Shown here: positions 1 through 64,000 of the stretch, piece by piece | How the letters are laid out: each line of letters starts with the position of its first letter | Numbering within the stretch: the first letter of the stretch is position 1 | Source of the DNA: Bacteroidota bacterium | Lineage (GTDB): Bacteria > Bacteroidota > Bacteroidia > Flavobacteriales > Flavobacteriaceae | Direction of reading: 5' to 3' | Length of the DNA stretch: 64,000 bases | NCBI GenBank assembly: GCA_021793375.1 | Contig: JAJYSY010000004.1 | Coordinates: forward strand, 1 to 64,000 | Position numbers and translations under genes: made by a program | The notes under the pieces: generated by a model | The model's database searches: none | What the model was told of the DNA's origin: nothing | What the model saw: the letters and a program-made list of their open reading frames with translations, nothing else

Positions 1-1
1 T

Positions 2-64
2 TATGACCTGGAACTTGTAAATAGTTTACTTAAACTTCCATCTCTCAATCCATCTATTAATTAA
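2..64 (+). CDS. Possible 3' end of a plus-strand gene (partial)
   Basis: Frame 2 is open from the window edge to a TAA at 62-64 and encodes about 20 residues ending in LKLPSLNPSIN. The composition is compatible with a protein C-terminus, but 20 codons are too few to identify a family and an open frame of this length can occur by chance. I list it because repeat-rich non-coding DNA begins just after it, so this is where an upstream gene could end. Confidence 0.3.
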   Translation, partial: YDLELVNSLLKLPSLNPSIN

Positions 65-106
65 ATATTTCTTACAAAAATACACTTTGCAAGTCTAAAG
101 GAACTT

Positions 107-124
107 GAATTCGAATTCGAATTC
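107..124. repeat. Three contiguous GAATTC hexamers
   Basis: GAATTC occurs three times head to tail at 107, 113 and 119. The block lies inside a longer palindrome and directly precedes the dispersed repeat unit at 131. The related stretch 4279-4299 carries similar 'ttgaatt' words before the same unit, so this looks like an expanded edge of that repeat. Confidence 0.85.
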
Positions 125-130
125 AACTTA

Positions 131-266
131 AAAAAATCAGCGATAATCAGCTTAATCCGCGTCATCTGCGTTCCATTTTTCTCCCCATCTCTTCACCTCG
201 TCTTCTCTTCAACTCCCTATCTCGCACTCTCTCCACCTCAAAAACTCCCCAACTCCCCAAATAACC
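131..266. repeat. Dispersed intergenic repeat unit, copy A, with CT-rich tail
   Basis: An approximately 50-bp unit built from 'aatcagcttaatccgcg' and 'tctgcgttc' words (131-181) is followed by a pyrimidine-rich tail of 'ccatctc', 'ccctatctc' and 'actcccc' words. The same unit is found at about 4301, 4537, 4781 and 5017, with the same kind of tail at 4590 and 5070. No open frame or transposase is present. This copy lacks the hairpin-rich core found between paired units at 4290-5081. The rest of the stretch between 64 and 355 holds nothing I recognise. Confidence 0.75.
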
Positions 267-355
267 CTTTCAAAAAAAAGAAAGTATTCAGTTTTTCTTG
301 TGGTAAAACTCCTTTTAAATTATCTTGTGGTTTTTAATTCTTTAATTACTTTTCT

Positions 356-3199
356 ATGTCTGAAAAAAAACGGCTTTTTCTGGTTGATGCTTATGCTTTA
401 ATTTTTAGAGGATATTACGCCTTTATTAGAAATCCGCGAATCAACTCTAAAGGACAGGACACTTCCGCTATTATGGGATTTACCAATTCGCTTTTTGATG
501 TGATCAGACGAGAAAACCCCGATCATCTGGGCGTATGTTTTGATAAAGGAGGAAGCCACGCCAGAACGGAAATGTATGAAGAATATAAAGCGCACCGCGA
601 TGAAACTCCGCAGGTTATCCGTGAATCTATTCCCATCATAAAAGATATCCTCAAAGCCATGCACATTCCCATTGTAGAATTGGAAGGAATTGAAGCAGAT
701 GATATCATCGGAACCTTGGCAAAACAAGCGGAAAAACAAAACTATAAGGTATATATGGTTACCCCGGATAAGGATTTTGCGCAGTTGATTTCAGAAAATA
801 TCCTGATGTACAGACCTTCAAGAATGGGCAATGGAACTGAAATTTGGGGCGTGCCGCAGGTACAAGAAAAGTTTGGTGTGGAACGTCCGGAGCAAGTCAT
901 CGATTATTTGGGTATGCGCGGAGATGCAGCAGATAATATTCCTGGAATTCCGGGAGTGGGAGATAAAACCGCCAAAAAGTTTATCGCCCAATACGGCGGA
1001 TTGGAAGGCTTATTGGCCAATACCGATCAGCTGAAAGGAAAGATGAAAGAAAAAGTAATCGCTCACGCCGAACAAGGAAGATTATCTCGAAGATTGGCCA
1101 CTATCATCACCGATTGCGATGTGCAGTTCAATGAAAAAACCTACGAATTAACTCCGCCGGATTTAGAAAAAGTATTGGAGATTTTTAAAGATTTAGAGTT
1201 TAGAAGATTGACTAAACAGCTGGTGAATATGTATAACCAATCCATAGATACTTCAAAAGGATTGACGGTAAAATCGCAAAATACACAAGAAAAAGCTAAG
1301 CCCAAACCGGTGGCAGGAGCCGGACAATTTTCTCTATTTGGAAATGAAACCGAAGAAAATGTAAATCTCGAGGATTTGCAAGGATTTAAAACCCTTGAAA
1401 ACACCCCGCATTTTTATCAGCTGGTAGAACCCGGATTGGGAATAAAACTTTTTATAGAAAAACTCTTACAACAACCTTCGGTTTGCTTTGATTTGGAAAC
1501 CACTTCGTTAAATACTTTAGACGCCAAAATTGTGGGTGTAGCTTTCAGCTGGGAAGCAGGAAAAGGATATTATGTGCCGCTTCCCAAAGATAAAACACAA
1601 GCGCAAAGTACAATGGAACAACTCCGTCCGTTTTTTGAAAATGAAAAAATCGAAAAAATCGGACAAAATTTAAAGTACGATGTTAAGGTTTTGATGAATT
1701 ATCAGATTTCTTTAAAAGGGGAAATCTTTGATACCATGTTGGCACATTATATCATCAACCCGGATATGCGCCATAATATGGATGTTTTAGCAGAAACTTA
1801 CCTCAATTATTCCCCTATGCCGATAGAAAAACTCATCGGTAAAAAAGGGAAATCGCAAAAATCTATGCGCAGTATTCCGTTGGAAGAGCAAAAAGAATAT
1901 GCGGTGGAGGATGCAGATATCACCCTACAGCTGAAACAGTTTTTTGTGGAAGAACTCAAGGAAGCAGAAAATGAACACTTATTCCATCAAATTGAAATTC
2001 CGTTGTTGAGTGTTTTAGCCGAAATGGAAAGAGAAGGAATCCGCTTGGATAAAGATTTTTTAGAAAGTCTGACAGAAGCTTTAAACAAGGATATCATCGC
2101 TTTGGAAAAACAGGTTTTTGAAGTTGCAGAAGAGGAATTTAACATAGGTTCGCCCAAACAATTGGGAGAAATTCTGTTCGGAAAATTAAAACTGGTAGAA
2201 AAACCTAAAAAAACCAAAACCGGACAATATTCTACTGCAGAAAATATTTTATCTACCTTGGCAGGGGAACATGAAATCGTTAAAAATGTATTGGAATGGC
2301 GAGGTTTGATGAAGTTGAAAAATACTTATATCGAAGCTTTGCCCAAACAAATTCACCCGAAAACCAATCGCGTACACACTGAATATCTACAAACTGTGGC
2401 GGCCACCGGAAGGTTGAGTTCCATTAATCCCAACCTGCAAAATATTCCGATCAGAACCAAAAGAGGACGCCAAGTCAGAAAAGCATTTGTGTCTAAAGAT
2501 GAAAAGTATGTCTTGCTGGCAGCGGATTATTCTCAAATAGAACTCCGTATTATCGCTGCGCTCAGTCAAGAAGATCATATGATTGAATCCTTTGCCAAAG
2601 GCGAGGATATTCATGCTTCTACCGCAGCCCGAATTTTTCAAGTCAAACCCGAAGAAGTAACCCGAGAACAACGCGCCAATGCCAAAACAGTAAACTTTGG
2701 AATCATCTATGGCGTTTCTGCTTTCGGATTAAGTCAGCAAACGGATTTAAGCAGAAAAGAAGCCGGAGAATTGATTAAAACTTATTATAAAACTTATCCA
2801 AAACTGCGAGATTATATCGAAGACCAAAAGGAATTTGCTCGCGAAAACGGATATGTAACCACTGTGATGAACAGAAGACGCTATTTAAAAGATATCACCG
2901 CCCGAAATCATATGGTCAGAAGTGCTGCAGAGCGAAATGCGGTGAATGCTCCCATTCAAGGAAGTGCGGCAGATATCATCAAAAAAGCGATGATCGATAT
3001 CCAGAAAATTCTAAAAGAAGGAAATTATAAATCCAAAATGCTCTTACAAGTGCATGACGAATTGGTGTTTGATATTCATAAAGACGAACTGGAAGAATTA
3101 AAAGAAGTGATTAAAACCAATATGGAGTCCGCTTTTAAACTTACTGTTCCGCTGGAAGTAGAAATCGGAATCGGTCAAAACTGGTTGGAAGCACATTAA
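356..3199 (+). CDS. polA: DNA polymerase I
   Basis: Repair and Okazaki-fragment polymerase acting in the cytoplasm. All three domains of the family are visible in 947 residues. The 5'-nuclease domain (about 1-300) has EADDIIG near 112 and the helix-3-turn-helix block GIPGVGDKTA near 195. The 3'-5' exonuclease domain has FDLET near 379, a GQNLKYD motif near 436 and YAVEDAD near 516, so its acidic catalytic residues are kept and proofreading is probably intact. The polymerase domain has motif A DYSQIELR near 723, motif B with K-x3-NFGIIYG near 775 and motif C VHDEL near 900. A TTG-N19-TACTTTTC element (325-354) ends one base before the ATG, so either the mRNA is almost leaderless or that match is fortuitous. 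The asparaginase-like gene follows after 11 bp and may be co-transcribed. The length is normal for Bacteroidota. Confidence 0.97.
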   Translation: MSEKKRLFLVDAYALIFRGYYAFIRNPRINSKGQDTSAIMGFTNSLFDVIRRENPDHLGVCFDKGGSHARTEMYEEYKAHRDETPQVIRESIPIIKDILKAMHIPIVELEGIEADDIIGTLAKQAEKQNYKVYMVTPDKDFAQLISENILMYRPSRMGNGTEIWGVPQVQEKFGVERPEQVIDYLGMRGDAADNIPGIPGVGDKTAKKFIAQYGGLEGLLANTDQLKGKMKEKVIAHAEQGRLSRRLATIITDCDVQFNEKTYELTPPDLEKVLEIFKDLEFRRLTKQLVNMYNQSIDTSKGLTVKSQNTQEKAKPKPVAGAGQFSLFGNETEENVNLEDLQGFKTLENTPHFYQLVEPGLGIKLFIEKLLQQPSVCFDLETTSLNTLDAKIVGVAFSWEAGKGYYVPLPKDKTQAQSTMEQLRPFFENEKIEKIGQNLKYDVKVLMNYQISLKGEIFDTMLAHYIINPDMRHNMDVLAETYLNYSPMPIEKLIGKKGKSQKSMRSIPLEEQKEYAVEDADITLQLKQFFVEELKEAENEHLFHQIEIPLLSVLAEMEREGIRLDKDFLESLTEALNKDIIALEKQVFEVAEEEFNIGSPKQLGEILFGKLKLVEKPKKTKTGQYSTAENILSTLAGEHEIVKNVLEWRGLMKLKNTYIEALPKQIHPKTNRVHTEYLQTVAATGRLSSINPNLQNIPIRTKRGRQVRKAFVSKDEKYVLLAADYSQIELRIIAALSQEDHMIESFAKGEDIHASTAARIFQVKPEEVTREQRANAKTVNFGIIYGVSAFGLSQQTDLSRKEAGELIKTYYKTYPKLRDYIEDQKEFARENGYVTTVMNRRRYLKDITARNHMVRSAAERNAVNAPIQGSAADIIKKAMIDIQKILKEGNYKSKMLLQVHDELVFDIHKDELEELKEVIKTNMESAFKLTVPLEVEIGIGQNWLEAH

Positions 3200-3210
3200 A
3201 AAAATCACCC

Positions 3211-4266
3211 ATGCGAAGTACAAAATTCTATTTGATAGCTGTTTTTTGTTTGCTGCTCTGGAGTTGTCAGCAGGAGAAAACCCAACAAAATTCGGTAAAC
3301 GAAAAGCAAGAAATTAAGACGAAAACTTCAAAAAAATATGCGATTGCTCTTCACGGCGGAGCTGGAGCTATGGATAAAAATCTGATGCCGGATTCTTTGC
3401 AACAAGCTTATCAAGAAAAACTGGAAGAAGCAGTAGAAGCCGGGTATCAAGTGTTGAAAAACGAAGGAAGTGCGGTGGAAGCCGTACAAAAAGCCATAAA
3501 TATATTAGAGGACAGTCCGCTGTTTAATGCGGGAAAAGGAGCGGTTTTAAATCACCAAGAAAAACCGGAATTAGACGCTTCTATTATGGAAGGAAAAACC
3601 TTAAACGCCGGAGCTGTAGCCGGAGTCAGTCGCATAAAAAATCCAATAGATTTAGCTATTTCGGTGATGGAAAATTCCAAGCATGTAATGTTGTCCGGAG
3701 CGGGGGCAGAGCAGTTTGCAGAAGAACAAAACTTTGAAAAAGTAGAAGAAGATTATTTTATCACTCCCGAGCGTTTGAAAGCGGTGAGAGCAGCCAAAAA
3801 AAACGAAAAAGGAAAAACAGCTTATTATGATAAAAACTTAAACGCCGATAAAATGGGAACTGTGGGAGCTGTAGCCTTGGATCAAGAAGGAAATTTGGCA
3901 GCGGGAACTTCCACCGGCGGATTAAACAACAAAAGATTTGGAAGAATTGGAGATTCCCCGATTATAGGAGCAGGAAATTATGCAAACAATAAAACCTGTG
4001 CCGTCTCCGGAACGGGAGAAGGAGAATATTACATCCGCGGAAATGTAGCTTATGATTTATCGGCATTGATGGAATATTCCGGACTGTCTGTCAAAGAAGC
4101 CGCACAGAAAATAATCCACGAAAAACAACCCAAGTTAGGCGGCAGCGGCGGACTCATCGCTATGGATAAAGAGGGAAATATCAGCATGGAATTCAACACC
4201 TTCGGAATGTTCAGAGCCTATAAAAACGAAAGCGGAGAAATGCAAGTGAAGATTTTTGAGGAATAA
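3211..4266 (+). CDS. Isoaspartyl peptidase / L-asparaginase (Ntn-hydrolase), lipoprotein
   Basis: Family T2 threonine-nucleophile hydrolase that cleaves isoaspartyl dipeptides and/or asparagine. Residues 1-19 form a signal peptide ending in a lipobox (LLLWSC), so the mature protein should be membrane-anchored and face the periplasm or surface. The catalytic domain begins near residue 44 (ALHGGAGAM). The autocleavage site is visible as DKMG-TVGAVA, with Thr217 as the predicted nucleophile, and the conserved GTSTGG and GDSPIIGAG blocks follow. The length of 351 is normal for the family plus a signal peptide. It lies 11 bp after polA on the same strand. The enzyme assignment is firm, but preference for isoaspartyl peptides over free asparagine cannot be read from sequence. 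Confidence 0.93.
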   Translation: MRSTKFYLIAVFCLLLWSCQQEKTQQNSVNEKQEIKTKTSKKYAIALHGGAGAMDKNLMPDSLQQAYQEKLEEAVEAGYQVLKNEGSAVEAVQKAINILEDSPLFNAGKGAVLNHQEKPELDASIMEGKTLNAGAVAGVSRIKNPIDLAISVMENSKHVMLSGAGAEQFAEEQNFEKVEEDYFITPERLKAVRAAKKNEKGKTAYYDKNLNADKMGTVGAVALDQEGNLAAGTSTGGLNNKRFGRIGDSPIIGAGNYANNKTCAVSGTGEGEYYIRGNVAYDLSALMEYSGLSVKEAAQKIIHEKQPKLGGSGGLIAMDKEGNISMEFNTFGMFRAYKNESGEMQVKIFEE

Positions 4267-4289
4267 ACGGAGGCTGAAGTTGAATTCCA

Positions 4290-4600
4290 ACTTGAATTTA
4301 AAAAAAATCAGCGATAATCAGCTTAATCTGAGTCCTCTACATTATCTGTGTTCTATTCTTAAAAGAGTTTTTCTTTCGCCTCTTCAAGGCTAACTTTACT
4401 TTTACTTTTCACAGGGCTTTGCCCTATGTTAACTGATTTCGCTCTTTCAGAGCTTTTTTATAAAATCAGTTTTTAGAGCTTTAAATAATAATATTTTCTT
4501 TGCGGGGCTTGCGTTATAACTTTGATTCTAAATTTGAAATAAATCCGTGAAAATCAGCTCAATCCGCGTTATCCGCGTTCTGTTTTTCTTCCCATCTCCC
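4290..4600. repeat. Hairpin-rich direct repeat, copy B
   Basis: This segment matches 4771-5081 almost base for base at an offset of 480, with only a small number of substitutions visible by eye. It has a 45-50-bp unit at about 4301-4357, a core of about 180 bp, and a second related unit at about 4537-4589, then a CT-rich tail. Read on the minus strand the core contains short hairpins with GAA-type loops, GCTCT-GAA-AGAGC, AGGGC-AAA-GCCCT and GCCTT-GAA-GAGGC; the first and third are followed by GAAA. No coding frame was found. The segment is non-coding DNA of unknown function; REP/BIME-like elements are one comparison. Confidence 0.85.
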
Positions 4601-4770
4601 CATCTCCCCATCTCGTTTTCTCTTTAACTCCCTATCTCTCAACTCAGAAACTCCCCTCTACAAATCTCACTACTAACTGCTCACTACTCACTACTAACTA
4701 AATCCATATCTCGATACAATTCCTTCCTTTCAGTTCGGAATCACTCGATATGACAGGTTTTTAAAATCAA

Positions 4771-5081
4771 ACTTGAATTTAAAAAAATCAGCGATAATCA
4801 GCTTAATCTGTGTTCTTCACGTTATCTGTGTTCTATTCTTAAAAGAGTTTTTCTTTCGCCTCTTCAAGGCTAACTTTACTTTTAGTTTTCACAGGGCTTT
4901 TCCCTATGTTAACTGATTTCGCTCTTTCAGAGCTTTCCTATAAAATCAGTTTTTAGAGCTTTAAATAATAATATTTTCTTTGCGGGGCTTGCGTTATAAC
5001 TTTGATTCTAAACTTGAAATAAATCCGTGAAAATCAGCTCAATCCGCGTTATCTGCGTTCTGTTTTTCTTCCCATCTCCCT
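4771..5081. repeat. Hairpin-rich direct repeat, copy C
   Basis: Second copy of the 4290-4600 repeat. The differences include a G-to-T change that shortens the AGGGC hairpin stem by one pair. The two copies are separated by about 170 bp of CT-rich and 'ctcactact'-like sequence. Together with copy A at 131 this gives five occurrences of the flanking unit in 5 kb. The 4267-5270 gap therefore holds repeats and no supported gene. Confidence 0.85.
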
Positions 5082-5124
5082 ATCTCGCACTCTCTCCAAC
5101 TCAAAAACTTTCCTTTACAAATCT

Positions 5125-5190
5125 CACTACTGACTACTCACTACTGACTACTCACTACTCACTACTCATTACTCACTACTCATAAACTCC
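5125..5190. repeat. Short tandem repeat of 'ctcactact'-type words
   Basis: About seven imperfect repeats of a 9-10-base word (actcactact, actgactact, actcattact) run between the CT-rich tail of copy C and the start region of the histidine kinase. A shorter version occurs at about 4670-4700. Replication slippage is the simplest origin. There are no unique spacers, so it is not a CRISPR array. Confidence 0.8.
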
Positions 5191-5270
5191 CTAACCCAAA
5201 TCACCTTACCATTTTTTATGTCAACCCCACAATATTTTGTATTTTTCGGAGGAATATTTCTCTCTGATTT

Positions 5271-6728
5271 ATGAAGATTTTTAAACGCTCTTTGCGGAAT
5301 AGATTTTTCTTCAGCTTGATTATGCTGGTGCTTTTTGCTGCCGGATTAATTGCTATTGTGACGATTTATAAATTTAGAGACGAATCCAAACACTATCAAC
5401 AAGATAAATTAGAAAGAAAAGTAGCTTCCATTAAGGCCAGCATCAATTATCAGATTGAAAACACCACTTACCCGGTGGAAACCAAATATATCCCTCTGAT
5501 TTTTAAAGATAAGATCTACGAAATCAGTCATATTCACGATACCCAAATCGGATTTTATGATTTAGACGGGAAACTTTTAAAATCCTCTCGGGCTTCTTTT
5601 AAATCTTCAACAGAAGAGGATCAACTTTCTGAAATGATTTTATTTCAGTTGAAAAATACCGCCGGAAATCACTTTAGCTATCAACACACCGATGAAGACG
5701 GACAAAGGATTATGTCTTCTTTTAGTTATATCACCGATACGCATTTTAAACCTTTGGCGATTTTAAGTTTACCCAAAATTGAAAGCGATGGAATTTTAGA
5801 AAAAGAATTGCGTGATTTCCTGTTGATTTTAAGTCAAGTTTATATTGTGTTGATGATGGCAGCAGTGGTTTTATCCTACTTCTTTTCCAGGTACATCACC
5901 AAATCTTTAAATGCGGTAAGCGATAAAATTTTTAAAACCCGTTTAGATCAAAAAAATCAACGTATTCGTATTGAAAACATTCCGATAGAAATCACCGGAC
6001 TTGCCAATGCTTATAATTCTATGGTAGATGAATTGGAGGAAAGCGCAGAAAAATTAGCCACCAGTGAAAGGGAACAAGCTTGGCGTGAAATGGCAAAACA
6101 AATTGCTCATGAAGTGAAGAACCCTTTGACTCCTATGCGCTTGAGTATGCAGAGTTTTGAACGCAGATTTGACCCTGAAGATCCGGATAATAAAGAAAAA
6201 GTAAAAGCTTTCAGCCGAACTATGATTGAACAAATCGATATTATGAGCGAAGTAGCCTCGGCTTTTTCAGATTTTGCTAAAATGCCAAAACCTCAAAATG
6301 AATTGCTGAATATTCCCGAAGTTGTCCAATCCGGGTTGAGTATTTTTAACCAAGATAAAATCAAGTTTTCTACCACCAATTCGGAGATTTTTACCCTTTT
6401 TGATCGCACACAACTCATTAGAATTACTACAAATTTGGTGAAAAATGCCATTCAAGCTTGTCAAAATTGTGAAAATCCTGAAATAAAAGTCCGAATTGAA
6501 GAAACGAAGAAAAATGTTATTCTCAAAGTAGAAGATAATGGAAAAGGCATTTCCGATGAACACAAAAATCGTATTTTTGAACCTAAATTTACCACAAAAT
6601 CCAGTGGAATGGGATTAGGTTTAGGAATTATCAAACAGATTATGGAAAATTATAATGGAAAAATTTATTTTGAATCTGTTTTAAATAAAGGAACAACTTT
6701 TACGGTAGAAATACCCAAAACAACTTAA
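5271..6728 (+). CDS. Membrane sensor histidine kinase, NtrY-like
   Basis: Two-component sensor kinase at the inner membrane. TM1 lies at about 12-31 and TM2 at about 181-203, enclosing a periplasmic sensor of about 150 residues. A HAMP-like linker follows. The dimerisation helix carries the phospho-accepting His280 in QIAHEVKNPLTPM. The ATPase domain has the N box (LVKNAIQ, near 391), G1 (DNGKGI, near 422) and G2 (GLGLGI, near 447). The HEVKNPLTPM wording is typical of NtrY-like kinases. No response regulator is adjacent, so it is an orphan kinase whose partner must be elsewhere. It ends 4 bp before the enoyl-CoA hydratase start, so the two are probably co-transcribed. The signal sensed is unknown. 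Confidence 0.93.
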   Translation: MKIFKRSLRNRFFFSLIMLVLFAAGLIAIVTIYKFRDESKHYQQDKLERKVASIKASINYQIENTTYPVETKYIPLIFKDKIYEISHIHDTQIGFYDLDGKLLKSSRASFKSSTEEDQLSEMILFQLKNTAGNHFSYQHTDEDGQRIMSSFSYITDTHFKPLAILSLPKIESDGILEKELRDFLLILSQVYIVLMMAAVVLSYFFSRYITKSLNAVSDKIFKTRLDQKNQRIRIENIPIEITGLANAYNSMVDELEESAEKLATSEREQAWREMAKQIAHEVKNPLTPMRLSMQSFERRFDPEDPDNKEKVKAFSRTMIEQIDIMSEVASAFSDFAKMPKPQNELLNIPEVVQSGLSIFNQDKIKFSTTNSEIFTLFDRTQLIRITTNLVKNAIQACQNCENPEIKVRIEETKKNVILKVEDNGKGISDEHKNRIFEPKFTTKSSGMGLGLGIIKQIMENYNGKIYFESVLNKGTTFTVEIPKTT

Positions 6729-6732
6729 AAAT

Positions 6733-7485
6733 ATGAATTACAACAATATTTACGTCAACACAGAAAATGGAATTTCAACTTTAGTTATCGATCGTCCAAA
6801 GAAGTTAAATGCTTTAAATCGAGAGACTTTAGAAGAAATTCATCAAGCATTCAAAAGCTTTAAAGAAGATAAAAATACCAAGGTAATCCTCCTCACCGGA
6901 AGTGGAGAAAAAGCTTTTGTTGCCGGAGCGGATATCTCGGAATTTGCAGATTATTCTGTTGAGCAAGGAGCAGATTTAGCAGCTTCAGGACAGGAAAAAG
7001 TATTTGATTATATCGCTAATTTTCCAAAACCGGTAATTGCAGCAGTAAATGGTTTTGCCCTTGGCGGCGGATTGGAATTGGCGATGTCTGCTCATTTTAG
7101 AGTAGCTTCAACAAATGCGAAATTAGGTTTGCCGGAAACCTCTTTAGGTGTAATTCCCGGATATGGAGGAACACAGCGTTTGCCGCAATTAATCGGAAAA
7201 GGCAGAGCTATGGAATTGATTATGACCGCCGGAATGATCAATGCAGATAAAGCTTTGGAGTATGGATTGGTCAACCACGTAGTTCCCTTGGAGGAATTGA
7301 TGGATTTAGCCCAAAAAATAGCCGGAAAAATATTAAATAATTCTATGGTTGCCATCGCAAAAGCAATTGACGCCATCAATGCGAATTATGATCATACCAT
7401 AAACGGTTTTGAAAGAGAAATCAAAAAATTTGGAGACAGCTTTGGAACAGAAGATTTTAAAGAAGGAACTTCTGCGTCCTTATAA
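6733..7485 (+). CDS. Enoyl-CoA hydratase, C-terminus shortened by a premature stop
   Basis: Crotonase-fold enzyme that hydrates trans-2-enoyl-CoA in fatty-acid beta-oxidation. The oxyanion-hole blocks are present (AGADISEF near 63, NGFALGGGLELAM near 101), as is the catalytic region GLPETSLGVIPGYGGTQRLP (near 131) with a glutamate at each expected place. The protein ends GTSASL at a TAA at 7483-7485, whereas family members usually continue with a tail of the type GTSAFLEKRKP-. The next in-frame codons read K-R-K-A-D-F-P-G-E and then a second TAA at 7513-7515. A single GAA-to-TAA change therefore appears to have removed ten C-terminal residues, with a nearby F-to-S change. The active site is untouched, so activity may persist. 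It is followed by a terminator at 7542. Confidence 0.93.
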   Translation: MNYNNIYVNTENGISTLVIDRPKKLNALNRETLEEIHQAFKSFKEDKNTKVILLTGSGEKAFVAGADISEFADYSVEQGADLAASGQEKVFDYIANFPKPVIAAVNGFALGGGLELAMSAHFRVASTNAKLGLPETSLGVIPGYGGTQRLPQLIGKGRAMELIMTAGMINADKALEYGLVNHVVPLEELMDLAQKIAGKILNNSMVAIAKAIDAINANYDHTINGFEREIKKFGDSFGTEDFKEGTSASL

Positions 7486-7541
7486 AAAAGAAAAGCTGAT
7501 TTCCCGGGAGAATAATTTTAAAGAAAAATAGAATTCTATTA

Positions 7542-7585
7542 AAAACCCTTTAAGGTTGTAGAAAACTTAAAGGGTTTTGTTTTTT
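7542..7585. terminator. Bidirectional intrinsic terminator
   Basis: AAAACCCTTTAAG (7542-7554) pairs with CTTAAAGGGTTTT (7566-7578), followed by a T-rich run. It sits between the convergent enoyl-CoA hydratase and MFS genes and has T runs on both sides, so it can serve both. Confidence 0.85.
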
Positions 7586-7595
7586 GTTAAACTTT

Positions 7596-9080
7596 CTACT
7601 CTTCAAATTTTTTCAGTTTTTTGGGAACTAATAAAAGTATGGTGAGAAAAGTCAGAATACTGAAAACAATCATTCCATAAAAAATATGTTGATTGGCGAT
7701 ATGCAAAGCTTGTTTGATAAAATCTACAGCTTGTAGCGAAAGCTCAGAGTTTTTTAATTCTTCTAAAACATTTTCTACTTTTTTGGAAACATCCAAATCC
7801 GTTTTATTCAATTCTTTTGCATAAGTGGCATTAAAAATAGCTCCAAAAATAGCTGCTCCCAAACTTTGTCCTAAATATCTGGCAAACTGATTGGTTCCGG
7901 TTACCACGCCGCGTTTATCCCAATCTACCACAGATTGAATTCCCACAATAGTCGGGGTGGAAATCAATCCGAATCCCGCGCCTAAGAAAATCAAATTAAT
8001 TACCAGTAAATATATCGGTTGAGGCCAGGGAATCAATAAAAAACCTATACAAGAAAGCATGACTAAAATCACGCCGATGAGTTCTGTGTTTCTAAATCCT
8101 ATTTTGAGATATAACCTACCCGATAAGGCAGATGCCGTGGGCCAGCCAATACTCATGGAAGTGAGGATCAATCCGGATAAAATCACGTTAAAACCTAAAG
8201 AAGCCTGCATAAAAGTAGGCAAATAAACTTGAGGTCCCATCATGGTAATTCCCAATCCGACTACTGCTAAATTTGAACCTAAAAAAGTTCTGTTGGTCAA
8301 TACCCATCCCGGTAAAATTGGAGATTTCGCCCGACGTTCCACAAAAATAGAAACGGCTAACATCAATACAATCAAGAAAAATAAAACTGCACTTTGCCAA
8401 GATAACCAAGCCCAACTTTGTCCGCCGTTGAGCAAGAAAACAATCAGACTTACCAAAAATCCGGAAATACTTAAAGCACCCCAATAATCGATATAAGCTT
8501 TTTGTTTGGTGATTTTTTCTTTTAAAAACATTCCAATCAAAACCATTGCAATGATTCCCAAAGGAATATTGATGATAAAAATCCATCTCCAATTGATATA
8601 TTCTGCCAAACTCCCACCGATAACCGGTCCTAAAAGTCCGGAAACACCCCAAACACTGGAAAGCCAACCTTGGATTTTTGCGCGTTCTTCAATGGTATAA
8701 ATATCTCCGGCAATGGTTGCCGCAATAGCCATAATAGCTCCTCCGCCAATTCCTTGAATCCCTCTGAAAGCAATTAAAGAATAAATATCCCAAGCTGCAG
8801 CAGAGGTGGCAGAACCCAATAAGAAAACTCCGATTCCGAAAAGTAAAATCTTTTTCCGCCCATACAAATCTGCCAATTTTCCGTAAAGCGGAATAGTGGC
8901 AGTTTGTGTTAATAAATAAATCGAAAAAACCCAGGAGAAAATTTTAAACCCACCAATATCTGCTACGATTTCAGGAATTACCGTAGAGATTACCGCGATA
9001 TCCATAGCTGCTAAAAACATGGTCAGCATTAAAGCTGCTAAAATCCAGTTTCTTTTCAGTTCAGGTTGAGAGTTTGTCAT
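7596..9080 (-). CDS. MFS drug/solute exporter, DHA2 (14-TM) type
   Basis: Inner-membrane proton antiporter of the EmrB/QacA branch. Its 494 residues hold about 14 hydrophobic helices. The N-terminal MFS signature GKLADLYGRKK lies in the loop after TM2 (near 68-78), and the antiporter-type motif in TM5 reads WGVSGLLGPVIGG (near 144). AAMDIAVISTVIPEI in TM1 matches the D1 motif region of drug:H+ antiporters. No EmrA-like adaptor or TolC gene is next to it, so tripartite export is not indicated. It is a single-gene unit on the minus strand with its own promoter at 9101-9132 and a shared terminator at 7542. The substrate cannot be inferred. Confidence 0.92.
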   Translation of the reverse strand: MTNSQPELKRNWILAALMLTMFLAAMDIAVISTVIPEIVADIGGFKIFSWVFSIYLLTQTATIPLYGKLADLYGRKKILLFGIGVFLLGSATSAAAWDIYSLIAFRGIQGIGGGAIMAIAATIAGDIYTIEERAKIQGWLSSVWGVSGLLGPVIGGSLAEYINWRWIFIINIPLGIIAMVLIGMFLKEKITKQKAYIDYWGALSISGFLVSLIVFLLNGGQSWAWLSWQSAVLFFLIVLMLAVSIFVERRAKSPILPGWVLTNRTFLGSNLAVVGLGITMMGPQVYLPTFMQASLGFNVILSGLILTSMSIGWPTASALSGRLYLKIGFRNTELIGVILVMLSCIGFLLIPWPQPIYLLVINLIFLGAGFGLISTPTIVGIQSVVDWDKRGVVTGTNQFARYLGQSLGAAIFGAIFNATYAKELNKTDLDVSKKVENVLEELKNSELSLQAVDFIKQALHIANQHIFYGMIVFSILTFLTILLLVPKKLKKFEE

Positions 9081-9100
9081 GGAAATAGAAAAATAATGGG

Positions 9101-9132
9101 CAAAAATACCGGAAATTTTAAGGATAAGACAA
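9101..9132 (-). promoter_or_regulatory. Predicted Bacteroidota promoter for the MFS gene
   Basis: Read on the minus strand: TTG (9132-9130), a 21-bp spacer, then TATTTTTG (9108-9101), a match to the TAnnTTTG -7 consensus. It lies 20 bp upstream of the MFS start codon. Confidence 0.6.
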
Positions 9133-9255
9133 GCTTTAACGAAAGAAGAAAAATTCCGAATTTTAAATTAATTGCGGATAGAGATGTGTAAATTTGTTGA
9201 TTTTTAAAGTTAACCTACAAAAGCATTATAGTTTTATATATTTTTGGCTGATTTT

Positions 9256-10354
9256 ATGATGAAAAAAATAGTTTTTCTGCTTTTTTTGTTTCCTGTGTTG
9301 GTTTTTAGTCAAGAAATAAAACCGCAATATACTTTTGATATTGATTATACTTATGGAAGTATTTTGCCGCACAGCAAAAAAATATATCACCTGATTTCGC
9401 ATCATCCGGAAGGGATTTTTGTAGCAGCCAATAAAAAAACTTTTGGCGAAAAAGAATGGGAATCCAGGTTGAATTATCCGGATTATGGAATGACTTTTCA
9501 TTATCAAAACAATAAAAACGAAACCTTAGGAGATTTATACGGTTTATATTTACACTATAATTTCTACTTTTTTCAAAGGAATTTACAATTTAGAATAGGT
9601 CAGGGAATTGCTTACAGTACAAATCCTTATCACAAACACAAGAATTACAGAAACCTTGCCTACGGATTGAATTTTATGCCGGCAACTTTTTTTATGTTTT
9701 CTTATCAAAAAGAAAATATCTGGGAAGGCTTGGGGTTAAATGCAGGGGTGTATTTAATTCATCATTCCAATGCAAAAATCCGCACGCCGAATACCAGTAC
9801 AAATACGGTGGGGGGCAAAGTTGGGAATTCATTATGCTTTAGATCATCAGCACAAACGAGAATATATTCCCAAACAAGAAAAAGATTCTGCTTTTTTTGA
9901 ACCAATTCACCTGAATTTTACGCTGAGAACCGGAGTGCATGAAAGTCATATTATTGGCAGCGGACGTTATCCGTTTTACAATATATCGGTTTATGCAGAT
10001 AAAAAAATCAGTCCGTCCAGTGGTTTTCAAGTAGGAGTGGATTTGTTGTTGTCGCGGATGAGAAAAAGAGAAATCAAAACAATGGGAGAAGCATTTCCGG
10101 AAAAAGATATCAATCCCGAAGCAGATTACAAAAGAGTGGGAGCTTTTGTTGGATATGAATTGTATATTAATAAATTGTCTTTTGAACCTCAGTTAGGCTA
10201 TTTTATTTACAATAAGTACGGAGAAGATAAAGCGATTTATCAGCGATTAGGTTTGAAATATTATTTGCATGAAAACTTTTTTACCGGATTTGGTTTACTT
10301 TCTCAATCCACCAAAGCAGAAGCTTTAGAAATTACTTTTGGCGTAAGATTATGA
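9256..10354 (+). pseudogene. PagL-like acyloxyacyl hydrolase, frameshifted
   Basis: Outer-membrane lipid A 3-O-deacylase family. The first frame (from ATG 9256; an upstream TTG at 9244 is less likely) has a signal peptide ending LVFSQ and the PagL active-site block H-H-S-N (about 169-172) followed by RTPN. Near residue 186 the frame goes out of register and stops at 9900. The downstream frame continues the beta-barrel (KLGIHYALDHQ to ITFGVRL) and stops at 10354. Removing one G from the six-G run at 9810-9815 joins the two parts into 365 codons reading NTVGAKLGIHY. The gene is therefore a recent frameshift, a slippage-controlled (phase-variable) gene, or a sequencing error. Its stop overlaps the next start (ATGA), which suggests it was translationally coupled to the GIN lipoprotein. 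Confidence 0.82.
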
Positions 10355-11100
10355 AAAGAAAATGGATTTTTATTTTAGCTGTTTTTTGGCTGTTCAGCAG
10401 TTGTGATACAGATTCCGGAGTGGATTGTTTTAAAAAACAAGGAAGAATAATTACAGATAGAGCTGAGGTAGAAGAATTTTCTAAAATCAGTATTTCCAAA
10501 GGAATTGAACTTTATATCAAACAAGCAGAAGAATATAAAGTCAGGGTAGAAGCGGGAAAAAATTTTATAGATGATATAAAGTTTTTTGTAGAAGATGGAG
10601 AATTATTTATAAAAGATAATAGCAATTGCCAGATGTTGAGAAATTATCATCCTGCTAAAGTTTATGTTTCCACGCCAAAATTGGAAAATATTTATTCTTC
10701 TTCTCAATATAATATCTCTTCAGAAGGCGTGCTGAAGTTTCCAAAATTGCAATTACAATCCGGACTTGTGAGCGAAACCCCTTCAGGGATTTATAACTTA
10801 CAAATCGAAAACGAAGAATTGAAAATTCAAGATAATGTTTCTGCTGTTTATCAAATTCAAGGGAAAACCAATAATTTGGAAGTTTGGTTTTGGGGACAAA
10901 ATGGAAGGTTTGAAGGCGAAAACCTAAAAGCTAAAGAAATTCAAGTCTATCATAGAAGCGCAAATGATATGTTTGTTTATCCTTTAAATAAAATCAGTGG
11001 AACAATTCGATTAACCGGAAATGTGGTGTTAAAAAATATTCCATCTGAAATTGAAGTGGAGGAATTATCTACCGGAAAATTGATTTTTCCTGAAGAATAA
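10351..11100 (+). CDS. DUF2807 'head GIN' domain lipoprotein
   Basis: 249 residues. The signal peptide ends in a lipobox (FSSCDTD), giving a lipid-anchored protein. Residues about 40-235 form the repetitive beta-strand pattern of the DUF2807 putative autotransporter-adhesin head domain, starting with the usual EVEEFSKISISKGIELYI. The molecular function of this domain is not established. The start overlaps the stop of the broken PagL-like gene by four bases, and this pairing suggests they work together at the outer membrane, but that is inference. A second DUF2807 protein is at 31056. Confidence 0.85.
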   Translation: MKRKWIFILAVFWLFSSCDTDSGVDCFKKQGRIITDRAEVEEFSKISISKGIELYIKQAEEYKVRVEAGKNFIDDIKFFVEDGELFIKDNSNCQMLRNYHPAKVYVSTPKLENIYSSSQYNISSEGVLKFPKLQLQSGLVSETPSGIYNLQIENEELKIQDNVSAVYQIQGKTNNLEVWFWGQNGRFEGENLKAKEIQVYHRSANDMFVYPLNKISGTIRLTGNVVLKNIPSEIEVEELSTGKLIFPEE

Positions 11101-11200
11101 TACAGCAAAAAACTTTTAATTATCTCTCAAATCCTATTGTTGAAAAACATAAAAATTCACTGATTTCTTTTCATTTTTCAAAAAATAATTGAATAATGAT

Positions 11201-11208
11201 TATGTTTG
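11201..11208 (+). promoter_or_regulatory. Predicted -7 element for the dipeptidyl peptidase gene
   Basis: TATGTTTG matches TAnnTTTG. A transcript starting a few bases downstream would begin after the upstream in-frame ATG at 11189, which supports initiation at 11231. No convincing -33 TTG is present at the right spacing. Confidence 0.4.
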
Positions 11209-11230
11209 TCAAACTAAAAAACAAGATCTT

Positions 11231-13285
11231 ATGAAAATTAAACTAATACCAATAGCATTGGCAGGAATGCTATTTTTTGCTTCTTGTGGAGAAAATAAAA
11301 CCCAAGAAACAGCAAAAAAAGCGGAAAAAGAACAAGTGGAAACTTCTGATGAAAAGGATTTTGACTATTTATTAGAAGAATTTGCAGATATAAAAGTTTT
11401 AAATTATGACATCCCCGGTTGGGATGAACTTTCTTTAAAACAAAAAAAATATGTTTATTATTTGGTGCAAGCCGGATTGGAAGGAAGAGATATTTTCTGG
11501 GATCAGAATTATAAACACAACTTAAAAATCAGAAAAGCTTTAGAAAAAATTTATACTACTTATGAAGGAGATAAATCTTCTGAAGATTGGAAAAACTTTG
11601 AAATCTACCTGAAAAGAGTTTGGTTTGCTAACGGAATTCACCATCATTATTCCAATGTGAAATTCAATCCTCATTTTGAAAAAGATTATCTAAAAAATCT
11701 TCTGGAAGAAACACAAACAGAATTAGAAGAGGAAATTTTAGAAGTTATTTTTAATGAAGAAGACAGTAAAAAAGTAAACTTAGACAGCTCAAAAGGATTG
11801 ATAAGCGGTTCTGCAGTAAACTTTTTTGGTCCGGATATCACCGCAGATGAAGTAGATGAACATTATGAAGCTATGGAATCTCCAAACCCGGATAAACCTT
11901 TGTCTTTCGGGTTGAATTCTAAACTGGTAAAAGAAGGTGGAAAACTAAAAGATTTAGTTTGGAAAAGCGGCGGAATGTATGGAGAAGCCATAGATAAAAT
12001 GATAGGTTGGTTAGAAAAAGCACAGGAAGTTGCCGAAAATGAGCAGCAAGCAAAAGCTTTGGGATTATTGATTGAATTTTATCAAACCGGAGATTTACAA
12101 ACTTGGGACGATTACAGCGTGGCTTGGACAAAAGCAACGGATGGAGATATTGATTTTATCAACGGATTTATAGAAGTTTATGACGATCCTAAAGGATATA
12201 AAGCAACTTTTGAATCCGTGGTGCAAATCACAGATTTTGATATGTCTGAAAAAATGCAAATCGTAGGAGAAAATGCCCAATGGTTTGAAGATAATTCTCC
12301 GATTATGGACGAGCACAAAAAGAAAAAAGTTGTGGGGGTAATCTATAAAACTGTAAATGTTGCCGGATTAGGCGGAGCAACTTCTCCAACTTCTCCTATC
12401 GGAATTAATTTACCCAACCAAGAATGGATCAGAGAACACGAAGGAAGTAAATCGGTTTCTCTTGGAAATATCATCCACTCTTATAGCGAAGCAGGCGGAA
12501 GCGAGATGTTGCAAGAATTTGCTTACACCAAAGAAGAAGCTGAACTTTCTAAAAAATATGGAGAAGTAGCAGATAATATCCACACTACTTTACACGAAGT
12601 GGTGGGGCATGCTTCCGGAAGATTAAACACCGGAGTGGGCGAGCCAAAACAAACATTAAAGAGCTATGCTTCCACGATTGAAGAGGGAAGAGCAGACTTG
12701 GTGGGATTATATTATATGAGAGATCCAAAAATGCAAGAATTAGGTTTGACAGATGATTACAAAAAACTGTCTGAAGCCGGTTATAACGACTACATTCGAA
12801 ACGGAATGATGACGCAATTAACCCGAATCGAACCGGATCATGATATTGAAGAATCTCATATGAGAAATCGTGCTTGGATCAGTCATTATGTTTTTGAACA
12901 AGGAGAAAAAGAAAATATTATCGAGAAAAAAGTAGAAGACGGAAAAACTTATTTTGTCGTCAACGATCACGATAAATTACGTGAACTTTTCGGAAAACTT
13001 TTAAGAGAAGTACAGCGCATAAAATCTGAAGGAGATTTTGAAGCGGCTAAAAACTTAGTGGAAAACTATGGCGTAAAAGTTGATCAAGAAATCCATAAAG
13101 AAGTTTTAGCAAGAAATGAAAAGATAAAAACTGCACCTTACGGAGGGTTTGCCAATCCGATTTTAACACCGGAAAAAGATGAAGATGGAGAAATTAAAGA
13201 TATTAAAGTTTCTCATCCAAAAAGCTTTGCAGAACAGATGTTGAATTACGCTAAAGAATACAACAACCTCCCGGATGAAAATTAA
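11231..13285 (+). CDS. Dipeptidyl peptidase III family zinc peptidase (M49), lipoprotein
   Basis: Zinc metallopeptidase that removes dipeptides from peptide N-termini. The family signature HEVVGH is at 455-460 and the second zinc-site motif EEGRAD is at 484-489, so both metal-binding blocks are intact. I start at ATG 11231 (684 residues) because it begins a good lipoprotein signal (LAGMLFFASC); the longer frame from 11189 would put 14 polar residues before it and precede the likely transcription start. Lipid anchoring puts the enzyme outside the cytoplasm, unlike animal DPP III, which fits peptide scavenging. It is followed by a strong terminator at 13313. Confidence 0.93.
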   Translation: MKIKLIPIALAGMLFFASCGENKTQETAKKAEKEQVETSDEKDFDYLLEEFADIKVLNYDIPGWDELSLKQKKYVYYLVQAGLEGRDIFWDQNYKHNLKIRKALEKIYTTYEGDKSSEDWKNFEIYLKRVWFANGIHHHYSNVKFNPHFEKDYLKNLLEETQTELEEEILEVIFNEEDSKKVNLDSSKGLISGSAVNFFGPDITADEVDEHYEAMESPNPDKPLSFGLNSKLVKEGGKLKDLVWKSGGMYGEAIDKMIGWLEKAQEVAENEQQAKALGLLIEFYQTGDLQTWDDYSVAWTKATDGDIDFINGFIEVYDDPKGYKATFESVVQITDFDMSEKMQIVGENAQWFEDNSPIMDEHKKKKVVGVIYKTVNVAGLGGATSPTSPIGINLPNQEWIREHEGSKSVSLGNIIHSYSEAGGSEMLQEFAYTKEEAELSKKYGEVADNIHTTLHEVVGHASGRLNTGVGEPKQTLKSYASTIEEGRADLVGLYYMRDPKMQELGLTDDYKKLSEAGYNDYIRNGMMTQLTRIEPDHDIEESHMRNRAWISHYVFEQGEKENIIEKKVEDGKTYFVVNDHDKLRELFGKLLREVQRIKSEGDFEAAKNLVENYGVKVDQEIHKEVLARNEKIKTAPYGGFANPILTPEKDEDGEIKDIKVSHPKSFAEQMLNYAKEYNNLPDEN

Positions 13286-13312
13286 TTTTTAAGCAAAAGA
13301 AAAAGTTTTTAT

Positions 13313-13350
13313 AATGCCTTAAAGGAAAAATCTTTTAAGGCATTTTCTTT
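13313..13350 (+). terminator. Intrinsic terminator after the M49 peptidase
   Basis: AATGCCTTAAA (13313-13323) pairs with TTTAAGGCATT, followed by a T-rich run. It separates the peptidase from yicC. A TACATTTG -7-like box at 13355-13362 could start yicC-gmk transcription. Confidence 0.8.
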
Positions 13351-13383
13351 TTCTTACATTTGCATCATATTTAAATCAAGCAA

Positions 13384-14247
13384 ATGATTCAATCAATGAC
13401 CGGATTTGGGAAAAGCAGTATAGACTTATCCCAAAAGAAAATAAACATTCAACTCAGATCTTTAAACAGCAAAAGATTAGATATTTACAGCAGAATTCCC
13501 ACTGTTTATCGTGAAAAAGAGTTGATTTTTCATAAACTGATCAGTGAAAGCTTAACCCGCGGAAAAGTTGATTTTACCCTTTCTGTGGAATACACTTTAG
13601 GCGGAAGAGGTTCAACAATAAACCGCGCAACTGTCCAACAGTATATGGAAGAATTAAAAGCTATTGTTTCAGAAGAAACCTCGGAAATAGAATTATTGAA
13701 AATGGCCGTGAGATTACCTGATGCAGTAACTCCGGCAGCAGCAGAAATAGATGAAAAAGAATTTGAAGGCATTAAAAAATGTTTATCGGAAGCTTTAAAA
13801 AACCTTAATGAATACCGCAGTGATGAAGGAAAAGCATTGGAAGAAGATTTCAAAATCCGCATCGAAAACTTAACGGATTTATTAAAACAAGTAGAAGAAG
13901 TTGATCCTGAGCGCATCAAAGTAATGCGAAAAAGATTGGAAACCGCTTTGGCAGATTTAAAAGTTGAGGTGGATGAAAATCGCTTTGAACAAGAATTGGT
14001 TTTTTATATTGAAAAATATGATATCACCGAAGAAATCACACGCTTGAGAAATCATTTGAATTATTTTACTGAAACTTTAAATCTACCGGAATCCAACGGA
14101 AGAAAATTAGGGTTTATCACCCAAGAAATGGGAAGGGAAATCAATACTATTGGAAGTAAATCCAATGATGCAGCCATGCAAAAACTGGTGGTTCAGATGA
14201 AAGATCAGTTAGAAAAAATAAAAGAACAAATCTTAAATGTATTATGA
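13384..14247 (+). CDS. yicC: YicC family protein (putative endoribonuclease)
   Basis: 287 residues, full length for the family. The N-terminus MIQSMTGFGKSS is the highly conserved YicC start. The C-terminal DUF1732 part shows the conserved RLRNHLNYF and KLGFITQEMGREINTIGSKSND blocks. E. coli YicC has been reported to be an endoribonuclease; the role in Bacteroidota is not settled. It overlaps the gmk start by four bases (ATGA), so the two are translationally coupled, the usual yicC-gmk arrangement. Confidence 0.95.
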   Translation: MIQSMTGFGKSSIDLSQKKINIQLRSLNSKRLDIYSRIPTVYREKELIFHKLISESLTRGKVDFTLSVEYTLGGRGSTINRATVQQYMEELKAIVSEETSEIELLKMAVRLPDAVTPAAAEIDEKEFEGIKKCLSEALKNLNEYRSDEGKALEEDFKIRIENLTDLLKQVEEVDPERIKVMRKRLETALADLKVEVDENRFEQELVFYIEKYDITEEITRLRNHLNYFTETLNLPESNGRKLGFITQEMGREINTIGSKSNDAAMQKLVVQMKDQLEKIKEQILNVL

Positions 14248-14819
14248 GTAAAAAAGGAAAACTCTTTGTTTTTTCAGCTCCTTCCGGATCGGGAAAAACT
14301 ACAATTGTCAGACATTTATTGTCAAAAAAGGAGTTTAATTTAGATTTTTCTATTTCTGCCACTTCTCGCGAGCCTCGTTCTAATGAAGAAGATGGAAAAG
14401 ATTATTATTTTATGAGCACCCGAGAATTTAAAGATCATATTAAAAATGATGATTTTTTAGAGTGGGAAGAAGTTTACAGAGATAATTTCTATGGGACTTT
14501 AAAAACAGAGGTAGAACGCATTTGGGAAGAAGGAAAACATGTGATTTTCGATATTGATGTGGTAGGAGGATTGGCGATTAAGAAGATTTTTCCGGAACGT
14601 ACTTTAGCGGTTTTTGTAAAACCTCCAAATATTGAGGAGTTGAAAATCCGCTTAAAAAAACGCGGAACAGAAAGCGAAGAAAAAATCAGTATGCGTGTGG
14701 CAAAAGCTTCGATAGAAATGGCAACCGCTCCACAGTTTGATTATATTATTGTTAACAACGAACTGAATTCTGCTTTAAATGATGCAGAAGAGTTGGTTAG
14801 AAATTTCTTGAAGAAATAA
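14244..14819 (+). CDS. gmk: Guanylate kinase
   Basis: Phosphorylates GMP to GDP with ATP in the cytoplasm. The P-loop is at about 11-18 (APSGSGKTT). The GMP-binding region shows SATSREPRSNEEDGKDYYF with the conserved S-x-T-x-R-x-P-R pattern, and FLEWEEVYRDNFYGT and DIDVVGG follow. The length of 191 is typical. It is coupled to yicC by overlapping start and stop codons and followed by a strong terminator at 14844. Confidence 0.97.
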   Translation: MSKKGKLFVFSAPSGSGKTTIVRHLLSKKEFNLDFSISATSREPRSNEEDGKDYYFMSTREFKDHIKNDDFLEWEEVYRDNFYGTLKTEVERIWEEGKHVIFDIDVVGGLAIKKIFPERTLAVFVKPPNIEELKIRLKKRGTESEEKISMRVAKASIEMATAPQFDYIIVNNELNSALNDAEELVRNFLKK

Positions 14820-14843
14820 TTTTTTATAAAACTCACCTATAAA

Positions 14844-14879
14844 AAAACAAGCGTTTGAAAATTTTCAAACGCTTGTTTT
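14844..14879. terminator. Bidirectional terminator, perfect palindrome
   Basis: A perfect 36-base palindrome: AAAACAAGCGTTTGAAAA (14844-14861) and its reverse complement (14862-14879), with A and T runs at the two ends. It lies between the convergent gmk and tricorn-like genes. Confidence 0.9.
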
Positions 14880-14901
14880 GTTTTAAAAGATTCTCTGAAA
14901 T

Positions 14902-17900
14902 TTAATCTTCTTTTACCTCTTTGAGCAATTCCTTAACGGCAGTTTCAAGTTGTCTATCTTTTCCGTTTAGGAATTCTTCATAAGGTAATTCCACCTCAAT
15001 ATCCGGATCTAATTCCAAGTTTTCTGTAGGTCTTCCTTCTGCACCAATTGTGGCCACCATCGGAATTCCAAAAACTATGGTAGGATCGATTTGTTGTTCC
15101 CACCAAACAGCAGTTCCGGTTCCGGCAACAGGCATTCCCACCAGCTTTCCGATTCCGTTTTGTTTATAAACATACGGGAAGATAAAAGCATCGGAATAAT
15201 TTCCTTCGCTCATTACCACAATACTGGGTTTTGCCCATCTGTCTGCCGGTTCTCCACCTTTGGTGAGATTTCCTTGTGGAGCAAATTTCAGATAAGCTTC
15301 TCCGCTTAAGAAAGTATTTAAATCGTTGTGTAACCAACCACCGCCGTTAAAACGCGTATCTACCACCAAAGCTTTTTTGTCTAAATGTTTACCCATTACT
15401 CGATCGTAAACATCTCGATAACTTCCGTCGTTCATGCCTTCTACGTGCACATATCCCAATTGTCCGTCACTCAAGGAATCCGTCATTTTTTCCATAGTGG
15501 AAACCCAACGTTTATACATCAATTGTTGTTGTTTTCCTAAAGAAATAGGTTTGATGGTTTTATCAAAAGTGGTTTTTCCACGTTTAAAAGTCAATCTGAT
15601 ATTTTTATTTTCAAGATTGGTTAAATACTTATTCCAGTTTTCATCAGCAGAGATCTTTTCTCCATTTATTTTAGTGATAATATCTCCTTTTTTAACCTTA
15701 GAATCTGCTTTATCTACCGGTCCACCGGCTAAAATTTCTGAGATTTTTATACCTTCTCCCTCATAAGTTTCGTCATATAATAATCCGAAAGAAGCAGTTT
15801 TTTCTGCATTGTTGAATTTAGGTGTATATCTTCCTCCGGTGTGAGAAGCATTTAATTCTCCTAACAATTCGCTTAATAAAATCTGAAAATCATAGTTGTT
15901 GTTGATATGCGGTAAAAATTTGGCATATTCATCTCTAAACATTTCCCAATCAATTCCGTGAATTTCAGGATCGTAAAACTTTTCTCTTACCTGACGCCAA
16001 GCGTGATGATAAATATATTCGCGTTCTGCAGCAGGATCAACTTGCATTTCTGTGTTGATAGGAATAGCAGAAACCTTTCCGGAAGAAGCATCAACTTTTA
16101 CTAAGCTTCCTCTTTTGCTGAGAATAATAGTTTTTTCATCTTCGCTTAAATGAAGTTTGCTGTAAGAAGTTCCCAATTTTGCCAAGATTTTTGTTTTATG
16201 TGTTCTTGGTTCGGTAACCCACAAATCATAGCCTTTTTCAAAAGCTGCCAAATAATATAATTTGCTGCCATCTTTGTTTAAAGCATAATCGCTGATACTG
16301 GCACTGTTGATGGTTAATTTAACTTTTCTATTGTCAAGATTTTCTAACTCTAATTCTAAAGGCTCTACTTTTTTCTTCTTTTTATCTTTTTTCTTGTCTT
16401 TTTTGTCTTCTTCCTGATCTTCTTTCTTTTCTAATTCTTTTTTGAGCTTATGCTCATCTTCACTTAAAGTGAAATCATCATAAGCTTTTTGATCAAAGAA
16501 AACTGCATAAATATCTTCTTCCTTACTTCCTTGATAAGCCAAAGATTTACGACCTAATTTACTGCTTTTATAAGTCATAACTTTTCCTTCTAAAGCCCAT
16601 TTTGCACTGTGATCTCCAAAACCACTATTCACCGGATGAACGATTTCTCCTTTTCCGTCAGCAGCGATTAAAGCAGTGTTAGAAGTAGTGAAATGTCCTT
16701 TTTCATCATCAACCAAAAGCCATTTACTGTCCGGACTCCATTCAAAATCCCAATCTCCATCGCTGTAAGAATGGTTGTGACCTTTAGGAAGGATAGTGGT
16801 TTTTTTACCACTTTTTAAATCCATTACTTTTAAGATATTTCTGTTTTCTATATAAGCAACTTTTTTTCCGTCAGGAGAAAATTTCGGTTGAAATTCTTCT
16901 GCATCTGTAGCGATTAATTCTTCTATATTTAAAGTAGTGGCAGCATAGAAAAACTTTTCTTCAGGGTGTTTTAAACTCGCTTTATAAATATTCCAGCTAC
17001 CTTCTTTTTCTCCGGAAAAAATCAAAGTTTCAGAATCCGGAGACCATCCGATCATACGTTCTTGTTCAGCAGATTTGGTAATGCGTTTGGTTTGTTTGTT
17101 ATCCACTCCGGTAACAAAAATTTCTCCGCGATTGACAAAAGCAATTTGTTTTCCGTCAGGACTGACTTTAAACTCTGTAACACTATTGATTTTTTTATGA
17201 TCAATCGTGTTATATCCGGGAGTGTTTTTTACTTCAACCGATATTTTTTGAGCATCCGCATTTTTGGTTTTTGTATAGATTTCTCCTTTCCAGCTGAAAG
17301 CCATTTTCCCTTGTTTATCTATACTTAAGCTTCTCACCGGAAAATTTTCAAAATCTGTGAGTTGTTCTTCCGTTTGATTTGCTAAAGTGTGTTTATAAAT
17401 ATTGAGGTCTCCATTTTTTTCGCTGGTGTAAAAGATAGCTTTTCCATCATTGCTGAATAGGGGTTTTCTGTTCTCATGTTTATCGGCAGTGATTTGCTGA
17501 TAACTGTCTTTTTCAAGATCATAAATCCAAATGTCACGGGTGATATCTGCTTTTTCATGTTTTCTGTGATAATCTTCATACCCTTTTACATTTTGGAAAA
17601 CCAATTTATTTCCTGCTGCATTAAATCTTGCATTATCTACTCCGGCGGCGGTTAGTAATTTTGCTCTTCCGCCTTCAGTAGGAATTAAATACAGGTTTTG
17701 AAAATAACGCAGTCCCGGAAAACGAACACTTTCTGCAGGCGCATCTCTTCTGCTTCCCACCAAAACATTTTTGTTGTCCGGGGTAAAATCATACGCAAAA
17801 TCATCTGCGCTGTGGTAAGTTATTCTGGTTTGTTTTCCTCCTTCTGCCGGCATGGTGTAAACATCAAAATTTCCATATCTATCATTTGAAAAGGCAATGG

Positions 17901-18135
17901 TTTTTCCGTCATGACTCCAAACCGGATGTTTGTAATGTGCATCTCCCGCAGTGAGCGGAGTTGCAATTCCGCCGGTGGCGTTTACTTTATAAATATTGCC
18001 CATATACCCGAAAAGGATTTCTTGACCATCAGGAGAAATGACAGGGTCTTGCAGCCATTTTGCTGTACGGTCTTGAGCAAATGAAAAAGTAAAAACTAAA
18101 AGTAAAAAACTCGATAATAAAAAGTTTTTCTTCAT
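14902..18135 (-). CDS. Tricorn-like S41 protease, secreted
   Basis: 1077-residue peptidase with a cleavable signal peptide (ending FSFAQ). Residues about 22-550 contain WD/TolB-like beta-propeller blades with recurring SPDGK, SHDGK and SPDSK turns. A lysine/glutamate-rich linker follows near 565-590, then a second short propeller part, a C1 region, a PDZ domain (about 790-860, GPVDKADSKVKKGDIITKI) and the S41 catalytic core. The predicted nucleophile is Ser981 in GNYSDAF. The tricorn family degrades peptides in ordered steps, here presumably in the periplasm. It is a single-gene unit facing gmk. The charged linker is unusually lysine-rich and could be a flexible hinge. Confidence 0.92.
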   Translation of the reverse strand: MKKNFLLSSFLLLVFTFSFAQDRTAKWLQDPVISPDGQEILFGYMGNIYKVNATGGIATPLTAGDAHYKHPVWSHDGKTIAFSNDRYGNFDVYTMPAEGGKQTRITYHSADDFAYDFTPDNKNVLVGSRRDAPAESVRFPGLRYFQNLYLIPTEGGRAKLLTAAGVDNARFNAAGNKLVFQNVKGYEDYHRKHEKADITRDIWIYDLEKDSYQQITADKHENRKPLFSNDGKAIFYTSEKNGDLNIYKHTLANQTEEQLTDFENFPVRSLSIDKQGKMAFSWKGEIYTKTKNADAQKISVEVKNTPGYNTIDHKKINSVTEFKVSPDGKQIAFVNRGEIFVTGVDNKQTKRITKSAEQERMIGWSPDSETLIFSGEKEGSWNIYKASLKHPEEKFFYAATTLNIEELIATDAEEFQPKFSPDGKKVAYIENRNILKVMDLKSGKKTTILPKGHNHSYSDGDWDFEWSPDSKWLLVDDEKGHFTTSNTALIAADGKGEIVHPVNSGFGDHSAKWALEGKVMTYKSSKLGRKSLAYQGSKEEDIYAVFFDQKAYDDFTLSEDEHKLKKELEKKEDQEEDKKDKKKDKKKKKVEPLELELENLDNRKVKLTINSASISDYALNKDGSKLYYLAAFEKGYDLWVTEPRTHKTKILAKLGTSYSKLHLSEDEKTIILSKRGSLVKVDASSGKVSAIPINTEMQVDPAAEREYIYHHAWRQVREKFYDPEIHGIDWEMFRDEYAKFLPHINNNYDFQILLSELLGELNASHTGGRYTPKFNNAEKTASFGLLYDETYEGEGIKISEILAGGPVDKADSKVKKGDIITKINGEKISADENWNKYLTNLENKNIRLTFKRGKTTFDKTIKPISLGKQQQLMYKRWVSTMEKMTDSLSDGQLGYVHVEGMNDGSYRDVYDRVMGKHLDKKALVVDTRFNGGGWLHNDLNTFLSGEAYLKFAPQGNLTKGGEPADRWAKPSIVVMSEGNYSDAFIFPYVYKQNGIGKLVGMPVAGTGTAVWWEQQIDPTIVFGIPMVATIGAEGRPTENLELDPDIEVELPYEEFLNGKDRQLETAVKELLKEVKED

Positions 18136-18173
18136 TAGATAATTATTTCTGTGATTAAAAAAATTAAGTTTAC

Positions 18174-19517
18174 TTAAAAATTCATTCCTTGAATTTTATG
18201 ATAAATTCGCAAAGCTTCTCCATCGGTCAGAGAAGCTAATTCACTACAGATATCAATTAAGTTTTGATAGGTAGATTTGTTTTCAAAAGTAAAATCAGGC
18301 AGAAAACTTTTTAAAATTAGGTTTTCATATTGCCCTGAATTTCCTTGTGTTTTTCTTTCAAAAGTTTGGGTGAAAGTTTCCAATAATGTGTTGATGATTT
18401 TATATCCGGCAATTTCTTTTTCTACCACTTGTTGGCTGTTATATACATTTTTAACGCTTAAAGCAATAATATCATCGATTTGAGCTTTATATTTGGATTT
18501 GTCTAACAAGGCAAAATCAAATTCTCCGGAAAGAATTTTTTCTTCATTTTCCAAGAAAATAGAAATAGTATCTTTGATTAAAGTGCTGATGGCCAAAGCT
18601 CTTAAATAACTCACTCTTGCTTTGGTGGTGGTCAGCGCATGATAGTTTTCTGTGATGATGTTGTCTTTAACCAATTTTACCAAATATTCTAAAGCATATT
18701 CTTCTTCAATCCAGCCTAAATTTATGCCATCTTCAAAATCGATTAAGGTATAGCAAATATCATCGGCAGCTTCCACCAAATAAGAAAGTGGATGTCTTTT
18801 ATATCTCAAATTTTCTGAATTGGCATCTGTTTTCAACAACCCTAAACTTGAAGCCACATCTTGAAAGATTTCTTTTTCGCTTTGAAAAAAGCCGAATTTT
18901 TTATCATAAACCGCTGAGGTAGGACGATGAGGGAGGGACTCTTTAGGATATTTTGTGAAAGCTCCCAAAGTGGCATACGTCAATCGCAGTCCGTCTTTGG
19001 TTCCATTTTTGGTTTGGGTTAAAAGTTTAAAACCATTAGCATTTCCTTCAAAATGAGTTAAATCTTGGTATTCTTTATCAGTTAGAAATTCTTTAAATCT
19101 TTTTCCTTTTCCATTTTTGAAATATTCTCCAATAGCTTTTTCTCCGGAATGCCCGAAAGGCGGATTTCCAATATCGTGCGCCAAAGCTGCCGCGGCTACA
19201 ATAGCTCCAAAATCATTGAATTTATATCCCAATTGAACCAATTCCGGATGTTTTTGTAAAATCTCTTTTCCGATGGCTCTTCCCAAAGAACGAGCAACCA
19301 CAGAAACTTCCAAACTATGGGTGAGTCGAGTGTGGACAAAATCTGTTTTGGAAAGTGGAATCACTTGTGTTTTATCTTGTAAACTCCTAAAACCGGAAGA
19401 GAAAATAATCCGATCATAATCTACTTCAAAACTCAGTCGTGTTTCATCTTCTTGATCACGAAGACGCATGCGTTGATCTCCGTATTTTTTTAAAGATAGC
19501 AGTTGCTCCCAATTCAT
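18174..19517 (-). CDS. dgt: dGTP triphosphohydrolase (dGTPase-like HD protein)
   Basis: 447-residue HD-domain phosphohydrolase that splits dGTP (or other dNTPs) into nucleoside and triphosphate. The metal-binding residues are visible: HTRLTHSLEV (His67), AHDIGNPPFGHSGE (His114-Asp115) and a later YLVEAADDICYTLIDFED block. The length and the N-terminus MNWEQLLSLKKYGD fit the Dgt family. It follows a terminator at about 19640-19675 and is probably transcribed separately from the upstream glycosyltransferase. It ends 38 bp before the tricorn-like gene start. Confidence 0.92.
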   Translation of the reverse strand: MNWEQLLSLKKYGDQRMRLRDQEDETRLSFEVDYDRIIFSSGFRSLQDKTQVIPLSKTDFVHTRLTHSLEVSVVARSLGRAIGKEILQKHPELVQLGYKFNDFGAIVAAAALAHDIGNPPFGHSGEKAIGEYFKNGKGKRFKEFLTDKEYQDLTHFEGNANGFKLLTQTKNGTKDGLRLTYATLGAFTKYPKESLPHRPTSAVYDKKFGFFQSEKEIFQDVASSLGLLKTDANSENLRYKRHPLSYLVEAADDICYTLIDFEDGINLGWIEEEYALEYLVKLVKDNIITENYHALTTTKARVSYLRALAISTLIKDTISIFLENEEKILSGEFDFALLDKSKYKAQIDDIIALSVKNVYNSQQVVEKEIAGYKIINTLLETFTQTFERKTQGNSGQYENLILKSFLPDFTFENKSTYQNLIDICSELASLTDGEALRIYHKIQGMNF

Positions 19518-19639
19518 ATTTTAAAAATCTTGTTGGTAAAAATAGGAATTGAATTTGGACTTTGGAATAATTTTTTAGCTCTTTTAGAAGGATTAAGTAT
19601 TTTTTTAGAAAGTTTAGCGGTTGTTTAATCGAGAAAAGC

Positions 19640-19773
19640 CATTAAAAAAAGAGACCCCTCATTTCTGAGTAGGTCCCTTCCGCCCAACAATTGATAGATT
19701 GGTTAGTGAAGTTCATAGATTGGTTAATATCTGATAGATTGAACTTCGTTAGGCTCTCTGCTAAGATATATTG
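19640..19773 (-). ncRNA. Structured 3' region or small RNA with terminator
   Basis: Read on the minus strand downstream of the glycosyltransferase stop, this stretch has GAAGTTCA pairing with TGAACTTC, three copies of CAATCTAT at 19-21-base intervals, and a terminal stem of GGGACC with GGTCTC extended by CTCA/TGAG and followed by seven Ts (T run ending near 19643). The terminator is well supported. The upstream fold is larger than a terminator needs, so a processed 3'-UTR small RNA is possible. I cannot match it to a named RNA family. Confidence 0.5.
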
Positions 19774-21201
19774 TCATATTTTGACTTTAGGTTTTGGCAA
19801 TTCTCGTGTCAACCAACCTCCGCGTCCTGCGGTGAGGATCGCATAAGGAGTAATCCAAAACAAAGTGAAAGCATAAAAAATACTGTAAGGGTAAGCCCAA
19901 AAAGATTCCATTACACTTCTTTTTCTTGCATAAAATATTGCTTGGATGCTTGAGAAAGCTAAAATTCCTATAAATATTCCGTTTAAAAATAAAATGGGAT
20001 ACATAATTACGCTAAAAATCATCAGCAATAATAAAGGGATGGCCAGTAAAAGCCTTGACCAATAATAAAGTAATAATATTCTTGTTGGTGTTTTTGCTCC
20101 TTTTCTAAAGTTGGAGAAAGCAAATTTGCTCATTGCAATGGTTTCTCTAACATTAGATCTTTCCCAACGGGTAAACATTTTATGTAAGTGAGAAAAGTTT
20201 ACCGGCGTATTCGTAAATACATAAGCATTACGCTGAAAGAAAACTTTATATCCCTGTTTTAAAATCATATTTGTCATGGCGCGATCTTCTCCGATTGTAG
20301 AAACTTGCCCCATAAAAGTTTGGTTAATCCAAGCCGGTAAACAATTCATAACTGCTTCTTTTCTATAAGCCGACAGTGCTCCGGGAGTACAAAAAACCGA
20401 TCCTAAAACACTTTGTGCAGAGCGGATAAATTCAAAGCTAAAAGCAAAACTTACTTCTAACATTTGCGGAATTAATCCTGTTTTTCTGTTTAAAACTCTG
20501 ACATTCCCGGCAACAGCCCCACAAGTTTTGTCTTTTACAAAAGGACTGACCATATTTCTTAAAGTATCTGTTTTGACAACAGAATCTGAGTCAACTGTGA
20601 TAAAAACTTCTCCGGAAGCCAATTTGAAACCTCTGTAAAGCGCATGTCTTTTTCCTTTGTTTTCCGGTTGTTGATAAATCGCAATGCGATCTCCTAATTC
20701 TAATTTGGCTTTTTTCATCCAATTCCAAGTATCATCTTGACTGCCATCATCAATAGCAATAATTTGAAGTTTTTCTTTAGGGAAATTACTCTCTGTTAAA
20801 CTTTTTAAAGTTTTATAAACCAATTTTCCTTCATTATAAGCAGGAACAATAACGGTGGTTTTTAATAATGCCTTATCAGAAACGCTGTCGATTTCTTTGT
20901 AGCGTAGATATAGCATAAACATATAAAACAGCATTAAGATATTGATGGCCAAAAGACTTAATCCAAAAAGAATTAAGGGTTTTCCACCTAAAGAATTAAG
21001 TCTGTCTAAATGTATTTGCTCGAAATAAGGGTTGAAATAAAACAAGACAAATACAGATCCGAATAAGAGTAAAAAAGAGCTGATCAAAACCAAAGACTTT
21101 GAAGTAATGGGTTTTTTAGCTTTTTTTACTTTTAAATCTGATACATCAAGAGTATTTTGCTCTTGTTGTAAAGCATCAAATTGTTTTTTATTCTTTTTCA
21201 T
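19774..21201 (-). CDS. Membrane family 2 glycosyltransferase
   Basis: 475-residue processive-type GT2 enzyme. Two N-terminal TM helices (about 35-55 and 75-95) precede the catalytic domain, followed by two to three C-terminal TM helices (about 375-450). Catalytic motifs: VIVPAYNEG, DDGSQDD near 152, VDSDSVV (D-x-D) near 204, GEDRAMTN near 292 and the product-binding R-W in FTRWERS near 341. This architecture is that of polysaccharide synthases such as PgaC/IcaA or hyaluronan synthase. No accessory exopolysaccharide genes are adjacent, so the polymer is unknown. The region downstream is the structured terminator at 19640-19773. Confidence 0.88.
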   Translation of the reverse strand: MKKNKKQFDALQQEQNTLDVSDLKVKKAKKPITSKSLVLISSFLLLFGSVFVLFYFNPYFEQIHLDRLNSLGGKPLILFGLSLLAINILMLFYMFMLYLRYKEIDSVSDKALLKTTVIVPAYNEGKLVYKTLKSLTESNFPKEKLQIIAIDDGSQDDTWNWMKKAKLELGDRIAIYQQPENKGKRHALYRGFKLASGEVFITVDSDSVVKTDTLRNMVSPFVKDKTCGAVAGNVRVLNRKTGLIPQMLEVSFAFSFEFIRSAQSVLGSVFCTPGALSAYRKEAVMNCLPAWINQTFMGQVSTIGEDRAMTNMILKQGYKVFFQRNAYVFTNTPVNFSHLHKMFTRWERSNVRETIAMSKFAFSNFRKGAKTPTRILLLYYWSRLLLAIPLLLLMIFSVIMYPILFLNGIFIGILAFSSIQAIFYARKRSVMESFWAYPYSIFYAFTLFWITPYAILTAGRGGWLTRELPKPKVKI

Positions 21202-21352
21202 ATAAACAGATCAACAAATCTGCTTATCTATTATTCAATTGAAGTGCCATGAGTTTTATTTCATTGATAATGAGTAGGGTAAGGTTTTTTTGAGTTGTAG
21301 TGTTATGGGGAAAAGCTCCACAGTTGTGGGGATATAGTGGTTTTTTTAATGC

Positions 21353-22222
21353 TTAAGATTTGTTTTTTGACTTGACAAAAAGTAAAACCATATCAGAAGC
21401 TCTGGCAAATAATTCATTGGCCACACTTCCAATCATTAAATCTCTAATCATAGAATTACTTTTGATTCCTAAAATTATTATTTCTGCATTTTTCTGTTTT
21501 GCATAAGACAATAAAGTGGTGGGAATACTTTTTTCTTCTGCTTGGATGATTTCCATCTCTCCATAAGCTTGAAAATCTTTTTCCCATTTTTTTCTTTTTT
21601 GTGAAATATCTTCTTGAATAGCTTTTTCTGCTTCTTTATGCGTCATTAAAGAATAATAATAAAGCTTGGAAACATTTACAGATAGTTGTTTGATGGGCAA
21701 ATTTTCATCTTTTGAGGTAAAGCGTTCTGCCCAATTCAATACAGCTTTGGTATATTTGGAAAAAGTTATGGCATTGACAAGCGTTTTTATTGGAGTTTTA
21801 AAAGTTTCGGGAACCGCCATCACCGGACTTGGAAATAAACGTAATAATTTATAAGCCAAAGCACCGTTTCCTTGTAGTTCTTGTTTGTTTCCTACTATTA
21901 AAAGATCAAAATGTTCTTTTTTTCCTATGTGTTGAAAAGCTATTTCAGAAAGATTTTCCATGCTTACCTTTACCGTATAAGGAAAATTCAACTCTGCATC
22001 TTCCACCAATCTTTCTAATCGATTTTTGATTTTTCTCTGAATGGTTTGCAAACGCTCATCAGAAAGTAAATCTTTTGGAAGCTCGCCTAATTTTATATTA
22101 TGCAGAAAAGTTATTTTATCGACTATAAAAATCTGATTCAAAGTTTTGATGTAATCTATCAGATAAGCATCCATCTTTGATAAATCTAATCCCACCAAAA
22201 TATTTAAAGGTTTATTTGCCAT
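21353..22222 (-). CDS. Universal stress protein, tandem UspA domains
   Basis: 289 residues forming two UspA folds. The first (about 1-140) begins KPLNILVGLDLSKMD and ends SPVMAVPE. The second ends with the ATP-binding pattern GIKSNSMIRDLMIGSVANEL and then VLLFVKSK. Its start lies 3 bp after the stop of the BCCT carrier, so it is almost certainly co-transcribed and probably acts in the same osmotic-stress response. Usp proteins are found regulating or accompanying transporters in several bacteria; that role here is inference. Confidence 0.88.
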   Translation of the reverse strand: MANKPLNILVGLDLSKMDAYLIDYIKTLNQIFIVDKITFLHNIKLGELPKDLLSDERLQTIQRKIKNRLERLVEDAELNFPYTVKVSMENLSEIAFQHIGKKEHFDLLIVGNKQELQGNGALAYKLLRLFPSPVMAVPETFKTPIKTLVNAITFSKYTKAVLNWAERFTSKDENLPIKQLSVNVSKLYYYSLMTHKEAEKAIQEDISQKRKKWEKDFQAYGEMEIIQAEEKSIPTTLLSYAKQKNAEIIILGIKSNSMIRDLMIGSVANELFARASDMVLLFVKSKNKS

Positions 22223-22225
22223 GAT

Positions 22226-23812
22226 TTATGAGTTTTGTTGTTCGTCAAGTAATTCTGAAATTGTTTCTTTATAACTTTTCTCCTCTCTGGATTTTTGTTT
22301 TTTCTGCCATCGGTTGTACTCTTCTTTTATGCCTTTATTTAAACTATAACACAAAATAAGTAAAACTGCAGCAAAAGGCAATCCTGTGATAATTACTCCG
22401 GTTTGTAAAGCATCCAAACCTCCGCTTAACAACAAAGCAATTGCAATTCCTCCTTGCATAAAAGACCAAAAAATTCTTTGCCACACCGGGGAATTCCCAA
22501 AACTTCCGGAGGTGATGTTATCTACCACTAAAGAACCGGAATCTGAAGAAGTTACAAAAAAGGAAAAAACTAATACTACCGCCAATAAGCTGGAAAATTG
22601 AGTGAGCGGAAAATTTTCTAAAAACACAAATAAAGAAGAAGTGATATCTTCTTGTACAGCTCTTAACATACTGGTATCTCCGCTGACAATCATATCTAAA
22701 GCACTTCCGCCAAAAACATTCATCCATAAAATAGAAATCAAAGCAGGTACCACCAAAACTCCTAAAATAAATTCGCGAACAGTTCTTCCTTTAGAGATTC
22801 GAGCTATAAAAGATCCCACAAAAGGAGACCACGCAATCCACCAACCCCAATAAAAAACGGTCCAAGTATTTTGCCAAGTAGAATCTTTATAAATTTCATT
22901 CCACGTGCTGATATCTGTTAAGTTAGCTAAATAAGATCCTGTGTTTTCTACAAACCCTCTTAAAATAGCTAATGTTGGTCCTAATAAAAAAACAAAAACC
23001 ACTAATCCCAAAGCCATATACATATTTGCATTACTCAGATTTTTCACTCCTTTTTCAATTCCTAAAAACACCGAGACAGTGGCCACGCTGATTACTCCTA
23101 AAATAATAAGTGTTTGATTGATGGGAGAAAGATGCCAGCCATATAAATATTCTAATCCGGTAGAAATCTGTAAAACTCCCAATCCCAAAGAAGTTGCCAA
23201 ACCAAAAACGGTGGCTAAAACAGAGAGAATATCTATTAAATCTCCCCAAAATCCGTTGATTTTCTCTCCTAAAAACGGATAAAAAAGCGATCTGAAAGTC
23301 ATGGGAAGTTTTCTGTTAAATCCAAAAAAAGCCAAAGCTAATCCTACGATGGCATAAATTCCCCAGGTGTGAAATCCCCAATGTAAACTGGTAAATTCCA
23401 TCGCTTGTTTAGCAGCTTCAAGGTTGTTGTTTATGTGCCTTGGTGGTTCTCCAAAATGCGTAACCGGTTCTCCAATGCTGTAAAACATAATTCCAATTCC
23501 CATTCCTGCGCTAAACAACATCGCAAACCAAGCAGCTTTACTAAATTCCGGCTCTGCATCTTGACCGCCGAGTTTTATTTTTCCGTATTTGCTAAAAGCC
23601 AAATAAAGTGCAAATATTAAAATGATATTTACGGTGATGACAAAAAACCATCCAAAATTATTGGATGTCCAAAATCGGGCGTCAACTAAACTTTTGTCCA
23701 TTGCGTCGGGAAAAAGTACACCGGCTAATATTAAAGCGAGAATTAATATTAGCGACGCAAAAAACACTACAGGATTAGCTACTAAATTTCTCTTCTTGAT
23801 AAGTTTTGCCAT
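22226..23812 (-). CDS. BCCT-family betaine/carnitine/choline transporter
   Basis: Secondary transporter for quaternary-ammonium osmolytes in the inner membrane, 528 residues with about 12 TM helices. Family blocks are clear: [18 protein letters not shown] near 98 (glycine-rich stretch in the TM3 region), [17 protein letters not shown], and [19 protein letters not shown] near 320 with the tryptophan-rich substrate site. The GMGIG form of the TM3 stretch is typical of betaine transporters of the BetP type, which are often Na+-coupled. The C-terminal cytoplasmic tail is charged (about 40 residues) and could be an osmosensor. It lies between a betaine-binding-protein gene and a UspA gene in one minus-strand unit. 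Confidence 0.93.
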
Positions 23813-23879
23813 AAATTTTATATTTAAAAAATACTATTAATCCTTTAAAAAAAACTCTATTAAAAAAATGAAAACCTGT

Positions 23880-24713
23880 TTATAAAGTCCATTTTTTAAT
23901 TAAACTCTTATTCTTTTTTGCCCAAGTTTCTGCTCCTTCAAAATCGTGTTTTGCTTCTTTTATTTCTTTTAATAAAGAAGACATTTCTTCGTCATTGAGT
24001 TGGATTTTCTTTAATATTTCTGTTGCTTTTGGAAAATCATTTTTAAAATCTTTTCTTACAATTGTTTTAATTTGTTCTTCTTCGCCAAAAACACTTTCCG
24101 GATCTTCTAAGAATTTCAACTCATGTTCAGCAAACATAGAATTGGGCATCCATCCGGTGATGACAATCCATTCTTGTTGGTTTATCGCTTTCTTTAAAGC
24201 GGTATCCATTGCAAAATTGGTAGAAGGAATCAACTCAAACTCCAACTCATAAGTTGTTATCGCTTTTTCTGCAGATTGCATAATTCCGGCTCCTATATCA
24301 ATCCCGGTTATTTTTCTTTTAAATTTTGCTTTTTCCTGATTCAATTCTGTGATGGAATGAAGGTTTACATAAGCAGGAACAACCAATCCTGTTTTGGCAG
24401 ACTTAAAATTTGTTCCGATTATTTCAAAATGATCTTTGTATTCATCAACATACTTTTGATGGGTTACAGGCAGCCAAGCATCCATAAAAACATCTATTTT
24501 TTTGCGTGGCAGCAATCTTGAAAAAATAGGATCTATATCTGCATATTTGAATTTTACCGTAAAACCTTCTTCCTCTAAAGCGATTTTAGCAATATTGGCC
24601 AAAGCAATATTTTCTTCCCAAGAAACAAAACCAATTACAATAGTATTTTCTTTATTTTCTTCACAAGAAGAAAGCATAAAAATACTGATAAGAAGAAAAA
24701 TTACTTTTTTCAT
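23880..24713 (-). CDS. Glycine betaine-binding lipoprotein (OpuAC-like)
   Basis: 277-residue solute-binding protein of the ProX/OpuAC family. The signal peptide ends in a lipobox (FMLSSCEEN). The mature part shows IGFVSWEENIALANIAK at the start and DVFMDAWLPVTHQ near 77, the usual aromatic-acidic block of betaine-binding proteins, and VITGWMPNSMF near 181. Such proteins normally feed an ABC importer, but no permease or ATPase gene is adjacent; the next gene, 67 bp away, is a BCCT secondary transporter. Either the ABC partners are elsewhere or this protein scavenges substrate for the BCCT carrier, which would be unusual. It leads the osmoprotectant operon. Confidence 0.9.
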   Translation of the reverse strand: MKKVIFLLISIFMLSSCEENKENTIVIGFVSWEENIALANIAKIALEEEGFTVKFKYADIDPIFSRLLPRKKIDVFMDAWLPVTHQKYVDEYKDHFEIIGTNFKSAKTGLVVPAYVNLHSITELNQEKAKFKRKITGIDIGAGIMQSAEKAITTYELEFELIPSTNFAMDTALKKAINQQEWIVITGWMPNSMFAEHELKFLEDPESVFGEEEQIKTIVRKDFKNDFPKATEILKKIQLNDEEMSSLLKEIKEAKHDFEGAETWAKKNKSLIKKWTL

Positions 24714-24892
24714 GGAAATTATAAATTCATTTTTTGTAGAAATGAGTTTGATTTTTTAATTAATTTATCTATAAATGTATAGATTTTTGTGCGGAAAGTG
24801 AAATTTTATAGAAATATATTGATAAAAAGAAAATTATAAGTTGATTTTAAAGCTTTATATCAATAAGGATGTTTTTGTGAAAAAAGGAAATG

Positions 24893-24929
24893 ATTTTTTT
24901 AAAAAAAACTCCTCTGATTAGAGAGGAGT
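24893..24929 (-). terminator. Intrinsic terminator after the 49-residue gene
   Basis: ACTCCTCT (24909-24916) pairs with AGAGGAGT (24922-24929), and the minus strand then runs into eight Ts. It closes the small minus-strand gene at 24961-25110. The stretch from 24714 to 24892 is AT-rich upstream sequence of the betaine operon with no gene that I see. Confidence 0.75.
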
Positions 24930-24960
24930 CAGGACTGTTTTTTGAAAAATTGCTATAATA

Positions 24961-25110
24961 TTATTTGTCTTTTTTCTTTTTCTTGTCTTCTTTATCACTT
25001 CCCGGTTGAACGTGAGAAGGTGTGTCGCTGGCAGGAAAACTTTCTTCTACTTGCTCGTCTATTTTCTTTTCTTTCTTTTCTCTTTCAGATTTTTTATCGG
25101 AATTTTTCAT
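24961..25110 (-). CDS. Small highly charged protein (49 aa)
   Basis: The frame runs ATG 25110 to TAA 24961. The protein is almost all Lys, Glu, Asp and Ser (MKNSDKKSEREKKEKK at the start, KEDKKKKKDK at the end) around a central EESFPASDTPSH motif. Short bacterial proteins with an ESFPASD-P-S core are a recurring hypothetical family, which supports this being a real gene; it also has its own terminator at 24893. It has no membrane segment and is predicted to be disordered. The function is unknown; proximity to the betaine operon allows a guess at stress response only. Confidence 0.65.
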   Translation of the reverse strand: MKNSDKKSEREKKEKKIDEQVEESFPASDTPSHVQPGSDKEDKKKKKDK

Positions 25111-25205
25111 GAGAGTATTATTTATGGATGAATTATTAAAGATAAAATCAACTTTTCTTTATTAAGAGTCTTATTGTAAATAATAGTATTGCTAAAAAAA
25201 ACGGT

Positions 25206-25236
25206 TTGTTCAAATAAGCTAAACGACTTATCTTTG
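25206..25236 (+). promoter_or_regulatory. Predicted promoter of mfd, close to leaderless
   Basis: TTG (25206-25208), a 20-bp spacer and TATCTTTG (25229-25236) match the Bacteroidota consensus exactly. The mfd ATG at 25244 is only 7 bp after the -7 box, so the 5' leader would be nearly absent. Confidence 0.7.
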
Positions 25237-25243
25237 CATTTTT

Positions 25244-28200
25244 ATGAGTAAAACAACAATTCTTCAAAAATTTGCTCAGTCCCCGCAACAGCGAGAACTG
25301 CAGGAAAGTATTACCCAATCGGGAAAAAACAATAAATTTCAACTTCAAGGATTGGTAGGTTCTTCTTTGTCATTTGTAATTGCCAATGCTTTTGAAAATA
25401 CTGCTCAACCTTTTTTATTGGTTTTTAATGATAAAGAAGAAGCAGCTTATTATCTCAATGATTTAGAACAACTTATCGGGGAGAAAAATGTGTTTTTTTA
25501 TCCGGGGAGTTATCGCAGACCTTATCAAATTGAAGAAACAGATAATGCAAATATTTTATTGAGAGCAGAAGTGCTCAATAGAATTAATTCCGGAAAAAAA
25601 CCGGAGGTTATAGTTACCTATCCAGAAGCTTTATTTGAAAAAGTCGTTACGCGAAAAGATTTAGATAAAAATACTTTTAAGATAAAAGTAGGCGATGAAT
25701 TGTCTTTGGATTTCATCAATGAAGTTTTGTTTGAATATGATTTCAAAAGAGTCGATTTTGTGGTGGAACCGGGAGAGTTTTCGGTGAGAGGAGGAATTAT
25801 AGATGTTTTTTCTTTTAGCGATGATCAGCCTTTTAGAATAGAGTTTTTTGGAGATGAGGTGGATAGCATCAGAAATTTTGATATCGAATCTCAACTTTCT
25901 ACTGAAAAATTAAAACAAGTTCGAATTATTCCGAATGTAGAAAATAAAAAACTCCATGAAGTAAGAGAAAGCTTTCTGGAATATATGACTAAAAAAGCAG
26001 TTGTATTTCTTAAGAACTATGATTTTTGTGCAGCTCAAATCGATGATTTATTTCAAAAAGCAGAAGAAATATTTCCTACTTTATCCAAAGAAATAGCACA
26101 TCAAAAACCAGAAGAATTATTTTTAACTTCTACATCTTTTCAAAAACAACTTGAAGAATTTACAGTTTTTGAACTGAGCAATCAGGTTTATCTACAAGAA
26201 AAAAAAGAAGTAAAAAGCATAACATTTCACACCAAACCTCAACCTTCTTTCAATAAAAAATTCGGATTGTTAACTGAAGATTTGTTAAAGCATCAAGAAG
26301 AAGGATATACCAATACTATTTTTTGTGCTACACAACAACAAGCCAATCGTTTTCATGATATTTTTGATGCACAAGAAAATGTGGAAAGTGAAAAATTAGC
26401 TTATAAAACAGTGGTTTTACCTATGCATCAAGGATTTATTGATGAAGTAGGAAAACAGGTTTGCTATACTGATCATCAGATTTTTGAACGCTATCATAGA
26501 TTTCGTTTAAAAACTGGATACGCCAAAAAACAAGCCATCACTTTAAAAGAGTTAAACAACTTAAATAAAGGAGATTTTGTTGTGCACATCGACCATGGAA
26601 TTGGAAGATTTGCCGGATTACAAAAAATTGAAGTAGAAGGAAAACTTCAAGAAGCCATCAAATTGTTGTATGCCAAGCGAGATGTATTGTATTTAAGTAT
26701 TCATTCTCTTCATAAAATCACTAAATACAACGGAAAAGAAGGAACAGAACCCACTTTACATAAATTAGGCGGAACAGCTTGGGCAAGAAAAAAACAAAAA
26801 ACTAAAGCCAGAGTTAAGCATATTGCTTTTGATTTGATAAAACTTTATGCTAAACGCAGAATGGAGAAAGGTTTTCAATATGCTCCGGATTCTTATCTGC
26901 AGCATGAATTGGAAGCTTCTTTTATTTATGAAGACACCCCGGATCAAAGCGCGGCTACTGCAGACGTGAAAAAAGATATGGAAAGTCCGCAACCTATGGA
27001 CAGATTGGTTTGTGGAGATGTTGGGTTTGGAAAAACAGAAGTTGCTATTCGTGCTGCTTTTAAAGCAGTAGATAACGGAAAACAAGTTGCTGTTTTGGTT
27101 CCCACCACAATTTTGGCTTTTCAACACCACAGAACATTTACAGAACGTTTGGCAGAAATGCCGGTTAAAGTAGATTACCTCAATCGTTTTAGAACAGGAA
27201 AAGAACGCAAAAATGTTTTGGAAAATCTGAAAAATGGAAATCTGGATATTGTTATCGGAACACATCAACTGGTTAATAAATCAGTGAAATTCAAAGATTT
27301 AGGATTGTTGATTGTCGATGAAGAACAGAAATTTGGAGTAGGCGTAAAAGATAAATTAAAAACCATTAAAGAAAATGTAGATACTTTAACTTTAACGGCT
27401 ACGCCCATTCCGAGAACTTTACAATTTAGTTTGATGGCAGCAAGAGATTTATCTAATATTGCTACACCACCCCCCAATCGTTTTCCGATAGAAACCAATG
27501 TGGTTCGGTTTTCTCCTGAAAATATTCGAGATGCGATTTCTTATGAAATTCAACGCGGCGGACAAGTGTTTTTTATCCATAATAGAGTACAAAATATCAA
27601 AGAAGTAGCCGGAATGATTCAAAGATTAGTTCCTGATGCAAAAGTGGGAATTGGCCATGGACAAATGGAAGGGAAGAAGTTGGAAAAACTAATGCTGAGT
27701 TTTATTGACGGAGAATTTGATGTGTTGGTTTCCACCACTATTGTAGAAAGCGGATTGGATGTGCCCAATGCCAATACCATTTTAATCAATAATGCCAATA
27801 ATTTTGGATTGTCGGATTTGCATCAAATGCGCGGACGAGTGGGAAGAAGTAATAAAAAAGCATTTTGTTATTTCATCACTCCGCCGTATTCTGCGATGAC
27901 AGAAGAGGCGAGAAAAAGAATTCAAGCTTTGGAGCAATTTTCAGGATTGGGCAGCGGAATTCATATTGCGATGAAAGATTTGGAAATCCGTGGAGCAGGA
28001 GATTTATTAGGCGGTGAGCAAAGTGGATTTATCAATGATATGGGATTTGAAACTTATCAGAAAATTTTAAGCGAAGCGATTGAAGAACTCAAAGAAAATG
28101 AGTTTAAGGAGTTGTATAAAGAAGAAAATATTGAAGACAAAGAATTTGTAAAAGAAGTGCAAATCGACACAGATTTTGCTATTATGTTTTCAGATGATTA

Positions 28201-28642
28201 CATTAATAACATCAACGAGCGTTTAAATTTATACACCAAATTAAATGCGTTGAAAACAGAAGAAGAATTACAGGATTTCGAAAAAGAACTCACCGACAGA
28301 TTCGGGCCTTTACCCACTCAAGCTGTAGATTTGCTCAACAGTATCAGGATAAAATGGATTGCAAAAAACATTGGATTAGAACGCGTTATTATGAAAAGAG
28401 GAGTGTTGATTGGTTATTTTATAGCTAATCAAGAATCTCGTTTTTATCAAACTCAAAATTTCAGCAAAGTTTTGCAATATGTACAAACACACCCGATGTT
28501 GTGTACGCTTAAAGAAAAAGAAACCCGAAGCGGATTGCGATTATTGATCAGATTCGAAAACATAAAATCTATAGATGATGCTTTACGAGTTTTAAAACCA
28601 TTAGATTTTAAGCAAAAAGCTCAACAAGCAGAATTGAATTAA
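25244..28642 (+). CDS. mfd: Transcription-repair coupling factor Mfd
   Basis: 1132-residue ATP-dependent translocase that removes stalled RNA polymerase from damaged DNA and recruits UvrA. The N-terminal UvrB-like region covers about 1-330. The RNA-polymerase-interacting (CarD-like) domain is at about 440-510, starting LNKGDFVVHIDHGIGRF. The helicase motor follows: Walker A GDVGFGKTEVA near 592, DEEQ near 691, LTLTATPIPRTLQFSL near 710, and the TRG region with GQVFFIHNR and GHGQM. The C-terminal D7 autoinhibitory domain is present (about 980-1132). The length is normal. Its stop overlaps the convergent barstar stop by three bases with no terminator between them. Confidence 0.97.
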   Translation: MSKTTILQKFAQSPQQRELQESITQSGKNNKFQLQGLVGSSLSFVIANAFENTAQPFLLVFNDKEEAAYYLNDLEQLIGEKNVFFYPGSYRRPYQIEETDNANILLRAEVLNRINSGKKPEVIVTYPEALFEKVVTRKDLDKNTFKIKVGDELSLDFINEVLFEYDFKRVDFVVEPGEFSVRGGIIDVFSFSDDQPFRIEFFGDEVDSIRNFDIESQLSTEKLKQVRIIPNVENKKLHEVRESFLEYMTKKAVVFLKNYDFCAAQIDDLFQKAEEIFPTLSKEIAHQKPEELFLTSTSFQKQLEEFTVFELSNQVYLQEKKEVKSITFHTKPQPSFNKKFGLLTEDLLKHQEEGYTNTIFCATQQQANRFHDIFDAQENVESEKLAYKTVVLPMHQGFIDEVGKQVCYTDHQIFERYHRFRLKTGYAKKQAITLKELNNLNKGDFVVHIDHGIGRFAGLQKIEVEGKLQEAIKLLYAKRDVLYLSIHSLHKITKYNGKEGTEPTLHKLGGTAWARKKQKTKARVKHIAFDLIKLYAKRRMEKGFQYAPDSYLQHELEASFIYEDTPDQSAATADVKKDMESPQPMDRLVCGDVGFGKTEVAIRAAFKAVDNGKQVAVLVPTTILAFQHHRTFTERLAEMPVKVDYLNRFRTGKERKNVLENLKNGNLDIVIGTHQLVNKSVKFKDLGLLIVDEEQKFGVGVKDKLKTIKENVDTLTLTATPIPRTLQFSLMAARDLSNIATPPPNRFPIETNVVRFSPENIRDAISYEIQRGGQVFFIHNRVQNIKEVAGMIQRLVPDAKVGIGHGQMEGKKLEKLMLSFIDGEFDVLVSTTIVESGLDVPNANTILINNANNFGLSDLHQMRGRVGRSNKKAFCYFITPPYSAMTEEARKRIQALEQFSGLGSGIHIAMKDLEIRGAGDLLGGEQSGFINDMGFETYQKILSEAIEELKENEFKELYKEENIEDKEFVKEVQIDTDFAIMFSDDYINNINERLNLYTKLNALKTEEELQDFEKELTDRFGPLPTQAVDLLNSIRIKWIAKNIGLERVIMKRGVLIGYFIANQESRFYQTQNFSKVLQYVQTHPMLCTLKEKETRSGLRLLIRFENIKSIDDALRVLKPLDFKQKAQQAELN

Positions 28643-28917
28643 AATCCAAAAGGTCGGATGGCATAACGAAATTGAAAATCTTCAAGATTTTCATTTAAAT
28701 CTTTTAACGTGCCAATAACATCACTAAAGTCCTCTAATTGAGGTAAATCCATATTGATAAAATGAATTTTTAACGGCAAACTTACCTCTCCGGAAATCAC
28801 ATCTGCCAAAGCATCTAAGTTTTTTCCGAAATGCAGTGGCAAATCCAATTCTTTTTGAAGTTGAGCATACAATTCTTCTTTAGTTTTAGTTTTGATAAAA
28901 TCTATTTTTATTAGCAT
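28639..28917 (-). CDS. Barstar-family ribonuclease inhibitor
   Basis: 92-residue inhibitor, the cytoplasmic partner of the barnase-like RNase encoded 6 bp upstream. It aligns to Bacillus barstar without register change through the binding helix: His29, Gly31, Asn33, Leu34, Asp35, Ala36, Leu37 and Asp39 in LHFGKNLDALADVI. Asp35 and Asp39, the main contacts to barnase's active site, are kept. Tyr29 is His and Trp38 is Ala in this protein. Translation ends inside the mfd stop codon region on the opposite strand. It is probably co-transcribed after the RNase, an unusual order since the toxin is made first. Confidence 0.9.
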   Translation of the reverse strand: MLIKIDFIKTKTKEELYAQLQKELDLPLHFGKNLDALADVISGEVSLPLKIHFINMDLPQLEDFSDVIGTLKDLNENLEDFQFRYAIRPFGF

Positions 28918-28923
28918 AATAAA

Positions 28924-29403
28924 CTATTGTTTTTGAAAAGTTTTGTAATGATCTTTAGTGATATAAATCAATCCATCATTACTAAAAACCAATCGATCCG
29001 CATTGCGTTTTCCGCAATTGTAATTTAAATCAGCTTCGTAAAATACTCGTCCTTTTTTCTGAGGTAATTTTTTTTCGCGATTTCCAAATCGATCTCCGCC
29101 AATAGCTTTTTCCGGTAAAACTTCACATAAATTACCTTTTACAGGAATCCAGCCCTCAGCTTTAGCTTGATTTTTTGTAAGATAATAATCCGGTAATTCT
29201 CCATTTTCTTTAACATATTCTACCACAACTTTTTCTGCAGTAAGCGCATTGATATCTGAAGCCGAATCAGAAAAATTAACTTCTTCTGTAGCAGAAATGT
29301 TTTCTGCTGTATTATTATCTTTTTGAAGATAAGTAATTCCGAAAATAACGACGACTAATAATAGGATATTTAATGCTTTTTTTGCAGAAAATTTTGTTTT
29401 CAT
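28924..29403 (-). CDS. Barnase-family ribonuclease with N-terminal membrane segment
   Basis: Guanyl-specific RNase of the barnase family, 159 residues. A hydrophobic segment at 10-25 is a signal peptide or anchor, followed by a loose acidic linker to about 55. The catalytic domain aligns to barnase with a constant offset of 50 and no gaps: Lys77 (barnase 27), Glu123 (73, general base), Arg133 (83), Arg137 (87) and His152 (102, general acid). All catalytic residues are present, so it should be active. Cys93 and Cys130 fall at barnase 43 and 80, a pair known to form a disulfide when engineered into barnase; oxidation is plausible outside the cytoplasm. The barstar gene follows after 6 bp. It is likely an exported RNase or antibacterial toxin. 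Confidence 0.93.
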   Translation of the reverse strand: MKTKFSAKKALNILLLVVVIFGITYLQKDNNTAENISATEEVNFSDSASDINALTAEKVVVEYVKENGELPDYYLTKNQAKAEGWIPVKGNLCEVLPEKAIGGDRFGNREKKLPQKKGRVFYEADLNYNCGKRNADRLVFSNDGLIYITKDHYKTFQKQ

Positions 29404-29527
29404 TAGAAATAAAGAATAATTTTTGTTAAAAATGTATAATTGATTTTACAAAGATATATATTCGTTATTGCAAAAAATAAGAATATTTTAAATTATCCTC
29501 CGTTATATAAAAAAACAGCTTTTTAAA

Positions 29528-31036
29528 ATGAAATTCTATTACGTTCTCCTTGTTTTATTTCTTTTCACCGCCTGTCATAAAGATAAAAAATCCGATTTTT
29601 CAGCAGATGAAAAAGAAATTCTCTCTTTTAAATTTGAAGAGGACTTACACCCAACACTTCTTTCACAAGATATGGAAGGAACAGTTTTAAATGCGGAAAT
29701 TATATTAACTGCTTCGGAAGTAATAGATGTTTCAGCATTGACCGCCACTTTTGAATTTGCCGGAGAAGGTGTTTATGTAGAACAGGAAAAACAAGAATCA
29801 GGGGTAAGTACAAATGATTTTTCCAAACCCATTACTTATGAGGTTCGCGATAAGGAGGGTAATTCAAAATCCTATCAGATAAAAGTTACTACTTTACCGG
29901 ATGTGAAATCTGAAGTTCCTCATATTTATATCACTACTGATGGTGGAGTTCCCGTAGATTCTAAAGAAAATTATGTAGAAGCAGATATTTTTATCGATGG
30001 AAAAGAAGTTTATCACGATTTTGAAGGAAGAACTAAAATAAGAGGAAGAGGAAATGATTCTTGGAATCAGCCTAAAAAACCCTATAAATTAAAACTTTTT
30101 GATAAAAAAGAATTGTTGGGACTTTTGCCGGGTAAGAAATGGATTTTAAGATCAAATTACAGAGCAGAAAGCTTGATGTTGGATGCGGTGGCTTTTAGAA
30201 TAGCGAGTTTGTTGGATATGCCTTACACCCATCATGCGGTTCCGGTAGATATCACGTTGAATGGAGAATATATGGGAAGCTATACTTTTACCGAGCAAAA
30301 AGAAGCAAAATCCAATCGTATAAATGTGGGAGATGAAGGTTTATACCTCAACTTAGATACTTATATGCATAAACCTCCGGGTTTGTTTTATTCTGAATTT
30401 TTTGATTTGCCGGTGATGATTCGTTATCCGAAATTCAAAGATTTTTCTCCTTCTGAAGTAGAAAGTGAATTGGAAAGAATAAAAAATGATTTTGAAATCT
30501 TTGAAGAAAAAGTAGCCGCAGCAGATTTTCCGGAAAATGATTATTTGGAATATTTTGATGCTTTGGAATTGGTAAATTATCTGATTGTTTATAACCTGAG
30601 TTTAAATCAAGAAATCAATCACCCTAAAAGTACTTTTATGCATAAACACAAAGATGGAAAATATAAAATGGGACCGGTTTGGGATTTTGATTGGGCTTTT
30701 GGATATGACGCTAATATAAATCAACATTTTACCACTCCGGAAGATCCTTTATTTGTGACAGGAGATTTAACCGGAAAAGTATTTTTTGAGAAATTTTTAG
30801 AAGATCCGGAAATAATAGGATTGTATAAAGAACGTTGGAATTGGTTCAGAACCAATAAATATCCTATGTTGATTCAATACATAGAAGAATATGCTGAAGT
30901 CATTGAAGGATCTTATGCTTTGGATTATGAAAAATGGGAACAAGGTGTGGGCGATGCGGAAACAGCAGCGCAAGAATTGATAGATTGGCTTGATCAGCGT
31001 ACTGCTTATATAGATGGATATATTGCTGAATTATAA
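29528..31036 (+). CDS. CotH kinase family lipoprotein
   Basis: 502 residues. The signal peptide ends in a lipobox (LFTACHKD). Residues about 25-125 form a beta-rich domain ending YEVRDKEGNSKSYQIKV, like the repeated strand modules (DUF5018-like) of Bacteroidota surface proteins. The CotH domain begins near 145: IRGRGNDSWNQPKKPYKLKL near 168, YTFTEQKE near 252, and the kinase-like GPVWDFDWAFGYD near 384 with metal-binding aspartates. CotH proteins can be protein kinases (spore coat CotH); in Bacteroidota they are often lipoproteins of unknown substrate. A DUF2807 gene starts 19 bp downstream and is probably co-transcribed. Confidence 0.9.
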   Translation: MKFYYVLLVLFLFTACHKDKKSDFSADEKEILSFKFEEDLHPTLLSQDMEGTVLNAEIILTASEVIDVSALTATFEFAGEGVYVEQEKQESGVSTNDFSKPITYEVRDKEGNSKSYQIKVTTLPDVKSEVPHIYITTDGGVPVDSKENYVEADIFIDGKEVYHDFEGRTKIRGRGNDSWNQPKKPYKLKLFDKKELLGLLPGKKWILRSNYRAESLMLDAVAFRIASLLDMPYTHHAVPVDITLNGEYMGSYTFTEQKEAKSNRINVGDEGLYLNLDTYMHKPPGLFYSEFFDLPVMIRYPKFKDFSPSEVESELERIKNDFEIFEEKVAAADFPENDYLEYFDALELVNYLIVYNLSLNQEINHPKSTFMHKHKDGKYKMGPVWDFDWAFGYDANINQHFTTPEDPLFVTGDLTGKVFFEKFLEDPEIIGLYKERWNWFRTNKYPMLIQYIEEYAEVIEGSYALDYEKWEQGVGDAETAAQELIDWLDQRTAYIDGYIAEL

Positions 31037-31055
31037 AACATTAAAATCGATTATC

Positions 31056-31727
31056 ATGAAAAATATAGTTGTATTTCTTGTATTAGCTTTTTGGGGATTA
31101 AACACTGGTTTTGCCCAAATAGAAAAAAGCTTAGAGAATTTTGATAAAGTAAAAGTTTCAGATAAAATAGAATTGAAATTAATTAAAGCAGATGAAAACA
31201 AAGCGATAATTTCCGGAGAAAATGCAGAAGAAGTAAAGTTGATTGTAAAAAATAATCGGCTTAACATAAGAATGGAAACCACCAAGTTTTTACAAGGAGA
31301 AGATATTGTGGTGCAGTTGTTTTATCAAAATATAGATGAACTTGTTGCCACCGGAGGAGCACTTGTTTCTGCACAAGAAACTTTGAGGCAAAATCAGTTT
31401 AAAATTACAGCAAATAAAGGGGCAGAAGTTGAGTTGGATTTGGAAGTAGAAAGAATAGAAATAAAAACAAATTCCGGAGGCGAAATCAGTTTGACCGGAG
31501 AAGCTGAGGTTCAGGAGGTGATAGCCAACAGCGGAGGATTCTATGATGGAGAAAACTTAAAAACTCGACATACAAAAGTAACGGTAAACGCCGGGGGAAA
31601 AGCGGATATCAATGCTGCAAAAACCGTAGATGCCAAAACCCGAGCCGGAGGAGAAATCCATATATGGGGAAATGCAGAAGTTAAAGAAAAGAAAATTGCC
31701 GGTGGAAAAGTGAAACTTCATAGATGA
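31056..31727 (+). CDS. DUF2807 'head GIN' domain secreted protein
   Basis: I start at ATG 31056 (223 residues) because it begins a good signal peptide ending GFAQ; the frame upstream to 31014 overlaps the end of the CotH gene. The mature protein is a repetitive beta-structure with recurrent glycine-rich turns (NSGGEISLTGEAEV, NAGGKADI, RAGGEIHIWGNAEV), the DUF2807 pattern. There is no lipobox, in contrast to the family member at 10351. It is probably periplasmic or surface-exposed; function unknown. Confidence 0.85.
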   Translation: MKNIVVFLVLAFWGLNTGFAQIEKSLENFDKVKVSDKIELKLIKADENKAIISGENAEEVKLIVKNNRLNIRMETTKFLQGEDIVVQLFYQNIDELVATGGALVSAQETLRQNQFKITANKGAEVELDLEVERIEIKTNSGGEISLTGEAEVQEVIANSGGFYDGENLKTRHTKVTVNAGGKADINAAKTVDAKTRAGGEIHIWGNAEVKEKKIAGGKVKLHR

Positions 31728-31804
31728 AGAAAATGATTTTGGGATAAAATCCAATTAACAGGATAAATTCCTTATTTTTATTTATTTTTGAATAAATAAA
31801 GTTT

Positions 31805-32875
31805 ATGAAATCTTATCAAAAAGGAAGAGGAGCGCAGAAACGAGTTCACAACAAATTTTATGAATTAGAGCACATTCCTGATCCTGAATATTTGGAATAT
31901 TGTTTAAAAGAGGAAGGAGAATCTGCAGTAAATCTTAAAACAAAATTTCAGCGGGTTTTTCCAAAGACTATTGTCAATAAAGTGAAAAGTCCGGATTTAC
32001 GGATGGAATATTCTTTAAACCCTTATCAAGGTTGTGAACACGGTTGTGTGTATTGTTATGCAAGAAATTCTCATCAATATTGGGGATATGGTCCGGGACA
32101 AGATTTTGAAAAACAGGTTTTGATCAAAAAAAATGCGCCGGAGTTATTGGATAAAACTTTACGAAAGAAAAATTGGGATCCTAAACCCATAGTTTTTTCC
32201 GGAAATACAGATTGTTATCAACCTATAGAAAGAAAGTTAGAAATTACCCGAAAATGTCTTCAAGTGATGTTAAAGCATAAACATCCTGCAGGAATCATCA
32301 CTAAAAACGCTTTGGTATTGAGGGATTTAGATATTTTAAAAGAATTGGCAAATTATAATCTAATCAAAGTCAATATTTCTATCACAACGCTTTCAGAAGA
32401 AACCAAGCGCATGTTGGAACCGCGAACTTCAAGTATAAAACAACGGCTGAAAACGGTAGAAACTTTATCGAAAAATAATATTCCTGTGGCGGTGATGATG
32501 GCGCCGATTATTCCGGGAATAAACAGTCATGAGATATTTCCTTTGGTAAAACGCATAAGTGAAGTCGGCGCAAATTCGGTGAATTATACAGTGGTGCGAT
32601 TAAATGGGGCAATAGGAGAAATTTTTTCGGACTGGATTGAAAAAGCTATGCCTGATCGGGCGCAAAAAGTATTGAATCAAATTGCGGATTGTCATGGAGG
32701 AAATTTAAACGAAAGCAGATATGGGTATCGCATGCGTGGAGAAGGAGAAATTGCCAAGCAGATTGCGCAACAATTTAAAATTGCAAAAAATAAATTTATG
32801 CCGCATCGTTTTTGGCCGGAATTGGAAACCAAACATTATTTAAGATTGAAAAAACCACAATTAAAACTGTTTTAA
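31805..32875 (+). CDS. Radical SAM protein of the PA0069 / Rv2578c type
   Basis: 356 residues. The [4Fe-4S] cluster motif is C-x3-C-x2-C at Cys77, Cys81 and Cys84 within NPYQGCEHGCVYCYARN. VFSGNTDCYQPIE near 138 and the later NYTVVRLNG and MRGEGEIAKQI blocks match the PA0069 family, which is often annotated loosely as spore-photoproduct-lyase-like. The reaction is not known. It lies alone between DUF2807 and a terminator at 32890. Confidence 0.88.
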   Translation: MKSYQKGRGAQKRVHNKFYELEHIPDPEYLEYCLKEEGESAVNLKTKFQRVFPKTIVNKVKSPDLRMEYSLNPYQGCEHGCVYCYARNSHQYWGYGPGQDFEKQVLIKKNAPELLDKTLRKKNWDPKPIVFSGNTDCYQPIERKLEITRKCLQVMLKHKHPAGIITKNALVLRDLDILKELANYNLIKVNISITTLSEETKRMLEPRTSSIKQRLKTVETLSKNNIPVAVMMAPIIPGINSHEIFPLVKRISEVGANSVNYTVVRLNGAIGEIFSDWIEKAMPDRAQKVLNQIADCHGGNLNESRYGYRMRGEGEIAKQIAQQFKIAKNKFMPHRFWPELETKHYLRLKKPQLKLF

Positions 32876-32889
32876 AAGTAAAAAATAAA

Positions 32890-32924
32890 AAAGCTCAACC
32901 TTGGAAAGATCAAAGTTGAGCTTT
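32890..32924. terminator. Bidirectional intrinsic terminator
   Basis: AAAGCTCAAC (32890-32899) pairs with GTTGAGCTTT (32915-32924) between the convergent radical SAM gene and the T9SS protein gene. Confidence 0.8.
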
Positions 32925-32949
32925 AAAATTATTCAGCGAAGAAAAATAA

Positions 32950-34428
32950 TTATTTCACTACTAATTTTTTGGTCAATTGTCCGTTTTCACCGGAAAATAA
33001 AACAAAATAAATTCCGCTGTCAAGATTTAAATCAACTGAATTTTGAAGAGAAGAAATCGAAGTTTCTTGAACTTTTTTTCCATTTATATCAAAAATAACA
33101 AGTTGATTAAGCTCTACAGAACTTTCAAAATTAAGCTGATCTTTTGCCGGATTGGGAAACATAGTAATCGCATCTTTTTCAAAAGAAGGCAAGCCCATCA
33201 CTCCGCATGCAATAGGATCATAGATTACTTCTCCTAAAGAATCATCATCTGCTTTGTCAAAAATTACTTCGGCAACTTCTTCTAAAGTGCTTTCTTCTCC
33301 TTCAATCCAGCAATTGTGTTTTGCCATAATAGTATTTGGGGTGTTGTTGTATAAAGCATAAGTTTCTCCACCGTTTCCGTTTTCAGAGAAAATATTATTT
33401 CCAGGATTATCTTCATCATCACCAAGATTTGCGGTGGCTTCATTGATTACTGTAATTCCCCAGAGATTACGACGGATTTCATTTCCGGTAAGCACTGCAA
33501 CTTGACTACTGCTGCCCGAAGTCATAGAAACACCACTTCCGCCTAAAGCCGGATTTCCTTCCGTGTCATTATCTTCAATAACATTTTCTATGATTTCAAC
33601 ATAAGCATCACCGGTTCCTTGAACATTTATTCCGTATCTGTTGTCTTGAATAATATTATCTTCCACAAGAGCATTTAATTGTCCGCCCATTAAATTTCCA
33701 AGAGAAATTCCTCCAATACTGGTTAAATCACGATCTCCGATGATTGTGTTTCCAATAATTTCTATAGCTTCAACTCCGGAAGAACCTAAGTTTATTTGTG
33801 GTCTGTTTGTTACCTCTTGGCTGTTGGCTTCTATATAATTGTTTAAAATTTTTGGAGCAGCATCAACATTTGCTCCCGAAGCAACAGCAGATAAAGCATT
33901 TTTATAAAATCTGTTGTTTTCAATTAAAGGAGCTCCGTTAGAAATATTAACAGTTCCGCTGGTGTTTACACCATCTGCTGTATTATATTCAAAAATACTA
34001 TTGGTTAAAGTTAAGTTTGGAGTGATTACCCTTAATCCTCCTCCGTTTTTAAAACTGGTGTAATCGATGTGAATTAAAGCCTCGTCTTGTAAACGAAAAC
34101 CATCATAAGGCGTTAAACTGTCTGTAGCATTTATATCGATGAGGTTTTCTTCTTCACCTATGCTCAGCCAGCTGCCGCTAATAGTAATTAAAACTTCTTC
34201 ATCAATACGGATATTTTCGCCGGCATTAAAAGTCAGCGTATCACTTTCTTCCACCATAATATCTTGTTTGATAAAATAAGTGTTGTCAGAAAACTCTACT
34301 GTTTCTTCACTTTCTTCCATCAAATCTTCAAGTGTCCAATTCACACCGGTGTCGGGTGTGGTAAATTCTTGAGCAAAAACGCTAAAACTAAGGCATAGCG
34401 CTATAAATAAAGTAATTTTTTTCATCAT
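32950..34428 (-). CDS. Secreted parallel beta-helix protein with T9SS sorting domain
   Basis: 492 residues. The signal peptide ends SVFAQ. The middle (about 70-390) is a right-handed parallel beta-helix of the pectate-lyase / NosD kind, with many N-N-x-I and ENN/EDN turns (IENNRFYKN, VEDNIIQDN, IEDNDTEGN). The last 80 residues form a type A T9SS C-terminal domain: FPNPAKDQLNF, VIFDINGKKV, GIYFVLF and a final KKLVVK. It should be exported by the type IX system to the cell surface. No polysaccharide-lyase catalytic residues are assigned; surface adhesin or glycan-binding are alternatives. Confidence 0.9.
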   Translation of the reverse strand: MMKKITLFIALCLSFSVFAQEFTTPDTGVNWTLEDLMEESEETVEFSDNTYFIKQDIMVEESDTLTFNAGENIRIDEEVLITISGSWLSIGEEENLIDINATDSLTPYDGFRLQDEALIHIDYTSFKNGGGLRVITPNLTLTNSIFEYNTADGVNTSGTVNISNGAPLIENNRFYKNALSAVASGANVDAAPKILNNYIEANSQEVTNRPQINLGSSGVEAIEIIGNTIIGDRDLTSIGGISLGNLMGGQLNALVEDNIIQDNRYGINVQGTGDAYVEIIENVIEDNDTEGNPALGGSGVSMTSGSSSQVAVLTGNEIRRNLWGITVINEATANLGDDEDNPGNNIFSENGNGGETYALYNNTPNTIMAKHNCWIEGEESTLEEVAEVIFDKADDDSLGEVIYDPIACGVMGLPSFEKDAITMFPNPAKDQLNFESSVELNQLVIFDINGKKVQETSISSLQNSVDLNLDSGIYFVLFSGENGQLTKKLVVK

Positions 34429-34582
34429 AAAATTTTTTAAGATTGTTTAAAGTTAGTTTACAAAGCTAACAGCTATATTTATAAAAATTAAGTAAAACGG
34501 TAGATTTTTAAGAAATGGGAATTTTATTTAATTATTTTGTTTTGTAATCCGAAGAAAATAATACCTTCGCAAAAAAATAATC

Positions 34583-34939
34583 ATGGGTATAATTCGATTA
34601 AATAATATCCGTTGCTATTCTTATCACGGTTGTTTGACCGAAGAGGCAGAAATAGGAAGCGATTACAGAGTAGATTTATGGGTAAAAGCTGATTTTAAAA
34701 AAGCTTTTGAAACTGATCAATTAGAAGACACCATAGATTATGTCAAGCTGAATAAGTTGGTGAAAACGGAAATGAGTAAACGTTCTAACCTTTTGGAAGA
34801 AGTAGCCAACCGTATTATACAACAGATTTTAGAACAATTTCCTACAGTTGGTGAAACCGGGGTGAGCGTTTCAAAAATAAATCCTCCTTTAGGTGGAGAT
34901 GTAGAAAGTGTGACAGTTGAAATAAGTAAATCAAGATAG
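34583..34939 (+). CDS. folB: Dihydroneopterin aldolase
   Basis: 118-residue cytoplasmic enzyme of folate synthesis that splits dihydroneopterin into hydroxymethyl-dihydropterin and glycolaldehyde. The FolB pattern is present: I-x-L-x-x-I-x-x-x-x-x-H-G at the start (LNNIRCYSYHG), an E-x-G-x-x-Y-x-V-D strand, DTIDYVKL near 50 and a final NPPLGGDVESVTVEI. A TACCTTCG element at 34562-34569 may be the -7 box. The tRNA-Cys gene follows 50 bp later with its own promoter. Confidence 0.94.
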   Translation: MGIIRLNNIRCYSYHGCLTEEAEIGSDYRVDLWVKADFKKAFETDQLEDTIDYVKLNKLVKTEMSKRSNLLEEVANRIIQQILEQFPTVGETGVSVSKINPPLGGDVESVTVEISKSR

Positions 34940-34941
34940 GT

Positions 34942-34972
34942 TTGTTTTAAAATATCAAAAAACCTATATTTG
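34942..34972 (+). promoter_or_regulatory. Predicted promoter of tRNA-Cys
   Basis: TTG (34942-34944), a 20-bp spacer and TATATTTG (34965-34972) match the Bacteroidota consensus. The tRNA begins 17 bp after the -7 box. Confidence 0.7.
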
Positions 34973-34989
34973 CGCACGAAAATAAATTT

Positions 34990-35060
34990 GGTACCGTGGC
35001 CGAGTGGCTAGGCACTGGTCTGCAAAACCATGAACACCGGTTCGAATCCGGTCGGTACCT
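34990..35060 (+). tRNA. tRNA-Cys (GCA)
   Basis: 71-nt cloverleaf: acceptor GGTACCG pairs with CGGTACC, a D-arm with GCC...GGC, anticodon loop CTGCAAA with anticodon GCA and U33 present, T-arm ACCGG-TTCGAAT-CCGGT and discriminator T73, as expected for cysteine. CCA is not encoded. The 3' 12 bases plus one base beyond are the attachment site of the integrative element that follows, and the tRNA is left intact by the insertion. Confidence 0.95.
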
Positions 35061-35061
35061 C
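35049..35061. other. attL core
   Basis: CGGTCGGTACCTC, the last bases of tRNA-Cys plus one, repeated exactly at 40882-40894. Left junction of the element. Confidence 0.85.
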
Positions 35062-35095
35062 AAATAACATTGATAATCAGGCGTTTACATAAATC

Positions 35096-35115
35096 TTTGC
35101 GAACTATTTGCGAAC
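35096..35115. other. Left arm-type integrase sites (two)
   Basis: TTTGCGAAC at 35096-35104 and 35107-35115, 11 bp apart and in the same orientation. The same word occurs three times with the same 11-bp period at the right end. They lie 35-54 bp inside attL, where arm-binding sites of tyrosine integrases are expected. Confidence 0.65.
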
Positions 35116-35160
35116 GGTTTTATTTTTAGCCTATTTTAGAAGGATTCTTTCAAAATAAAT

Positions 35161-35241
35161 TATCTTTGTCTAAAGCTGTTTATTTAGCTTTTATAATTAC
35201 TAATAAGGACGTGGATTTGCTTTTTCTGCGTCCTTTTTTTT
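35161..35241 (+). ncRNA. Candidate small RNA with terminator near the left end
   Basis: A TATCTTTG box (35161-35168) is followed by a short hairpin AAAGCT/AGCTTT (35172-35191) and a terminator: AAGGACG (35205-35211) pairs with CGTCCTT (35229-35235), then a T run to 35241. No open frame lies between. A -33 element is not convincing, so the promoter is weakly supported and the terminator is the firmer part. Confidence 0.4.
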
Positions 35242-35326
35242 CATCTAAATAAATAATGTTTTTAAAATATGAGGTTTTATCAAGCTTCTATTTTCTGCAC
35301 TATATTGCACTATAATTTTACACACT

Positions 35327-35448
35327 CCTTTTATAGCTCGAAAAACAAAGTTTCTAAATGTTAAGCTTTGTCGGGTTTTCTTTCCTTTTATAGCTCGAGA
35401 AACGGTTTAAATATCCGACTTATAACGGCGTATGTTTTTATAACTCGA
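35327..35448. repeat. Three copies of TTTTATAGCTCGA-type repeat
   Basis: CTTTTATAGCTCGA occurs at about 35328, CTTTTATAGCTCGA again at about 35385, and a variant TTTTATAACTCGA at about 35436. They precede the iteron cluster and could be a second class of binding site. A separate short pair, TGCACTATA, occurs at 35296 and 35306. Confidence 0.7.
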
Positions 35449-35464
35449 TGAATAAACTCTTATT

Positions 35465-35768
35465 CTCGGTAACGTTATTTGCGTTCTCGGTAACCTCGGT
35501 AACTCAAGTGACCGAGAATAACGGTGTAACTGCTTGATTATCAATGTAAGTTACCCAAGTTACCGAGAAATTGAAGTAATAAACGTATTTTATAAAACAT
35601 TTTTTGAATTATTCTTCTTCTCATTGCAAAAAACTTTTTTCTTATGCGTGCGTTACTTGATATTCTCGGTAACCTCGGTAACGAATCTTTGTAAATGCGT
35701 ATCAATAGGGGGTTTACGAATGAAAATAAATAAAAATTCTCGGTAACTGCGTGACCCAAATTACCGAG
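35465..35768. other. Iteron cluster, candidate replication origin of the element
   Basis: The word CTCGGTAAC or its complement GTTACCGAG occurs nine times (two copies with one mismatch): forward at 35465, 35486, 35495, 35665, 35674 and 35739, reverse at 35508, 35559 and 35760. They form two groups (35465-35567 and 35665-35768) around an AT-rich stretch (35570-35655). Reverse copies share a longer 17-base form ending ACCGAGAA. Iterons in two sets around an AT-rich core directly downstream of a replicase gene is the SaPI/PICI origin layout. The 70-codon open frame across it is not credible as a gene. Confidence 0.75.
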
Positions 35769-35796
35769 AATCCTTCCATTTAATTAAAATGGGTTA

Positions 35797-38289
35797 TTAT
35801 ATTATAGAAAAATCATCATCTTTAAACCTCCACTTCTTAGAATTTTCAATATAAGTCAAATTCAAATTGTGATATTTCGCATAAACTTCAATATGTTTAC
35901 GAATATTCATCCGGTGGAATAATTTCTCAAAGCGTAACAATCCTAAATCATACTTCTTTTTAAAATCAGTAACGTTGAAACCTTCCGGAAGCTCTGTTTT
36001 TAATTCATCAAAAATCCGTTTCATTTCGTTTTCCTTAATCTCATCCGGAAAGTAAGCTCGATAATTATCTTCTGTTTTATCGTATTGAATTTGAACAACT
36101 CCATTTTTAAGAAACTCTTGAATACATTCAACTATAAAACAATAGAATTGATTCCATTCTTCTTCATTCCAATCATTAAAGAAGTTTTGTTTATAGTATT
36201 CATTAGGCTTATTGTTTTCATTCCAAAAATTAGAAAATTTATATTCTCGAAATCTTCGGTTTGTTGAGGTATTTTCTTCGCTGTATCTTACTGCAAAATT
36301 TGTTGAAAGAACAAACTTCGGTGACCAAGCAAACGGAATTTGTTCAGCTTTAGCTCCTTTCCTTTCCGGTGTGATTCCTCCGGTAATCTCGGAATAAAAA
36401 GCATTATAATTGAAGTTAGCTGGCACATCATCAAGAATATAAACATCGTGCTTTTTCTCTAAATCTGCGAATTTGTGTCGATAACCAATATCAAACGAAT
36501 CTCCTTGTTTAAAAAGACAAACAGAAATAAATTCAAGTGCTTTTTGAATTAAGGATTTTCCTCGTCCTCCTTTTCTTGAATTGTTATCGGCTCCTTCATC
36601 GGATAAGATTATCGCATAAGCTTCGGAAGGGTTTTTATAGTTACTGCATAAATAACCAATCATTGAAGCGAAAGCAAGAATTTTATCGACTTCTTCCTCC
36701 GTTAACTCGTTTTCATTATCTAAATCTCTTCCAATTACTGCCTTACAAATAAAGTCTTGAAACGTGCTTTTTGCGGATTCTTTTTCATCATAGTTAAAGG
36801 AATGCTTTAAAGATTCATTCTCAACAAAGAATTTAATTTCTTTATCAGAATAAGGTATCATTTGAACATCATCTTTTGTGATTTTAGCAACTCCATTTTT
36901 AAAAGGAATAAATACTTCGTCTTTAGTATCTCGATGAAGATTCAAAGGTTCTCCTTGCATTAACATAAAGCCGGAACGAACTTTATGCGAATCCGTTGCG
37001 ATTATGTTTTCCATTGATTCCGTATCAAATTCGTTTATCTCGTTCCGTAAAAAATTCATTGTATCGGTAGAATGATTGAAAGGCTTAACGACTTTATTTT
37101 CATTCTTAATGACTGTTATTTCATCTTTACCTTCTTCTGTCAAACGAATGAATCCTTCTTGTTCAAAAAACTTTCTATATCGTGCCGGCTCGGTGCTGTA
37201 ATCATCACTATAAAAATTAATAGTTGGATTGACGACTTCCGGAATTGTCCAAGTCTTTTCTCTAAATTCAACAATACCAAACTTTAAGTTTTCGCATTTT
37301 ATATTTGCGTCAATAGTAGCGGAATCGTGAAGGCGAACATAATTTTTTAGCTTATTAGCTTCAACAAACTTTTTAATATACTCCTTTTCAATCTTCGCTA
37401 AATCTTCTTGCATCTTACCTTTATTATTGAATCGTTCTTCTGTTATAACCTCATCAACTCTATCTCCATAAATTGGAAATAATTGTTTTCGGACTTTCTC
37501 AATCGTATAACCTTTAACGCCCTTATGAATGTTCAAAAGCATATTAAATTTAGTCTTATCAATATGTTTGTAAACATCAAAAGGATCAATTCCCAATTCT
37601 AAGAAAATAAAGGTCGGATTTGCTTGTTTTATATCATATTCTTTGATTTTAAAAGGTAAGCTTTGTCGCATAACACTCGGTAAGTTTGTTAGCGGATTAT
37701 ATTCTCGGCTTTTAGTTTCCTTGATATGAAATAAGGAATCAAACTCATTAGAATAAAGTCCGTTAACCTTAAGCATCATAAATAAAACATAAGTTTCCCA
37801 ACGTGAACGACTAAAGAAATTTATTGGTTCTCTACCTTCTTTATCGGCTCGTTTTTGCTCCTTATCTATTTTGGAATAATATTCTTTCAGTTTATTTATA
37901 TCGTGCCGGAAATACTTTAAATTTAGCTCCTTACCGTTGAAATACGAATCAACAAACTTGAAATAATCATTCTTTTTAAGTGGATTCTTATTAATGTAGC
38001 GAACGTATTCAATTAAGCATTTATCAAAAGGTTTATCTATAAAAGAAATGCAATCAACTGCATCTCTAAAATTGAAATTCCTTTTTCTGCTTTTAGATTC
38101 AACTCTCATTCTTTGAATGAAGTCATCTTTCCAATCCTTAATAAATTTACTTATTGAATCAAGTGAATAACTTGGCACCAATGAAGCGTTTTTTTTATTT
38201 TCGTAATAGCCTTTAGGTGGATATTTATTCTCTTCCGGTTGATGAACTCTTACTAACTGTGGAAGATTATTTTTCTTATTTGCTTTCAT
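35797..38289 (-). CDS. Replicase: PolA-like polymerase segment plus SF3-type helicase
   Basis: 830 residues. The C-terminal half is an SF3-like AAA+ helicase: Walker A GGRGKS (near 574-579), Walker B YILDD (near 617-621) and a sensor STN (near 662-664), followed by a winged-helix-like tail. The N-terminal half has spaced motifs resembling the compact PolA-superfamily polymerases of mobile elements: YDIKQANPTFI with Asp near 219 (motif A-like), an R-K-x-LFPIYG stretch near 267 (motif B-like) and RLHDSATI with His-Asp near 321 (motif C-like). The helicase call is firm; the polymerase call is inference from motif order. The start overlaps the upstream winged-helix gene by 14 bp. The iteron cluster lies just after its stop, so it is the likely initiator of element replication. 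Confidence 0.75.
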   Translation of the reverse strand: MKANKKNNLPQLVRVHQPEENKYPPKGYYENKKNASLVPSYSLDSISKFIKDWKDDFIQRMRVESKSRKRNFNFRDAVDCISFIDKPFDKCLIEYVRYINKNPLKKNDYFKFVDSYFNGKELNLKYFRHDINKLKEYYSKIDKEQKRADKEGREPINFFSRSRWETYVLFMMLKVNGLYSNEFDSLFHIKETKSREYNPLTNLPSVMRQSLPFKIKEYDIKQANPTFIFLELGIDPFDVYKHIDKTKFNMLLNIHKGVKGYTIEKVRKQLFPIYGDRVDEVITEERFNNKGKMQEDLAKIEKEYIKKFVEANKLKNYVRLHDSATIDANIKCENLKFGIVEFREKTWTIPEVVNPTINFYSDDYSTEPARYRKFFEQEGFIRLTEEGKDEITVIKNENKVVKPFNHSTDTMNFLRNEINEFDTESMENIIATDSHKVRSGFMLMQGEPLNLHRDTKDEVFIPFKNGVAKITKDDVQMIPYSDKEIKFFVENESLKHSFNYDEKESAKSTFQDFICKAVIGRDLDNENELTEEEVDKILAFASMIGYLCSNYKNPSEAYAIILSDEGADNNSRKGGRGKSLIQKALEFISVCLFKQGDSFDIGYRHKFADLEKKHDVYILDDVPANFNYNAFYSEITGGITPERKGAKAEQIPFAWSPKFVLSTNFAVRYSEENTSTNRRFREYKFSNFWNENNKPNEYYKQNFFNDWNEEEWNQFYCFIVECIQEFLKNGVVQIQYDKTEDNYRAYFPDEIKENEMKRIFDELKTELPEGFNVTDFKKKYDLGLLRFEKLFHRMNIRKHIEVYAKYHNLNLTYIENSKKWRFKDDDFSII

Positions 38290-38599
38290 CTTCTAAAGGT
38301 TTTTGAGGTTCAACAAATAAATCTTTATCAGTAGTTAAGAATTGAGTATTCTTATAGCTGGTAACCGGACAAGCTCCAAAATATAAAACTTGTATTCTAT
38401 TCGATTTTTTCAGCTTTGCAACGTATCTGCAAATATTAGAACGCATTATTCCGGTTTCTTCTGAAACCTCTTTCATTGTCTTTGGTCGTTCAAAAAAGGA
38501 TTTGAAAATAACTTTTATCTGCCCTTTCTTTTTCGTATCTTTAGCCTTACGCTTTCCCTCATTAAAAGCATTGTTAAGGCTGTGAATTTTATTTTTCAT
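38276..38599 (-). CDS. Small winged-helix DNA-binding protein
   Basis: 107 residues. After a basic N-terminus (KRKAKDTKKKG) a winged helix-turn-helix spans about 25-80: FFERPKTMKEVSEETGIMRSN as helices 1-3 and NICRYVAKLKKSNRIQVLYFG as recognition helix and wing. The last 25 residues are acidic and likely disordered. It lies 8 bp after the HTH gene and overlaps the replicase start by 14 bp, so it belongs to the xis-rep operon. It may regulate the operon or help the replicase bind iterons. Confidence 0.7.
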   Translation of the reverse strand: MKNKIHSLNNAFNEGKRKAKDTKKKGQIKVIFKSFFERPKTMKEVSEETGIMRSNICRYVAKLKKSNRIQVLYFGACPVTSYKNTQFLTTDKDLFVEPQKPLEDESK

Positions 38600-38607
38600 A
38601 GCCTTAT

Positions 38608-38898
38608 TTATTTTTTATGATTAATACTTTTAATTGAGTTTAGGATTTCGGAACGTTTGTAATAAATTCGATTACTAATTCCATAGCTTTTAAGCTTTCC
38701 TTTTTTAGTCCAACGGTGTAAGGTCGCTAAATTGATTTGAAGTAAATCAGCGGTTTCTTTTCGTGTCAAAAGGTCGGTTTGCTCCTCCGAATTAGTCCGA
38801 TTAGAAAATGGCAAAGAATCTATTTTGCTCTCTAACGCTTCAATCTTTTCAAATAAAACTTGAAACGGATTTTCAAATGTAGGTGTAGTCTTATTCAT
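38608..38898 (-). CDS. Helix-turn-helix (HTH_17, excisionase-like) protein
   Basis: 96 residues from ATG 38898; a TTG two codons upstream is an alternative. The N-terminal half includes a short predicted coiled coil (FEKIEALESKIDSL). The C-terminal part is a MerR/excisionase-type HTH: LLTRKETADLLQINLATLHR and WTKKGKLKSYGISNRIYYKRSEI. The start codon overlaps the end of the 58-residue xis-like gene (ATGAATAA), so translation is coupled. It could be a second excisionase or a transcription regulator. Confidence 0.75.
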   Translation of the reverse strand: MNKTTPTFENPFQVLFEKIEALESKIDSLPFSNRTNSEEQTDLLTRKETADLLQINLATLHRWTKKGKLKSYGISNRIYYKRSEILNSIKSINHKK

Positions 38899-39067
38899 TT
38901 TCAACGGGTTTTAAAGCGTTAATAACCTCATCTTTTCGATAAAAGACCGAACCTCCAATTTTGTATTTTTTGAGGATTTTTGAATTTGTCCATTTGCGAA
39001 CTGTTTCTCGACTTACAGAAAAAAGCTCGCAAACATCTTTTGTTGTGATGAATTTTACATCTGCCAT
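38891..39067 (-). CDS. Excisionase-like HTH protein (58 aa)
   Basis: 58 residues, ATG 39067 to TAA 38891, almost entirely an HTH_17/AlpA-type domain: FITTKDVCELFSVSRETVR and KWTNSKILKKYKIGGSVFYR. This is the size and form of Xis and AlpA proteins of integrative elements. It is the first gene after the leader that starts near 39292, and is followed with an 8-bp overlap by a related HTH gene. The two are probably paralogues (shared W-T-x-x-x-x-L-K-x-Y pattern). Confidence 0.8.
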   Translation of the reverse strand: MADVKFITTKDVCELFSVSRETVRKWTNSKILKKYKIGGSVFYRKDEVINALKPVENE

Positions 39068-39174
39068 AATATTGGGTTTTATGGCTCACACTTAGCGGAA
39101 AGCTACAAATCCAATGCTTTACTTTAATTTGTTAAACTTTTCTTAATTGTCGCTTAACTTATTATTGTTCTTCA

Positions 39175-39286
39175 TAGATTTGTAAATGAAATGCCGAGAA
39201 AACATTTCTTCCGGTTATAAATGTAAGCCGGTTAATAAAAGATTGCATAAAAAGCCTGCATATTGGCGTATGTAGGCTTTTATTTA
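39175..39286 (+). ncRNA. Candidate antisense RNA to the xis-rep leader
   Basis: A plus-strand -7 box TAGATTTG (39175-39182) is followed about 70 bp later by a strong terminator: AAAAGCCTGCATA (39250-39262) pairs with TATGTAGGCTTTT (39269-39281), then TATTT. The predicted RNA is about 100 nt (39188-39286) with an internal CCGG/CCGG hairpin. It is fully complementary to the leader of the leftward xis-rep transcript. The -33 element is weak (TTA). The palindrome may also terminate the int transcript, which ends at 39364. Within 39068-39363 no protein gene is seen. Confidence 0.45.
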
Positions 39287-39297
39287 TGCGTCTTTAG

Positions 39298-39326
39298 CAA
39301 AGATATGTCAAGTTATAGCAATACAA
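39298..39326 (-). promoter_or_regulatory. Predicted promoter of the xis-rep operon
   Basis: On the minus strand: TTG (39326-39324), 18-bp spacer, TATCTTTG (39305-39298). A transcript from about 39292 would carry a leader of about 225 nt before the xis ATG, including the 39250-39281 palindrome. Confidence 0.55.
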
Positions 39327-39363
39327 GAATTTTTATCATAAAATTTATTATCATCGCATCTTT

Positions 39364-40695
39364 TTATCGTGCAACTCTCTCATTTTTAATCACTTCCATT
39401 GTTTTAATCTTCGGCAACTTTTCAATATAGTTAAGCATTTGCATTGATACATCTTGTTCGCTTTTGCCTATGTATTTTAAAAATGTTGATTCTTTTTTGT
39501 GTCCGGTTATGCTTTTTAATACGACTGTGGGAATTGTTCCATAAAAATTAGAAGCAAACGAACGTCTGCAAACGTGGGTTCCTATTAGCTTCCATTTAGG
39601 AAATGTTCCTTTAGTAGTTATGCCGTGTTTAGATTCTTTTACTCGTCCGACTGTAGGCTCGTTAATTTCTGCAATCCTGCAAACTTCTTTAAAATATTCT
39701 CTTAACTTGGTTGAAGATAACTTATAAGGAAATCCGGATTTTATAATCTTTTCGGCTTCCGGTAGAATTGGAATTGTTACATTCTTTCCTGTTTTCTGTT
39801 GCCTTATTTGAAATGCTTTTTTGCCTTGAATAACTTTTATTTTCTTTGGCGACAATCTTAATAAGTCTGAAACTCGTTGACCAACGTAACATCCTAAAAT
39901 AAGCCATTTACGTGCGTTTTCCAAGTAGTTTGAATCAAGGTCGGCTTCTTCTATCTTCTTTAATTCCTCAAAGCTTAAATAAATAATTTCGTCCGGCTCC
40001 TTGCTTTCAGAAATCACTTTAATATCGGAAGGGTTAATATTGATTTGAACGTTCTTAATTCCGTTTAAAATAGATTTTAAGTTTGCTAATTGCTTTCCAA
40101 TATAGTTATGTGAATACTTCTTACTGAATAACCAATCTTCAAAATCTGAAATTGTTTCTAAACTAATGTTTGTAACTTTTATTTGCATTCCGTTGTAAGC
40201 TTCGTCTTGAAAAGATTCTATAATGTTTTTAAATTGTTTTATTCCTTTTATTCGTCCTTTACTCAATCCAATTTTATATTTTCCTCCTCTTATTGGTATT
40301 TTCTTGTTTGGCGCATCGTCAATTGCTTTTTGTATTTGATAAGTGAAGTAATGTTCTTCTTTTTCTTCTTGATTAGTGTATTTGTCTAAAACTGACTTAA
40401 ACCAATTAGAATTTATTTCAATTCCTTTGCTGAAATCTTTATTGTATTGACTAAGGATTGAATCGTGAAGTTTATCAAGTTTACTTTTTAACTTTTTAGA
40501 ATCTACATCAATCGGTCGAGTTAAATCAATCTTCCGTTTATATTTTCCGTGTTTGTCTTTTCTTGTTGATTTTTTTGTTCTCCAATGTTCCGGGTTAGTA
40601 GAATATCCGGTTTTTCGTCTGAACTTCTTATTTCTTGAAACGGTAAATTCTGAATAAATGTTTTTACCAATAAGACTGAATCGAATTGTCGCCAT
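39364..40695 (-). CDS. Tyrosine recombinase / integrase
   Basis: Site-specific recombinase that would integrate and excise the element at tRNA-Cys. I start at ATG 40695 (443 residues, MATIRFSLIGKN), the usual start in Bacteroidota integrases; the longer frame to 40734 begins inside an arm site and upstream of the probable transcription start. An N-terminal arm-binding part (about 1-95) is followed by a SAM-like core-binding domain (about 95-200) and the catalytic domain with Arg in GCYVGQRVSD, Lys in QQKTGKNV, H-x-x-R in HVCRRSFASN, a GH in SITGHKKEST and the Tyr nucleophile in FLKYIGKSE. All catalytic residues are present. Confidence 0.92.
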   Translation of the reverse strand: MATIRFSLIGKNIYSEFTVSRNKKFRRKTGYSTNPEHWRTKKSTRKDKHGKYKRKIDLTRPIDVDSKKLKSKLDKLHDSILSQYNKDFSKGIEINSNWFKSVLDKYTNQEEKEEHYFTYQIQKAIDDAPNKKIPIRGGKYKIGLSKGRIKGIKQFKNIIESFQDEAYNGMQIKVTNISLETISDFEDWLFSKKYSHNYIGKQLANLKSILNGIKNVQININPSDIKVISESKEPDEIIYLSFEELKKIEEADLDSNYLENARKWLILGCYVGQRVSDLLRLSPKKIKVIQGKKAFQIRQQKTGKNVTIPILPEAEKIIKSGFPYKLSSTKLREYFKEVCRIAEINEPTVGRVKESKHGITTKGTFPKWKLIGTHVCRRSFASNFYGTIPTVVLKSITGHKKESTFLKYIGKSEQDVSMQMLNYIEKLPKIKTMEVIKNERVAR

Positions 40696-40721
40696 TATAG
40701 TTGCTTTTATAATTACTGTTA

Positions 40722-40752
40722 CAAAGATAATCATTTGCGAACCTTTTGCGAA
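40722..40752 (-). promoter_or_regulatory. Predicted int promoter overlapping arm sites
   Basis: Minus-strand TATCTTTG (40729-40722) lies 26 bp before the int ATG. At -33 spacing the sequence TTCGC falls inside the second arm repeat. Integrase or Xis bound to the arm sites could therefore block int transcription. Confidence 0.45.
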
Positions 40753-40764
40753 CTATTTGCGAAC
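40734..40764. other. Right arm-type integrase sites (three)
   Basis: TTTGCGAAC at 40734-40742, 40745-40753 and 40756-40764, all in one orientation with an exact 11-bp period. The same word with the same period is at the left end. Confidence 0.65.
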
Positions 40765-40881
40765 CAAATGTATTTTAATGTAATTTAAAGCAATCTATAA
40801 TAAAGGTGTAAAAATGCAACTTATTGAATATCAGTATAAATAAAGTGTTTCCTTATTGCATAAAGTGTAAGGGTTGAGGTT

Positions 40882-40894
40882 CGGTCGGTACCTC
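40882..40894. other. attR core
   Basis: CGGTCGGTACCTC repeats the 3' end of tRNA-Cys. The bases just upstream match the tRNA T-arm poorly, so this is only the crossover remnant. Confidence 0.85.
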
Positions 40895-40920
40895 TTCATA
40901 ATTTAGTATTTAAGGATTAT

Positions 40921-40958
40921 AAAAACCGTTTCGCAGAGAATTGCAAAACGGTTTTTTT
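40921..40958 (+). terminator. Terminator, probably the original tRNA-Cys terminator
   Basis: AACCGTTT (40924-40931) pairs with AAAACGGTT (40945-40953), then a T run. It lies 27 bp after attR. Before the element arrived it would have been just downstream of tRNA-Cys. No gene lies between 40765 and 41054. Confidence 0.75.
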
Positions 40959-41054
40959 ATGCTTAAAATTTTAAAAAATATCGATTTGCTGATTTTTATC
41001 ATTTATAAAAGTCATAAAGCTGCTTAATATTGTCATTCAAATAAAAATCAAAGA

Positions 41055-42740
41055 ATGATGATTGATACTTTTCCAACAGATATTGAAATTGCACAGCAAG
41101 CAAAAATAAAACCCATCACAGAAATTGCAGAAACCTTAGGGATTTCTGCAAAGATTTTAGAACCTTATGGGCATTATAAAGCAAAATTACCTTTGAGTTT
41201 AATCGATGCTGAAGCGATAGAAAAAAGCAAATTAATCTTGGTGACTTCCATAAATCCAACTCCGGCGGGAGAAGGAAAAACCACGGTTAGTATTGGTTTA
41301 ACAGATGCTTTAAAAAGAATTGGCAAAAAAACCGCGGCAGTTTTACGCGAACCTTCCTTAGGTCCTGTTTTTGGCATAAAAGGAGGGGCTGCAGGTGGCG
41401 GGTATTCTCAAGTAATTCCGATGGAAGATATCAATTTGCATTTTACCGGAGATTTTCATGCAATTGAAGCGGCAAACAATTTATTGGCAGCAGCTATAGA
41501 TAATAACCTGCACAGCAAAACGCGTTCTTTAAATTTAGATCCGAAAAATATTCTGTGGAAAAGAACAATGGATATGAACGATCGTAGTTTAAGACAAATT
41601 ATGATTGGTTTGGGAGGAAAAGCAAACGGTTTGACCCGCGAAGCAGGATTTAATATTACTCCGGCTTCAGAAATTATGGCTATTCTTTGTTTAGCAGAGA
41701 ACTTTACAGATTTAAAAGAGCGTTTAGATAGTATCTACATCGGAAATAATATAGAGGGAGATCCGGTTTTTGCCAAAGATTTAAAAGTGACCGGAGCGAT
41801 GGCAATTCTTTTGAAAGATGCGATTAAACCCAATTTAGTGCAAACCTTAGAAGGAGCTCCGGTTTTATTGCACGGTGGACCTTTTGCCAGTATTGCGCAG
41901 GGAACAAATTCTGTTTTGGCCACAAAAATGGGAATGTCTTTAGCGGATTATGTGGTTACAGAAGCAGGATTTGGAGCAGATTTGGGAGCGGAGAAATTCT
42001 TTCATATCAAATGCAGACCTTCAGGACTAAAACCTTCGGCCAGTGTGGTGGTGGTTACCGTGAGGGCATTGAGACATCATGGAGGAGCACCTAAAGAAGA
42101 ATATAATATTCCAAGTTTGGAAAGAGTGAAAATCGGTTTTGCCAATGCGGCAAAACATATAGAAAATATGATTCAGTTTGGTGTTCCCCCGGTGGTGGCC
42201 ATCAACAGTTTTCCGACGGATAGTCAAGAAGAAATAGATTTCATCATACAAGCTTGTGAAGAATTAGGCGTAAAAGCAGTAGTCAGCAAAGGATTTTCAG
42301 AAGGAGGATCAGGAAGTGAAGCTTTGGCAGAAGCAGTGGTTGAAGCAATAGAAAGTAAATCGACTTCTTTTAAATTATTGTATGATTTAAACCAAAGTAT
42401 AAAAGAAAAAATAAATATCATAGCTACAAAAGTTTATGGAGCAGCCGGAGTAAATTATACCACAAAAGCACAAAAACAACTGCGTAGTCTTCAGCAAAAT
42501 GGATTTGACAGTTTAGCGATTTGTATGGTTAAAACACCAAACTCTTTAAGCGATGACACGAAAGTCTTGGCAAGACCTGAAGATTTTACCATAACTGTTC
42601 GAGAGTTTGAAGTAGCTGCAGGAGCCGGATTTATTTTACCTATTTTAGGAAATACTTTAAGGATGCCGGGTCTGCCTTCTGTTCCGGCAGCAGAACATAT
42701 GGATATTGACGAAAACGGGGTAATAACAGGATTGAGTTAA
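41055..42740 (+). CDS. fhs: Formate--tetrahydrofolate ligase
   Basis: ATP-dependent synthesis of 10-formyl-THF from formate and THF in the cytoplasm, 561 residues. The P-loop-like nucleotide site is TPAGEGKTTVSIGL (near 67-80), preceded by LVTSINP. LREPSLGPVFGIKGGAAGGGYSQVIPMEDINLHF follows as separate conserved blocks, and FGADLGAEKFF, KPSASVVVVTVRAL and EHMDIDENG near the end complete the family pattern. The start could be either of two adjacent ATGs. It lies downstream of the integrative element; folB on the other side is also a folate gene, so the element may split a folate-linked neighbourhood. Confidence 0.96.
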   Translation: MMIDTFPTDIEIAQQAKIKPITEIAETLGISAKILEPYGHYKAKLPLSLIDAEAIEKSKLILVTSINPTPAGEGKTTVSIGLTDALKRIGKKTAAVLREPSLGPVFGIKGGAAGGGYSQVIPMEDINLHFTGDFHAIEAANNLLAAAIDNNLHSKTRSLNLDPKNILWKRTMDMNDRSLRQIMIGLGGKANGLTREAGFNITPASEIMAILCLAENFTDLKERLDSIYIGNNIEGDPVFAKDLKVTGAMAILLKDAIKPNLVQTLEGAPVLLHGGPFASIAQGTNSVLATKMGMSLADYVVTEAGFGADLGAEKFFHIKCRPSGLKPSASVVVVTVRALRHHGGAPKEEYNIPSLERVKIGFANAAKHIENMIQFGVPPVVAINSFPTDSQEEIDFIIQACEELGVKAVVSKGFSEGGSGSEALAEAVVEAIESKSTSFKLLYDLNQSIKEKINIIATKVYGAAGVNYTTKAQKQLRSLQQNGFDSLAICMVKTPNSLSDDTKVLARPEDFTITVREFEVAAGAGFILPILGNTLRMPGLPSVPAAEHMDIDENGVITGLS

Positions 42741-42795
42741 ACTCATTTTTTGTTGTGTGGTAAAATCCTTATATTAGCGATTCTTAAAAAATAGT

Positions 42796-42868
42796 GGTAC
42801 TGTGGCCGAGTCTGGTTAGGCAATGATCCGCAAGATCATTTACGGTGGTTCAAATCCACCTGGTACCT
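42796..42868 (+). tRNA. tRNA-Cys-like gene with C33
   Basis: 73-nt cloverleaf: acceptor GGTACTG with TGGTACC (two G-U pairs at the inner end), D-arm GCC...GGC with GG in the loop, anticodon stem ATGAT/ATCAT, loop CCGCAAG, T-arm GGTGG-TTCAAAT-CCACC (perfect) and discriminator T. The anticodon reads GCA (Cys), but position 33 is C where U is nearly universal, and the 32/38 pair is C-G. It is either a decaying paralogue of the gene at 34990 or an unusual functional tRNA. A weak TATATTAG box lies at 42770-42777. Confidence 0.7.
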
Positions 42869-42917
42869 CTTTCTTTATTTAATAAAAGTAAGTTAATAAC
42901 GAAAAAATTATGTTGAT

Positions 42918-43640
42918 TTAAGAAGGATTACTTTTAGATTTTAAATCCGCAAACTGACTTACTTCCGGCATTACATTTTCCACTTTTTGTTGCATTTTTT
43001 CAACGCGAGAAGGAAAAATTCCGCGTGCGATTAAAACCAATCCACACATCGCAATCAATAGACTTACCACGCGTTTTAATTTGTAGATTATATTTGGCGT
43101 GAGTTTGTGGTTTAATTTTTTTGCAAGAATTATTTTTAAAATATCGACCAAGAAATAAGTGATTAAAATCACGGTAAAAAAGGTAAAAAGCCGACTGGGT
43201 TCCATATCCATAGAAGGTCCAAAAGCGATGATTAATCCCAGCCAAAACCCTAAAACACCAATATTGACAAAATTCAATAAAAAACCTTTGGTGAAATAAC
43301 CCAACCAATCTCCTTTTTTTACTTTTTGAAATTCTTTATCTTCTTGATGAGGAATTCTCTTTTTTTGTTTTAAAAAAGTAATCACCCCGTAGGTGATTAA
43401 AATACTCCCTCCAAAAATGAATAATCCGGGTTCGTCTTTAATGCTTTTCAATAGTTTGTTTGTACTGAAATAAGCGATTAAAAGAAAGGCTATATCTGCT
43501 AAAATAACACCAATGTCAAAAATGATTGCTGCGCGAACGCCTTTGATAGCAGCTGTTTCTAAAAGGACAAAAAATACTGGTCCAAAAAGAAAAGCTAAGA
43601 CAATTCCCATCGGGATTGCAGCAAAAATGTCTTGAATCAT
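42918..43640 (-). CDS. LysE-family transporter
   Basis: 240 residues with about six TM helices. The start MIQDIFAAIPMGIVLAFLFGPVFFVLLETA is close to the LysE/RhtB pattern, with GPVFF replacing the common GP-x-x. Hydrophobic stretches follow at about 37-60, 72-90, 118-140, 150-172 and 190-208, and a charged cytoplasmic loop near 93-112 (KQKKRIPHQEDKE). The family exports amino acids or small cations; substrate unknown. It is a single minus-strand gene. Confidence 0.85.
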   Translation of the reverse strand: MIQDIFAAIPMGIVLAFLFGPVFFVLLETAAIKGVRAAIIFDIGVILADIAFLLIAYFSTNKLLKSIKDEPGLFIFGGSILITYGVITFLKQKKRIPHQEDKEFQKVKKGDWLGYFTKGFLLNFVNIGVLGFWLGLIIAFGPSMDMEPSRLFTFFTVILITYFLVDILKIILAKKLNHKLTPNIIYKLKRVVSLLIAMCGLVLIARGIFPSRVEKMQQKVENVMPEVSQFADLKSKSNPS

Positions 43641-43789
43641 ATATTTGGGCGAAATAAATTAAAGAACAAAGTTATTAAATTCGCTTTATAAAACTCTCTA
43701 TTTAACGTAAACCTGAAATAATTCCATTGGATTTAGATTCTTTTGATGCGTAAAATCTTAAATTTGCTGGTGATAACATCATTTAAATC

Positions 43790-43972
43790 ATGAAAAACAC
43801 ACTGAGGTTTTCTTTAATAATTATAGGCGTAGGGCTTTTAGGATTTGGGGTTTACACTCTTTTATTTCCTGATGTGATAGAAAAATTTTCTGAAGATAAC
43901 TCCCAATCTCTTGCTATGATGGGGTTCGGAGCTTTGTGTTTGTTAGGAGGATTAGCTTATAAAAGAAGGTGA
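43790..43972 (+). CDS. Small two-helix membrane protein (60 aa)
   Basis: 60 residues with two TM helices (about 6-26 and 40-56) joined by an acidic loop (DVIEKFSEDNSQ), ending KRR in the cytoplasm. I do not recognise a named family. It lies alone between the LysE gene and a small minus-strand gene. A TATTTT-type promoter is not clear. Confidence 0.65.
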   Translation: MKNTLRFSLIIIGVGLLGFGVYTLLFPDVIEKFSEDNSQSLAMMGFGALCLLGGLAYKRR

Positions 43973-43982
43973 ATTTTCTAAA

Positions 43983-44189
43983 TTAAAAGTAAAAACTTAT
44001 CAGAATTAACATCAGCAAAAAAGAAAGAGTTAAACTTAAAAAACTTCCTAAACAGCCTTTAGAAACTATTCTTCCGATTTTTTGTTGACGTCCGCTTTTG
44101 GTTAAAGGAATTCCGGTTTTACGAGAAATATTTCTTTTTGCTTTGGTAATCCCTAAAAACCTTTTCCAAGAAAATCCACCTTTGTTCAT
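43983..44189 (-). CDS. Conserved small basic protein with C-terminal TM (68 aa)
   Basis: I start at ATG 44189 (MNKGGFSWKRFLGITKAKRN); the longer frame to 44210 overlaps the upstream lipoprotein gene. The basic N-terminal half with KRNISRKTGIPLTKSGRQQKIGR is a pattern I recall from small hypothetical proteins in Bacteroidota. A single hydrophobic segment (about 47-67) ends the protein. Function unknown; it may be co-transcribed with the lipoprotein gene that ends 10 bp upstream. Confidence 0.75.
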   Translation of the reverse strand: MNKGGFSWKRFLGITKAKRNISRKTGIPLTKSGRQQKIGRIVSKGCLGSFLSLTLSFLLMLILISFYF

Positions 44190-44199
44190 TGATGAGTAA

Positions 44200-44823
44200 T
44201 TATTGTACAACTACATTACCCTCGTAAGTTCCTTTGATGGTAACTTTTTCAAGCTCATGCGGATTGTAAAAATGATCATCATTTTCTGCCAGTTCTTCTG
44301 ATACAAATAACTCTAATTCAAAAGAACCTTTAGAATGTTCGGCATTTAATTTATCTACTTTTACAACACCCTCTCCTAAGTTAAAGTATATATATTTGAT
44401 AGGAATTTCTTCATCTTCCTCATTGTCTGCATACATATTAAACATAATCCCATCATCATAATCAATTTCAATATGGGGAGAATCTTCATAAAGTGGATAT
44501 TCTCCGGGGCCATCAACATCATAGATCTCTAAACCAAGTAGTGCTAATTGATAGGGCTCATAAGGGAATTCTGCTTGACCTCCAAATGTGAGTGTTTTTG
44601 TGCCGTCAGAATTATTATCCCAGGTTATAATAGGAATAATATATCCGTCAAAATTTACTTCTTCTCCATCATCAAACTGAATGGTAGCATCTATTTTGTT
44701 GTTAAATATATCTCCGATTTCGTCGAGAATTTCTTCTACATCATCATTTGTACAACCCGTAAAAGTGAAGCTGACAACTGAAGCTAAAGCAAATAAAAAA
44801 ACTAATTTCTTGTAATTTTTCAT
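44200..44823 (-). CDS. Acidic lipoprotein of unknown function
   Basis: 207 residues. The signal peptide ends in a lipobox (FTFTGCTND), so it is lipid-anchored. The mature part is strongly acidic (DDVEEILDEIGDIF, DADNEEDEEI-like stretches) and beta-rich. No catalytic motif is visible and I do not recognise the family. High acidity suits an exported protein in saline medium or calcium binding, which is speculation. It is followed by a small TM protein gene. Confidence 0.8.
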   Translation of the reverse strand: MKNYKKLVFLFALASVVSFTFTGCTNDDVEEILDEIGDIFNNKIDATIQFDDGEEVNFDGYIIPIITWDNNSDGTKTLTFGGQAEFPYEPYQLALLGLEIYDVDGPGEYPLYEDSPHIEIDYDDGIMFNMYADNEEDEEIPIKYIYFNLGEGVVKVDKLNAEHSKGSFELELFVSEELAENDDHFYNPHELEKVTIKGTYEGNVVVQ

Positions 44824-44949
44824 GATTTCTAAAATTTAATAAAATATTGATTGTTAGTTAGAAAACAAATATAACAAGTTTTTAATATATGTTAATTAAA
44901 GTGTAAGGGTAGTTTTTTTTATTTTGAAATTGTTGATAGTTATTTGTAT

Positions 44950-45777
44950 CTATAAAAATAAATCCGGGAAAAGTTCAGCGTTTTTATCGACGGCATATTT
45001 TTTTAAATCTGTAATTCCTTCAGCGGTTAGAACCTCTTCATCTATTAAAGTTTGTCCGGAATAAATATTTTTTCCGGTTTTTGATAGAATAGCAAAAGCA
45101 GCATCTGCCATGATTTGTGGTTTTCTGCTTCTGTTGGCTAATTTTTCGCCGCCCAAAAGGTTTCTCACCGCTGCGGTGTCAATTGTTGTTTTTGGCCATA
45201 AAGTATTTGCTGCCAAGTTGAAGTTTTTACACTCTTCTGCCCAACCTAATGTCAACATGGTCATTCCATATTTTGAGAGGGTGTAGGCAGCATGATTTTT
45301 CAACCATTTTTTATCCATATTTAAAGGAGGAGCTAAAGTTAAAATATGAGCTTGTTCGGCTTTTTTGAGATAAGGCAAACAAGCTTTTCCGGCTAAAAAT
45401 GTTCCGCGGATATTAATTTGATGCATCAAATCAAATTTTTTACTGCTTAATTTTTCCGTATTATTTAAATCTATGGCAGAAGCATTGTTGATTAAAATAT
45501 CAATTCCTTTAAAAGTAGAAATTGTTTTTTCGACTGCAGCATTTATTTGTTTTTCAAAACGAATATCGCATTGAACGGGTAAAGCTTTTCCGCCTACTTT
45601 TTCAATTTCTTCTGCTACAGAAAAAATAGTTCCGCCCAATCTGGGATCTTCTTTAACAGATTTTGCAGCAATGGTGATATTTGCACCTTCAGCAGCTAAT
45701 TTTAAAGCAATAGCTCTCCCGATTCCGCGAGAGCCTCCGGTTATAAAAACTGTTTTATTTTTTAATTTCATCATCAT
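44950..45777 (-). CDS. Short-chain dehydrogenase, HSDL2-like
   Basis: 275-residue NAD(P)-dependent oxidoreductase. The Rossmann motif is TGGSRGIG near 14-21, NNAS is near 97, and the catalytic Y-x3-K is YTLSKYG near 166. ITLAPPLNMDKKWLKNHAAY with the conserved Leu/Pro stretch is typical of the hydroxysteroid-dehydrogenase-like 2 (HSDL2) subfamily. Three ATGs stand in a row at the start; MKLKNK (45771) is the most likely. The substrate is unknown; related proteins act on fatty acids or sterol-like compounds. Confidence 0.88.
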   Translation of the reverse strand: MMMKLKNKTVFITGGSRGIGRAIALKLAAEGANITIAAKSVKEDPRLGGTIFSVAEEIEKVGGKALPVQCDIRFEKQINAAVEKTISTFKGIDILINNASAIDLNNTEKLSSKKFDLMHQINIRGTFLAGKACLPYLKKAEQAHILTLAPPLNMDKKWLKNHAAYTLSKYGMTMLTLGWAEECKNFNLAANTLWPKTTIDTAAVRNLLGGEKLANRSRKPQIMADAAFAILSKTGKNIYSGQTLIDEEVLTAEGITDLKKYAVDKNAELFPDLFL

Positions 45778-45795
45778 AAGTTTTAAAGAAAATAA

Positions 45796-45833
45796 AAAAC
45801 CTGTTTCTAAGTAAAAGTTCAGAAACAGGTTTT
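45796..45833 (-). terminator. Intrinsic terminator after the SGNH lipoprotein
   Basis: AAAACCTGTTTCT (45796-45808) pairs with AGAAACAGGTTTT (45821-45833); the minus strand continues into a T-rich run. It separates the SGNH gene from the SDR gene. Confidence 0.8.
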
Positions 45834-45855
45834 ATAAAATATATTTGTTTTTTAT

Positions 45856-47310
45856 TTATGGAAATTCGACTCCTCCATAATTTGTGGGATCTACCTTTGG
45901 AAGATGAGCGTCATAAGTTTTGTTGATCGCTTGGACAAACTCATTTGCCAATAAAACATTTCCAACAGGAGTTAGATGAATTCCATCTAAAGAAAAAGCT
46001 CCTCCGGTTACAAATTCCGGGGTGATTTCTCTTCCGTTAAGTATAAAACCTTCATTTTTTACTTTGTTTAGAAAAGCATTTACATCTACGTGAGCCAAAT
46101 CTTTTTGATCAGCTACGGATTTTATTTTTTGGTTGAAATTTTCTGTAGCTTCTTGAATTTCTTCAACTTCATCATACGTTAAAGCGTTTTCATCTTTTAA
46201 AGCTAATTTTCTCATCGCTGTTTTTATTCCTTCAAAATCCATTTGTGCTAAAGCAGCCCCAATTTCTTGCATTAATTCTTCTGCATTATCAAAATTCTGT
46301 TGGATTTCCATTAATCTGGCTTGAGCAGTCAATAAAACTAACTCTCCTTCTTGCATTTCTCTAACGCCTAATAGGTTTTCAGGATTTTCATCATATACAA
46401 AAAGTGGATTTGCTCCTTCTTCAAATTCCGGTAAAATAATACCCATTTCAGCTAATTCTTCTCGGCTTAAATCCAAACTCATCAGCATTAAATCTATTCC
46501 TCCGTTAAGCTGATTGGCTTCCTCTTCTTCTAATTCCATAGCATTCCAAGGGATATAAGTAAAGAAAGGAGTAGTGGTTACATCGGGAATGTTAGCTACA
46601 GCTCCTTTGGCACCATTAGCGGTGAAAGCTTCAATAATGATATCATAAGCTGAAGAAAATTCGCTGACAGGAGTAATGGAAGCGTTTGCTCCACCGGCTG
46701 TGGCATATCCTAAAACATCATTATTTCCTATAAAAACAGTAAAGAAAGAAGGGTCTTGTGCAACAGCATCTGTAAGCATAGAAGCATCAACCGGGTCGGT
46801 GGTCATTCTGGTAAAAAACGGGTTGTAATTTCCTTCTCCATTTGCCGGATTTCCATATCCCGGAAAAATAGCGGTTTGTGAAGTTGCTCCGGGAACTCCC
46901 ATATTATTAAAAGGTCCTTCGCCGGCAATGCTGGTAGTAAATATGGAAAGATCTCCTTGATCGGCAGCGGGAACAGGAGTTAATTCTCCGTTTTCAGCAC
47001 CTAAAACCAAACGCGCATTTCCATCGCTTCCAATTCCAACAGAACTGGGATCTACAAGAGGTTGAACAAATTCTCCTCCACCTACATTTTCCATTTGTTC
47101 GGCTAATAAGTTAGGAAAAGAAACTATTTGTCCATCGTAATACAAAGCATTATCAGCATATCCTGCGGTTAAGGAATTTCCGAAAGCCACATAATTAGAA
47201 AAATCAGCATTTCCTTTGGTGGGTGTAAAAGTTTCGTCTCTGGTGGTGCAAGCTGTCATTAAAACAGCGGCACATATTATGGCAATAAAATATTTTAAAG
47301 AAGTTTTCAT
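45856..47310 (-). CDS. SGNH/GDSL hydrolase-like lipoprotein
   Basis: 484 residues. Lipobox at Cys21 (AVLMTACTT). Block I is AFGNSLTAGYAD with Ser46 as nucleophile, block III is FIGNNDVLGYA, and block V is SLDGIHLTPVGNVLLAN with the Asp-x-x-His dyad. The enzyme is therefore an esterase/lipase-like hydrolase at the outer membrane or surface. Its start is 28 bp after the OmpP1/FadL gene stop on the same strand; this pairing is common in Bacteroidota and suggests handling of lipids or hydrophobic esters brought through the porin. Its own substrate is not known. Confidence 0.9.
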   Translation of the reverse strand: MKTSLKYFIAIICAAVLMTACTTRDETFTPTKGNADFSNYVAFGNSLTAGYADNALYYDGQIVSFPNLLAEQMENVGGGEFVQPLVDPSSVGIGSDGNARLVLGAENGELTPVPAADQGDLSIFTTSIAGEGPFNNMGVPGATSQTAIFPGYGNPANGEGNYNPFFTRMTTDPVDASMLTDAVAQDPSFFTVFIGNNDVLGYATAGGANASITPVSEFSSAYDIIIEAFTANGAKGAVANIPDVTTTPFFTYIPWNAMELEEEEANQLNGGIDLMLMSLDLSREELAEMGIILPEFEEGANPLFVYDENPENLLGVREMQEGELVLLTAQARLMEIQQNFDNAEELMQEIGAALAQMDFEGIKTAMRKLALKDENALTYDEVEEIQEATENFNQKIKSVADQKDLAHVDVNAFLNKVKNEGFILNGREITPEFVTGGAFSLDGIHLTPVGNVLLANEFVQAINKTYDAHLPKVDPTNYGGVEFP

Positions 47311-47338
47311 GTTTTCTTATTTTGAAAAAGTTCAAAAA

Positions 47339-48559
47339 TTAAAAGTTATAAGTCAAACCAATTGAAGGGAAAAACAAGTCAAAGTTGTAGGTTCCATCAA
47401 TATTAGAGGTGGTGTTGTGCGATTCTCTATTGATAAATTCCATCAAAAGTGCTGCATCTACACGGAAGTTTTCTGAAAAAATATAACTTCCTCCAACAGA
47501 GGGATTAATTCGATTTGCATCGGGAACATCCGGGCTCATATATCTGCTGTTTATCGGACTCACCCCTACAATTACTCCGGCGCGTAATTCATAGCTTTTT
47601 TCCGGAAGATATTCCACTCCGGCTCTAAAACTGTATCCGTTTTTATAATGTCTTATCAATTGTGTGGAATTTTCTCCGGCAACCAATTCCTCTTCAAATT
47701 CTATGTCGATGATATCATAATCATTCCAATCCGATAAATAAGCATCTGCATTGATTACCCAATTTTCATGAGGTTTGTAAGAAGCACCAATTCCAAAAAT
47801 CTGTGGTAAAGGCAAAGTTGCTTTCATTCCTTGTGAAGGGAAATTTCCTTCTAATGATTGAGGAACATCAAAATTGGCTTTTCCTCCAGTAGATTTCATC
47901 TTTAAAGGAGAACGATAAGTAAAAGCTAAAGCAATGTCTTCAGAAGGTTTGTAATAAACTCCGGCATTTACGTTAAATCCGTTTGCATCAGATTTTATTT
48001 GACTTTCTGCAAAAGATCCATCGCCAAATTGAACCGGCAAATCTCTGCGGATATCAACTTGTCCGTAAGTATAAGCCAATCCTAAACCAACCCCCCATTT
48101 ATCGCTTATCTTATAACTCACAGTAGGCTGAACAGAAATAGAAAGCAAAGAAATTTCTTTGGTGTCAAAACGTCCGGCTGAACCTTCTTCCCATTTGTTG
48201 GAGCTTCCAAAAGGAGTGAAAACAGTTATTCCGTATCTCCATTTTCCTTCTTCATTTCCAAAAACAGCACTGGCATTAAAAGGGGTTTCTATCGGGTTGT
48301 CTGTTTTATATTCTACATTGGAATTTGCATCGGTAAAAGTTCCTTTGGTAAAAGTTCCGGTCAATCCTATTGTGGCGCCGTTTTTATCTAAAAAAGCCGC
48401 GCTTCCCGGATTGGTAAATAAAGAAGTGGCATCAGTAGGTTGTGCAAGTCCTGTGCTTCCTTTTCCAATTTGACGAGTTCCTTGTAAATTAAGCTGATAT
48501 GCTTGTGCAAAAACTCCAATAGGGGAGAGCATCAGAAAAAAGAGTAATATTTTTTTCAT
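47339..48559 (-). CDS. OmpP1/FadL/TodX-family outer-membrane transporter
   Basis: 406 residues. A signal peptide ends GVFAQA and a FadL-type hatch-region start follows: NLQGTRQIGKGSTGLAQPTDATSLFTNPGS in pieces. The rest is amphipathic beta-strands, ending in F (IGLTYNF), as outer-membrane barrels do. FadL proteins import long-chain fatty acids or other hydrophobic compounds. It is the first gene of a two-gene unit with the SGNH lipoprotein. Confidence 0.9.
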   Translation of the reverse strand: MKKILLFFLMLSPIGVFAQAYQLNLQGTRQIGKGSTGLAQPTDATSLFTNPGSAAFLDKNGATIGLTGTFTKGTFTDANSNVEYKTDNPIETPFNASAVFGNEEGKWRYGITVFTPFGSSNKWEEGSAGRFDTKEISLLSISVQPTVSYKISDKWGVGLGLAYTYGQVDIRRDLPVQFGDGSFAESQIKSDANGFNVNAGVYYKPSEDIALAFTYRSPLKMKSTGGKANFDVPQSLEGNFPSQGMKATLPLPQIFGIGASYKPHENWVINADAYLSDWNDYDIIDIEFEEELVAGENSTQLIRHYKNGYSFRAGVEYLPEKSYELRAGVIVGVSPINSRYMSPDVPDANRINPSVGGSYIFSENFRVDAALLMEFINRESHNTTSNIDGTYNFDLFFPSIGLTYNF

Positions 48560-48725
48560 CTTGTTTTAAATTAAATAGGATTATAAATTTCCTAAAAGAA
48601 AAGTTTATAAATTGAAAGAATCGGTTAGATTATGTTCTTTTTGTCAATACTCAAATATAAATAAAAAGAATTATTAATGAAAATATAATTTATAAGAAAG
48701 GAATTTTTTTATAAAAACAAAACAT

Positions 48726-49157
48726 TTATTCTACTCTATACCAAGTTTGTGTTCTTCCAATCATCGCCAAACCGATATACCCTCTTACTTCTAAAGTGTT
48801 TTCATCTTTTAAGTTGATTTTGGCTTTGTATTCTTTTCCATTATTAGGATCCAAAATACGACCGCCTTTCCAGTTTTGTGAATTACTTTTTTTAAGATCT
48901 TTTAAAATCACCATTCCTTTTATAGGTTGATTTTTATTCTCTCCGCTGCATTTTTCACATTTGGCCTCTTCTCGACCCGGGGTCAGAATTTTGATTATTT
49001 TTCCTTCCAATTCACCTTTTTCTGTTTCATAAATCTTTACATAAGATTTTTCTTCCTTGGTTTCATCGTCAATAGTTTTCCAAGTTCCCAATGGAGATTG
49101 AGCAAAAACAACAACGCTAAACAATAAAAATAAACCGGAAAATATTATCTTTTTCAT
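48726..49157 (-). CDS. DUF2147 secreted protein
   Basis: 143 residues. The signal peptide ends VVVFAQ. Residues about 20-140 match the DUF2147 pattern: SPLGTWKTIDDETKEEKSYV at the start, CEKCSGENKNQPIKGMVIL and NGKEYKAKINLKDENTLEVRGYIGLAMIGRTQTW as separate blocks. The C-E-K-C pair near 65 could be a metal or redox site. The fold is a lipocalin-like barrel by family knowledge; the function is not known. Single gene. Confidence 0.88.
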   Translation of the reverse strand: MKKIIFSGLFLLFSVVVFAQSPLGTWKTIDDETKEEKSYVKIYETEKGELEGKIIKILTPGREEAKCEKCSGENKNQPIKGMVILKDLKKSNSQNWKGGRILDPNNGKEYKAKINLKDENTLEVRGYIGLAMIGRTQTWYRVE

Positions 49158-49341
49158 TGGGCTAAGTTTTATTTTTTACTAATGTATAATAAATATTAAA
49201 ATAATCGTAATAATTAAAGCTTAAACTCCATCTGAATGAGAGCGATATAGAAGGTTAAATTTTCCTAAAACCTGGAAAATAAAAGAAGAATTGCAGAAAA
49301 AAATGATACTTTTCCTATTTCAAACTTTTAAAAAAATATCT

Positions 49342-50262
49342 ATGAAAAATATAATTACACTTTTACTTTTATTGATTTCCTTTATTGCTTTTTCACAAGA
49401 GCAGATTTCTTTTGAAGAAGAAGAAGGTTATATTTTAGGAAATTTACATCAGCAAAATGATTGGGAAGTAACAGAAGATCAAGAAGGAGAAATTATTTCT
49501 AATCAAATTGTTACAGATGAAAAAGCCAGCGATGGGATTTATGCTTTTAAAAATGGACATGAAGACGATTTTGATTTTCAATTTATGCCCATTTTTGGAG
49601 CGGCGAAAATGTTTGAAAATCCAATAGATTTCACCGAAGGATTTACGCTTTCTTATGATATTTTGGTGACAGATCAAATGGGATCTGATTTTGAGTTTAC
49701 TTTATTCGCCATCAATGAATATGAAGAATGGATGCCTGTTGCCGGAGTGGGAATAGAAAACAGAGGATATATTTATTTGATTAAAGATGAAAGTTATGAC
49801 TTTGATTATGCCGATGCAGAATGGGAAGCCAATGAATGGATTTCTATTAAAATAGAAGTAGATGAAGAAAATATCAACTATTATGTAAATGAAGAATTAC
49901 AAAAAACGATTTCTAATTTTTCGCAATTAGATATTTACGGGTTTAATATGTTGCACAACAACTATGGGTATGATGCGTATTATGATAATATCCAATTTGA
50001 ATCAGGAGTGTTAAACGCACCAAAATATGCAAAAGAAGAAATAAAAATTCACCCCAATCCGGCAGAAGATTTTATTTCATTACAACTCCCCTCAGAAACT
50101 GAAATAGAAAACATTTCAATTTATAATATTATAGGGCAAAAATTAATTTCTACAACTTCTACAGAAAATATTCAGGTTTCTAATTTAACCCCGGGAGCTT
50201 ATTTTATTAAAATAACAGATACAAATACGCAAAAAATCACCAAGAAAATGATTAAGAAATAA
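49342..50262 (+). CDS. Secreted protein with lectin-like domain and T9SS sorting domain
   Basis: I start at ATG 49342 (306 residues), which begins a clean signal peptide ending IAFSQ; the frame extends upstream to 49291 with no signal-like sequence. The middle (about 20-225) looks like a concanavalin/LamG-type jelly roll: GFTLSYDILV, YDNIQFESG. It is rich in Glu, Asp and Tyr. The C-terminal 75 residues are a type A T9SS domain (IHPNPAEDFISL, SIYNIIGQKL, GAYFIKI, KKMIKK). Expected on the cell surface or secreted. The ligand is not known. Confidence 0.87.
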   Translation: MKNIITLLLLLISFIAFSQEQISFEEEEGYILGNLHQQNDWEVTEDQEGEIISNQIVTDEKASDGIYAFKNGHEDDFDFQFMPIFGAAKMFENPIDFTEGFTLSYDILVTDQMGSDFEFTLFAINEYEEWMPVAGVGIENRGYIYLIKDESYDFDYADAEWEANEWISIKIEVDEENINYYVNEELQKTISNFSQLDIYGFNMLHNNYGYDAYYDNIQFESGVLNAPKYAKEEIKIHPNPAEDFISLQLPSETEIENISIYNIIGQKLISTTSTENIQVSNLTPGAYFIKITDTNTQKITKKMIKK

Positions 50263-50283
50263 GAATTTTTCTTGAAAAATCTC

Positions 50284-50318
50284 AAAACCGATAAGTGAAA
50301 ATTTATCGGTTTTTTTTA
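50284..50318 (+). terminator. Intrinsic terminator after the T9SS protein
   Basis: AAAACCGATAA (50284-50294) pairs with TTATCGGTTTT (50303-50313), followed by a run of Ts. It slightly overlaps the end of the convergent nuclease gene. Confidence 0.8.
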
Positions 50319-50909
50319 TGGTCTTTCTCCTTTTCTCCAATCCCAAGGAGCAATGGGTTGAGGTTCTTCCCACAGACCAATTTTATTTTCTTTAGCGCAT
50401 TTTTCTAATTCTGCATAAGACTTGTCTTTAGAATATTCTGTGTAATGCCAAGCAAAACCTTTTGCCAGCATTGCTTTATTTACGTTTAAACCTTCTTGGG
50501 TATAAAAAGTTCCTAAAATCCGACCAAATCCTCCATTTGGTTTTCTTTGACTGATTAAAAATACTTTTTTGCCTTCAATTAATTTCTTTAAATAACTCCG
50601 AGCAGCTTTAGAAAAGGCTTGTCCACCACGAATTTCCGGCGCATCAATATGATCAAATCTCACACTCATATAAAAATCATGATATAAAATCTCTGCAGTA
50701 TCTCCATCTTGAACTCTGATTACTTCAACTTCTGTAACAATTGTATCTAACCTGGTGATGGGTTTTTCAGAAGAATCATATTTTTGCTTTAAATCTTCTA
50801 TATCGGTATAAAGATCAAATTCTTCTAAACAGATCTGTGAAGAACAAGAAAATCCGGTTAATAAGAAAAATAAAACAATGGATTTAAAAACAGTTTTGAA
50901 ATTCAACAT
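50316..50909 (-). CDS. Thermonuclease-family (SNase-like) lipoprotein
   Basis: 197 residues. A lipoprotein signal ends LTGFSCSSQ. The SNase OB-fold spans about 60-190: VIRVQDGDTAEI (first acidic metal ligand), VRFDHIDAPE (catalytic Arg and second metal ligand plus the conserved Glu), and FGRILG with the second catalytic Arg. The Ca2+-dependent nuclease would be anchored at the membrane facing outward, suited to degrading extracellular DNA/RNA. The C-terminus PWDWRKGERP matches exported SNases of this group. Confidence 0.9.
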   Translation of the reverse strand: MLNFKTVFKSIVLFFLLTGFSCSSQICLEEFDLYTDIEDLKQKYDSSEKPITRLDTIVTEVEVIRVQDGDTAEILYHDFYMSVRFDHIDAPEIRGGQAFSKAARSYLKKLIEGKKVFLISQRKPNGGFGRILGTFYTQEGLNVNKAMLAKGFAWHYTEYSKDKSYAELEKCAKENKIGLWEEPQPIAPWDWRKGERP

Positions 50910-51034
50910 AAAAAAAATGTAATATTGAGCAAAATAGAAAATTTCTCTATTTTGCTATTAATAATCTGAAAAAAGAAACGTTTTAAAGTGAAATAGTTTC
51001 TTTGTTCACCATATATATTTATTAATTTGCTCGC

Positions 51035-52129
51035 ATGATTCCATTTTTAGATTTACATCGTTTAAACCAATCTTATCATAAAGCTTTTGCAGAAAAATTT
51101 GATCAGTTTTTAAATTCCGGACATTATATTTTGGGAGATTTTGTCCAAACATTTGAAAAAGAATTTGCAGCATATTGTCGAGAAAATTTTTGTGTGGGAA
51201 CAGGAAATGGTTTGGATGCCCTAAAATTGATGTTAAAAGCTTATATAGAATTAGGGAGACTGCAAAAAGGAGATAAAGTAATCGTTGCTGCCAATACTTA
51301 TATCGCTACAATTTTGGCGGTAAAAGAAGTAGGATTAATTCCTGTTTTTGTAGAACCCGATGAAAAAACTTTTAATTTAAATCCTGATTTAGTTGAAAAG
51401 AAAATAACCTTGCAAACCAAAGCAATTTTAACCACACATTTATACGGTCAACTTTCAGAGATGAAAAAATTAAGTGCTTTGGCGGTAAAAAATAATCTTT
51501 TACTCCTTGCTGATGCTGCACAATCTCACGGGGCCAAATTTTCTGAAGAAAACACAAATTTTGCCGATGCAACAGGATATAGTTTTTATCCTACAAAAAA
51601 TTTGGGAGCTTTAGGAGATGCCGGAGCAGTAACCACGAATGATAAAACTTTGGCAGAAATGATTCGTGTATTGAGAAATTACGGATCTACAGAAAAATAT
51701 AAAAATGATTTTTTAGGGTATAATTCAAGATTAGATGAAATCCAAGCCGGATTTTTATCAGAAAAATTAAAAGATTTAGACAAACATAATCAAGAAAGAA
51801 GAAGAATTGCAAAAAGATATTTAGCAGAAATAAAAAATGAAAAAATAAAACTTCCTTTTTGGAAAGGAAAACAAAACCATGTTTTTCATCTTTTTGTAGT
51901 TCGCGTAGAAAACAGAAAAGAATTTTGTGCTTATTTAAAAAAACATAAAGTTGGATATTTAATTCATTATCCAATTCCTCCTCATCAACAAAAAGCTTTG
52001 AAAGAATATCAAGATTTAGAGCTTCCCATCACAGAAAAAATTCATCAACAAGTGGTTAGTCTTCCATTATTTATTGGATTAAAAGAAGAAGAAATTCAAA
52101 AAATCATTGAAGTAGTCAATGCATACTGA
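51035..52129 (+). CDS. DegT/DnrJ/EryC1 sugar aminotransferase (FdtB/QdtB-like)
   Basis: 364-residue PLP enzyme that adds the amino group to a nucleotide-linked keto sugar. The PLP lysine is in [13 protein letters not shown] (near 188); the upstream DAAQSHGA block near 163 holds the pyridine-binding Asp. The N-terminus [11 protein letters not shown] and GTGNGLDAL are typical of 3-keto aminotransferases such as FdtB and QdtB. The WxcM/FdtA-like isomerase at 57029 supports a dTDP-3-amino-3,6-dideoxyhexose (Fuc3N or Qui3N) as product. No acetyltransferase of that pathway is seen. It is the first gene of the polysaccharide cluster, 2 bp before the flippase. Confidence 0.85.
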
Positions 52130-52131
52130 AT

Positions 52132-53628
52132 ATGAGTAGAGAGAAAAAACAATATCGACAAGCTTTTAAAGCTACTTCTTTATTTGGAGGAGTACAGTTT
52201 GTCCAAATTGTTATTTCTGCTTTAAAATCAAAAGTGATTGCGCTTTTTCTTGGTCCTTCGGGAATGGGAGTTTATAATTTGCTGAGAAACACAGTTGAGG
52301 TAACCGGAAAAATTTCAGGATTTGGACTTTCTGCGAGTTCGGTGAAATTTATTTCAGAAGAATTTATGGATGGTGATGAGCAAAAAGCTTATAAACTCAT
52401 TCAAGTTCTTCAAAATTTATTGTGGATTACCGGAAGTATAGGAGCTTTAATTTTAGCTTTTTCTGCTCCTTTTGTCAGCCGACTTTTATTTGATTCCGGA
52501 GTGTACACTTATTCCATTATTTGGCTGAGTTTAGCTGTGCTTTTTAATCAATTGGCAGATGGAAGAATAAGTATATTGCAGAGTTTACGAAAACTGCAAT
52601 ACCTTGCTAAAGCAAATTTATGGGGAAGTCTTTGGGGACTTATCTTAACGGCTCCTGTTTTTTACTTCTTAAAAGATGAAGGAGTGGTTCCCGCCATATT
52701 AATTGCTGCTGTGCTCAATCTTTTTTTAAGTAATTATTTTCTTAGAAAAAGTAAAATTCCCAAGAAAAATATTTCTAAAAAAGCAAGTCTGAAAGAGGGA
52801 GTTGATATGATAAAACTGGGCTTGGCCTTGAGTTTTAGCAGTTTGATTTCCGCACTTACAGCTTATCTTCTTCAGCTTTATATCAATGATTTGGGCGGAG
52901 TGGCACAAGTGGGATTATACAGCACCGGTTTTTTAATTTTAGACAGATACGGCGGATTAATTTTTTCTGCTATGGCAAAAGATTTCTATCCACGATTGGC
53001 AGGAATCTCTAATTATCGCTCCAGAATCAGACACACTGTGGAACATCAAGCTTTTATTGCTCTTTTGATGATTACACCCTTTGTGGTGCTTTTCTTGGCT
53101 TTGGCACCGCAATTTATTCAACTTTTGTTGTCTTCTGAATTTAAAACCATCAAAACCATGGTTTCCTGGGGAATGTTGGGCTTGATTCTAAAAGCTACTT
53201 CTTGGTCTATGGCTTATATTATCATCGCAAAAGGAGATACTAAACTCTATATCAAAACCAATATTTCTTTCAGACTTTTAGAATTAGCAGCCAATATTTT
53301 AGGATATTATTTAGGAGGATTAGTAGGTTTGGGAATCAGTTTTTTAGCTTATCAATTCGTTTATTTAATAGGAATTTATATTATTACTTATAAGAAATAC
53401 ACCTTTTATTTTTCCTCATCTTTTTACTTGATTTTATTGACTTGTATAGGATTTTCAGCAATCGCTTTCGGATTTACTCATATCTCTTATTTCTGGTGGA
53501 AATATTCTTTATTATTAGTTTTATTTTTACTTACTTTTTGGTTTTGTTATTACCAATTAAACAATAAGCTGGATTTTAAATCTTTTGTAAAAGAGTTTAT
53601 CGAAAAAAGAAAATCTAAGAAAAAATAA
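52132..53628 (+). CDS. Polysaccharide (O-unit) flippase, Wzx-like
   Basis: 498 residues with 12-14 predicted TM helices. The N-terminal GVQFVQIVISALKSKVIALFLGP-type sequence and GMGVYNLLRNT loop are those of MATE-like oligosaccharide flippases. It moves undecaprenyl-linked repeat units across the inner membrane. Only 2 bp separate it from the aminotransferase, so the two are co-transcribed. It faces the kinase-like gene (gap 7 bp) with no terminator between them. No Wzy polymerase was recognised in the window. Confidence 0.88.
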   Translation: MSREKKQYRQAFKATSLFGGVQFVQIVISALKSKVIALFLGPSGMGVYNLLRNTVEVTGKISGFGLSASSVKFISEEFMDGDEQKAYKLIQVLQNLLWITGSIGALILAFSAPFVSRLLFDSGVYTYSIIWLSLAVLFNQLADGRISILQSLRKLQYLAKANLWGSLWGLILTAPVFYFLKDEGVVPAILIAAVLNLFLSNYFLRKSKIPKKNISKKASLKEGVDMIKLGLALSFSSLISALTAYLLQLYINDLGGVAQVGLYSTGFLILDRYGGLIFSAMAKDFYPRLAGISNYRSRIRHTVEHQAFIALLMITPFVVLFLALAPQFIQLLLSSEFKTIKTMVSWGMLGLILKATSWSMAYIIIAKGDTKLYIKTNISFRLLELAANILGYYLGGLVGLGISFLAYQFVYLIGIYIITYKKYTFYFSSSFYLILLTCIGFSAIAFGFTHISYFWWKYSLLLVLFLLTFWFCYYQLNNKLDFKSFVKEFIEKRKSKKK

Positions 53629-53635
53629 TTTCTGA

Positions 53636-54682
53636 TTAAACTAAAAATAAGTTTTTTAAACTTTGGATTAAGTTTTCATGAAAAACGATATATTTTTCTT
53701 TGTCTTTTCTCATATGAAAAAATAAAAAACAATAAAAAACAGCATTTCTTTCAAATTCCTCCCAATTTTCAGGAGGAATAATTTCAGAAAAATGCGTTTT
53801 AATCCAGTCTTGAAAACTTATTTTTAAATCTTGTTTTTCAAAATAAAACATATAGATAAAAACCGGATCCATTCCTATGGGATAAAATCCGAAATTATCT
53901 AAATCAATTAAATGATTTTTCTGATAAACATTTTCTGCATGTAAATCTCCGTGAGCTAAAATATAAGTAGAATTCACTACTTTTTTCCAGATTTTTTCTG
54001 CGGGAATTCCATGTTTTAATAAATCTTTTTTAGCAGCGTTTATATTTTCTTCAAAAAAGAGTTTTTCAAAATTCAACAGTAACGGATTCCAATTGAATTG
54101 CGATAGTTTTTCTTGTTCTTTTAAACTGATTTCATAGAGTCTTTGAGCAGTTTTAATCAGTTTATGTTCAGGACTTTCTTGATTTATAGGAGAAAGATTG
54201 AGGTGTTCAAAATACAGTAAATTAGAAAAATCGCCTTCATATTTTTTGATGATTTTCGGAATTTTAAAATATTTACTGATAAGCGGATATAAATGCTGAT
54301 CAACCCATAAAATACTTTCTAATTCGTGATTGACAAACAAATAATTCTTTTCAAAATAAAATTTATTTTTCCATTTTATTTTTCGATTTCTACTAAAAGT
54401 AGAGTTTTTTAAAACAAAAGAAGCTGCTTCAAAATCAGCAGGAATTTCAGGATATATTTCTTTTAGTAAACTATGATAATATTTATGATTTTGTGCATCA
54501 GCAATAAAATCAGTCAATCTTTTAAACTCTGTAATTTTTTTATCAGCAGGTTGTTTTAATAAGTATTTATACAAAGATTTTGCCGTAGGAAAATATTGAA
54601 TTTTAATTTCCGGAATCAGCTGAATAAACAATCCAAAATGCTGTAATTTAGATTTTATTTTCTTTTTTATACTTCTTTTCAT
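53636..54682 (-). CDS. Phosphotransferase-like (APH/ChoK fold) kinase
   Basis: 348 residues. The start is taken at ATG 54682, which overlaps the stop of the upstream glycosyltransferase (ATGA), giving translational coupling. The kinase motifs are AHGDLHAENV (Brenner's catalytic Asp and Asn) near 247 and LIDLDNFGFYPIGMDPVFI (metal-binding Asp) near 261. No resistance signature is visible. In this setting it may phosphorylate a sugar, lipid or surface-glycan component. The N-terminus is basic and could bind membrane. The substrate is inference only. Confidence 0.75.
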   Translation of the reverse strand: MKRSIKKKIKSKLQHFGLFIQLIPEIKIQYFPTAKSLYKYLLKQPADKKITEFKRLTDFIADAQNHKYYHSLLKEIYPEIPADFEAASFVLKNSTFSRNRKIKWKNKFYFEKNYLFVNHELESILWVDQHLYPLISKYFKIPKIIKKYEGDFSNLLYFEHLNLSPINQESPEHKLIKTAQRLYEISLKEQEKLSQFNWNPLLLNFEKLFFEENINAAKKDLLKHGIPAEKIWKKVVNSTYILAHGDLHAENVYQKNHLIDLDNFGFYPIGMDPVFIYMFYFEKQDLKISFQDWIKTHFSEIIPPENWEEFERNAVFYCFLFFHMRKDKEKYIVFHENLIQSLKNLFLV

Positions 54683-55821
54683 GTTGCTTTCCAAGCTTTC
54701 AGATATTTTTGCGCCACTTGAATATAATGGTGTTTTTCTTCCACAAATTTTCTGGCTTGTGAACTGATTTTTCTGATTTTTTCAGGGTTTTCAATTAATT
54801 CAGCTAACTTTTCTATCAAATCATCCATATCTGATAAAGCATTGATGCAGATCTGATTTTCTTGTAAATCGTAATACTTCAAAAACTCTTTTTCTGCCCC
54901 GGTAAAAACAACTTTTCCTGCCGCCATAGCTTCCAAAGCGTTATATCCTTGATCAAAACTATAAACCTGATCTAAAAGAATATCAGCTTTTTCATAACTT
55001 TTAATATATTCTTGATAAGGTAAATTTTCTGCTTTGATGATTTCTACTTTTGTGGGATATTTAAGCTGAATTTCAGCTAAAGCTTTTTCAAAAAAATCAA
55101 TTCCTTTTAAAAAATAATTACTCCTGTTGATGCCTAAAAAAATACAGATTTTTTCTGTTTGCTGAAAAGAAGAAAATTTGATTTTTTCAACATTTACCGG
55201 ATTTTCAATTAATCCTAAATACTTTGGATTATTTTTTAGCGGAATATGATAATCCATATCAGAGGCGATGACTCCTTTAATAATATTATCATATAAATAA
55301 TGATGATGTTTTTTAAATTCCGGTTGTGTATATTTTAAAGCTGCCGAATATTTTTCTTCACTGACTTTTTTTTCTTGCAAAGGCGTAAAAATAGAATATT
55401 TCAATTTGTTTTTTAACGCAAAAGAAACACTGGAAACATCTGTTCCACAGGAAAGAAGAAAAATATTTTCATTGTGTTTTTTTAAAAAATCAACAGCTTT
55501 TTTTTCTTCTTCAGGTTGAATTCCCAATGGAGTTTCATTAATCAGTTGAACAACATCAAAGTTTTTTAATTCTTCTTTATAAGAAAAAAACTGTTTTAAA
55601 ATATTCAGACTGGTGAAATCTTTTTTGAATACCTTGTAAAAGCCTACTTTTGCTTTTTTGCTGATTCCTTGATTGAATTTTCTTTTTAAAAGAATATCAG
55701 CCGGAAATTTTTTAAAATAATCTCCTGTGCTAATCAAACAAACTTCATGTCCTAAAGCAGTTAAGCCTTCTTTTAAAGAGTTGTGTAATCTGCTGTATTC
55801 TCCGACCAATAAAATTCGCAT
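54679..55821 (-). CDS. Family 1/4-like glycosyltransferase
   Basis: 380 residues from ATG 55821 (MRILLVGEYSRLHNSLKEGL), which starts a GT-B Rossmann fold; the frame extends 12 codons upstream to 55857. The second domain (about 215-370) has ICIFLGINR, GIDFFEKALAEI, ADILLDQVYSFDQGYNALEAMAAGK with the usual E-x-M-A-x-G block, and IEKLAELIENPEKIRKIS. It transfers a sugar from a nucleotide donor. Coupled to the kinase-like gene downstream. Divergent from the glycosyltransferase at 55866. Confidence 0.85.
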   Translation of the reverse strand: MRILLVGEYSRLHNSLKEGLTALGHEVCLISTGDYFKKFPADILLKRKFNQGISKKAKVGFYKVFKKDFTSLNILKQFFSYKEELKNFDVVQLINETPLGIQPEEEKKAVDFLKKHNENIFLLSCGTDVSSVSFALKNKLKYSIFTPLQEKKVSEEKYSAALKYTQPEFKKHHHYLYDNIIKGVIASDMDYHIPLKNNPKYLGLIENPVNVEKIKFSSFQQTEKICIFLGINRSNYFLKGIDFFEKALAEIQLKYPTKVEIIKAENLPYQEYIKSYEKADILLDQVYSFDQGYNALEAMAAGKVVFTGAEKEFLKYYDLQENQICINALSDMDDLIEKLAELIENPEKIRKISSQARKFVEEKHHYIQVAQKYLKAWKAT

Positions 55822-55865
55822 AAAAGAGATATTTTTACAAACATATTTAAAACTCAACTATCTTC

Positions 55866-56987
55866 ATGCCTAAAATGAAAACTAAAAAACCATTAAAAAT
55901 CTGTTTGATTGCAATTTCTTATGGAAGAGGAGGTTTGGAAAGAACAACAACTTTGCTTTCTCAAATGCTTAGCGAAAAAGGTTTTGAAGTAACTAATATA
56001 ATTTTGACAGATGAAATTGATTATGAGTTTTCGGGAGAGTTATTTAATTTGGGAAAACTAAAAAAATCTCCAGATTTACCTCTCAGCAGAATATTGCGTT
56101 TTAGAAAACTGAAAAAATTTCTTCAAAAAGAACAATTTGATTTTATCATTGATCATCGTCCGAGAAACAATTGGTTAAAAGAATATTTTTATTTGAAATA
56201 TATCTATAAAAATCAAGCTTTAATTTATGTGATCCATAACTTCATGACTTGGAATTATCTGACGAATAAAAAGTGGATGACAAAAAAAATGATTGCACAA
56301 ACAAAAGGAATAGTTGCTGTTTCTCAGGCTATTACAGAAAAGTTGAAAGCAGAGTTTAAAAACATTCATCTCAAAACGATTTATAATCCGATGGAAGAAT
56401 TATCAACAGAAAAACTGGTTGATTTTTCTTTAAAAAATAAAAAATATATTCTTTTTTTAGGACGATTAGATTCTGAAATTAAAAACCTTCCTTTGATGAT
56501 GGAAGCTTATAAAAAAACAAAGCTTTTTGAAAAAAACATCAAATTAGTTTTGATGGGAAGTGGGAATTATGAAAAACTTCAAAAAAAAGCTAAGGATTTA
56601 AACATAGAAAAAGAAGTGATTTTTCAAACTTATGATCCGAATGTGGGATATTATTTAAAACAGGCAATATTTTTATGTTTGTCCAGTAAATATGAAGGTT
56701 TTCCAATGGTTTTAGTAGAAGCTTTATCTGTGGGAACCCCGGTGGTTTCGGTAGATTGCGATTCCGGACCAAAAGAAGTGATTCAGCATGAAAAAAATGG
56801 ACTTTTAGTTGAAAATAATAATCCGGAAGCTTTAGCAAAAGCAATGAACAGAATGATAACTGATCAAGAATTATATAGAAAATGTAAAGAAAATGCACGC
56901 CAAAGCATAGCACATCTTAAAACTTCTGAAATAGCTGAAGTTTGGGAAAATTATTTATATAATTTAAAATCTATGAATAGAAATTAA
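55866..56987 (+). CDS. Family 4 glycosyltransferase
   Basis: 373 residues. ATG 55866 or the next at 55875 may be used. The GT-B N-terminus reads ICLIAISYGRGGLERTT. The nucleotide-sugar domain has YILFLGRLDSEIKNLPLMM, LVLMGSGNYE, and the E-x7-E block SSKYEGFPMVLVEALSVGTPVVS near 275, which is the retaining GT4 signature. It precedes the cupin isomerase gene by about 40 bp, and the three plus-strand genes 55866-58366 probably form one unit. Confidence 0.9.
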   Translation: MPKMKTKKPLKICLIAISYGRGGLERTTTLLSQMLSEKGFEVTNIILTDEIDYEFSGELFNLGKLKKSPDLPLSRILRFRKLKKFLQKEQFDFIIDHRPRNNWLKEYFYLKYIYKNQALIYVIHNFMTWNYLTNKKWMTKKMIAQTKGIVAVSQAITEKLKAEFKNIHLKTIYNPMEELSTEKLVDFSLKNKKYILFLGRLDSEIKNLPLMMEAYKKTKLFEKNIKLVLMGSGNYEKLQKKAKDLNIEKEVIFQTYDPNVGYYLKQAIFLCLSSKYEGFPMVLVEALSVGTPVVSVDCDSGPKEVIQHEKNGLLVENNNPEALAKAMNRMITDQELYRKCKENARQSIAHLKTSEIAEVWENYLYNLKSMNRN

Positions 56988-57028
56988 AGTTTTTAAATGA
57001 GTATTTTTGAAAAAACTTGGATAAAGAA

Positions 57029-57436
57029 ATGGGCAAACTTTCAGATATTAAGTTAAAAGAAATTCCAACTATAGAAGATTATCGCGGAAATATCGGGGTG
57101 GTTGAAAAGTCAGTTTTTGGATATCCTGTAAAACGGGTGTATTATTTATATGATGTTCCCAGTTCTGCTACTCGTGGTGGGCATTCACATAAAAAATTAC
57201 ATCAAACTTTAGTGGCGGTAAGCGGTAGTTTTGAAGTGGTTTTAAATGATGGAAAAGAAGAAAAAACAGTTTTTTTAAATAAACCAAATATCGGATTACA
57301 TATTGTTCCGGGAATTTGGCGAGAATTAAAAAATTTTTCTTCCGGAGCAGTTTGTTTAGTTTTTGCCTCAGAAGTTTTTTCTGAAGAAGATTATATCAGA
57401 GATTTTCAAGAGTTTTTGAAAAGTAAAAATCAATAA
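57029..57436 (+). CDS. WxcM/FdtA-like dTDP-4-keto-6-deoxyglucose 3,4-ketoisomerase
   Basis: Small cupin isomerase, 135 residues from ATG 57029; a TTG at 57017 would add four residues. The family pattern is RGNIGVVEKSVFGYPVKRVYY, then RGGHSHKKLHQTLVAVSGSFEV with the metal-free catalytic His residues of the FdtA/QdtA group, and IWRELKNFS. It moves the keto group from C4 to C3 to prepare the substrate for the aminotransferase at 51035. FdtA and QdtA differ in product stereochemistry and cannot be separated by eye. Start of the next gene is 3 bp on. Confidence 0.87.
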   Translation: MGKLSDIKLKEIPTIEDYRGNIGVVEKSVFGYPVKRVYYLYDVPSSATRGGHSHKKLHQTLVAVSGSFEVVLNDGKEEKTVFLNKPNIGLHIVPGIWRELKNFSSGAVCLVFASEVFSEEDYIRDFQEFLKSKNQ

Positions 57437-57439
57437 TAA

Positions 57440-58366
57440 ATGAATTTTTCTGTTGTACTCACTGTTTATAATAAGGGAAAACAAATTGAAAACACTTTAA
57501 AAAGTGTTTTAAAGCAAACTTATCAAAAGTATGAAATCATTATAATTAATGATGGTTCTACAGATGATAGCGAACAAAAAATAAAAGCGTTTAAAGATTC
57601 AAGAATTCGTTATTTTTCTCAACAAAACAAAGGAGCAGCTGCTGCCAGAAATGCGGGAATAAAAAAAGCAAAATATAATTACATAGCACTTTTAGATGCA
57701 GATGATTATTGGTTTCCTCATTATTTGGAAGAGCAAAAAAAATCAATAGAAAAATTTCCTGAAGAAAAAGTTTTCAGCACAGCTAAACAAAAACGAATTG
57801 GAGAGAAAACTTTTCCGGAGGAATATTCCATAGCAGAAAACACAACATTTCCTAAAGCTGTAAATTATTTTGAATCCAGTTTTCAAAGTTCGGTTTTACA
57901 CAGTTCAACAATTGTAATTCACAAAGAAGTTTTTGAAAAAGTCGGATTTTATAATCCTAAATATAAAAGCGGCCAAGACACAGATTTATATGTCAGAATT
58001 GGATTGAATTATAAAGTGGTTTTTTCTAATCGAATTTGTGTGGAATATATAATTTTTGAAAACAGCTTGTTTAGAAGTATTAAAAAACTGGATGAAAAAG
58101 CCGGATTTGAAGAATATGAAAAATATGAAAATAAAAATCCTGCACTGAAGAAGTTTTTAGACTTAAATAGATTTTCATTGGCGATTTTTGCGAAAACCAA
58201 TGGAGATCAAGAGGGGTTTAAAAAAAATCGGAATAAAATAGATTTCAATAATTTAAATGCAAAACAGCGATTTTTATTAAAACAAAATAAAGCCGTTTTG
58301 ATTTCTTTGTTTAAAGTGAAAAATAGTTTTGCAAAATTAGGAATAAAATTAAGTGCTTTTAAATGA
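57440..58366 (+). CDS. Family 2 glycosyltransferase
   Basis: 308 residues, soluble GT-A fold. SVVLTVYNKGKQIENTLKSV at the start, INDGSTDDSEQK near 37, NKGAAAARNAG near 65 and LLDADDYW near 86 (D-x-D metal/nucleotide-sugar motif). SGQDTDLYVRIGL near 178 is the acceptor-side block. The C-terminal 80 residues are basic. It ends the plus-strand unit that starts with the GT4 gene at 55866. Confidence 0.9.
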   Translation: MNFSVVLTVYNKGKQIENTLKSVLKQTYQKYEIIIINDGSTDDSEQKIKAFKDSRIRYFSQQNKGAAAARNAGIKKAKYNYIALLDADDYWFPHYLEEQKKSIEKFPEEKVFSTAKQKRIGEKTFPEEYSIAENTTFPKAVNYFESSFQSSVLHSSTIVIHKEVFEKVGFYNPKYKSGQDTDLYVRIGLNYKVVFSNRICVEYIIFENSLFRSIKKLDEKAGFEEYEKYENKNPALKKFLDLNRFSLAIFAKTNGDQEGFKKNRNKIDFNNLNAKQRFLLKQNKAVLISLFKVKNSFAKLGIKLSAFK

Positions 58367-58412
58367 AAATATTTTACTTAAATTTGATAAGTAAAATAAT
58401 AATTTTCACTGC

Positions 58413-60317
58413 ATGCGTTTTTTTCTTCTTAGTTTCATTGTTCTTCTAACCGGTATAAGTTCTGCCCAAAATCCTTATGATTTTTATTTTGAAGTAACTC
58501 CGGAAAGTGAAATTGAAAACATTCAAGTTGAAAAGAAAAAAACAGGAGAACTTATATTTCACACAAACTCAGCAGAATTTTCAAAATTTTTACTTACTCA
58601 AAAAATAACTCAACTGCAAAAAGCTTATCCTCAAGCAAATTCAAGGCGTTTACAAAGGATTTATTCTTTAAGCTTACAAGATTCTGTTTTGGTTGAAAAC
58701 TTTAAAAACAGAAAAGAAATTCAAATGATTTCAGCTTTTGATCAGCCGGATTTAAGGAATTCTTATCCTAATGATTATTTTGATGATGAGGGAATTCCAA
58801 ACAGAGCTTTAGATTTGATTAGAGCACCACAAGCTTGGCAAATTACTAAAGGAGATTCTTCTGTTGTGGTAGGAATTGTAGATAGAGGATATGATAAAAA
58901 TCATGAAGATTTAGAAGGTCAGATTATTAAAGAAATAAAGTTAGGAAATAAAAGTAAATCCGATCACGGAACAACAGTAGCCGGATCTTTAGCAGCAAAA
59001 ACTAATAATGGAAAAGGTTTTTCAAGTATAGGATATCATACAAAAATGATGATGACTACCGGAATTTATTCGCTTGAACAAGGATTGGATTCTATCTCTA
59101 AAATTCCGGGAATTAGAATTATAAACGCCAGTTGGGGATTTTGCGGATCAAGAACAAGTCAACGCCTTAAAAGGTTAGACAGCATTATAAAAAAAGTAAG
59201 AGAAAGAGATGTTTTGGTAGTTGCAGCAGCAGGAAATGGAATAAAGATGAGATGCAAATTAAATGAAGAAGAAAAAATCCATGGATATCACTATCCGGCA
59301 TCTTATGATTTGGATAATGTGATTTCTGTTACTTCAGTAGGAGTTAAATTTCCGTATGGACATTATACAGAAACCACAAAAAATTCCGGTTGGCAGGATT
59401 GTCATGAACATCATCCTTTTTCGGGTTATAACATTTCAGATAATTGTCATACGCATAATGATAGAGTAGATATTACAGCTCCCGGAATTAAAGTGAATAT
59501 CCTTAAAAAAAACAATGAATATTCTTACGGCCATTGGGGAACCTCTCAATCTGCCCCCATAGTTGCCGGAGCAGCAGCTTTAATGCTTGCTGTAAATCCG
59601 GATTTAACAGCAAAACAATTGAAAGAAATTTTATTAAACACAGCAGATGATATTTACCATCTTCCTTGTAATGAAGAATATAAAGGACTTTTAGGTAAAG
59701 GAAGATTGAATGCTTATCGAGCAGTTTTAACTGCAAAATGCATGAAAGAATCGGATGGGAAATTAGATTTAATGATTCGTGATGCTGTTGATGATTTTGG
59801 AGTTGAACCTTATGCAGGAAATAATTATGGTTGGCAAAGTCCGGATATTTGGATTAGAAACAAAAATGATGGTCAAATTTATTCTACAAATCAAACAGCT
59901 CAATTTTCTCGAAAAGAAAAAAATTATATTTATGTGAGAATCACCAACAATAGCTGTCAAACTTCATCAGGAGAAGAAAAAGTAACTTTGTATTGGGGAA
60001 AAGAGGAAGATTATTTAGAAAAAACCATAGAAAATAAGAATTTGATTTATAAAGAAAAACGCAAGCTTTTGGGAGAAAAGATTTTATCTGAAAAAATTCC
60101 AAAACTTCAACCCGGAGAAGAAACTATAGTTGAAATTCCTTGGAAAGTTCCTAATCCAAGAAAATATAAAAAAACAGAGAACCCAAATTCTTTTGTATTG
60201 ATGGCAGAAATTATTGCTGATCAGGATGAAATCAAAACAGAAAAAGAAGAAGCTTTAGTAGATAAAATTATTAACAATAATAATTTGGCTTGGAAAAGAA
60301 TTAAGATAGAACGATAG
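58413..60317 (+). CDS. Subtilisin-like serine protease (S8), secreted
   Basis: 634 residues. The signal peptide ends ISSAQ. An N-terminal propeptide-like part covers about 20-130. The triad is Asp157 (GIVDRGY), His184 (SDHGTTVAGS) and Ser378 (WGTSQSAPIVAG), with the oxyanion Asn in AAAGNGIKM. After the catalytic domain (to about 430) a beta-rich C-terminal region of 200 residues follows with EEKVTLYWG-type strands. It has no T9SS sorting domain, so it is probably periplasmic or exported otherwise. It lies within the glycan cluster; its stop is 2 bp from the convergent glycosyltransferase. Confidence 0.9.
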   Translation: MRFFLLSFIVLLTGISSAQNPYDFYFEVTPESEIENIQVEKKKTGELIFHTNSAEFSKFLLTQKITQLQKAYPQANSRRLQRIYSLSLQDSVLVENFKNRKEIQMISAFDQPDLRNSYPNDYFDDEGIPNRALDLIRAPQAWQITKGDSSVVVGIVDRGYDKNHEDLEGQIIKEIKLGNKSKSDHGTTVAGSLAAKTNNGKGFSSIGYHTKMMMTTGIYSLEQGLDSISKIPGIRIINASWGFCGSRTSQRLKRLDSIIKKVRERDVLVVAAAGNGIKMRCKLNEEEKIHGYHYPASYDLDNVISVTSVGVKFPYGHYTETTKNSGWQDCHEHHPFSGYNISDNCHTHNDRVDITAPGIKVNILKKNNEYSYGHWGTSQSAPIVAGAAALMLAVNPDLTAKQLKEILLNTADDIYHLPCNEEYKGLLGKGRLNAYRAVLTAKCMKESDGKLDLMIRDAVDDFGVEPYAGNNYGWQSPDIWIRNKNDGQIYSTNQTAQFSRKEKNYIYVRITNNSCQTSSGEEKVTLYWGKEEDYLEKTIENKNLIYKEKRKLLGEKILSEKIPKLQPGEETIVEIPWKVPNPRKYKKTENPNSFVLMAEIIADQDEIKTEKEEALVDKIINNNNLAWKRIKIER

Positions 60318-60319
60318 AA

Positions 60320-61441
60320 TCAAAATAATTCTATTTCTTTAAAAATATTATTCAAGTGTTTCTTAGGATTAATTTCATTTAAAAAATTTTCAATTTGTTT
60401 TTTTCGATGTGGTAAATCTATGGGTTTTTTATAATGAAATTTTATAGCAGATATGAATTCCTCTGGAGTATTAGCTTTTATACAGTATTTCTCTAAATCA
60501 TTTCCTTTAAACATAATATCATTTGCAATGGTTATTCCTGAAGATTGTAATGCTGCTAACAGTTTTAATTTTAATCCGGTGGAATAAACAGCAGGTAATA
60601 CGTGGATTTTTGCATGGGCTATTAACTGATCCATTTCTTCTTGTGAAGGGTTAGCAATTACTTTTGCATTTTGTTTTTCAGCTAAACTTATCAACTTGGA
60701 ATTTGGATTTTTCCCCGCAATATAAAAAGTGATTTCAGGAATATGAGGAATCACTTTTTTTAAAAGAAAGAAAACTGCTTTTTGATTTTCAGGAACAGAT
60801 AAATTTCCGTGAAATAACACATAGTTTTTTGGCTTTGTTAGTTTTTTAGAATTGGGTTGAGGCAGGGAAGCAGGTAAATAAAAGCAACTTGCATTTATTT
60901 TTTTAAAATGAATTTGCTCTTCTTGGTTTATAGTCAGTAAATAATCTGCTTTTGAAAGTATAGTTTCATAAGATTTTAATTTTTTCGCTTCGAGTTTGAA
61001 AAATAGTTTTTTCCATCCAAAAGCGTCTTGACTTAAACCTTTATAATATTTGTGTTCAATATTATGTGTGCGAACTAAAACAGTTTTTTTTGTAATTTCA
61101 GGGTGTTCTAAAAAATAACAACAATGAAGACCTTCTAATAGTATGGGGAAATTGTCTTGTAATAAATTGTTTAAAAGCAGTTTAGAACGACGTGATTCTA
61201 CGATAAAAGGACGTTTTGAAAAAAAATGTTTTATTTGTTTTTTTCGATTATAGAAATAAATTTTTTCGCAATATTTATTTAATTCTTTAGGCTTTCCACG
61301 TCCATAAGTAAAACAATGTAAAATAATGGAAAACCCTAATTCATGAAGAGCTTTTAATCTGTAGAAAACATCTGTCATTCCCCCATAATCTGGAGGAAAA
61401 GGAACGTCTAAGGAAACAAGATGTATTGTTTTTTTAGGCAC
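60320..61441 (-). CDS. Family 4-like glycosyltransferase
   Basis: 373 residues, GT-B fold. The N-terminus IHLVSLDVPFPPDYGGMTDVFYRLKAL is the usual GT4 start for surface-glycan transferases. A later YVLFHGNLSVPENQKAVFFL, ITFYIAGKNP, AHAKIHVLPAVYSTGLKLKLLAALQSSG shows the donor-binding domain; the conventional E-x7-E is degenerate. It is the last member of the polysaccharide cluster on this side and is followed by the FtsE-type ATPase gene 8 bp upstream on the same strand. Confidence 0.85.
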   Translation of the reverse strand: MPKKTIHLVSLDVPFPPDYGGMTDVFYRLKALHELGFSIILHCFTYGRGKPKELNKYCEKIYFYNRKKQIKHFFSKRPFIVESRRSKLLLNNLLQDNFPILLEGLHCCYFLEHPEITKKTVLVRTHNIEHKYYKGLSQDAFGWKKLFFKLEAKKLKSYETILSKADYLLTINQEEQIHFKKINASCFYLPASLPQPNSKKLTKPKNYVLFHGNLSVPENQKAVFFLLKKVIPHIPEITFYIAGKNPNSKLISLAEKQNAKVIANPSQEEMDQLIAHAKIHVLPAVYSTGLKLKLLAALQSSGITIANDIMFKGNDLEKYCIKANTPEEFISAIKFHYKKPIDLPHRKKQIENFLNEINPKKHLNNIFKEIELF

Positions 61442-61449
61442 TATAAAAA

Positions 61450-62133
61450 TTAAGCACTTTTTTGTTTAACTTCAAAAACTCTTTGGCCATCACATTTTAA
61501 AGTTTTTGAAGGATATTTCAATAACAAAGCATAATCGTGAGTGGCCATTAAAATTGTATTTCCCTGTTCATTGATTTCTCTTAAAAGTTCCATCACTTCC
61601 ACAGAAGTTTGCGGATCCAAATTTCCTGTGGGCTCATCTGCTAAAATCAAAACCGGATCATTGAGCAAAGCTCTGGCAATAGCCACACGTTGTTGCTCTC
61701 CGCCTGATAATTGATAAGGAAACTTGAAATCTTTAGTTTTCATGCCAACTTTTCCTAAAACTTCATCGATTTTATTGTTCATCGCGATTTTATCTTTCCA
61801 ACCGGTAGCTTTTAAGACAAACAATAAATTTCCTCTGACAGTTCTGTCATTCAACAACTGAAAATCTTGAAAAACAATGCCTAATTTTCTTCTCAGATAA
61901 GGGATTTCCTTAGATTTTAATTTTCTTAAATCATATTCAACAATTTCTCCGGAACCTTCTGTCAGTGGTAAATCTCCATACAAGGTTTTCATAAAACTGC
62001 TTTTTCCTGTTCCGGTTTTTCCAATAAGATAAACAAATTCTCCTTTGTTGACTTCTACATTTACATCAGAAAGAATCAGGTTTTCTCTTTGATAAATCGC
62101 CGCATTATTCAGTTTTAAAATCGTTTCGGACAT
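61450..62133 (-). CDS. ftsE: Cell division ATP-binding protein FtsE-like
   Basis: 227-residue ABC ATPase. Walker A is GKTGTGKSS near 38, Q-loop FQDF near 91, signature LSGGEQQRVAIARAL near 141, Walker B LILADEPTGN near 162 and the switch His in MATHDY near 196. The IVFQDFQLLNDRTVRGNLLF wording is that of FtsE, which with FtsX regulates cell-wall hydrolases at the septum. No ftsX is adjacent in the window, which is usual for Bacteroidota where the two are apart. It lies directly upstream of the glycosyltransferase at 60320. Confidence 0.88.
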   Translation of the reverse strand: MSETILKLNNAAIYQRENLILSDVNVEVNKGEFVYLIGKTGTGKSSFMKTLYGDLPLTEGSGEIVEYDLRKLKSKEIPYLRRKLGIVFQDFQLLNDRTVRGNLLFVLKATGWKDKIAMNNKIDEVLGKVGMKTKDFKFPYQLSGGEQQRVAIARALLNDPVLILADEPTGNLDPQTSVEVMELLREINEQGNTILMATHDYALLLKYPSKTLKCDGQRVFEVKQKSA

Positions 62134-62362
62134 AGGTTTTTATTTTATGCGTTAAAGGTAGGCTATTTAAGAATAAAGTAAAAATGGAAAGTTTATTTTA
62201 AATAAATATTTAATTTTTTCTAAAAGTATTTTTAGTCTTTTTTCAAATTGCGATAATTGATTTTTGAAATAATAATTATAAAAAAACAACAAAAATAGAT
62301 TTCAAAAAATGTTTTCGTTTTAAACTGAGATTTCTTTTTATACTTATTAAGAATTTCTTACG

Positions 62363-62392
62363 TTATTAAGAGAGCAGATTAATCTATCTTTG
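62363..62392 (+). promoter_or_regulatory. Predicted promoter of the TPR gene
   Basis: TATCTTTG (62385-62392) with TTA at 62363-62365, spacer 19 bp. It lies 21 bp before the ATG at 62414. The rest of the 62134-62413 gap is AT-rich with no gene that I see. Confidence 0.6.
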
Positions 62393-62413
62393 GGATTTTA
62401 AAACTTTATATAT

Positions 62414-64000
62414 ATGCTTAAAAAAACAAGCATTTTATTCCTTTTGGGAATATTTTTTCATACAGGTATTTTTGCACAGCAAACTGTAAGTTACACAAAT
62501 GAATCAGGAAGATTTCAGCATGCGATGAAACTTTATAACCAACGAGAGTTTCAAGGTTCGCGGTTGATTCTTCAAGAAGTGATAAAAACCACTTCAAAAG
62601 AAAACTTAAAAGCAGAAGCAATTTATTATGATGCGATGGCGGCAGTTCATTTAGAAGAACATGACGCAGAAAAACGCATGATGAGTTTTGTTGAAAAATA
62701 TCCTGAAAGTCCTCATCGAAACTCAGCTTTTTATGAAGTAGCTAATTTTTATTTTGACAAAGGAAGCTATAAAACTGCAGGAAGATGGTATGAAAAAGTT
62801 GATGAAGAAGTGTTGTCTAATGCAGATAAACAAAAATATTATTTCAACAGCGGATATGTAGCTTTTAAGGCAGAAAAAAAAGAAAAAGCACAACGTTATT
62901 TCAATCAAGTCAGAAGAGATTCAAAATATGATTCTCAAGCTAAATACTATTTAGGATATTTAGCTTATGAAGGAGATGATTATCAAAAAGCACAAGAACT
63001 TTTTGAAGAAGTTGATCAAGAAGATCAAACTGATAAAAACGTTTCTTATTTTCAAAGTAATATCAGTTTTAAATCCGGAGATTTTGAAAAAGCTATTGCA
63101 GAAGGAGAAGAGCAATTGCCAAAATCTAATCGACAAGAAAAATCTGAACTTCATAAAATTATCGGAGAAAGTTATTTCAACTTAGAACAATATGATGAAG
63201 CGATTCCTCATTTGGAAAAATACGAAGGAAAAAATCGTCGATGGAACAACACAGATTATTATCAGCTGGGATATGCTTATTATAAACAAGGAGATTATGA
63301 AAAAGCAATTTCTCAATTCAATAAAATCATTGACGGAAAAGATGGAGTTGCCCAAAATGCGTATTATCATTTAGCTGAATCTTATATTCAGTTAGATAAA
63401 AAACAACAAGCTTTAAATGCTTTTAAAAATGCATCAGAAATGAATTTTGATGAAAAAATAAAAGAAGATGCAGCTTTAAATTATGCTAAGCTGAGTTATG
63501 AAATAGGAAATAATTATAAAAGTATTCCGGAGGTGTTGACGCATTTTTTAGAAGATTTTCCACAAACTTCAGCAAGAGCAGAAATTCAAGCTCTTTTGGT
63601 AGATTCTTACATCACTTCAAAAAATTATAAAAAAGCTTTAGAATTAATGGAATATAATTCAAGTTTTAATGATCCTGAAGTTTATCAAAAAGTAGCTTTT
63701 TACAGAGGATTGGAATTATATGAAGAAGAAGATTACGCAAATGCAGAAAAAGCTTTTGATAAATCGCTTACAGAAAATATTGCAAAAGATTTTTTTGCCA
63801 GAGCAACTTTCTGGAAAGCAGAATCTGCTTATAATCTTGAAAAATATACAGAAGCCGTAAAATCTTATCAAGATTTTAAAAACAACCCTTCAGCCAAAAA
63901 CACCGCAGAATTTTCGGCTATAGATTATAACTTGGGATATGCTTATTTCAACCAACAACAATATGCTGATGCAGCAACGCATTTTAAAGCCTATTCAGAA
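62414..64000 (+). CDS. Large TPR-repeat protein, 3' end beyond the window (partial)
   Basis: The frame is open from ATG 62414 to the window edge (529 codons). A signal peptide ends GIFAQ. The rest is a chain of TPR-like helix pairs: FQHAMKLYNQREFQGSRLIL, KYYFNSGYVAFKAEKKEKAQRYF, YYQLGYAYYKQGDYEKAISQF, AYYHLAESYIQLDKKQQALNAF and YNLGYAYFNQQQYADAATHF among others. Repeats occur about every 35 residues. It resembles the long periplasmic/outer-membrane TPR proteins of Bacteroidota (about 1000 residues) whose function is protein-protein scaffolding. The specific partner is unknown. Confidence 0.85.
   Translation, partial: MLKKTSILFLLGIFFHTGIFAQQTVSYTNESGRFQHAMKLYNQREFQGSRLILQEVIKTTSKENLKAEAIYYDAMAAVHLEEHDAEKRMMSFVEKYPESPHRNSAFYEVANFYFDKGSYKTAGRWYEKVDEEVLSNADKQKYYFNSGYVAFKAEKKEKAQRYFNQVRRDSKYDSQAKYYLGYLAYEGDDYQKAQELFEEVDQEDQTDKNVSYFQSNISFKSGDFEKAIAEGEEQLPKSNRQEKSELHKIIGESYFNLEQYDEAIPHLEKYEGKNRRWNNTDYYQLGYAYYKQGDYEKAISQFNKIIDGKDGVAQNAYYHLAESYIQLDKKQQALNAFKNASEMNFDEKIKEDAALNYAKLSYEIGNNYKSIPEVLTHFLEDFPQTSARAEIQALLVDSYITSKNYKKALELMEYNSSFNDPEVYQKVAFYRGLELYEEEDYANAEKAFDKSLTENIAKDFFARATFWKAESAYNLEKYTEAVKSYQDFKNNPSAKNTAEFSAIDYNLGYAYFNQQQYADAATHFKAYSE

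Follow-up and report, generated by a model that had tools for sequence, protein, structure and literature searches.

How a 5.8-kb element that appears to encode little beyond its own insertion, excision and copying might pass between cells is the question raised by a 64-kb window (the whole stretch of DNA that was analysed, 64,000 nucleotides) from a member of the Flavobacteriaceae. The element at 35049-40894 is the span between two 13-bp copies of the 3' end of a tRNA-Cys gene (Table 1). It contains five intact genes, every one on the minus strand, with 14-bp overlaps at two adjacent gene pairs (38891-38904 and 38276-38289), and a real iteron array, as stated in the original prediction of an integrase, two Xis-like proteins, a winged-helix protein, an 830-residue replicase (Rep) and an iteron origin within 5.8 kb. 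The further claim that genes for conjugation, packaging and cargo are lacking also stands, since searches of the five element proteins against Pfam, PHROGs, NCBIfam and PADLOC gave no match to a relaxase, mob protein, large terminase, capsid protein or cargo function. Rep has a single match in the host genome (draft, 101 contigs, 88.9% complete). The element looks like a complete and intact mobile parasite of Flavobacteriaceae with genes for insertion, excision and self-copying only.

Table 1. Features of the element and its target gene (window coordinates)
Feature	Position	Strand	Basis or remark
tRNA-Cys (GCA), target gene, uninterrupted	34990..35061	+	ARAGORN
attL core, 13 bp, CGGTCGGTACCTC, tRNA-Cys end	35049..35061	.	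exact repeat of 40882-40894
left TTTGCGAAC pair, putative integrase/excisionase arm sites	35096..35115	.	11-bp spacing
hairpin with T-run just within left end, candidate terminator	35205..35241	+	fold; absent from consensus scan list
iteron array, predicted replication origin	35463..35770	.	CGGTAAC repeats as TTCTCGGTAACCTCGGTAAC and complement
rep, 830 aa: helical N-terminus, polymerase core, helicase	35797..38289	-	
winged-helix-like protein, 107 aa, overlapping rep start	38276..38599	-	weak HTH matches
HTH_17 protein with N-terminal extension, 98 aa, AlpA-like position	38608..38904	-	PF12728 43.2 bits (cut-off 27)
HTH_17 excisionase-like protein, 58 aa	38891..39067	-	PF12728 47.3 bits (cut-off 27); TIGR01764 32.1 bits (cut-off 28.8)
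tyrosine integrase, 456 aa as listed, likely start 40692	39364..40734	-	PHROG integrase 1.5e-22
right TTTGCGAAC triplet, putative arm sites	40734..40764	.	11-bp spacing
attR core, 13 bp, CGGTCGGTACCTC	40882..40894	.	exact repeat of 35049-35061

Integration into tRNA-Cys, which had been claimed for this locus, is borne out by the att cores, the whole tRNA gene and the state of the site elsewhere. None of 29 matching tRNA-Cys loci in other genomes has the int or rep of the window element (tblastn, E 1e-5, within 1.5 kb), and folB is present in 21 of them. A lysE-like gene follows tRNA-Cys within about 0.1 kb at five of the 29 loci and at 0.6 kb at a sixth; in the window, the element, fhs and another tRNA-Cys separate this gene from the target tRNA. 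In G022, the second genome available for the genus (85% complete), folB and tRNA-Cys are present, neither int nor rep of the window element lies within 1.5 kb, and no fhs match was obtained. Neither universal presence of the element, nor a lack of empty sites, nor a degenerate integrase was seen in these comparisons, in which the genus is represented by two genomes and the species by one strain.

The integrase scores above the cut-off for PF13102 and slightly under that for PF00589 (26.1 bits, cut-off 27.1). The motifs R, K, HxxR, H and Y, presumably the catalytic residues, are all retained, and the protein is 43% identical to the integrase of locus L106. The two HTH proteins have weak matches to terminase-small, excisionase and defence-regulator families. 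As the 58-aa protein matches excisionase families better than the 'terminase small subunit' family phrog_57 (5.2e-6), the latter match is taken as a shared HTH. The winged-helix protein, which is 47% identical to its counterpart in the related element L027, has a weak match to a CARF model (4.3e-4). The terminase-small, defence-regulator and CARF matches of these small proteins are read as reflecting a common HTH fold.

Two sets of short repeats accompany these genes. The sequence TTTGCGAAC occurs in six exact copies in 64 kb, all six within the element (shuffled sequences: mean 0.63, largest 2), and five of them lie near its two ends with 11-bp spacing. The iteron array is located 3' of rep, and its CGGTAAC repeats flank both sides of an AT-rich stretch (35580-35660, 75% A+T). 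The iteron 8-mer CTCGGTAA is present on either strand in 8 copies within 357 bp, a number matched by 0 of 500 dinucleotide shuffles. Iterons are also clear in three of five other elements with a whole rep, namely L025 (0/500 shuffles), L026 (0/500) and L027 (2/500), each with a different iteron sequence; the array was not significant in L028 (115/500) and L030 (208/500). At the loci L106 and L108 the iteron statistics were not significant (150/500 and 500/500, respectively), and for L107 the value was 1/500.

Rep is read as having a polymerase core at about 98-349, with R195, D219, K245 and H321-D322, and a D5/SF3-like helicase at about 450-731, with Walker A at 574-579 and Walker B at 617-622; the roles of its Walker and SF3 motifs are presumed. 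D219 and D322 are invariant in all 12 aligned sequences and in the model fall on the strands where they are expected, or next to them, so that a palm with two conserved aspartates, a trait of TV-Pol, is present. R195 is likewise invariant (12/12), and a hairpin at 190-197 precedes the palm, matching the beta-hairpin arginine trait of TV-Pol. Of the RxxxK motif of the fingers, K245 is found in 12/12 sequences and the arginine in five (L021, L022, L043-L045), being absent from the seven helicase-fused ones. The model of the polymerase domain has a mean pLDDT of 86. In a second-look structure alignment, which covered the chains ranked by Foldseek, all 50 listed rows were family-A polymerases or the T7 replisome, with scores of Z 6.3-7.2, under Z 8. 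With these middling values and a weak best Foldseek E of 0.06 against the PDB, the family-A assignment relies on fold and motifs jointly. The helicase region 450-731 aligned with MPXV E5 at Z 6.0 over 112 residues; the full-length model is of low quality over 550-687, so that structure comparison puts this part of Rep to little test.

Profile comparisons did not confirm the assignment. By hhalign, the comparison with 11 PolA proteins (E 0.087 over 27 columns) did no better than one with an unrelated lysE control (E 0.098). No profile match was found among the 197 ORFs of Ma-LMM01, a published TV-Pol carrier (best E 0.17). No Pfam family at E up to 1 and no NCBIfam family matched Rep, a sequence search of the PDB gave nothing relevant, and the sole PHROG family was phrog_28855, whose function is unknown (2.4e-34, residues 368-740). 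The reading proposed for Rep is a fusion of a minimal, TV-Pol-like family-A core with a D5-like helicase.

A search of flavobacterial genomes for the same int-rep-iteron set in tRNA-Cys had been suggested; relatives do exist, and the sites found for them are tmRNA, tRNA-Arg and tRNA-Ala. Six were found in other Flavobacteriaceae (bearers of a relative include Psychroflexus planctonicus, Kriegella sp. EG-1 and Mariniflexile sp. AS56), with Rep proteins 43-48% identical and a conserved gene order of int, a gene for 297 to 617 aa, an HTH gene (assigned by eye in L026, L028, L029 and L030), a small gene in four of the six, and rep. A gene overlapping int is present in L025, L028 and L030. The att repeats of three relatives measure 14 bp at tmRNA, 48 bp at tRNA-Arg and 15 bp at tRNA-Ala. 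L028 and L030 adjoin mnmE, where no att repeats of at least 12 bp were found; none were found in L106 and L107 (at least 13 bp) or L109 (at least 11 bp), and the search in L108 gave only two 9-bp matches. Between L028 and L030, the closest pair, dN/dS is about 0.15 for rep and 0.06 for int, indicating purifying selection. The cargo of a Mariniflexile relative at tmRNA includes genes for type I restriction and AbiD; the database search for cargo covered three L025 genes, and in L028, L030 and L109 the genes of type I restriction systems were assigned by eye.

Related modules also occur in viral contigs, where 4 of 44 integrase-bearing loci were read gene by gene. The contigs L137 and L132 are terminally redundant and carry a related integrase, an HTH_17-type gene (above the Pfam cut-off in L137, under it in L132) and TerS. 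L137 additionally has a winged-helix gene whose product is 44% identical to that of the element. No TerL match was present in the ORFs searched, which for L137 were six of nine in PHROGs and nine of nine in Pfam; in L132, one 80-aa ORF was outside all library searches and one ORF was searched in Pfam only. In a further contig, L168, a related integrase and then similar small genes stand ahead of TerS and TerL. The association of the integrase/HTH module with TerS-bearing viral contigs gives indirect backing to a satellite lifestyle for the lineage; for the window element itself, satellite status is what we infer from its sequence. Among 205 candidate stretches of viral contigs there was no full-length Rep relative, nor did a search of viral contigs yield the 800-aa helicase-less proteins. 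No phage or plasmid record matched Rep over 80% of its length, and the L104 and L044 proteins had no match in phage records. A search of the host draft genome with the terminase profile phrog_2 revealed no recognisable resident helper prophage. It gave one weak match (E 2.9e-7) in an ORF presumed to encode PhoH, and the profile also fires in 11 of 14 control genomes.

The proposed resemblance to PICI/SaPI satellites stands in part. Integration at a tRNA-type site, small regulators and a rep with iterons at its 3' side are shared, an iteron origin at the 3' end of rep being the layout of SaPIs. Membership is rejected, as the five proteins include neither TerS or another packaging protein nor a PICI-type primase/Rep (Pfam, PHROGs, NCBIfam). 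Size, gene content and gene order fit PICMI better. The six genes of PICMI115, a proven phage satellite of Vibrio with a length of 6,110 bp, include int, iolg, alpA, up1 and prim, and its packaged form is a concatemer of eight copies (PMC10803314). On this account, both are about 6 kb long, have an integrase, an AlpA-type HTH gene, a small gene and a replication gene in the same order, and are without capsid-remodelling or packaging genes. PF12728, which is found in two element genes, is one of the two Pfam AlpA search models (PF05930, PF12728) given there, and iolg likewise overlaps int, like the gene noted above in three relatives. In contrast to PICMI as that source describes it, the element resides in Flavobacteriaceae, occupies tRNA-Cys instead of fis, has the 58-aa excisionase-like gene in the iolg position and encodes no DUF3987/DUF5906 primase. 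Lacking the primase and the fis site, it is not classed as a PICMI; as judged from sequence, it is PICMI-like.

Other likenesses concern single parts. The minimal family-A-like core recalls TV-Pol loci (PMC2579912) and the CCPol of SCC elements (PMC7581432, PMC10061031); its fusion to a D5-like helicase at the C-terminal side has a parallel in Sputnik V13, and a lambda-type integrase lies nearby in TV-Pol loci too. The Rep profiles have no significant link to PolA or to Ma-LMM01, the single published carrier examined, and none of the five proteins is a capsid protein as in the Sputnik virophage. The winged-helix gene upstream of the helicase gene is comparable to the one for the ssDNA-binding LP1413 of some SCC elements, but no OB-fold partner gene was identified.

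The evidence is best accommodated, at a probability of about 0.55, by a minimal integrative mobile element that is copied as a circle by Rep and carried by a helper, likeliest through PICMI-like phage packaging. The integrase, bound to the TTTGCGAAC arm sites, would insert the element at tRNA-Cys and, together with the 58-aa HTH_17 protein, would excise it. The 98-aa HTH_17 and winged-helix proteins may control the operon; alternatively, the latter might serve Rep by binding single-stranded DNA. Once excised, the circle would be replicated from the iteron origin by Rep, a single protein that would bind its own iterons, unwind with the D5-like helicase, and prime and extend with the family-A core. 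Having no recognised transfer genes, the element must depend on a helper for carriage, and the particles of another phage are its probable vehicle. Packaging of concatemers in flavobacterial phage particles, in the PICMI manner, would be the likeliest route by anatomy and relatives.

Transfer could also depend on conjugation, the element being an IME without its own relaxase whose hidden oriT is used in trans by the relaxase of a conjugative element. Mobilisable Bacteroides elements such as NBU1 are mentioned in PMC11389934, and roughly 0.7 kb of gene-free DNA at the left end could harbour an oriT. This route is unlikely, given that the five proteins include no relaxase or mob match and that related modules outside genomes sit in viral contigs with a terminase small subunit. 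Passive carriage by generalised or lateral transduction, with Rep stabilising the element or setting its intracellular copy number, is quite unlikely: such transfer would not seem to require a replicase dedicated to the element and acting on iterons of its own. It has a precedent in Pseudomonas islands at tmRNA, which, as reported (PMC12595487), contain an integrase, direct repeats and defence genes, have no transfer genes and are transduced by a jumbo phage. The Mariniflexile relative, with its site and defence genes, resembles them, whereas the window element consists mainly of a replication module.

Two further readings would dispense with a helper phage as regular carrier or see the element as a phage in decay. 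TV-Pol genes beside lambda-type integrases, resolvases or transposases were interpreted by Iyer et al. 2008 (PMC2579912) as replicative transposons; in the window element, Rep would then copy the element during intracellular movement, and transfer between cells would be rare and accidental. This is very unlikely: Rep has a single match in the host genome, and integration at tRNA or tmRNA ends with an excisionase-like gene would better suit excision and circle replication. A prophage remnant, in which a temperate phage has lost its late genes and kept the early ones, would be consistent with the gene arrangement in L168. It is highly improbable in view of five open genes, exact att cores, a gene order kept across genera with three relatives at other resolved sites, and purifying selection on rep and int in the closest pair of relatives.

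Phage satellites have been described mainly from Proteobacteria and Firmicutes, and none of Flavobacteriaceae was found in titles and abstracts of the open literature searched. Beyond helper-borne transfer of the element as such, it is tentatively proposed, with rather less than even confidence, that these are Bacteroidota phage satellites in which a one-protein replisome of virophage type acts on its own iterons. They would form a bacterial counterpart to Sputnik-like virophages, pared down to integration and replication, and, when cargo-bearing, would be carriers of restriction systems. The 5.8-kb element combines an integration and replication set with a replicase resembling that of giant-virus satellites, and opens two questions to testing: do minimal satellites occur far outside Vibrio, and is a fusion of TV-Pol and helicase able to prime and copy DNA unaided?

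A minor observation concerns the hairpins at this site. A clear T-tailed hairpin directly follows tRNA-Cys in 8 of 9 relatives and, in the window, is located right of attR. The consensus scan listed neither this hairpin nor those that may form at the left end of the element. An early reading, that the element parts tRNA-Cys from its terminator, was not adopted, hairpins being possible at the left end too.

The element in the tRNA-Cys gene is real, intact, minimal and integrative. Its original placement at 35049-40894 holds, with a 13-bp core at both ends and five intact genes between the cores, two pairs of which overlap by 14 bp. For the integrase, alignment with the integrases of relatives makes a translation start at 40692 (MATIRF...) more likely. 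The element had been noted to lack genes for conjugation, packaging or cargo, and none was recognised among its proteins with Pfam, PHROGs, NCBIfam and PADLOC. Weak matches of the small HTH proteins to terminase-small and defence-regulator families are taken as common folds.

Positions of features in the window and on compared loci
Feature	Position	Strand	Size	Remarks
att core CGGTCGGTACCTC	35049-35061		13 bp	end of tRNA-Cys
att core, second copy	40882-40894		13 bp	
Integrase		minus		
HTH_17 protein		minus	58 aa	
HTH_17 protein		minus	98 aa	
Winged-helix-like protein		minus	107 aa	
Rep, replication protein	35797-38289	minus	830 aa	
Iteron array	35463-35770			behind rep
Imperfect inverted repeat	35062-35089 / 35525-35552		28 bp	82%
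fhs and second, different tRNA-Cys	41055-42869			between element and lysE-like gene
lysE-like gene	42918-43640			
Mariniflexile element				repeat of 14 bp of tmRNA
Kriegella element (L026)	6087, 6564, 6738, 14363			partial att copies; repeat of 48 bp of tRNA-Arg
Psychroflexus element (L027)	5897, 6041, 13438			partial att copies; repeat of 15 bp of tRNA-Ala
Elements with 800-aa Rep	L106 5695-10713; L107 5188-10171; L108 5612-8618			one genus of the family; polymerase core, no recognised helicase; int visible in L106 and L107
Helicase-polymerase protein	L104 7955-10576		873 aa	IMGVR_UViG_3300008450_000610
Proteins similar to it	L109 10414-13128; L110 9083-11716			
Viral contig L137			6,925 bp	IMGVR_UViG_3300000405_001831; terminal overlap 99 bp, one N
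Viral contig L132			8,791 bp	IMGVR_UViG_3300012942_000311; terminal repeat 123 bp

The motif TTTGCGAAC occurs six times in the 64 kb, always within the element. Five copies lie at 11-bp spacing close to the two ends, two on the left and three on the right, and the sixth is inside the 58-aa HTH gene. Shuffles yielded a mean of 0.63 copies and never reached six. In the simplest reading, these repeats are putative arm sites for integrase and excisionase. The iterons predicted at the 3' end of rep are also present; their 8-mer has 8 copies in 357 bp, compared with a mean shuffle maximum of 1.65, and was equalled by none of 500 shuffles. The copies flank an AT-rich stretch on both sides. The inverted repeat joins the left end of the element to the iteron region.

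The original prediction had proposed looking for an unoccupied site. A query of folB and tRNA-Cys matched in 57 of 60 relatives (own genome included), and 29 loci, all from other genomes, were compared. None of them has this int or rep within 1.5 kb of the tRNA-Cys, and the element is therefore missing from the matching site elsewhere in the family. folB is present in 21 of these loci; the remaining eight may be other tRNA-Cys genes. In five of the 29 loci a lysE-like gene comes after the tRNA at a distance of no more than about 0.1 kb, and in a sixth at 0.6 kb; in the window the order is element, fhs, second tRNA-Cys and lysE-like gene. Another genome (G032, locus L081) has two adjacent tRNA-Cys genes after folB.

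Full-length relatives of Rep were found in three of 396 other family genomes, and any match, mostly to the helicase half, in 22 of 397 (own included). For the polymerase core alone, matches came from six of 299 genomes of the family, counting the own genome, and one match spanned 48 residues only. Searches with an alignment of Rep gave matches in 12 genomes out of 395 from the order and in 28 out of 395 from the phylum, with no whole-length match except in the own genome. A pattern scan of one genome per species (84,980 species) gave six relatives, in Mariniflexile sp. AS56, Kriegella sp. EG-1, Psychroflexus planctonicus, Flavobacteriaceae UBA3611 and UBA1903, and a 3-kb Flavobacterium contig, three of which were shared with the family-genome search. 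Their Rep proteins are 43-48% identical to that of the window. The gene order in all six is int (truncated in the 3-kb contig), a 297-617-aa gene, an HTH gene, a small gene in four cases, and rep.

In the Mariniflexile element, genes for type I restriction and for AbiD lie as cargo between rep and the tmRNA. Both UBA elements begin beside a gene read as mnmE, and a search for their end repeats found none. Between these two, dN/dS is 0.15 for rep and 0.06 for int, and both genes are under purifying selection. Additional partial att copies beside the ends of the Psychroflexus and Kriegella elements suggest successive insertions at one tRNA in each, tRNA-Ala and tRNA-Arg respectively. In two elements from one genus of the family, the integrases are 43% (L106) and 40% (L107) identical to that of the window and the gene order is the same. 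Their 800-aa replication protein has the polymerase core in common with Rep (24-26% identity) and gave no helicase match.

By sequence, the sole good match of Rep in Pfam, PHROGs and NCBIfam is a phage family of unknown function, over the helicase half. R195, D219, K245, H321 and D322 are conserved in all 12 sequences with the common N-terminal half. The AlphaFold model of this domain (mean pLDDT 86) consists of helices, a hairpin, a strand with D219, helices, a hairpin with H321-D322 and a strand. In a second-look alignment restricted to chains ranked by Foldseek, all 50 matches listed were family-A polymerases, one named T7 replisome (Z 6.3-7.2, 165-250 residues aligned). The same holds for 46 of the 50 matches listed for the full-length model, whose helicase half matches MPXV E5 (Z 6.0). 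Viral models matched with a best E of 1.3e-3, and named ones include phage DNA polymerase I, a Zamilon virophage replication protein and a Pyramimonas virus origin-binding protein. Z values below 8 and weak Foldseek E values for the PDB count against a polymerase; the Rep profile scored 11 PolA proteins no better than an unrelated control and did not match Ma-LMM01. Rep is read as a putative TV-Pol-like polymerase, a minimal family-A-like type, fused to a D5 helicase. The same fusion was described by Iyer, Abhiman and Aravind for Sputnik V13, with predicted priming and polymerising activity (PMC2579912). Primer-independent synthesis by CCPol and its partner MP is experimental (PMC10061031, PMC7581432). 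The 873-aa protein of L104, a tailed-phage contig with TerL and portal, combines an SF2-like helicase part (by eye) with the same polymerase core.

TerS without TerL is a hallmark of PICIs, the satellite group to which the layout of the element was originally likened. An integrase-alignment scan of viral contigs gave 44 loci, and genes were examined in the four on whole contigs. L137 and L132 are terminally redundant and therefore circular or concatemeric. L137 encodes int, a 238-aa protein, HTH_17, a winged-helix protein with 44% identity to its counterpart in the window element, one AAA and one DUF6371 protein, and TerS. This TerS had only weak matches, in three of 249 family genomes. With TerS lacking a TerL match and an HTH_17/winged-helix pair resembling that of the window, L137 appears PICI-like. 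L132 encodes int, a 344-aa protein, a weak HTH_17, an AAA helicase-like protein, DUF6371 (divided over the two contig ends), a head protease, a major capsid protein and TerS, and looks like a very small satellite encoding a capsid. TerL, portal and tail had no match among the ORFs searched in either contig. L168 has both TerS and TerL, and L140 is phage-like by eye. Relatives of the element's integration/control module thus occur both in likely satellites and in temperate phages, which raises the likelihood of satellite status for the window element but does not prove it. No paper on satellites in Bacteroidota or flavobacteria was found by title or abstract start in the open literature, which is no claim of absence in print; PMC12324425 treats elements whose putative host is archaeal.

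Excision would be carried out by Int together with the 58-aa HTH protein, yielding a circle on which Rep would start replication at the iterons, and a helper would carry transfer between cells. The strongest guide to such a mode of working is PICMI, a small Vibrio phage satellite. According to PMC10803314, PICMI115 (6,110 bp) has six genes including int, iolg, alpA, up1 and prim, and its particles drop strongly in number when alpA, int, iolg or prim is deleted. It encodes no capsid-remodelling genes and spreads as a concatemer of eight copies inside virulent phage particles. The window element agrees with PICMI in size, content and order, whereas its replication gene and integration site are others; it is therefore filed as PICMI-like and not as a PICMI.
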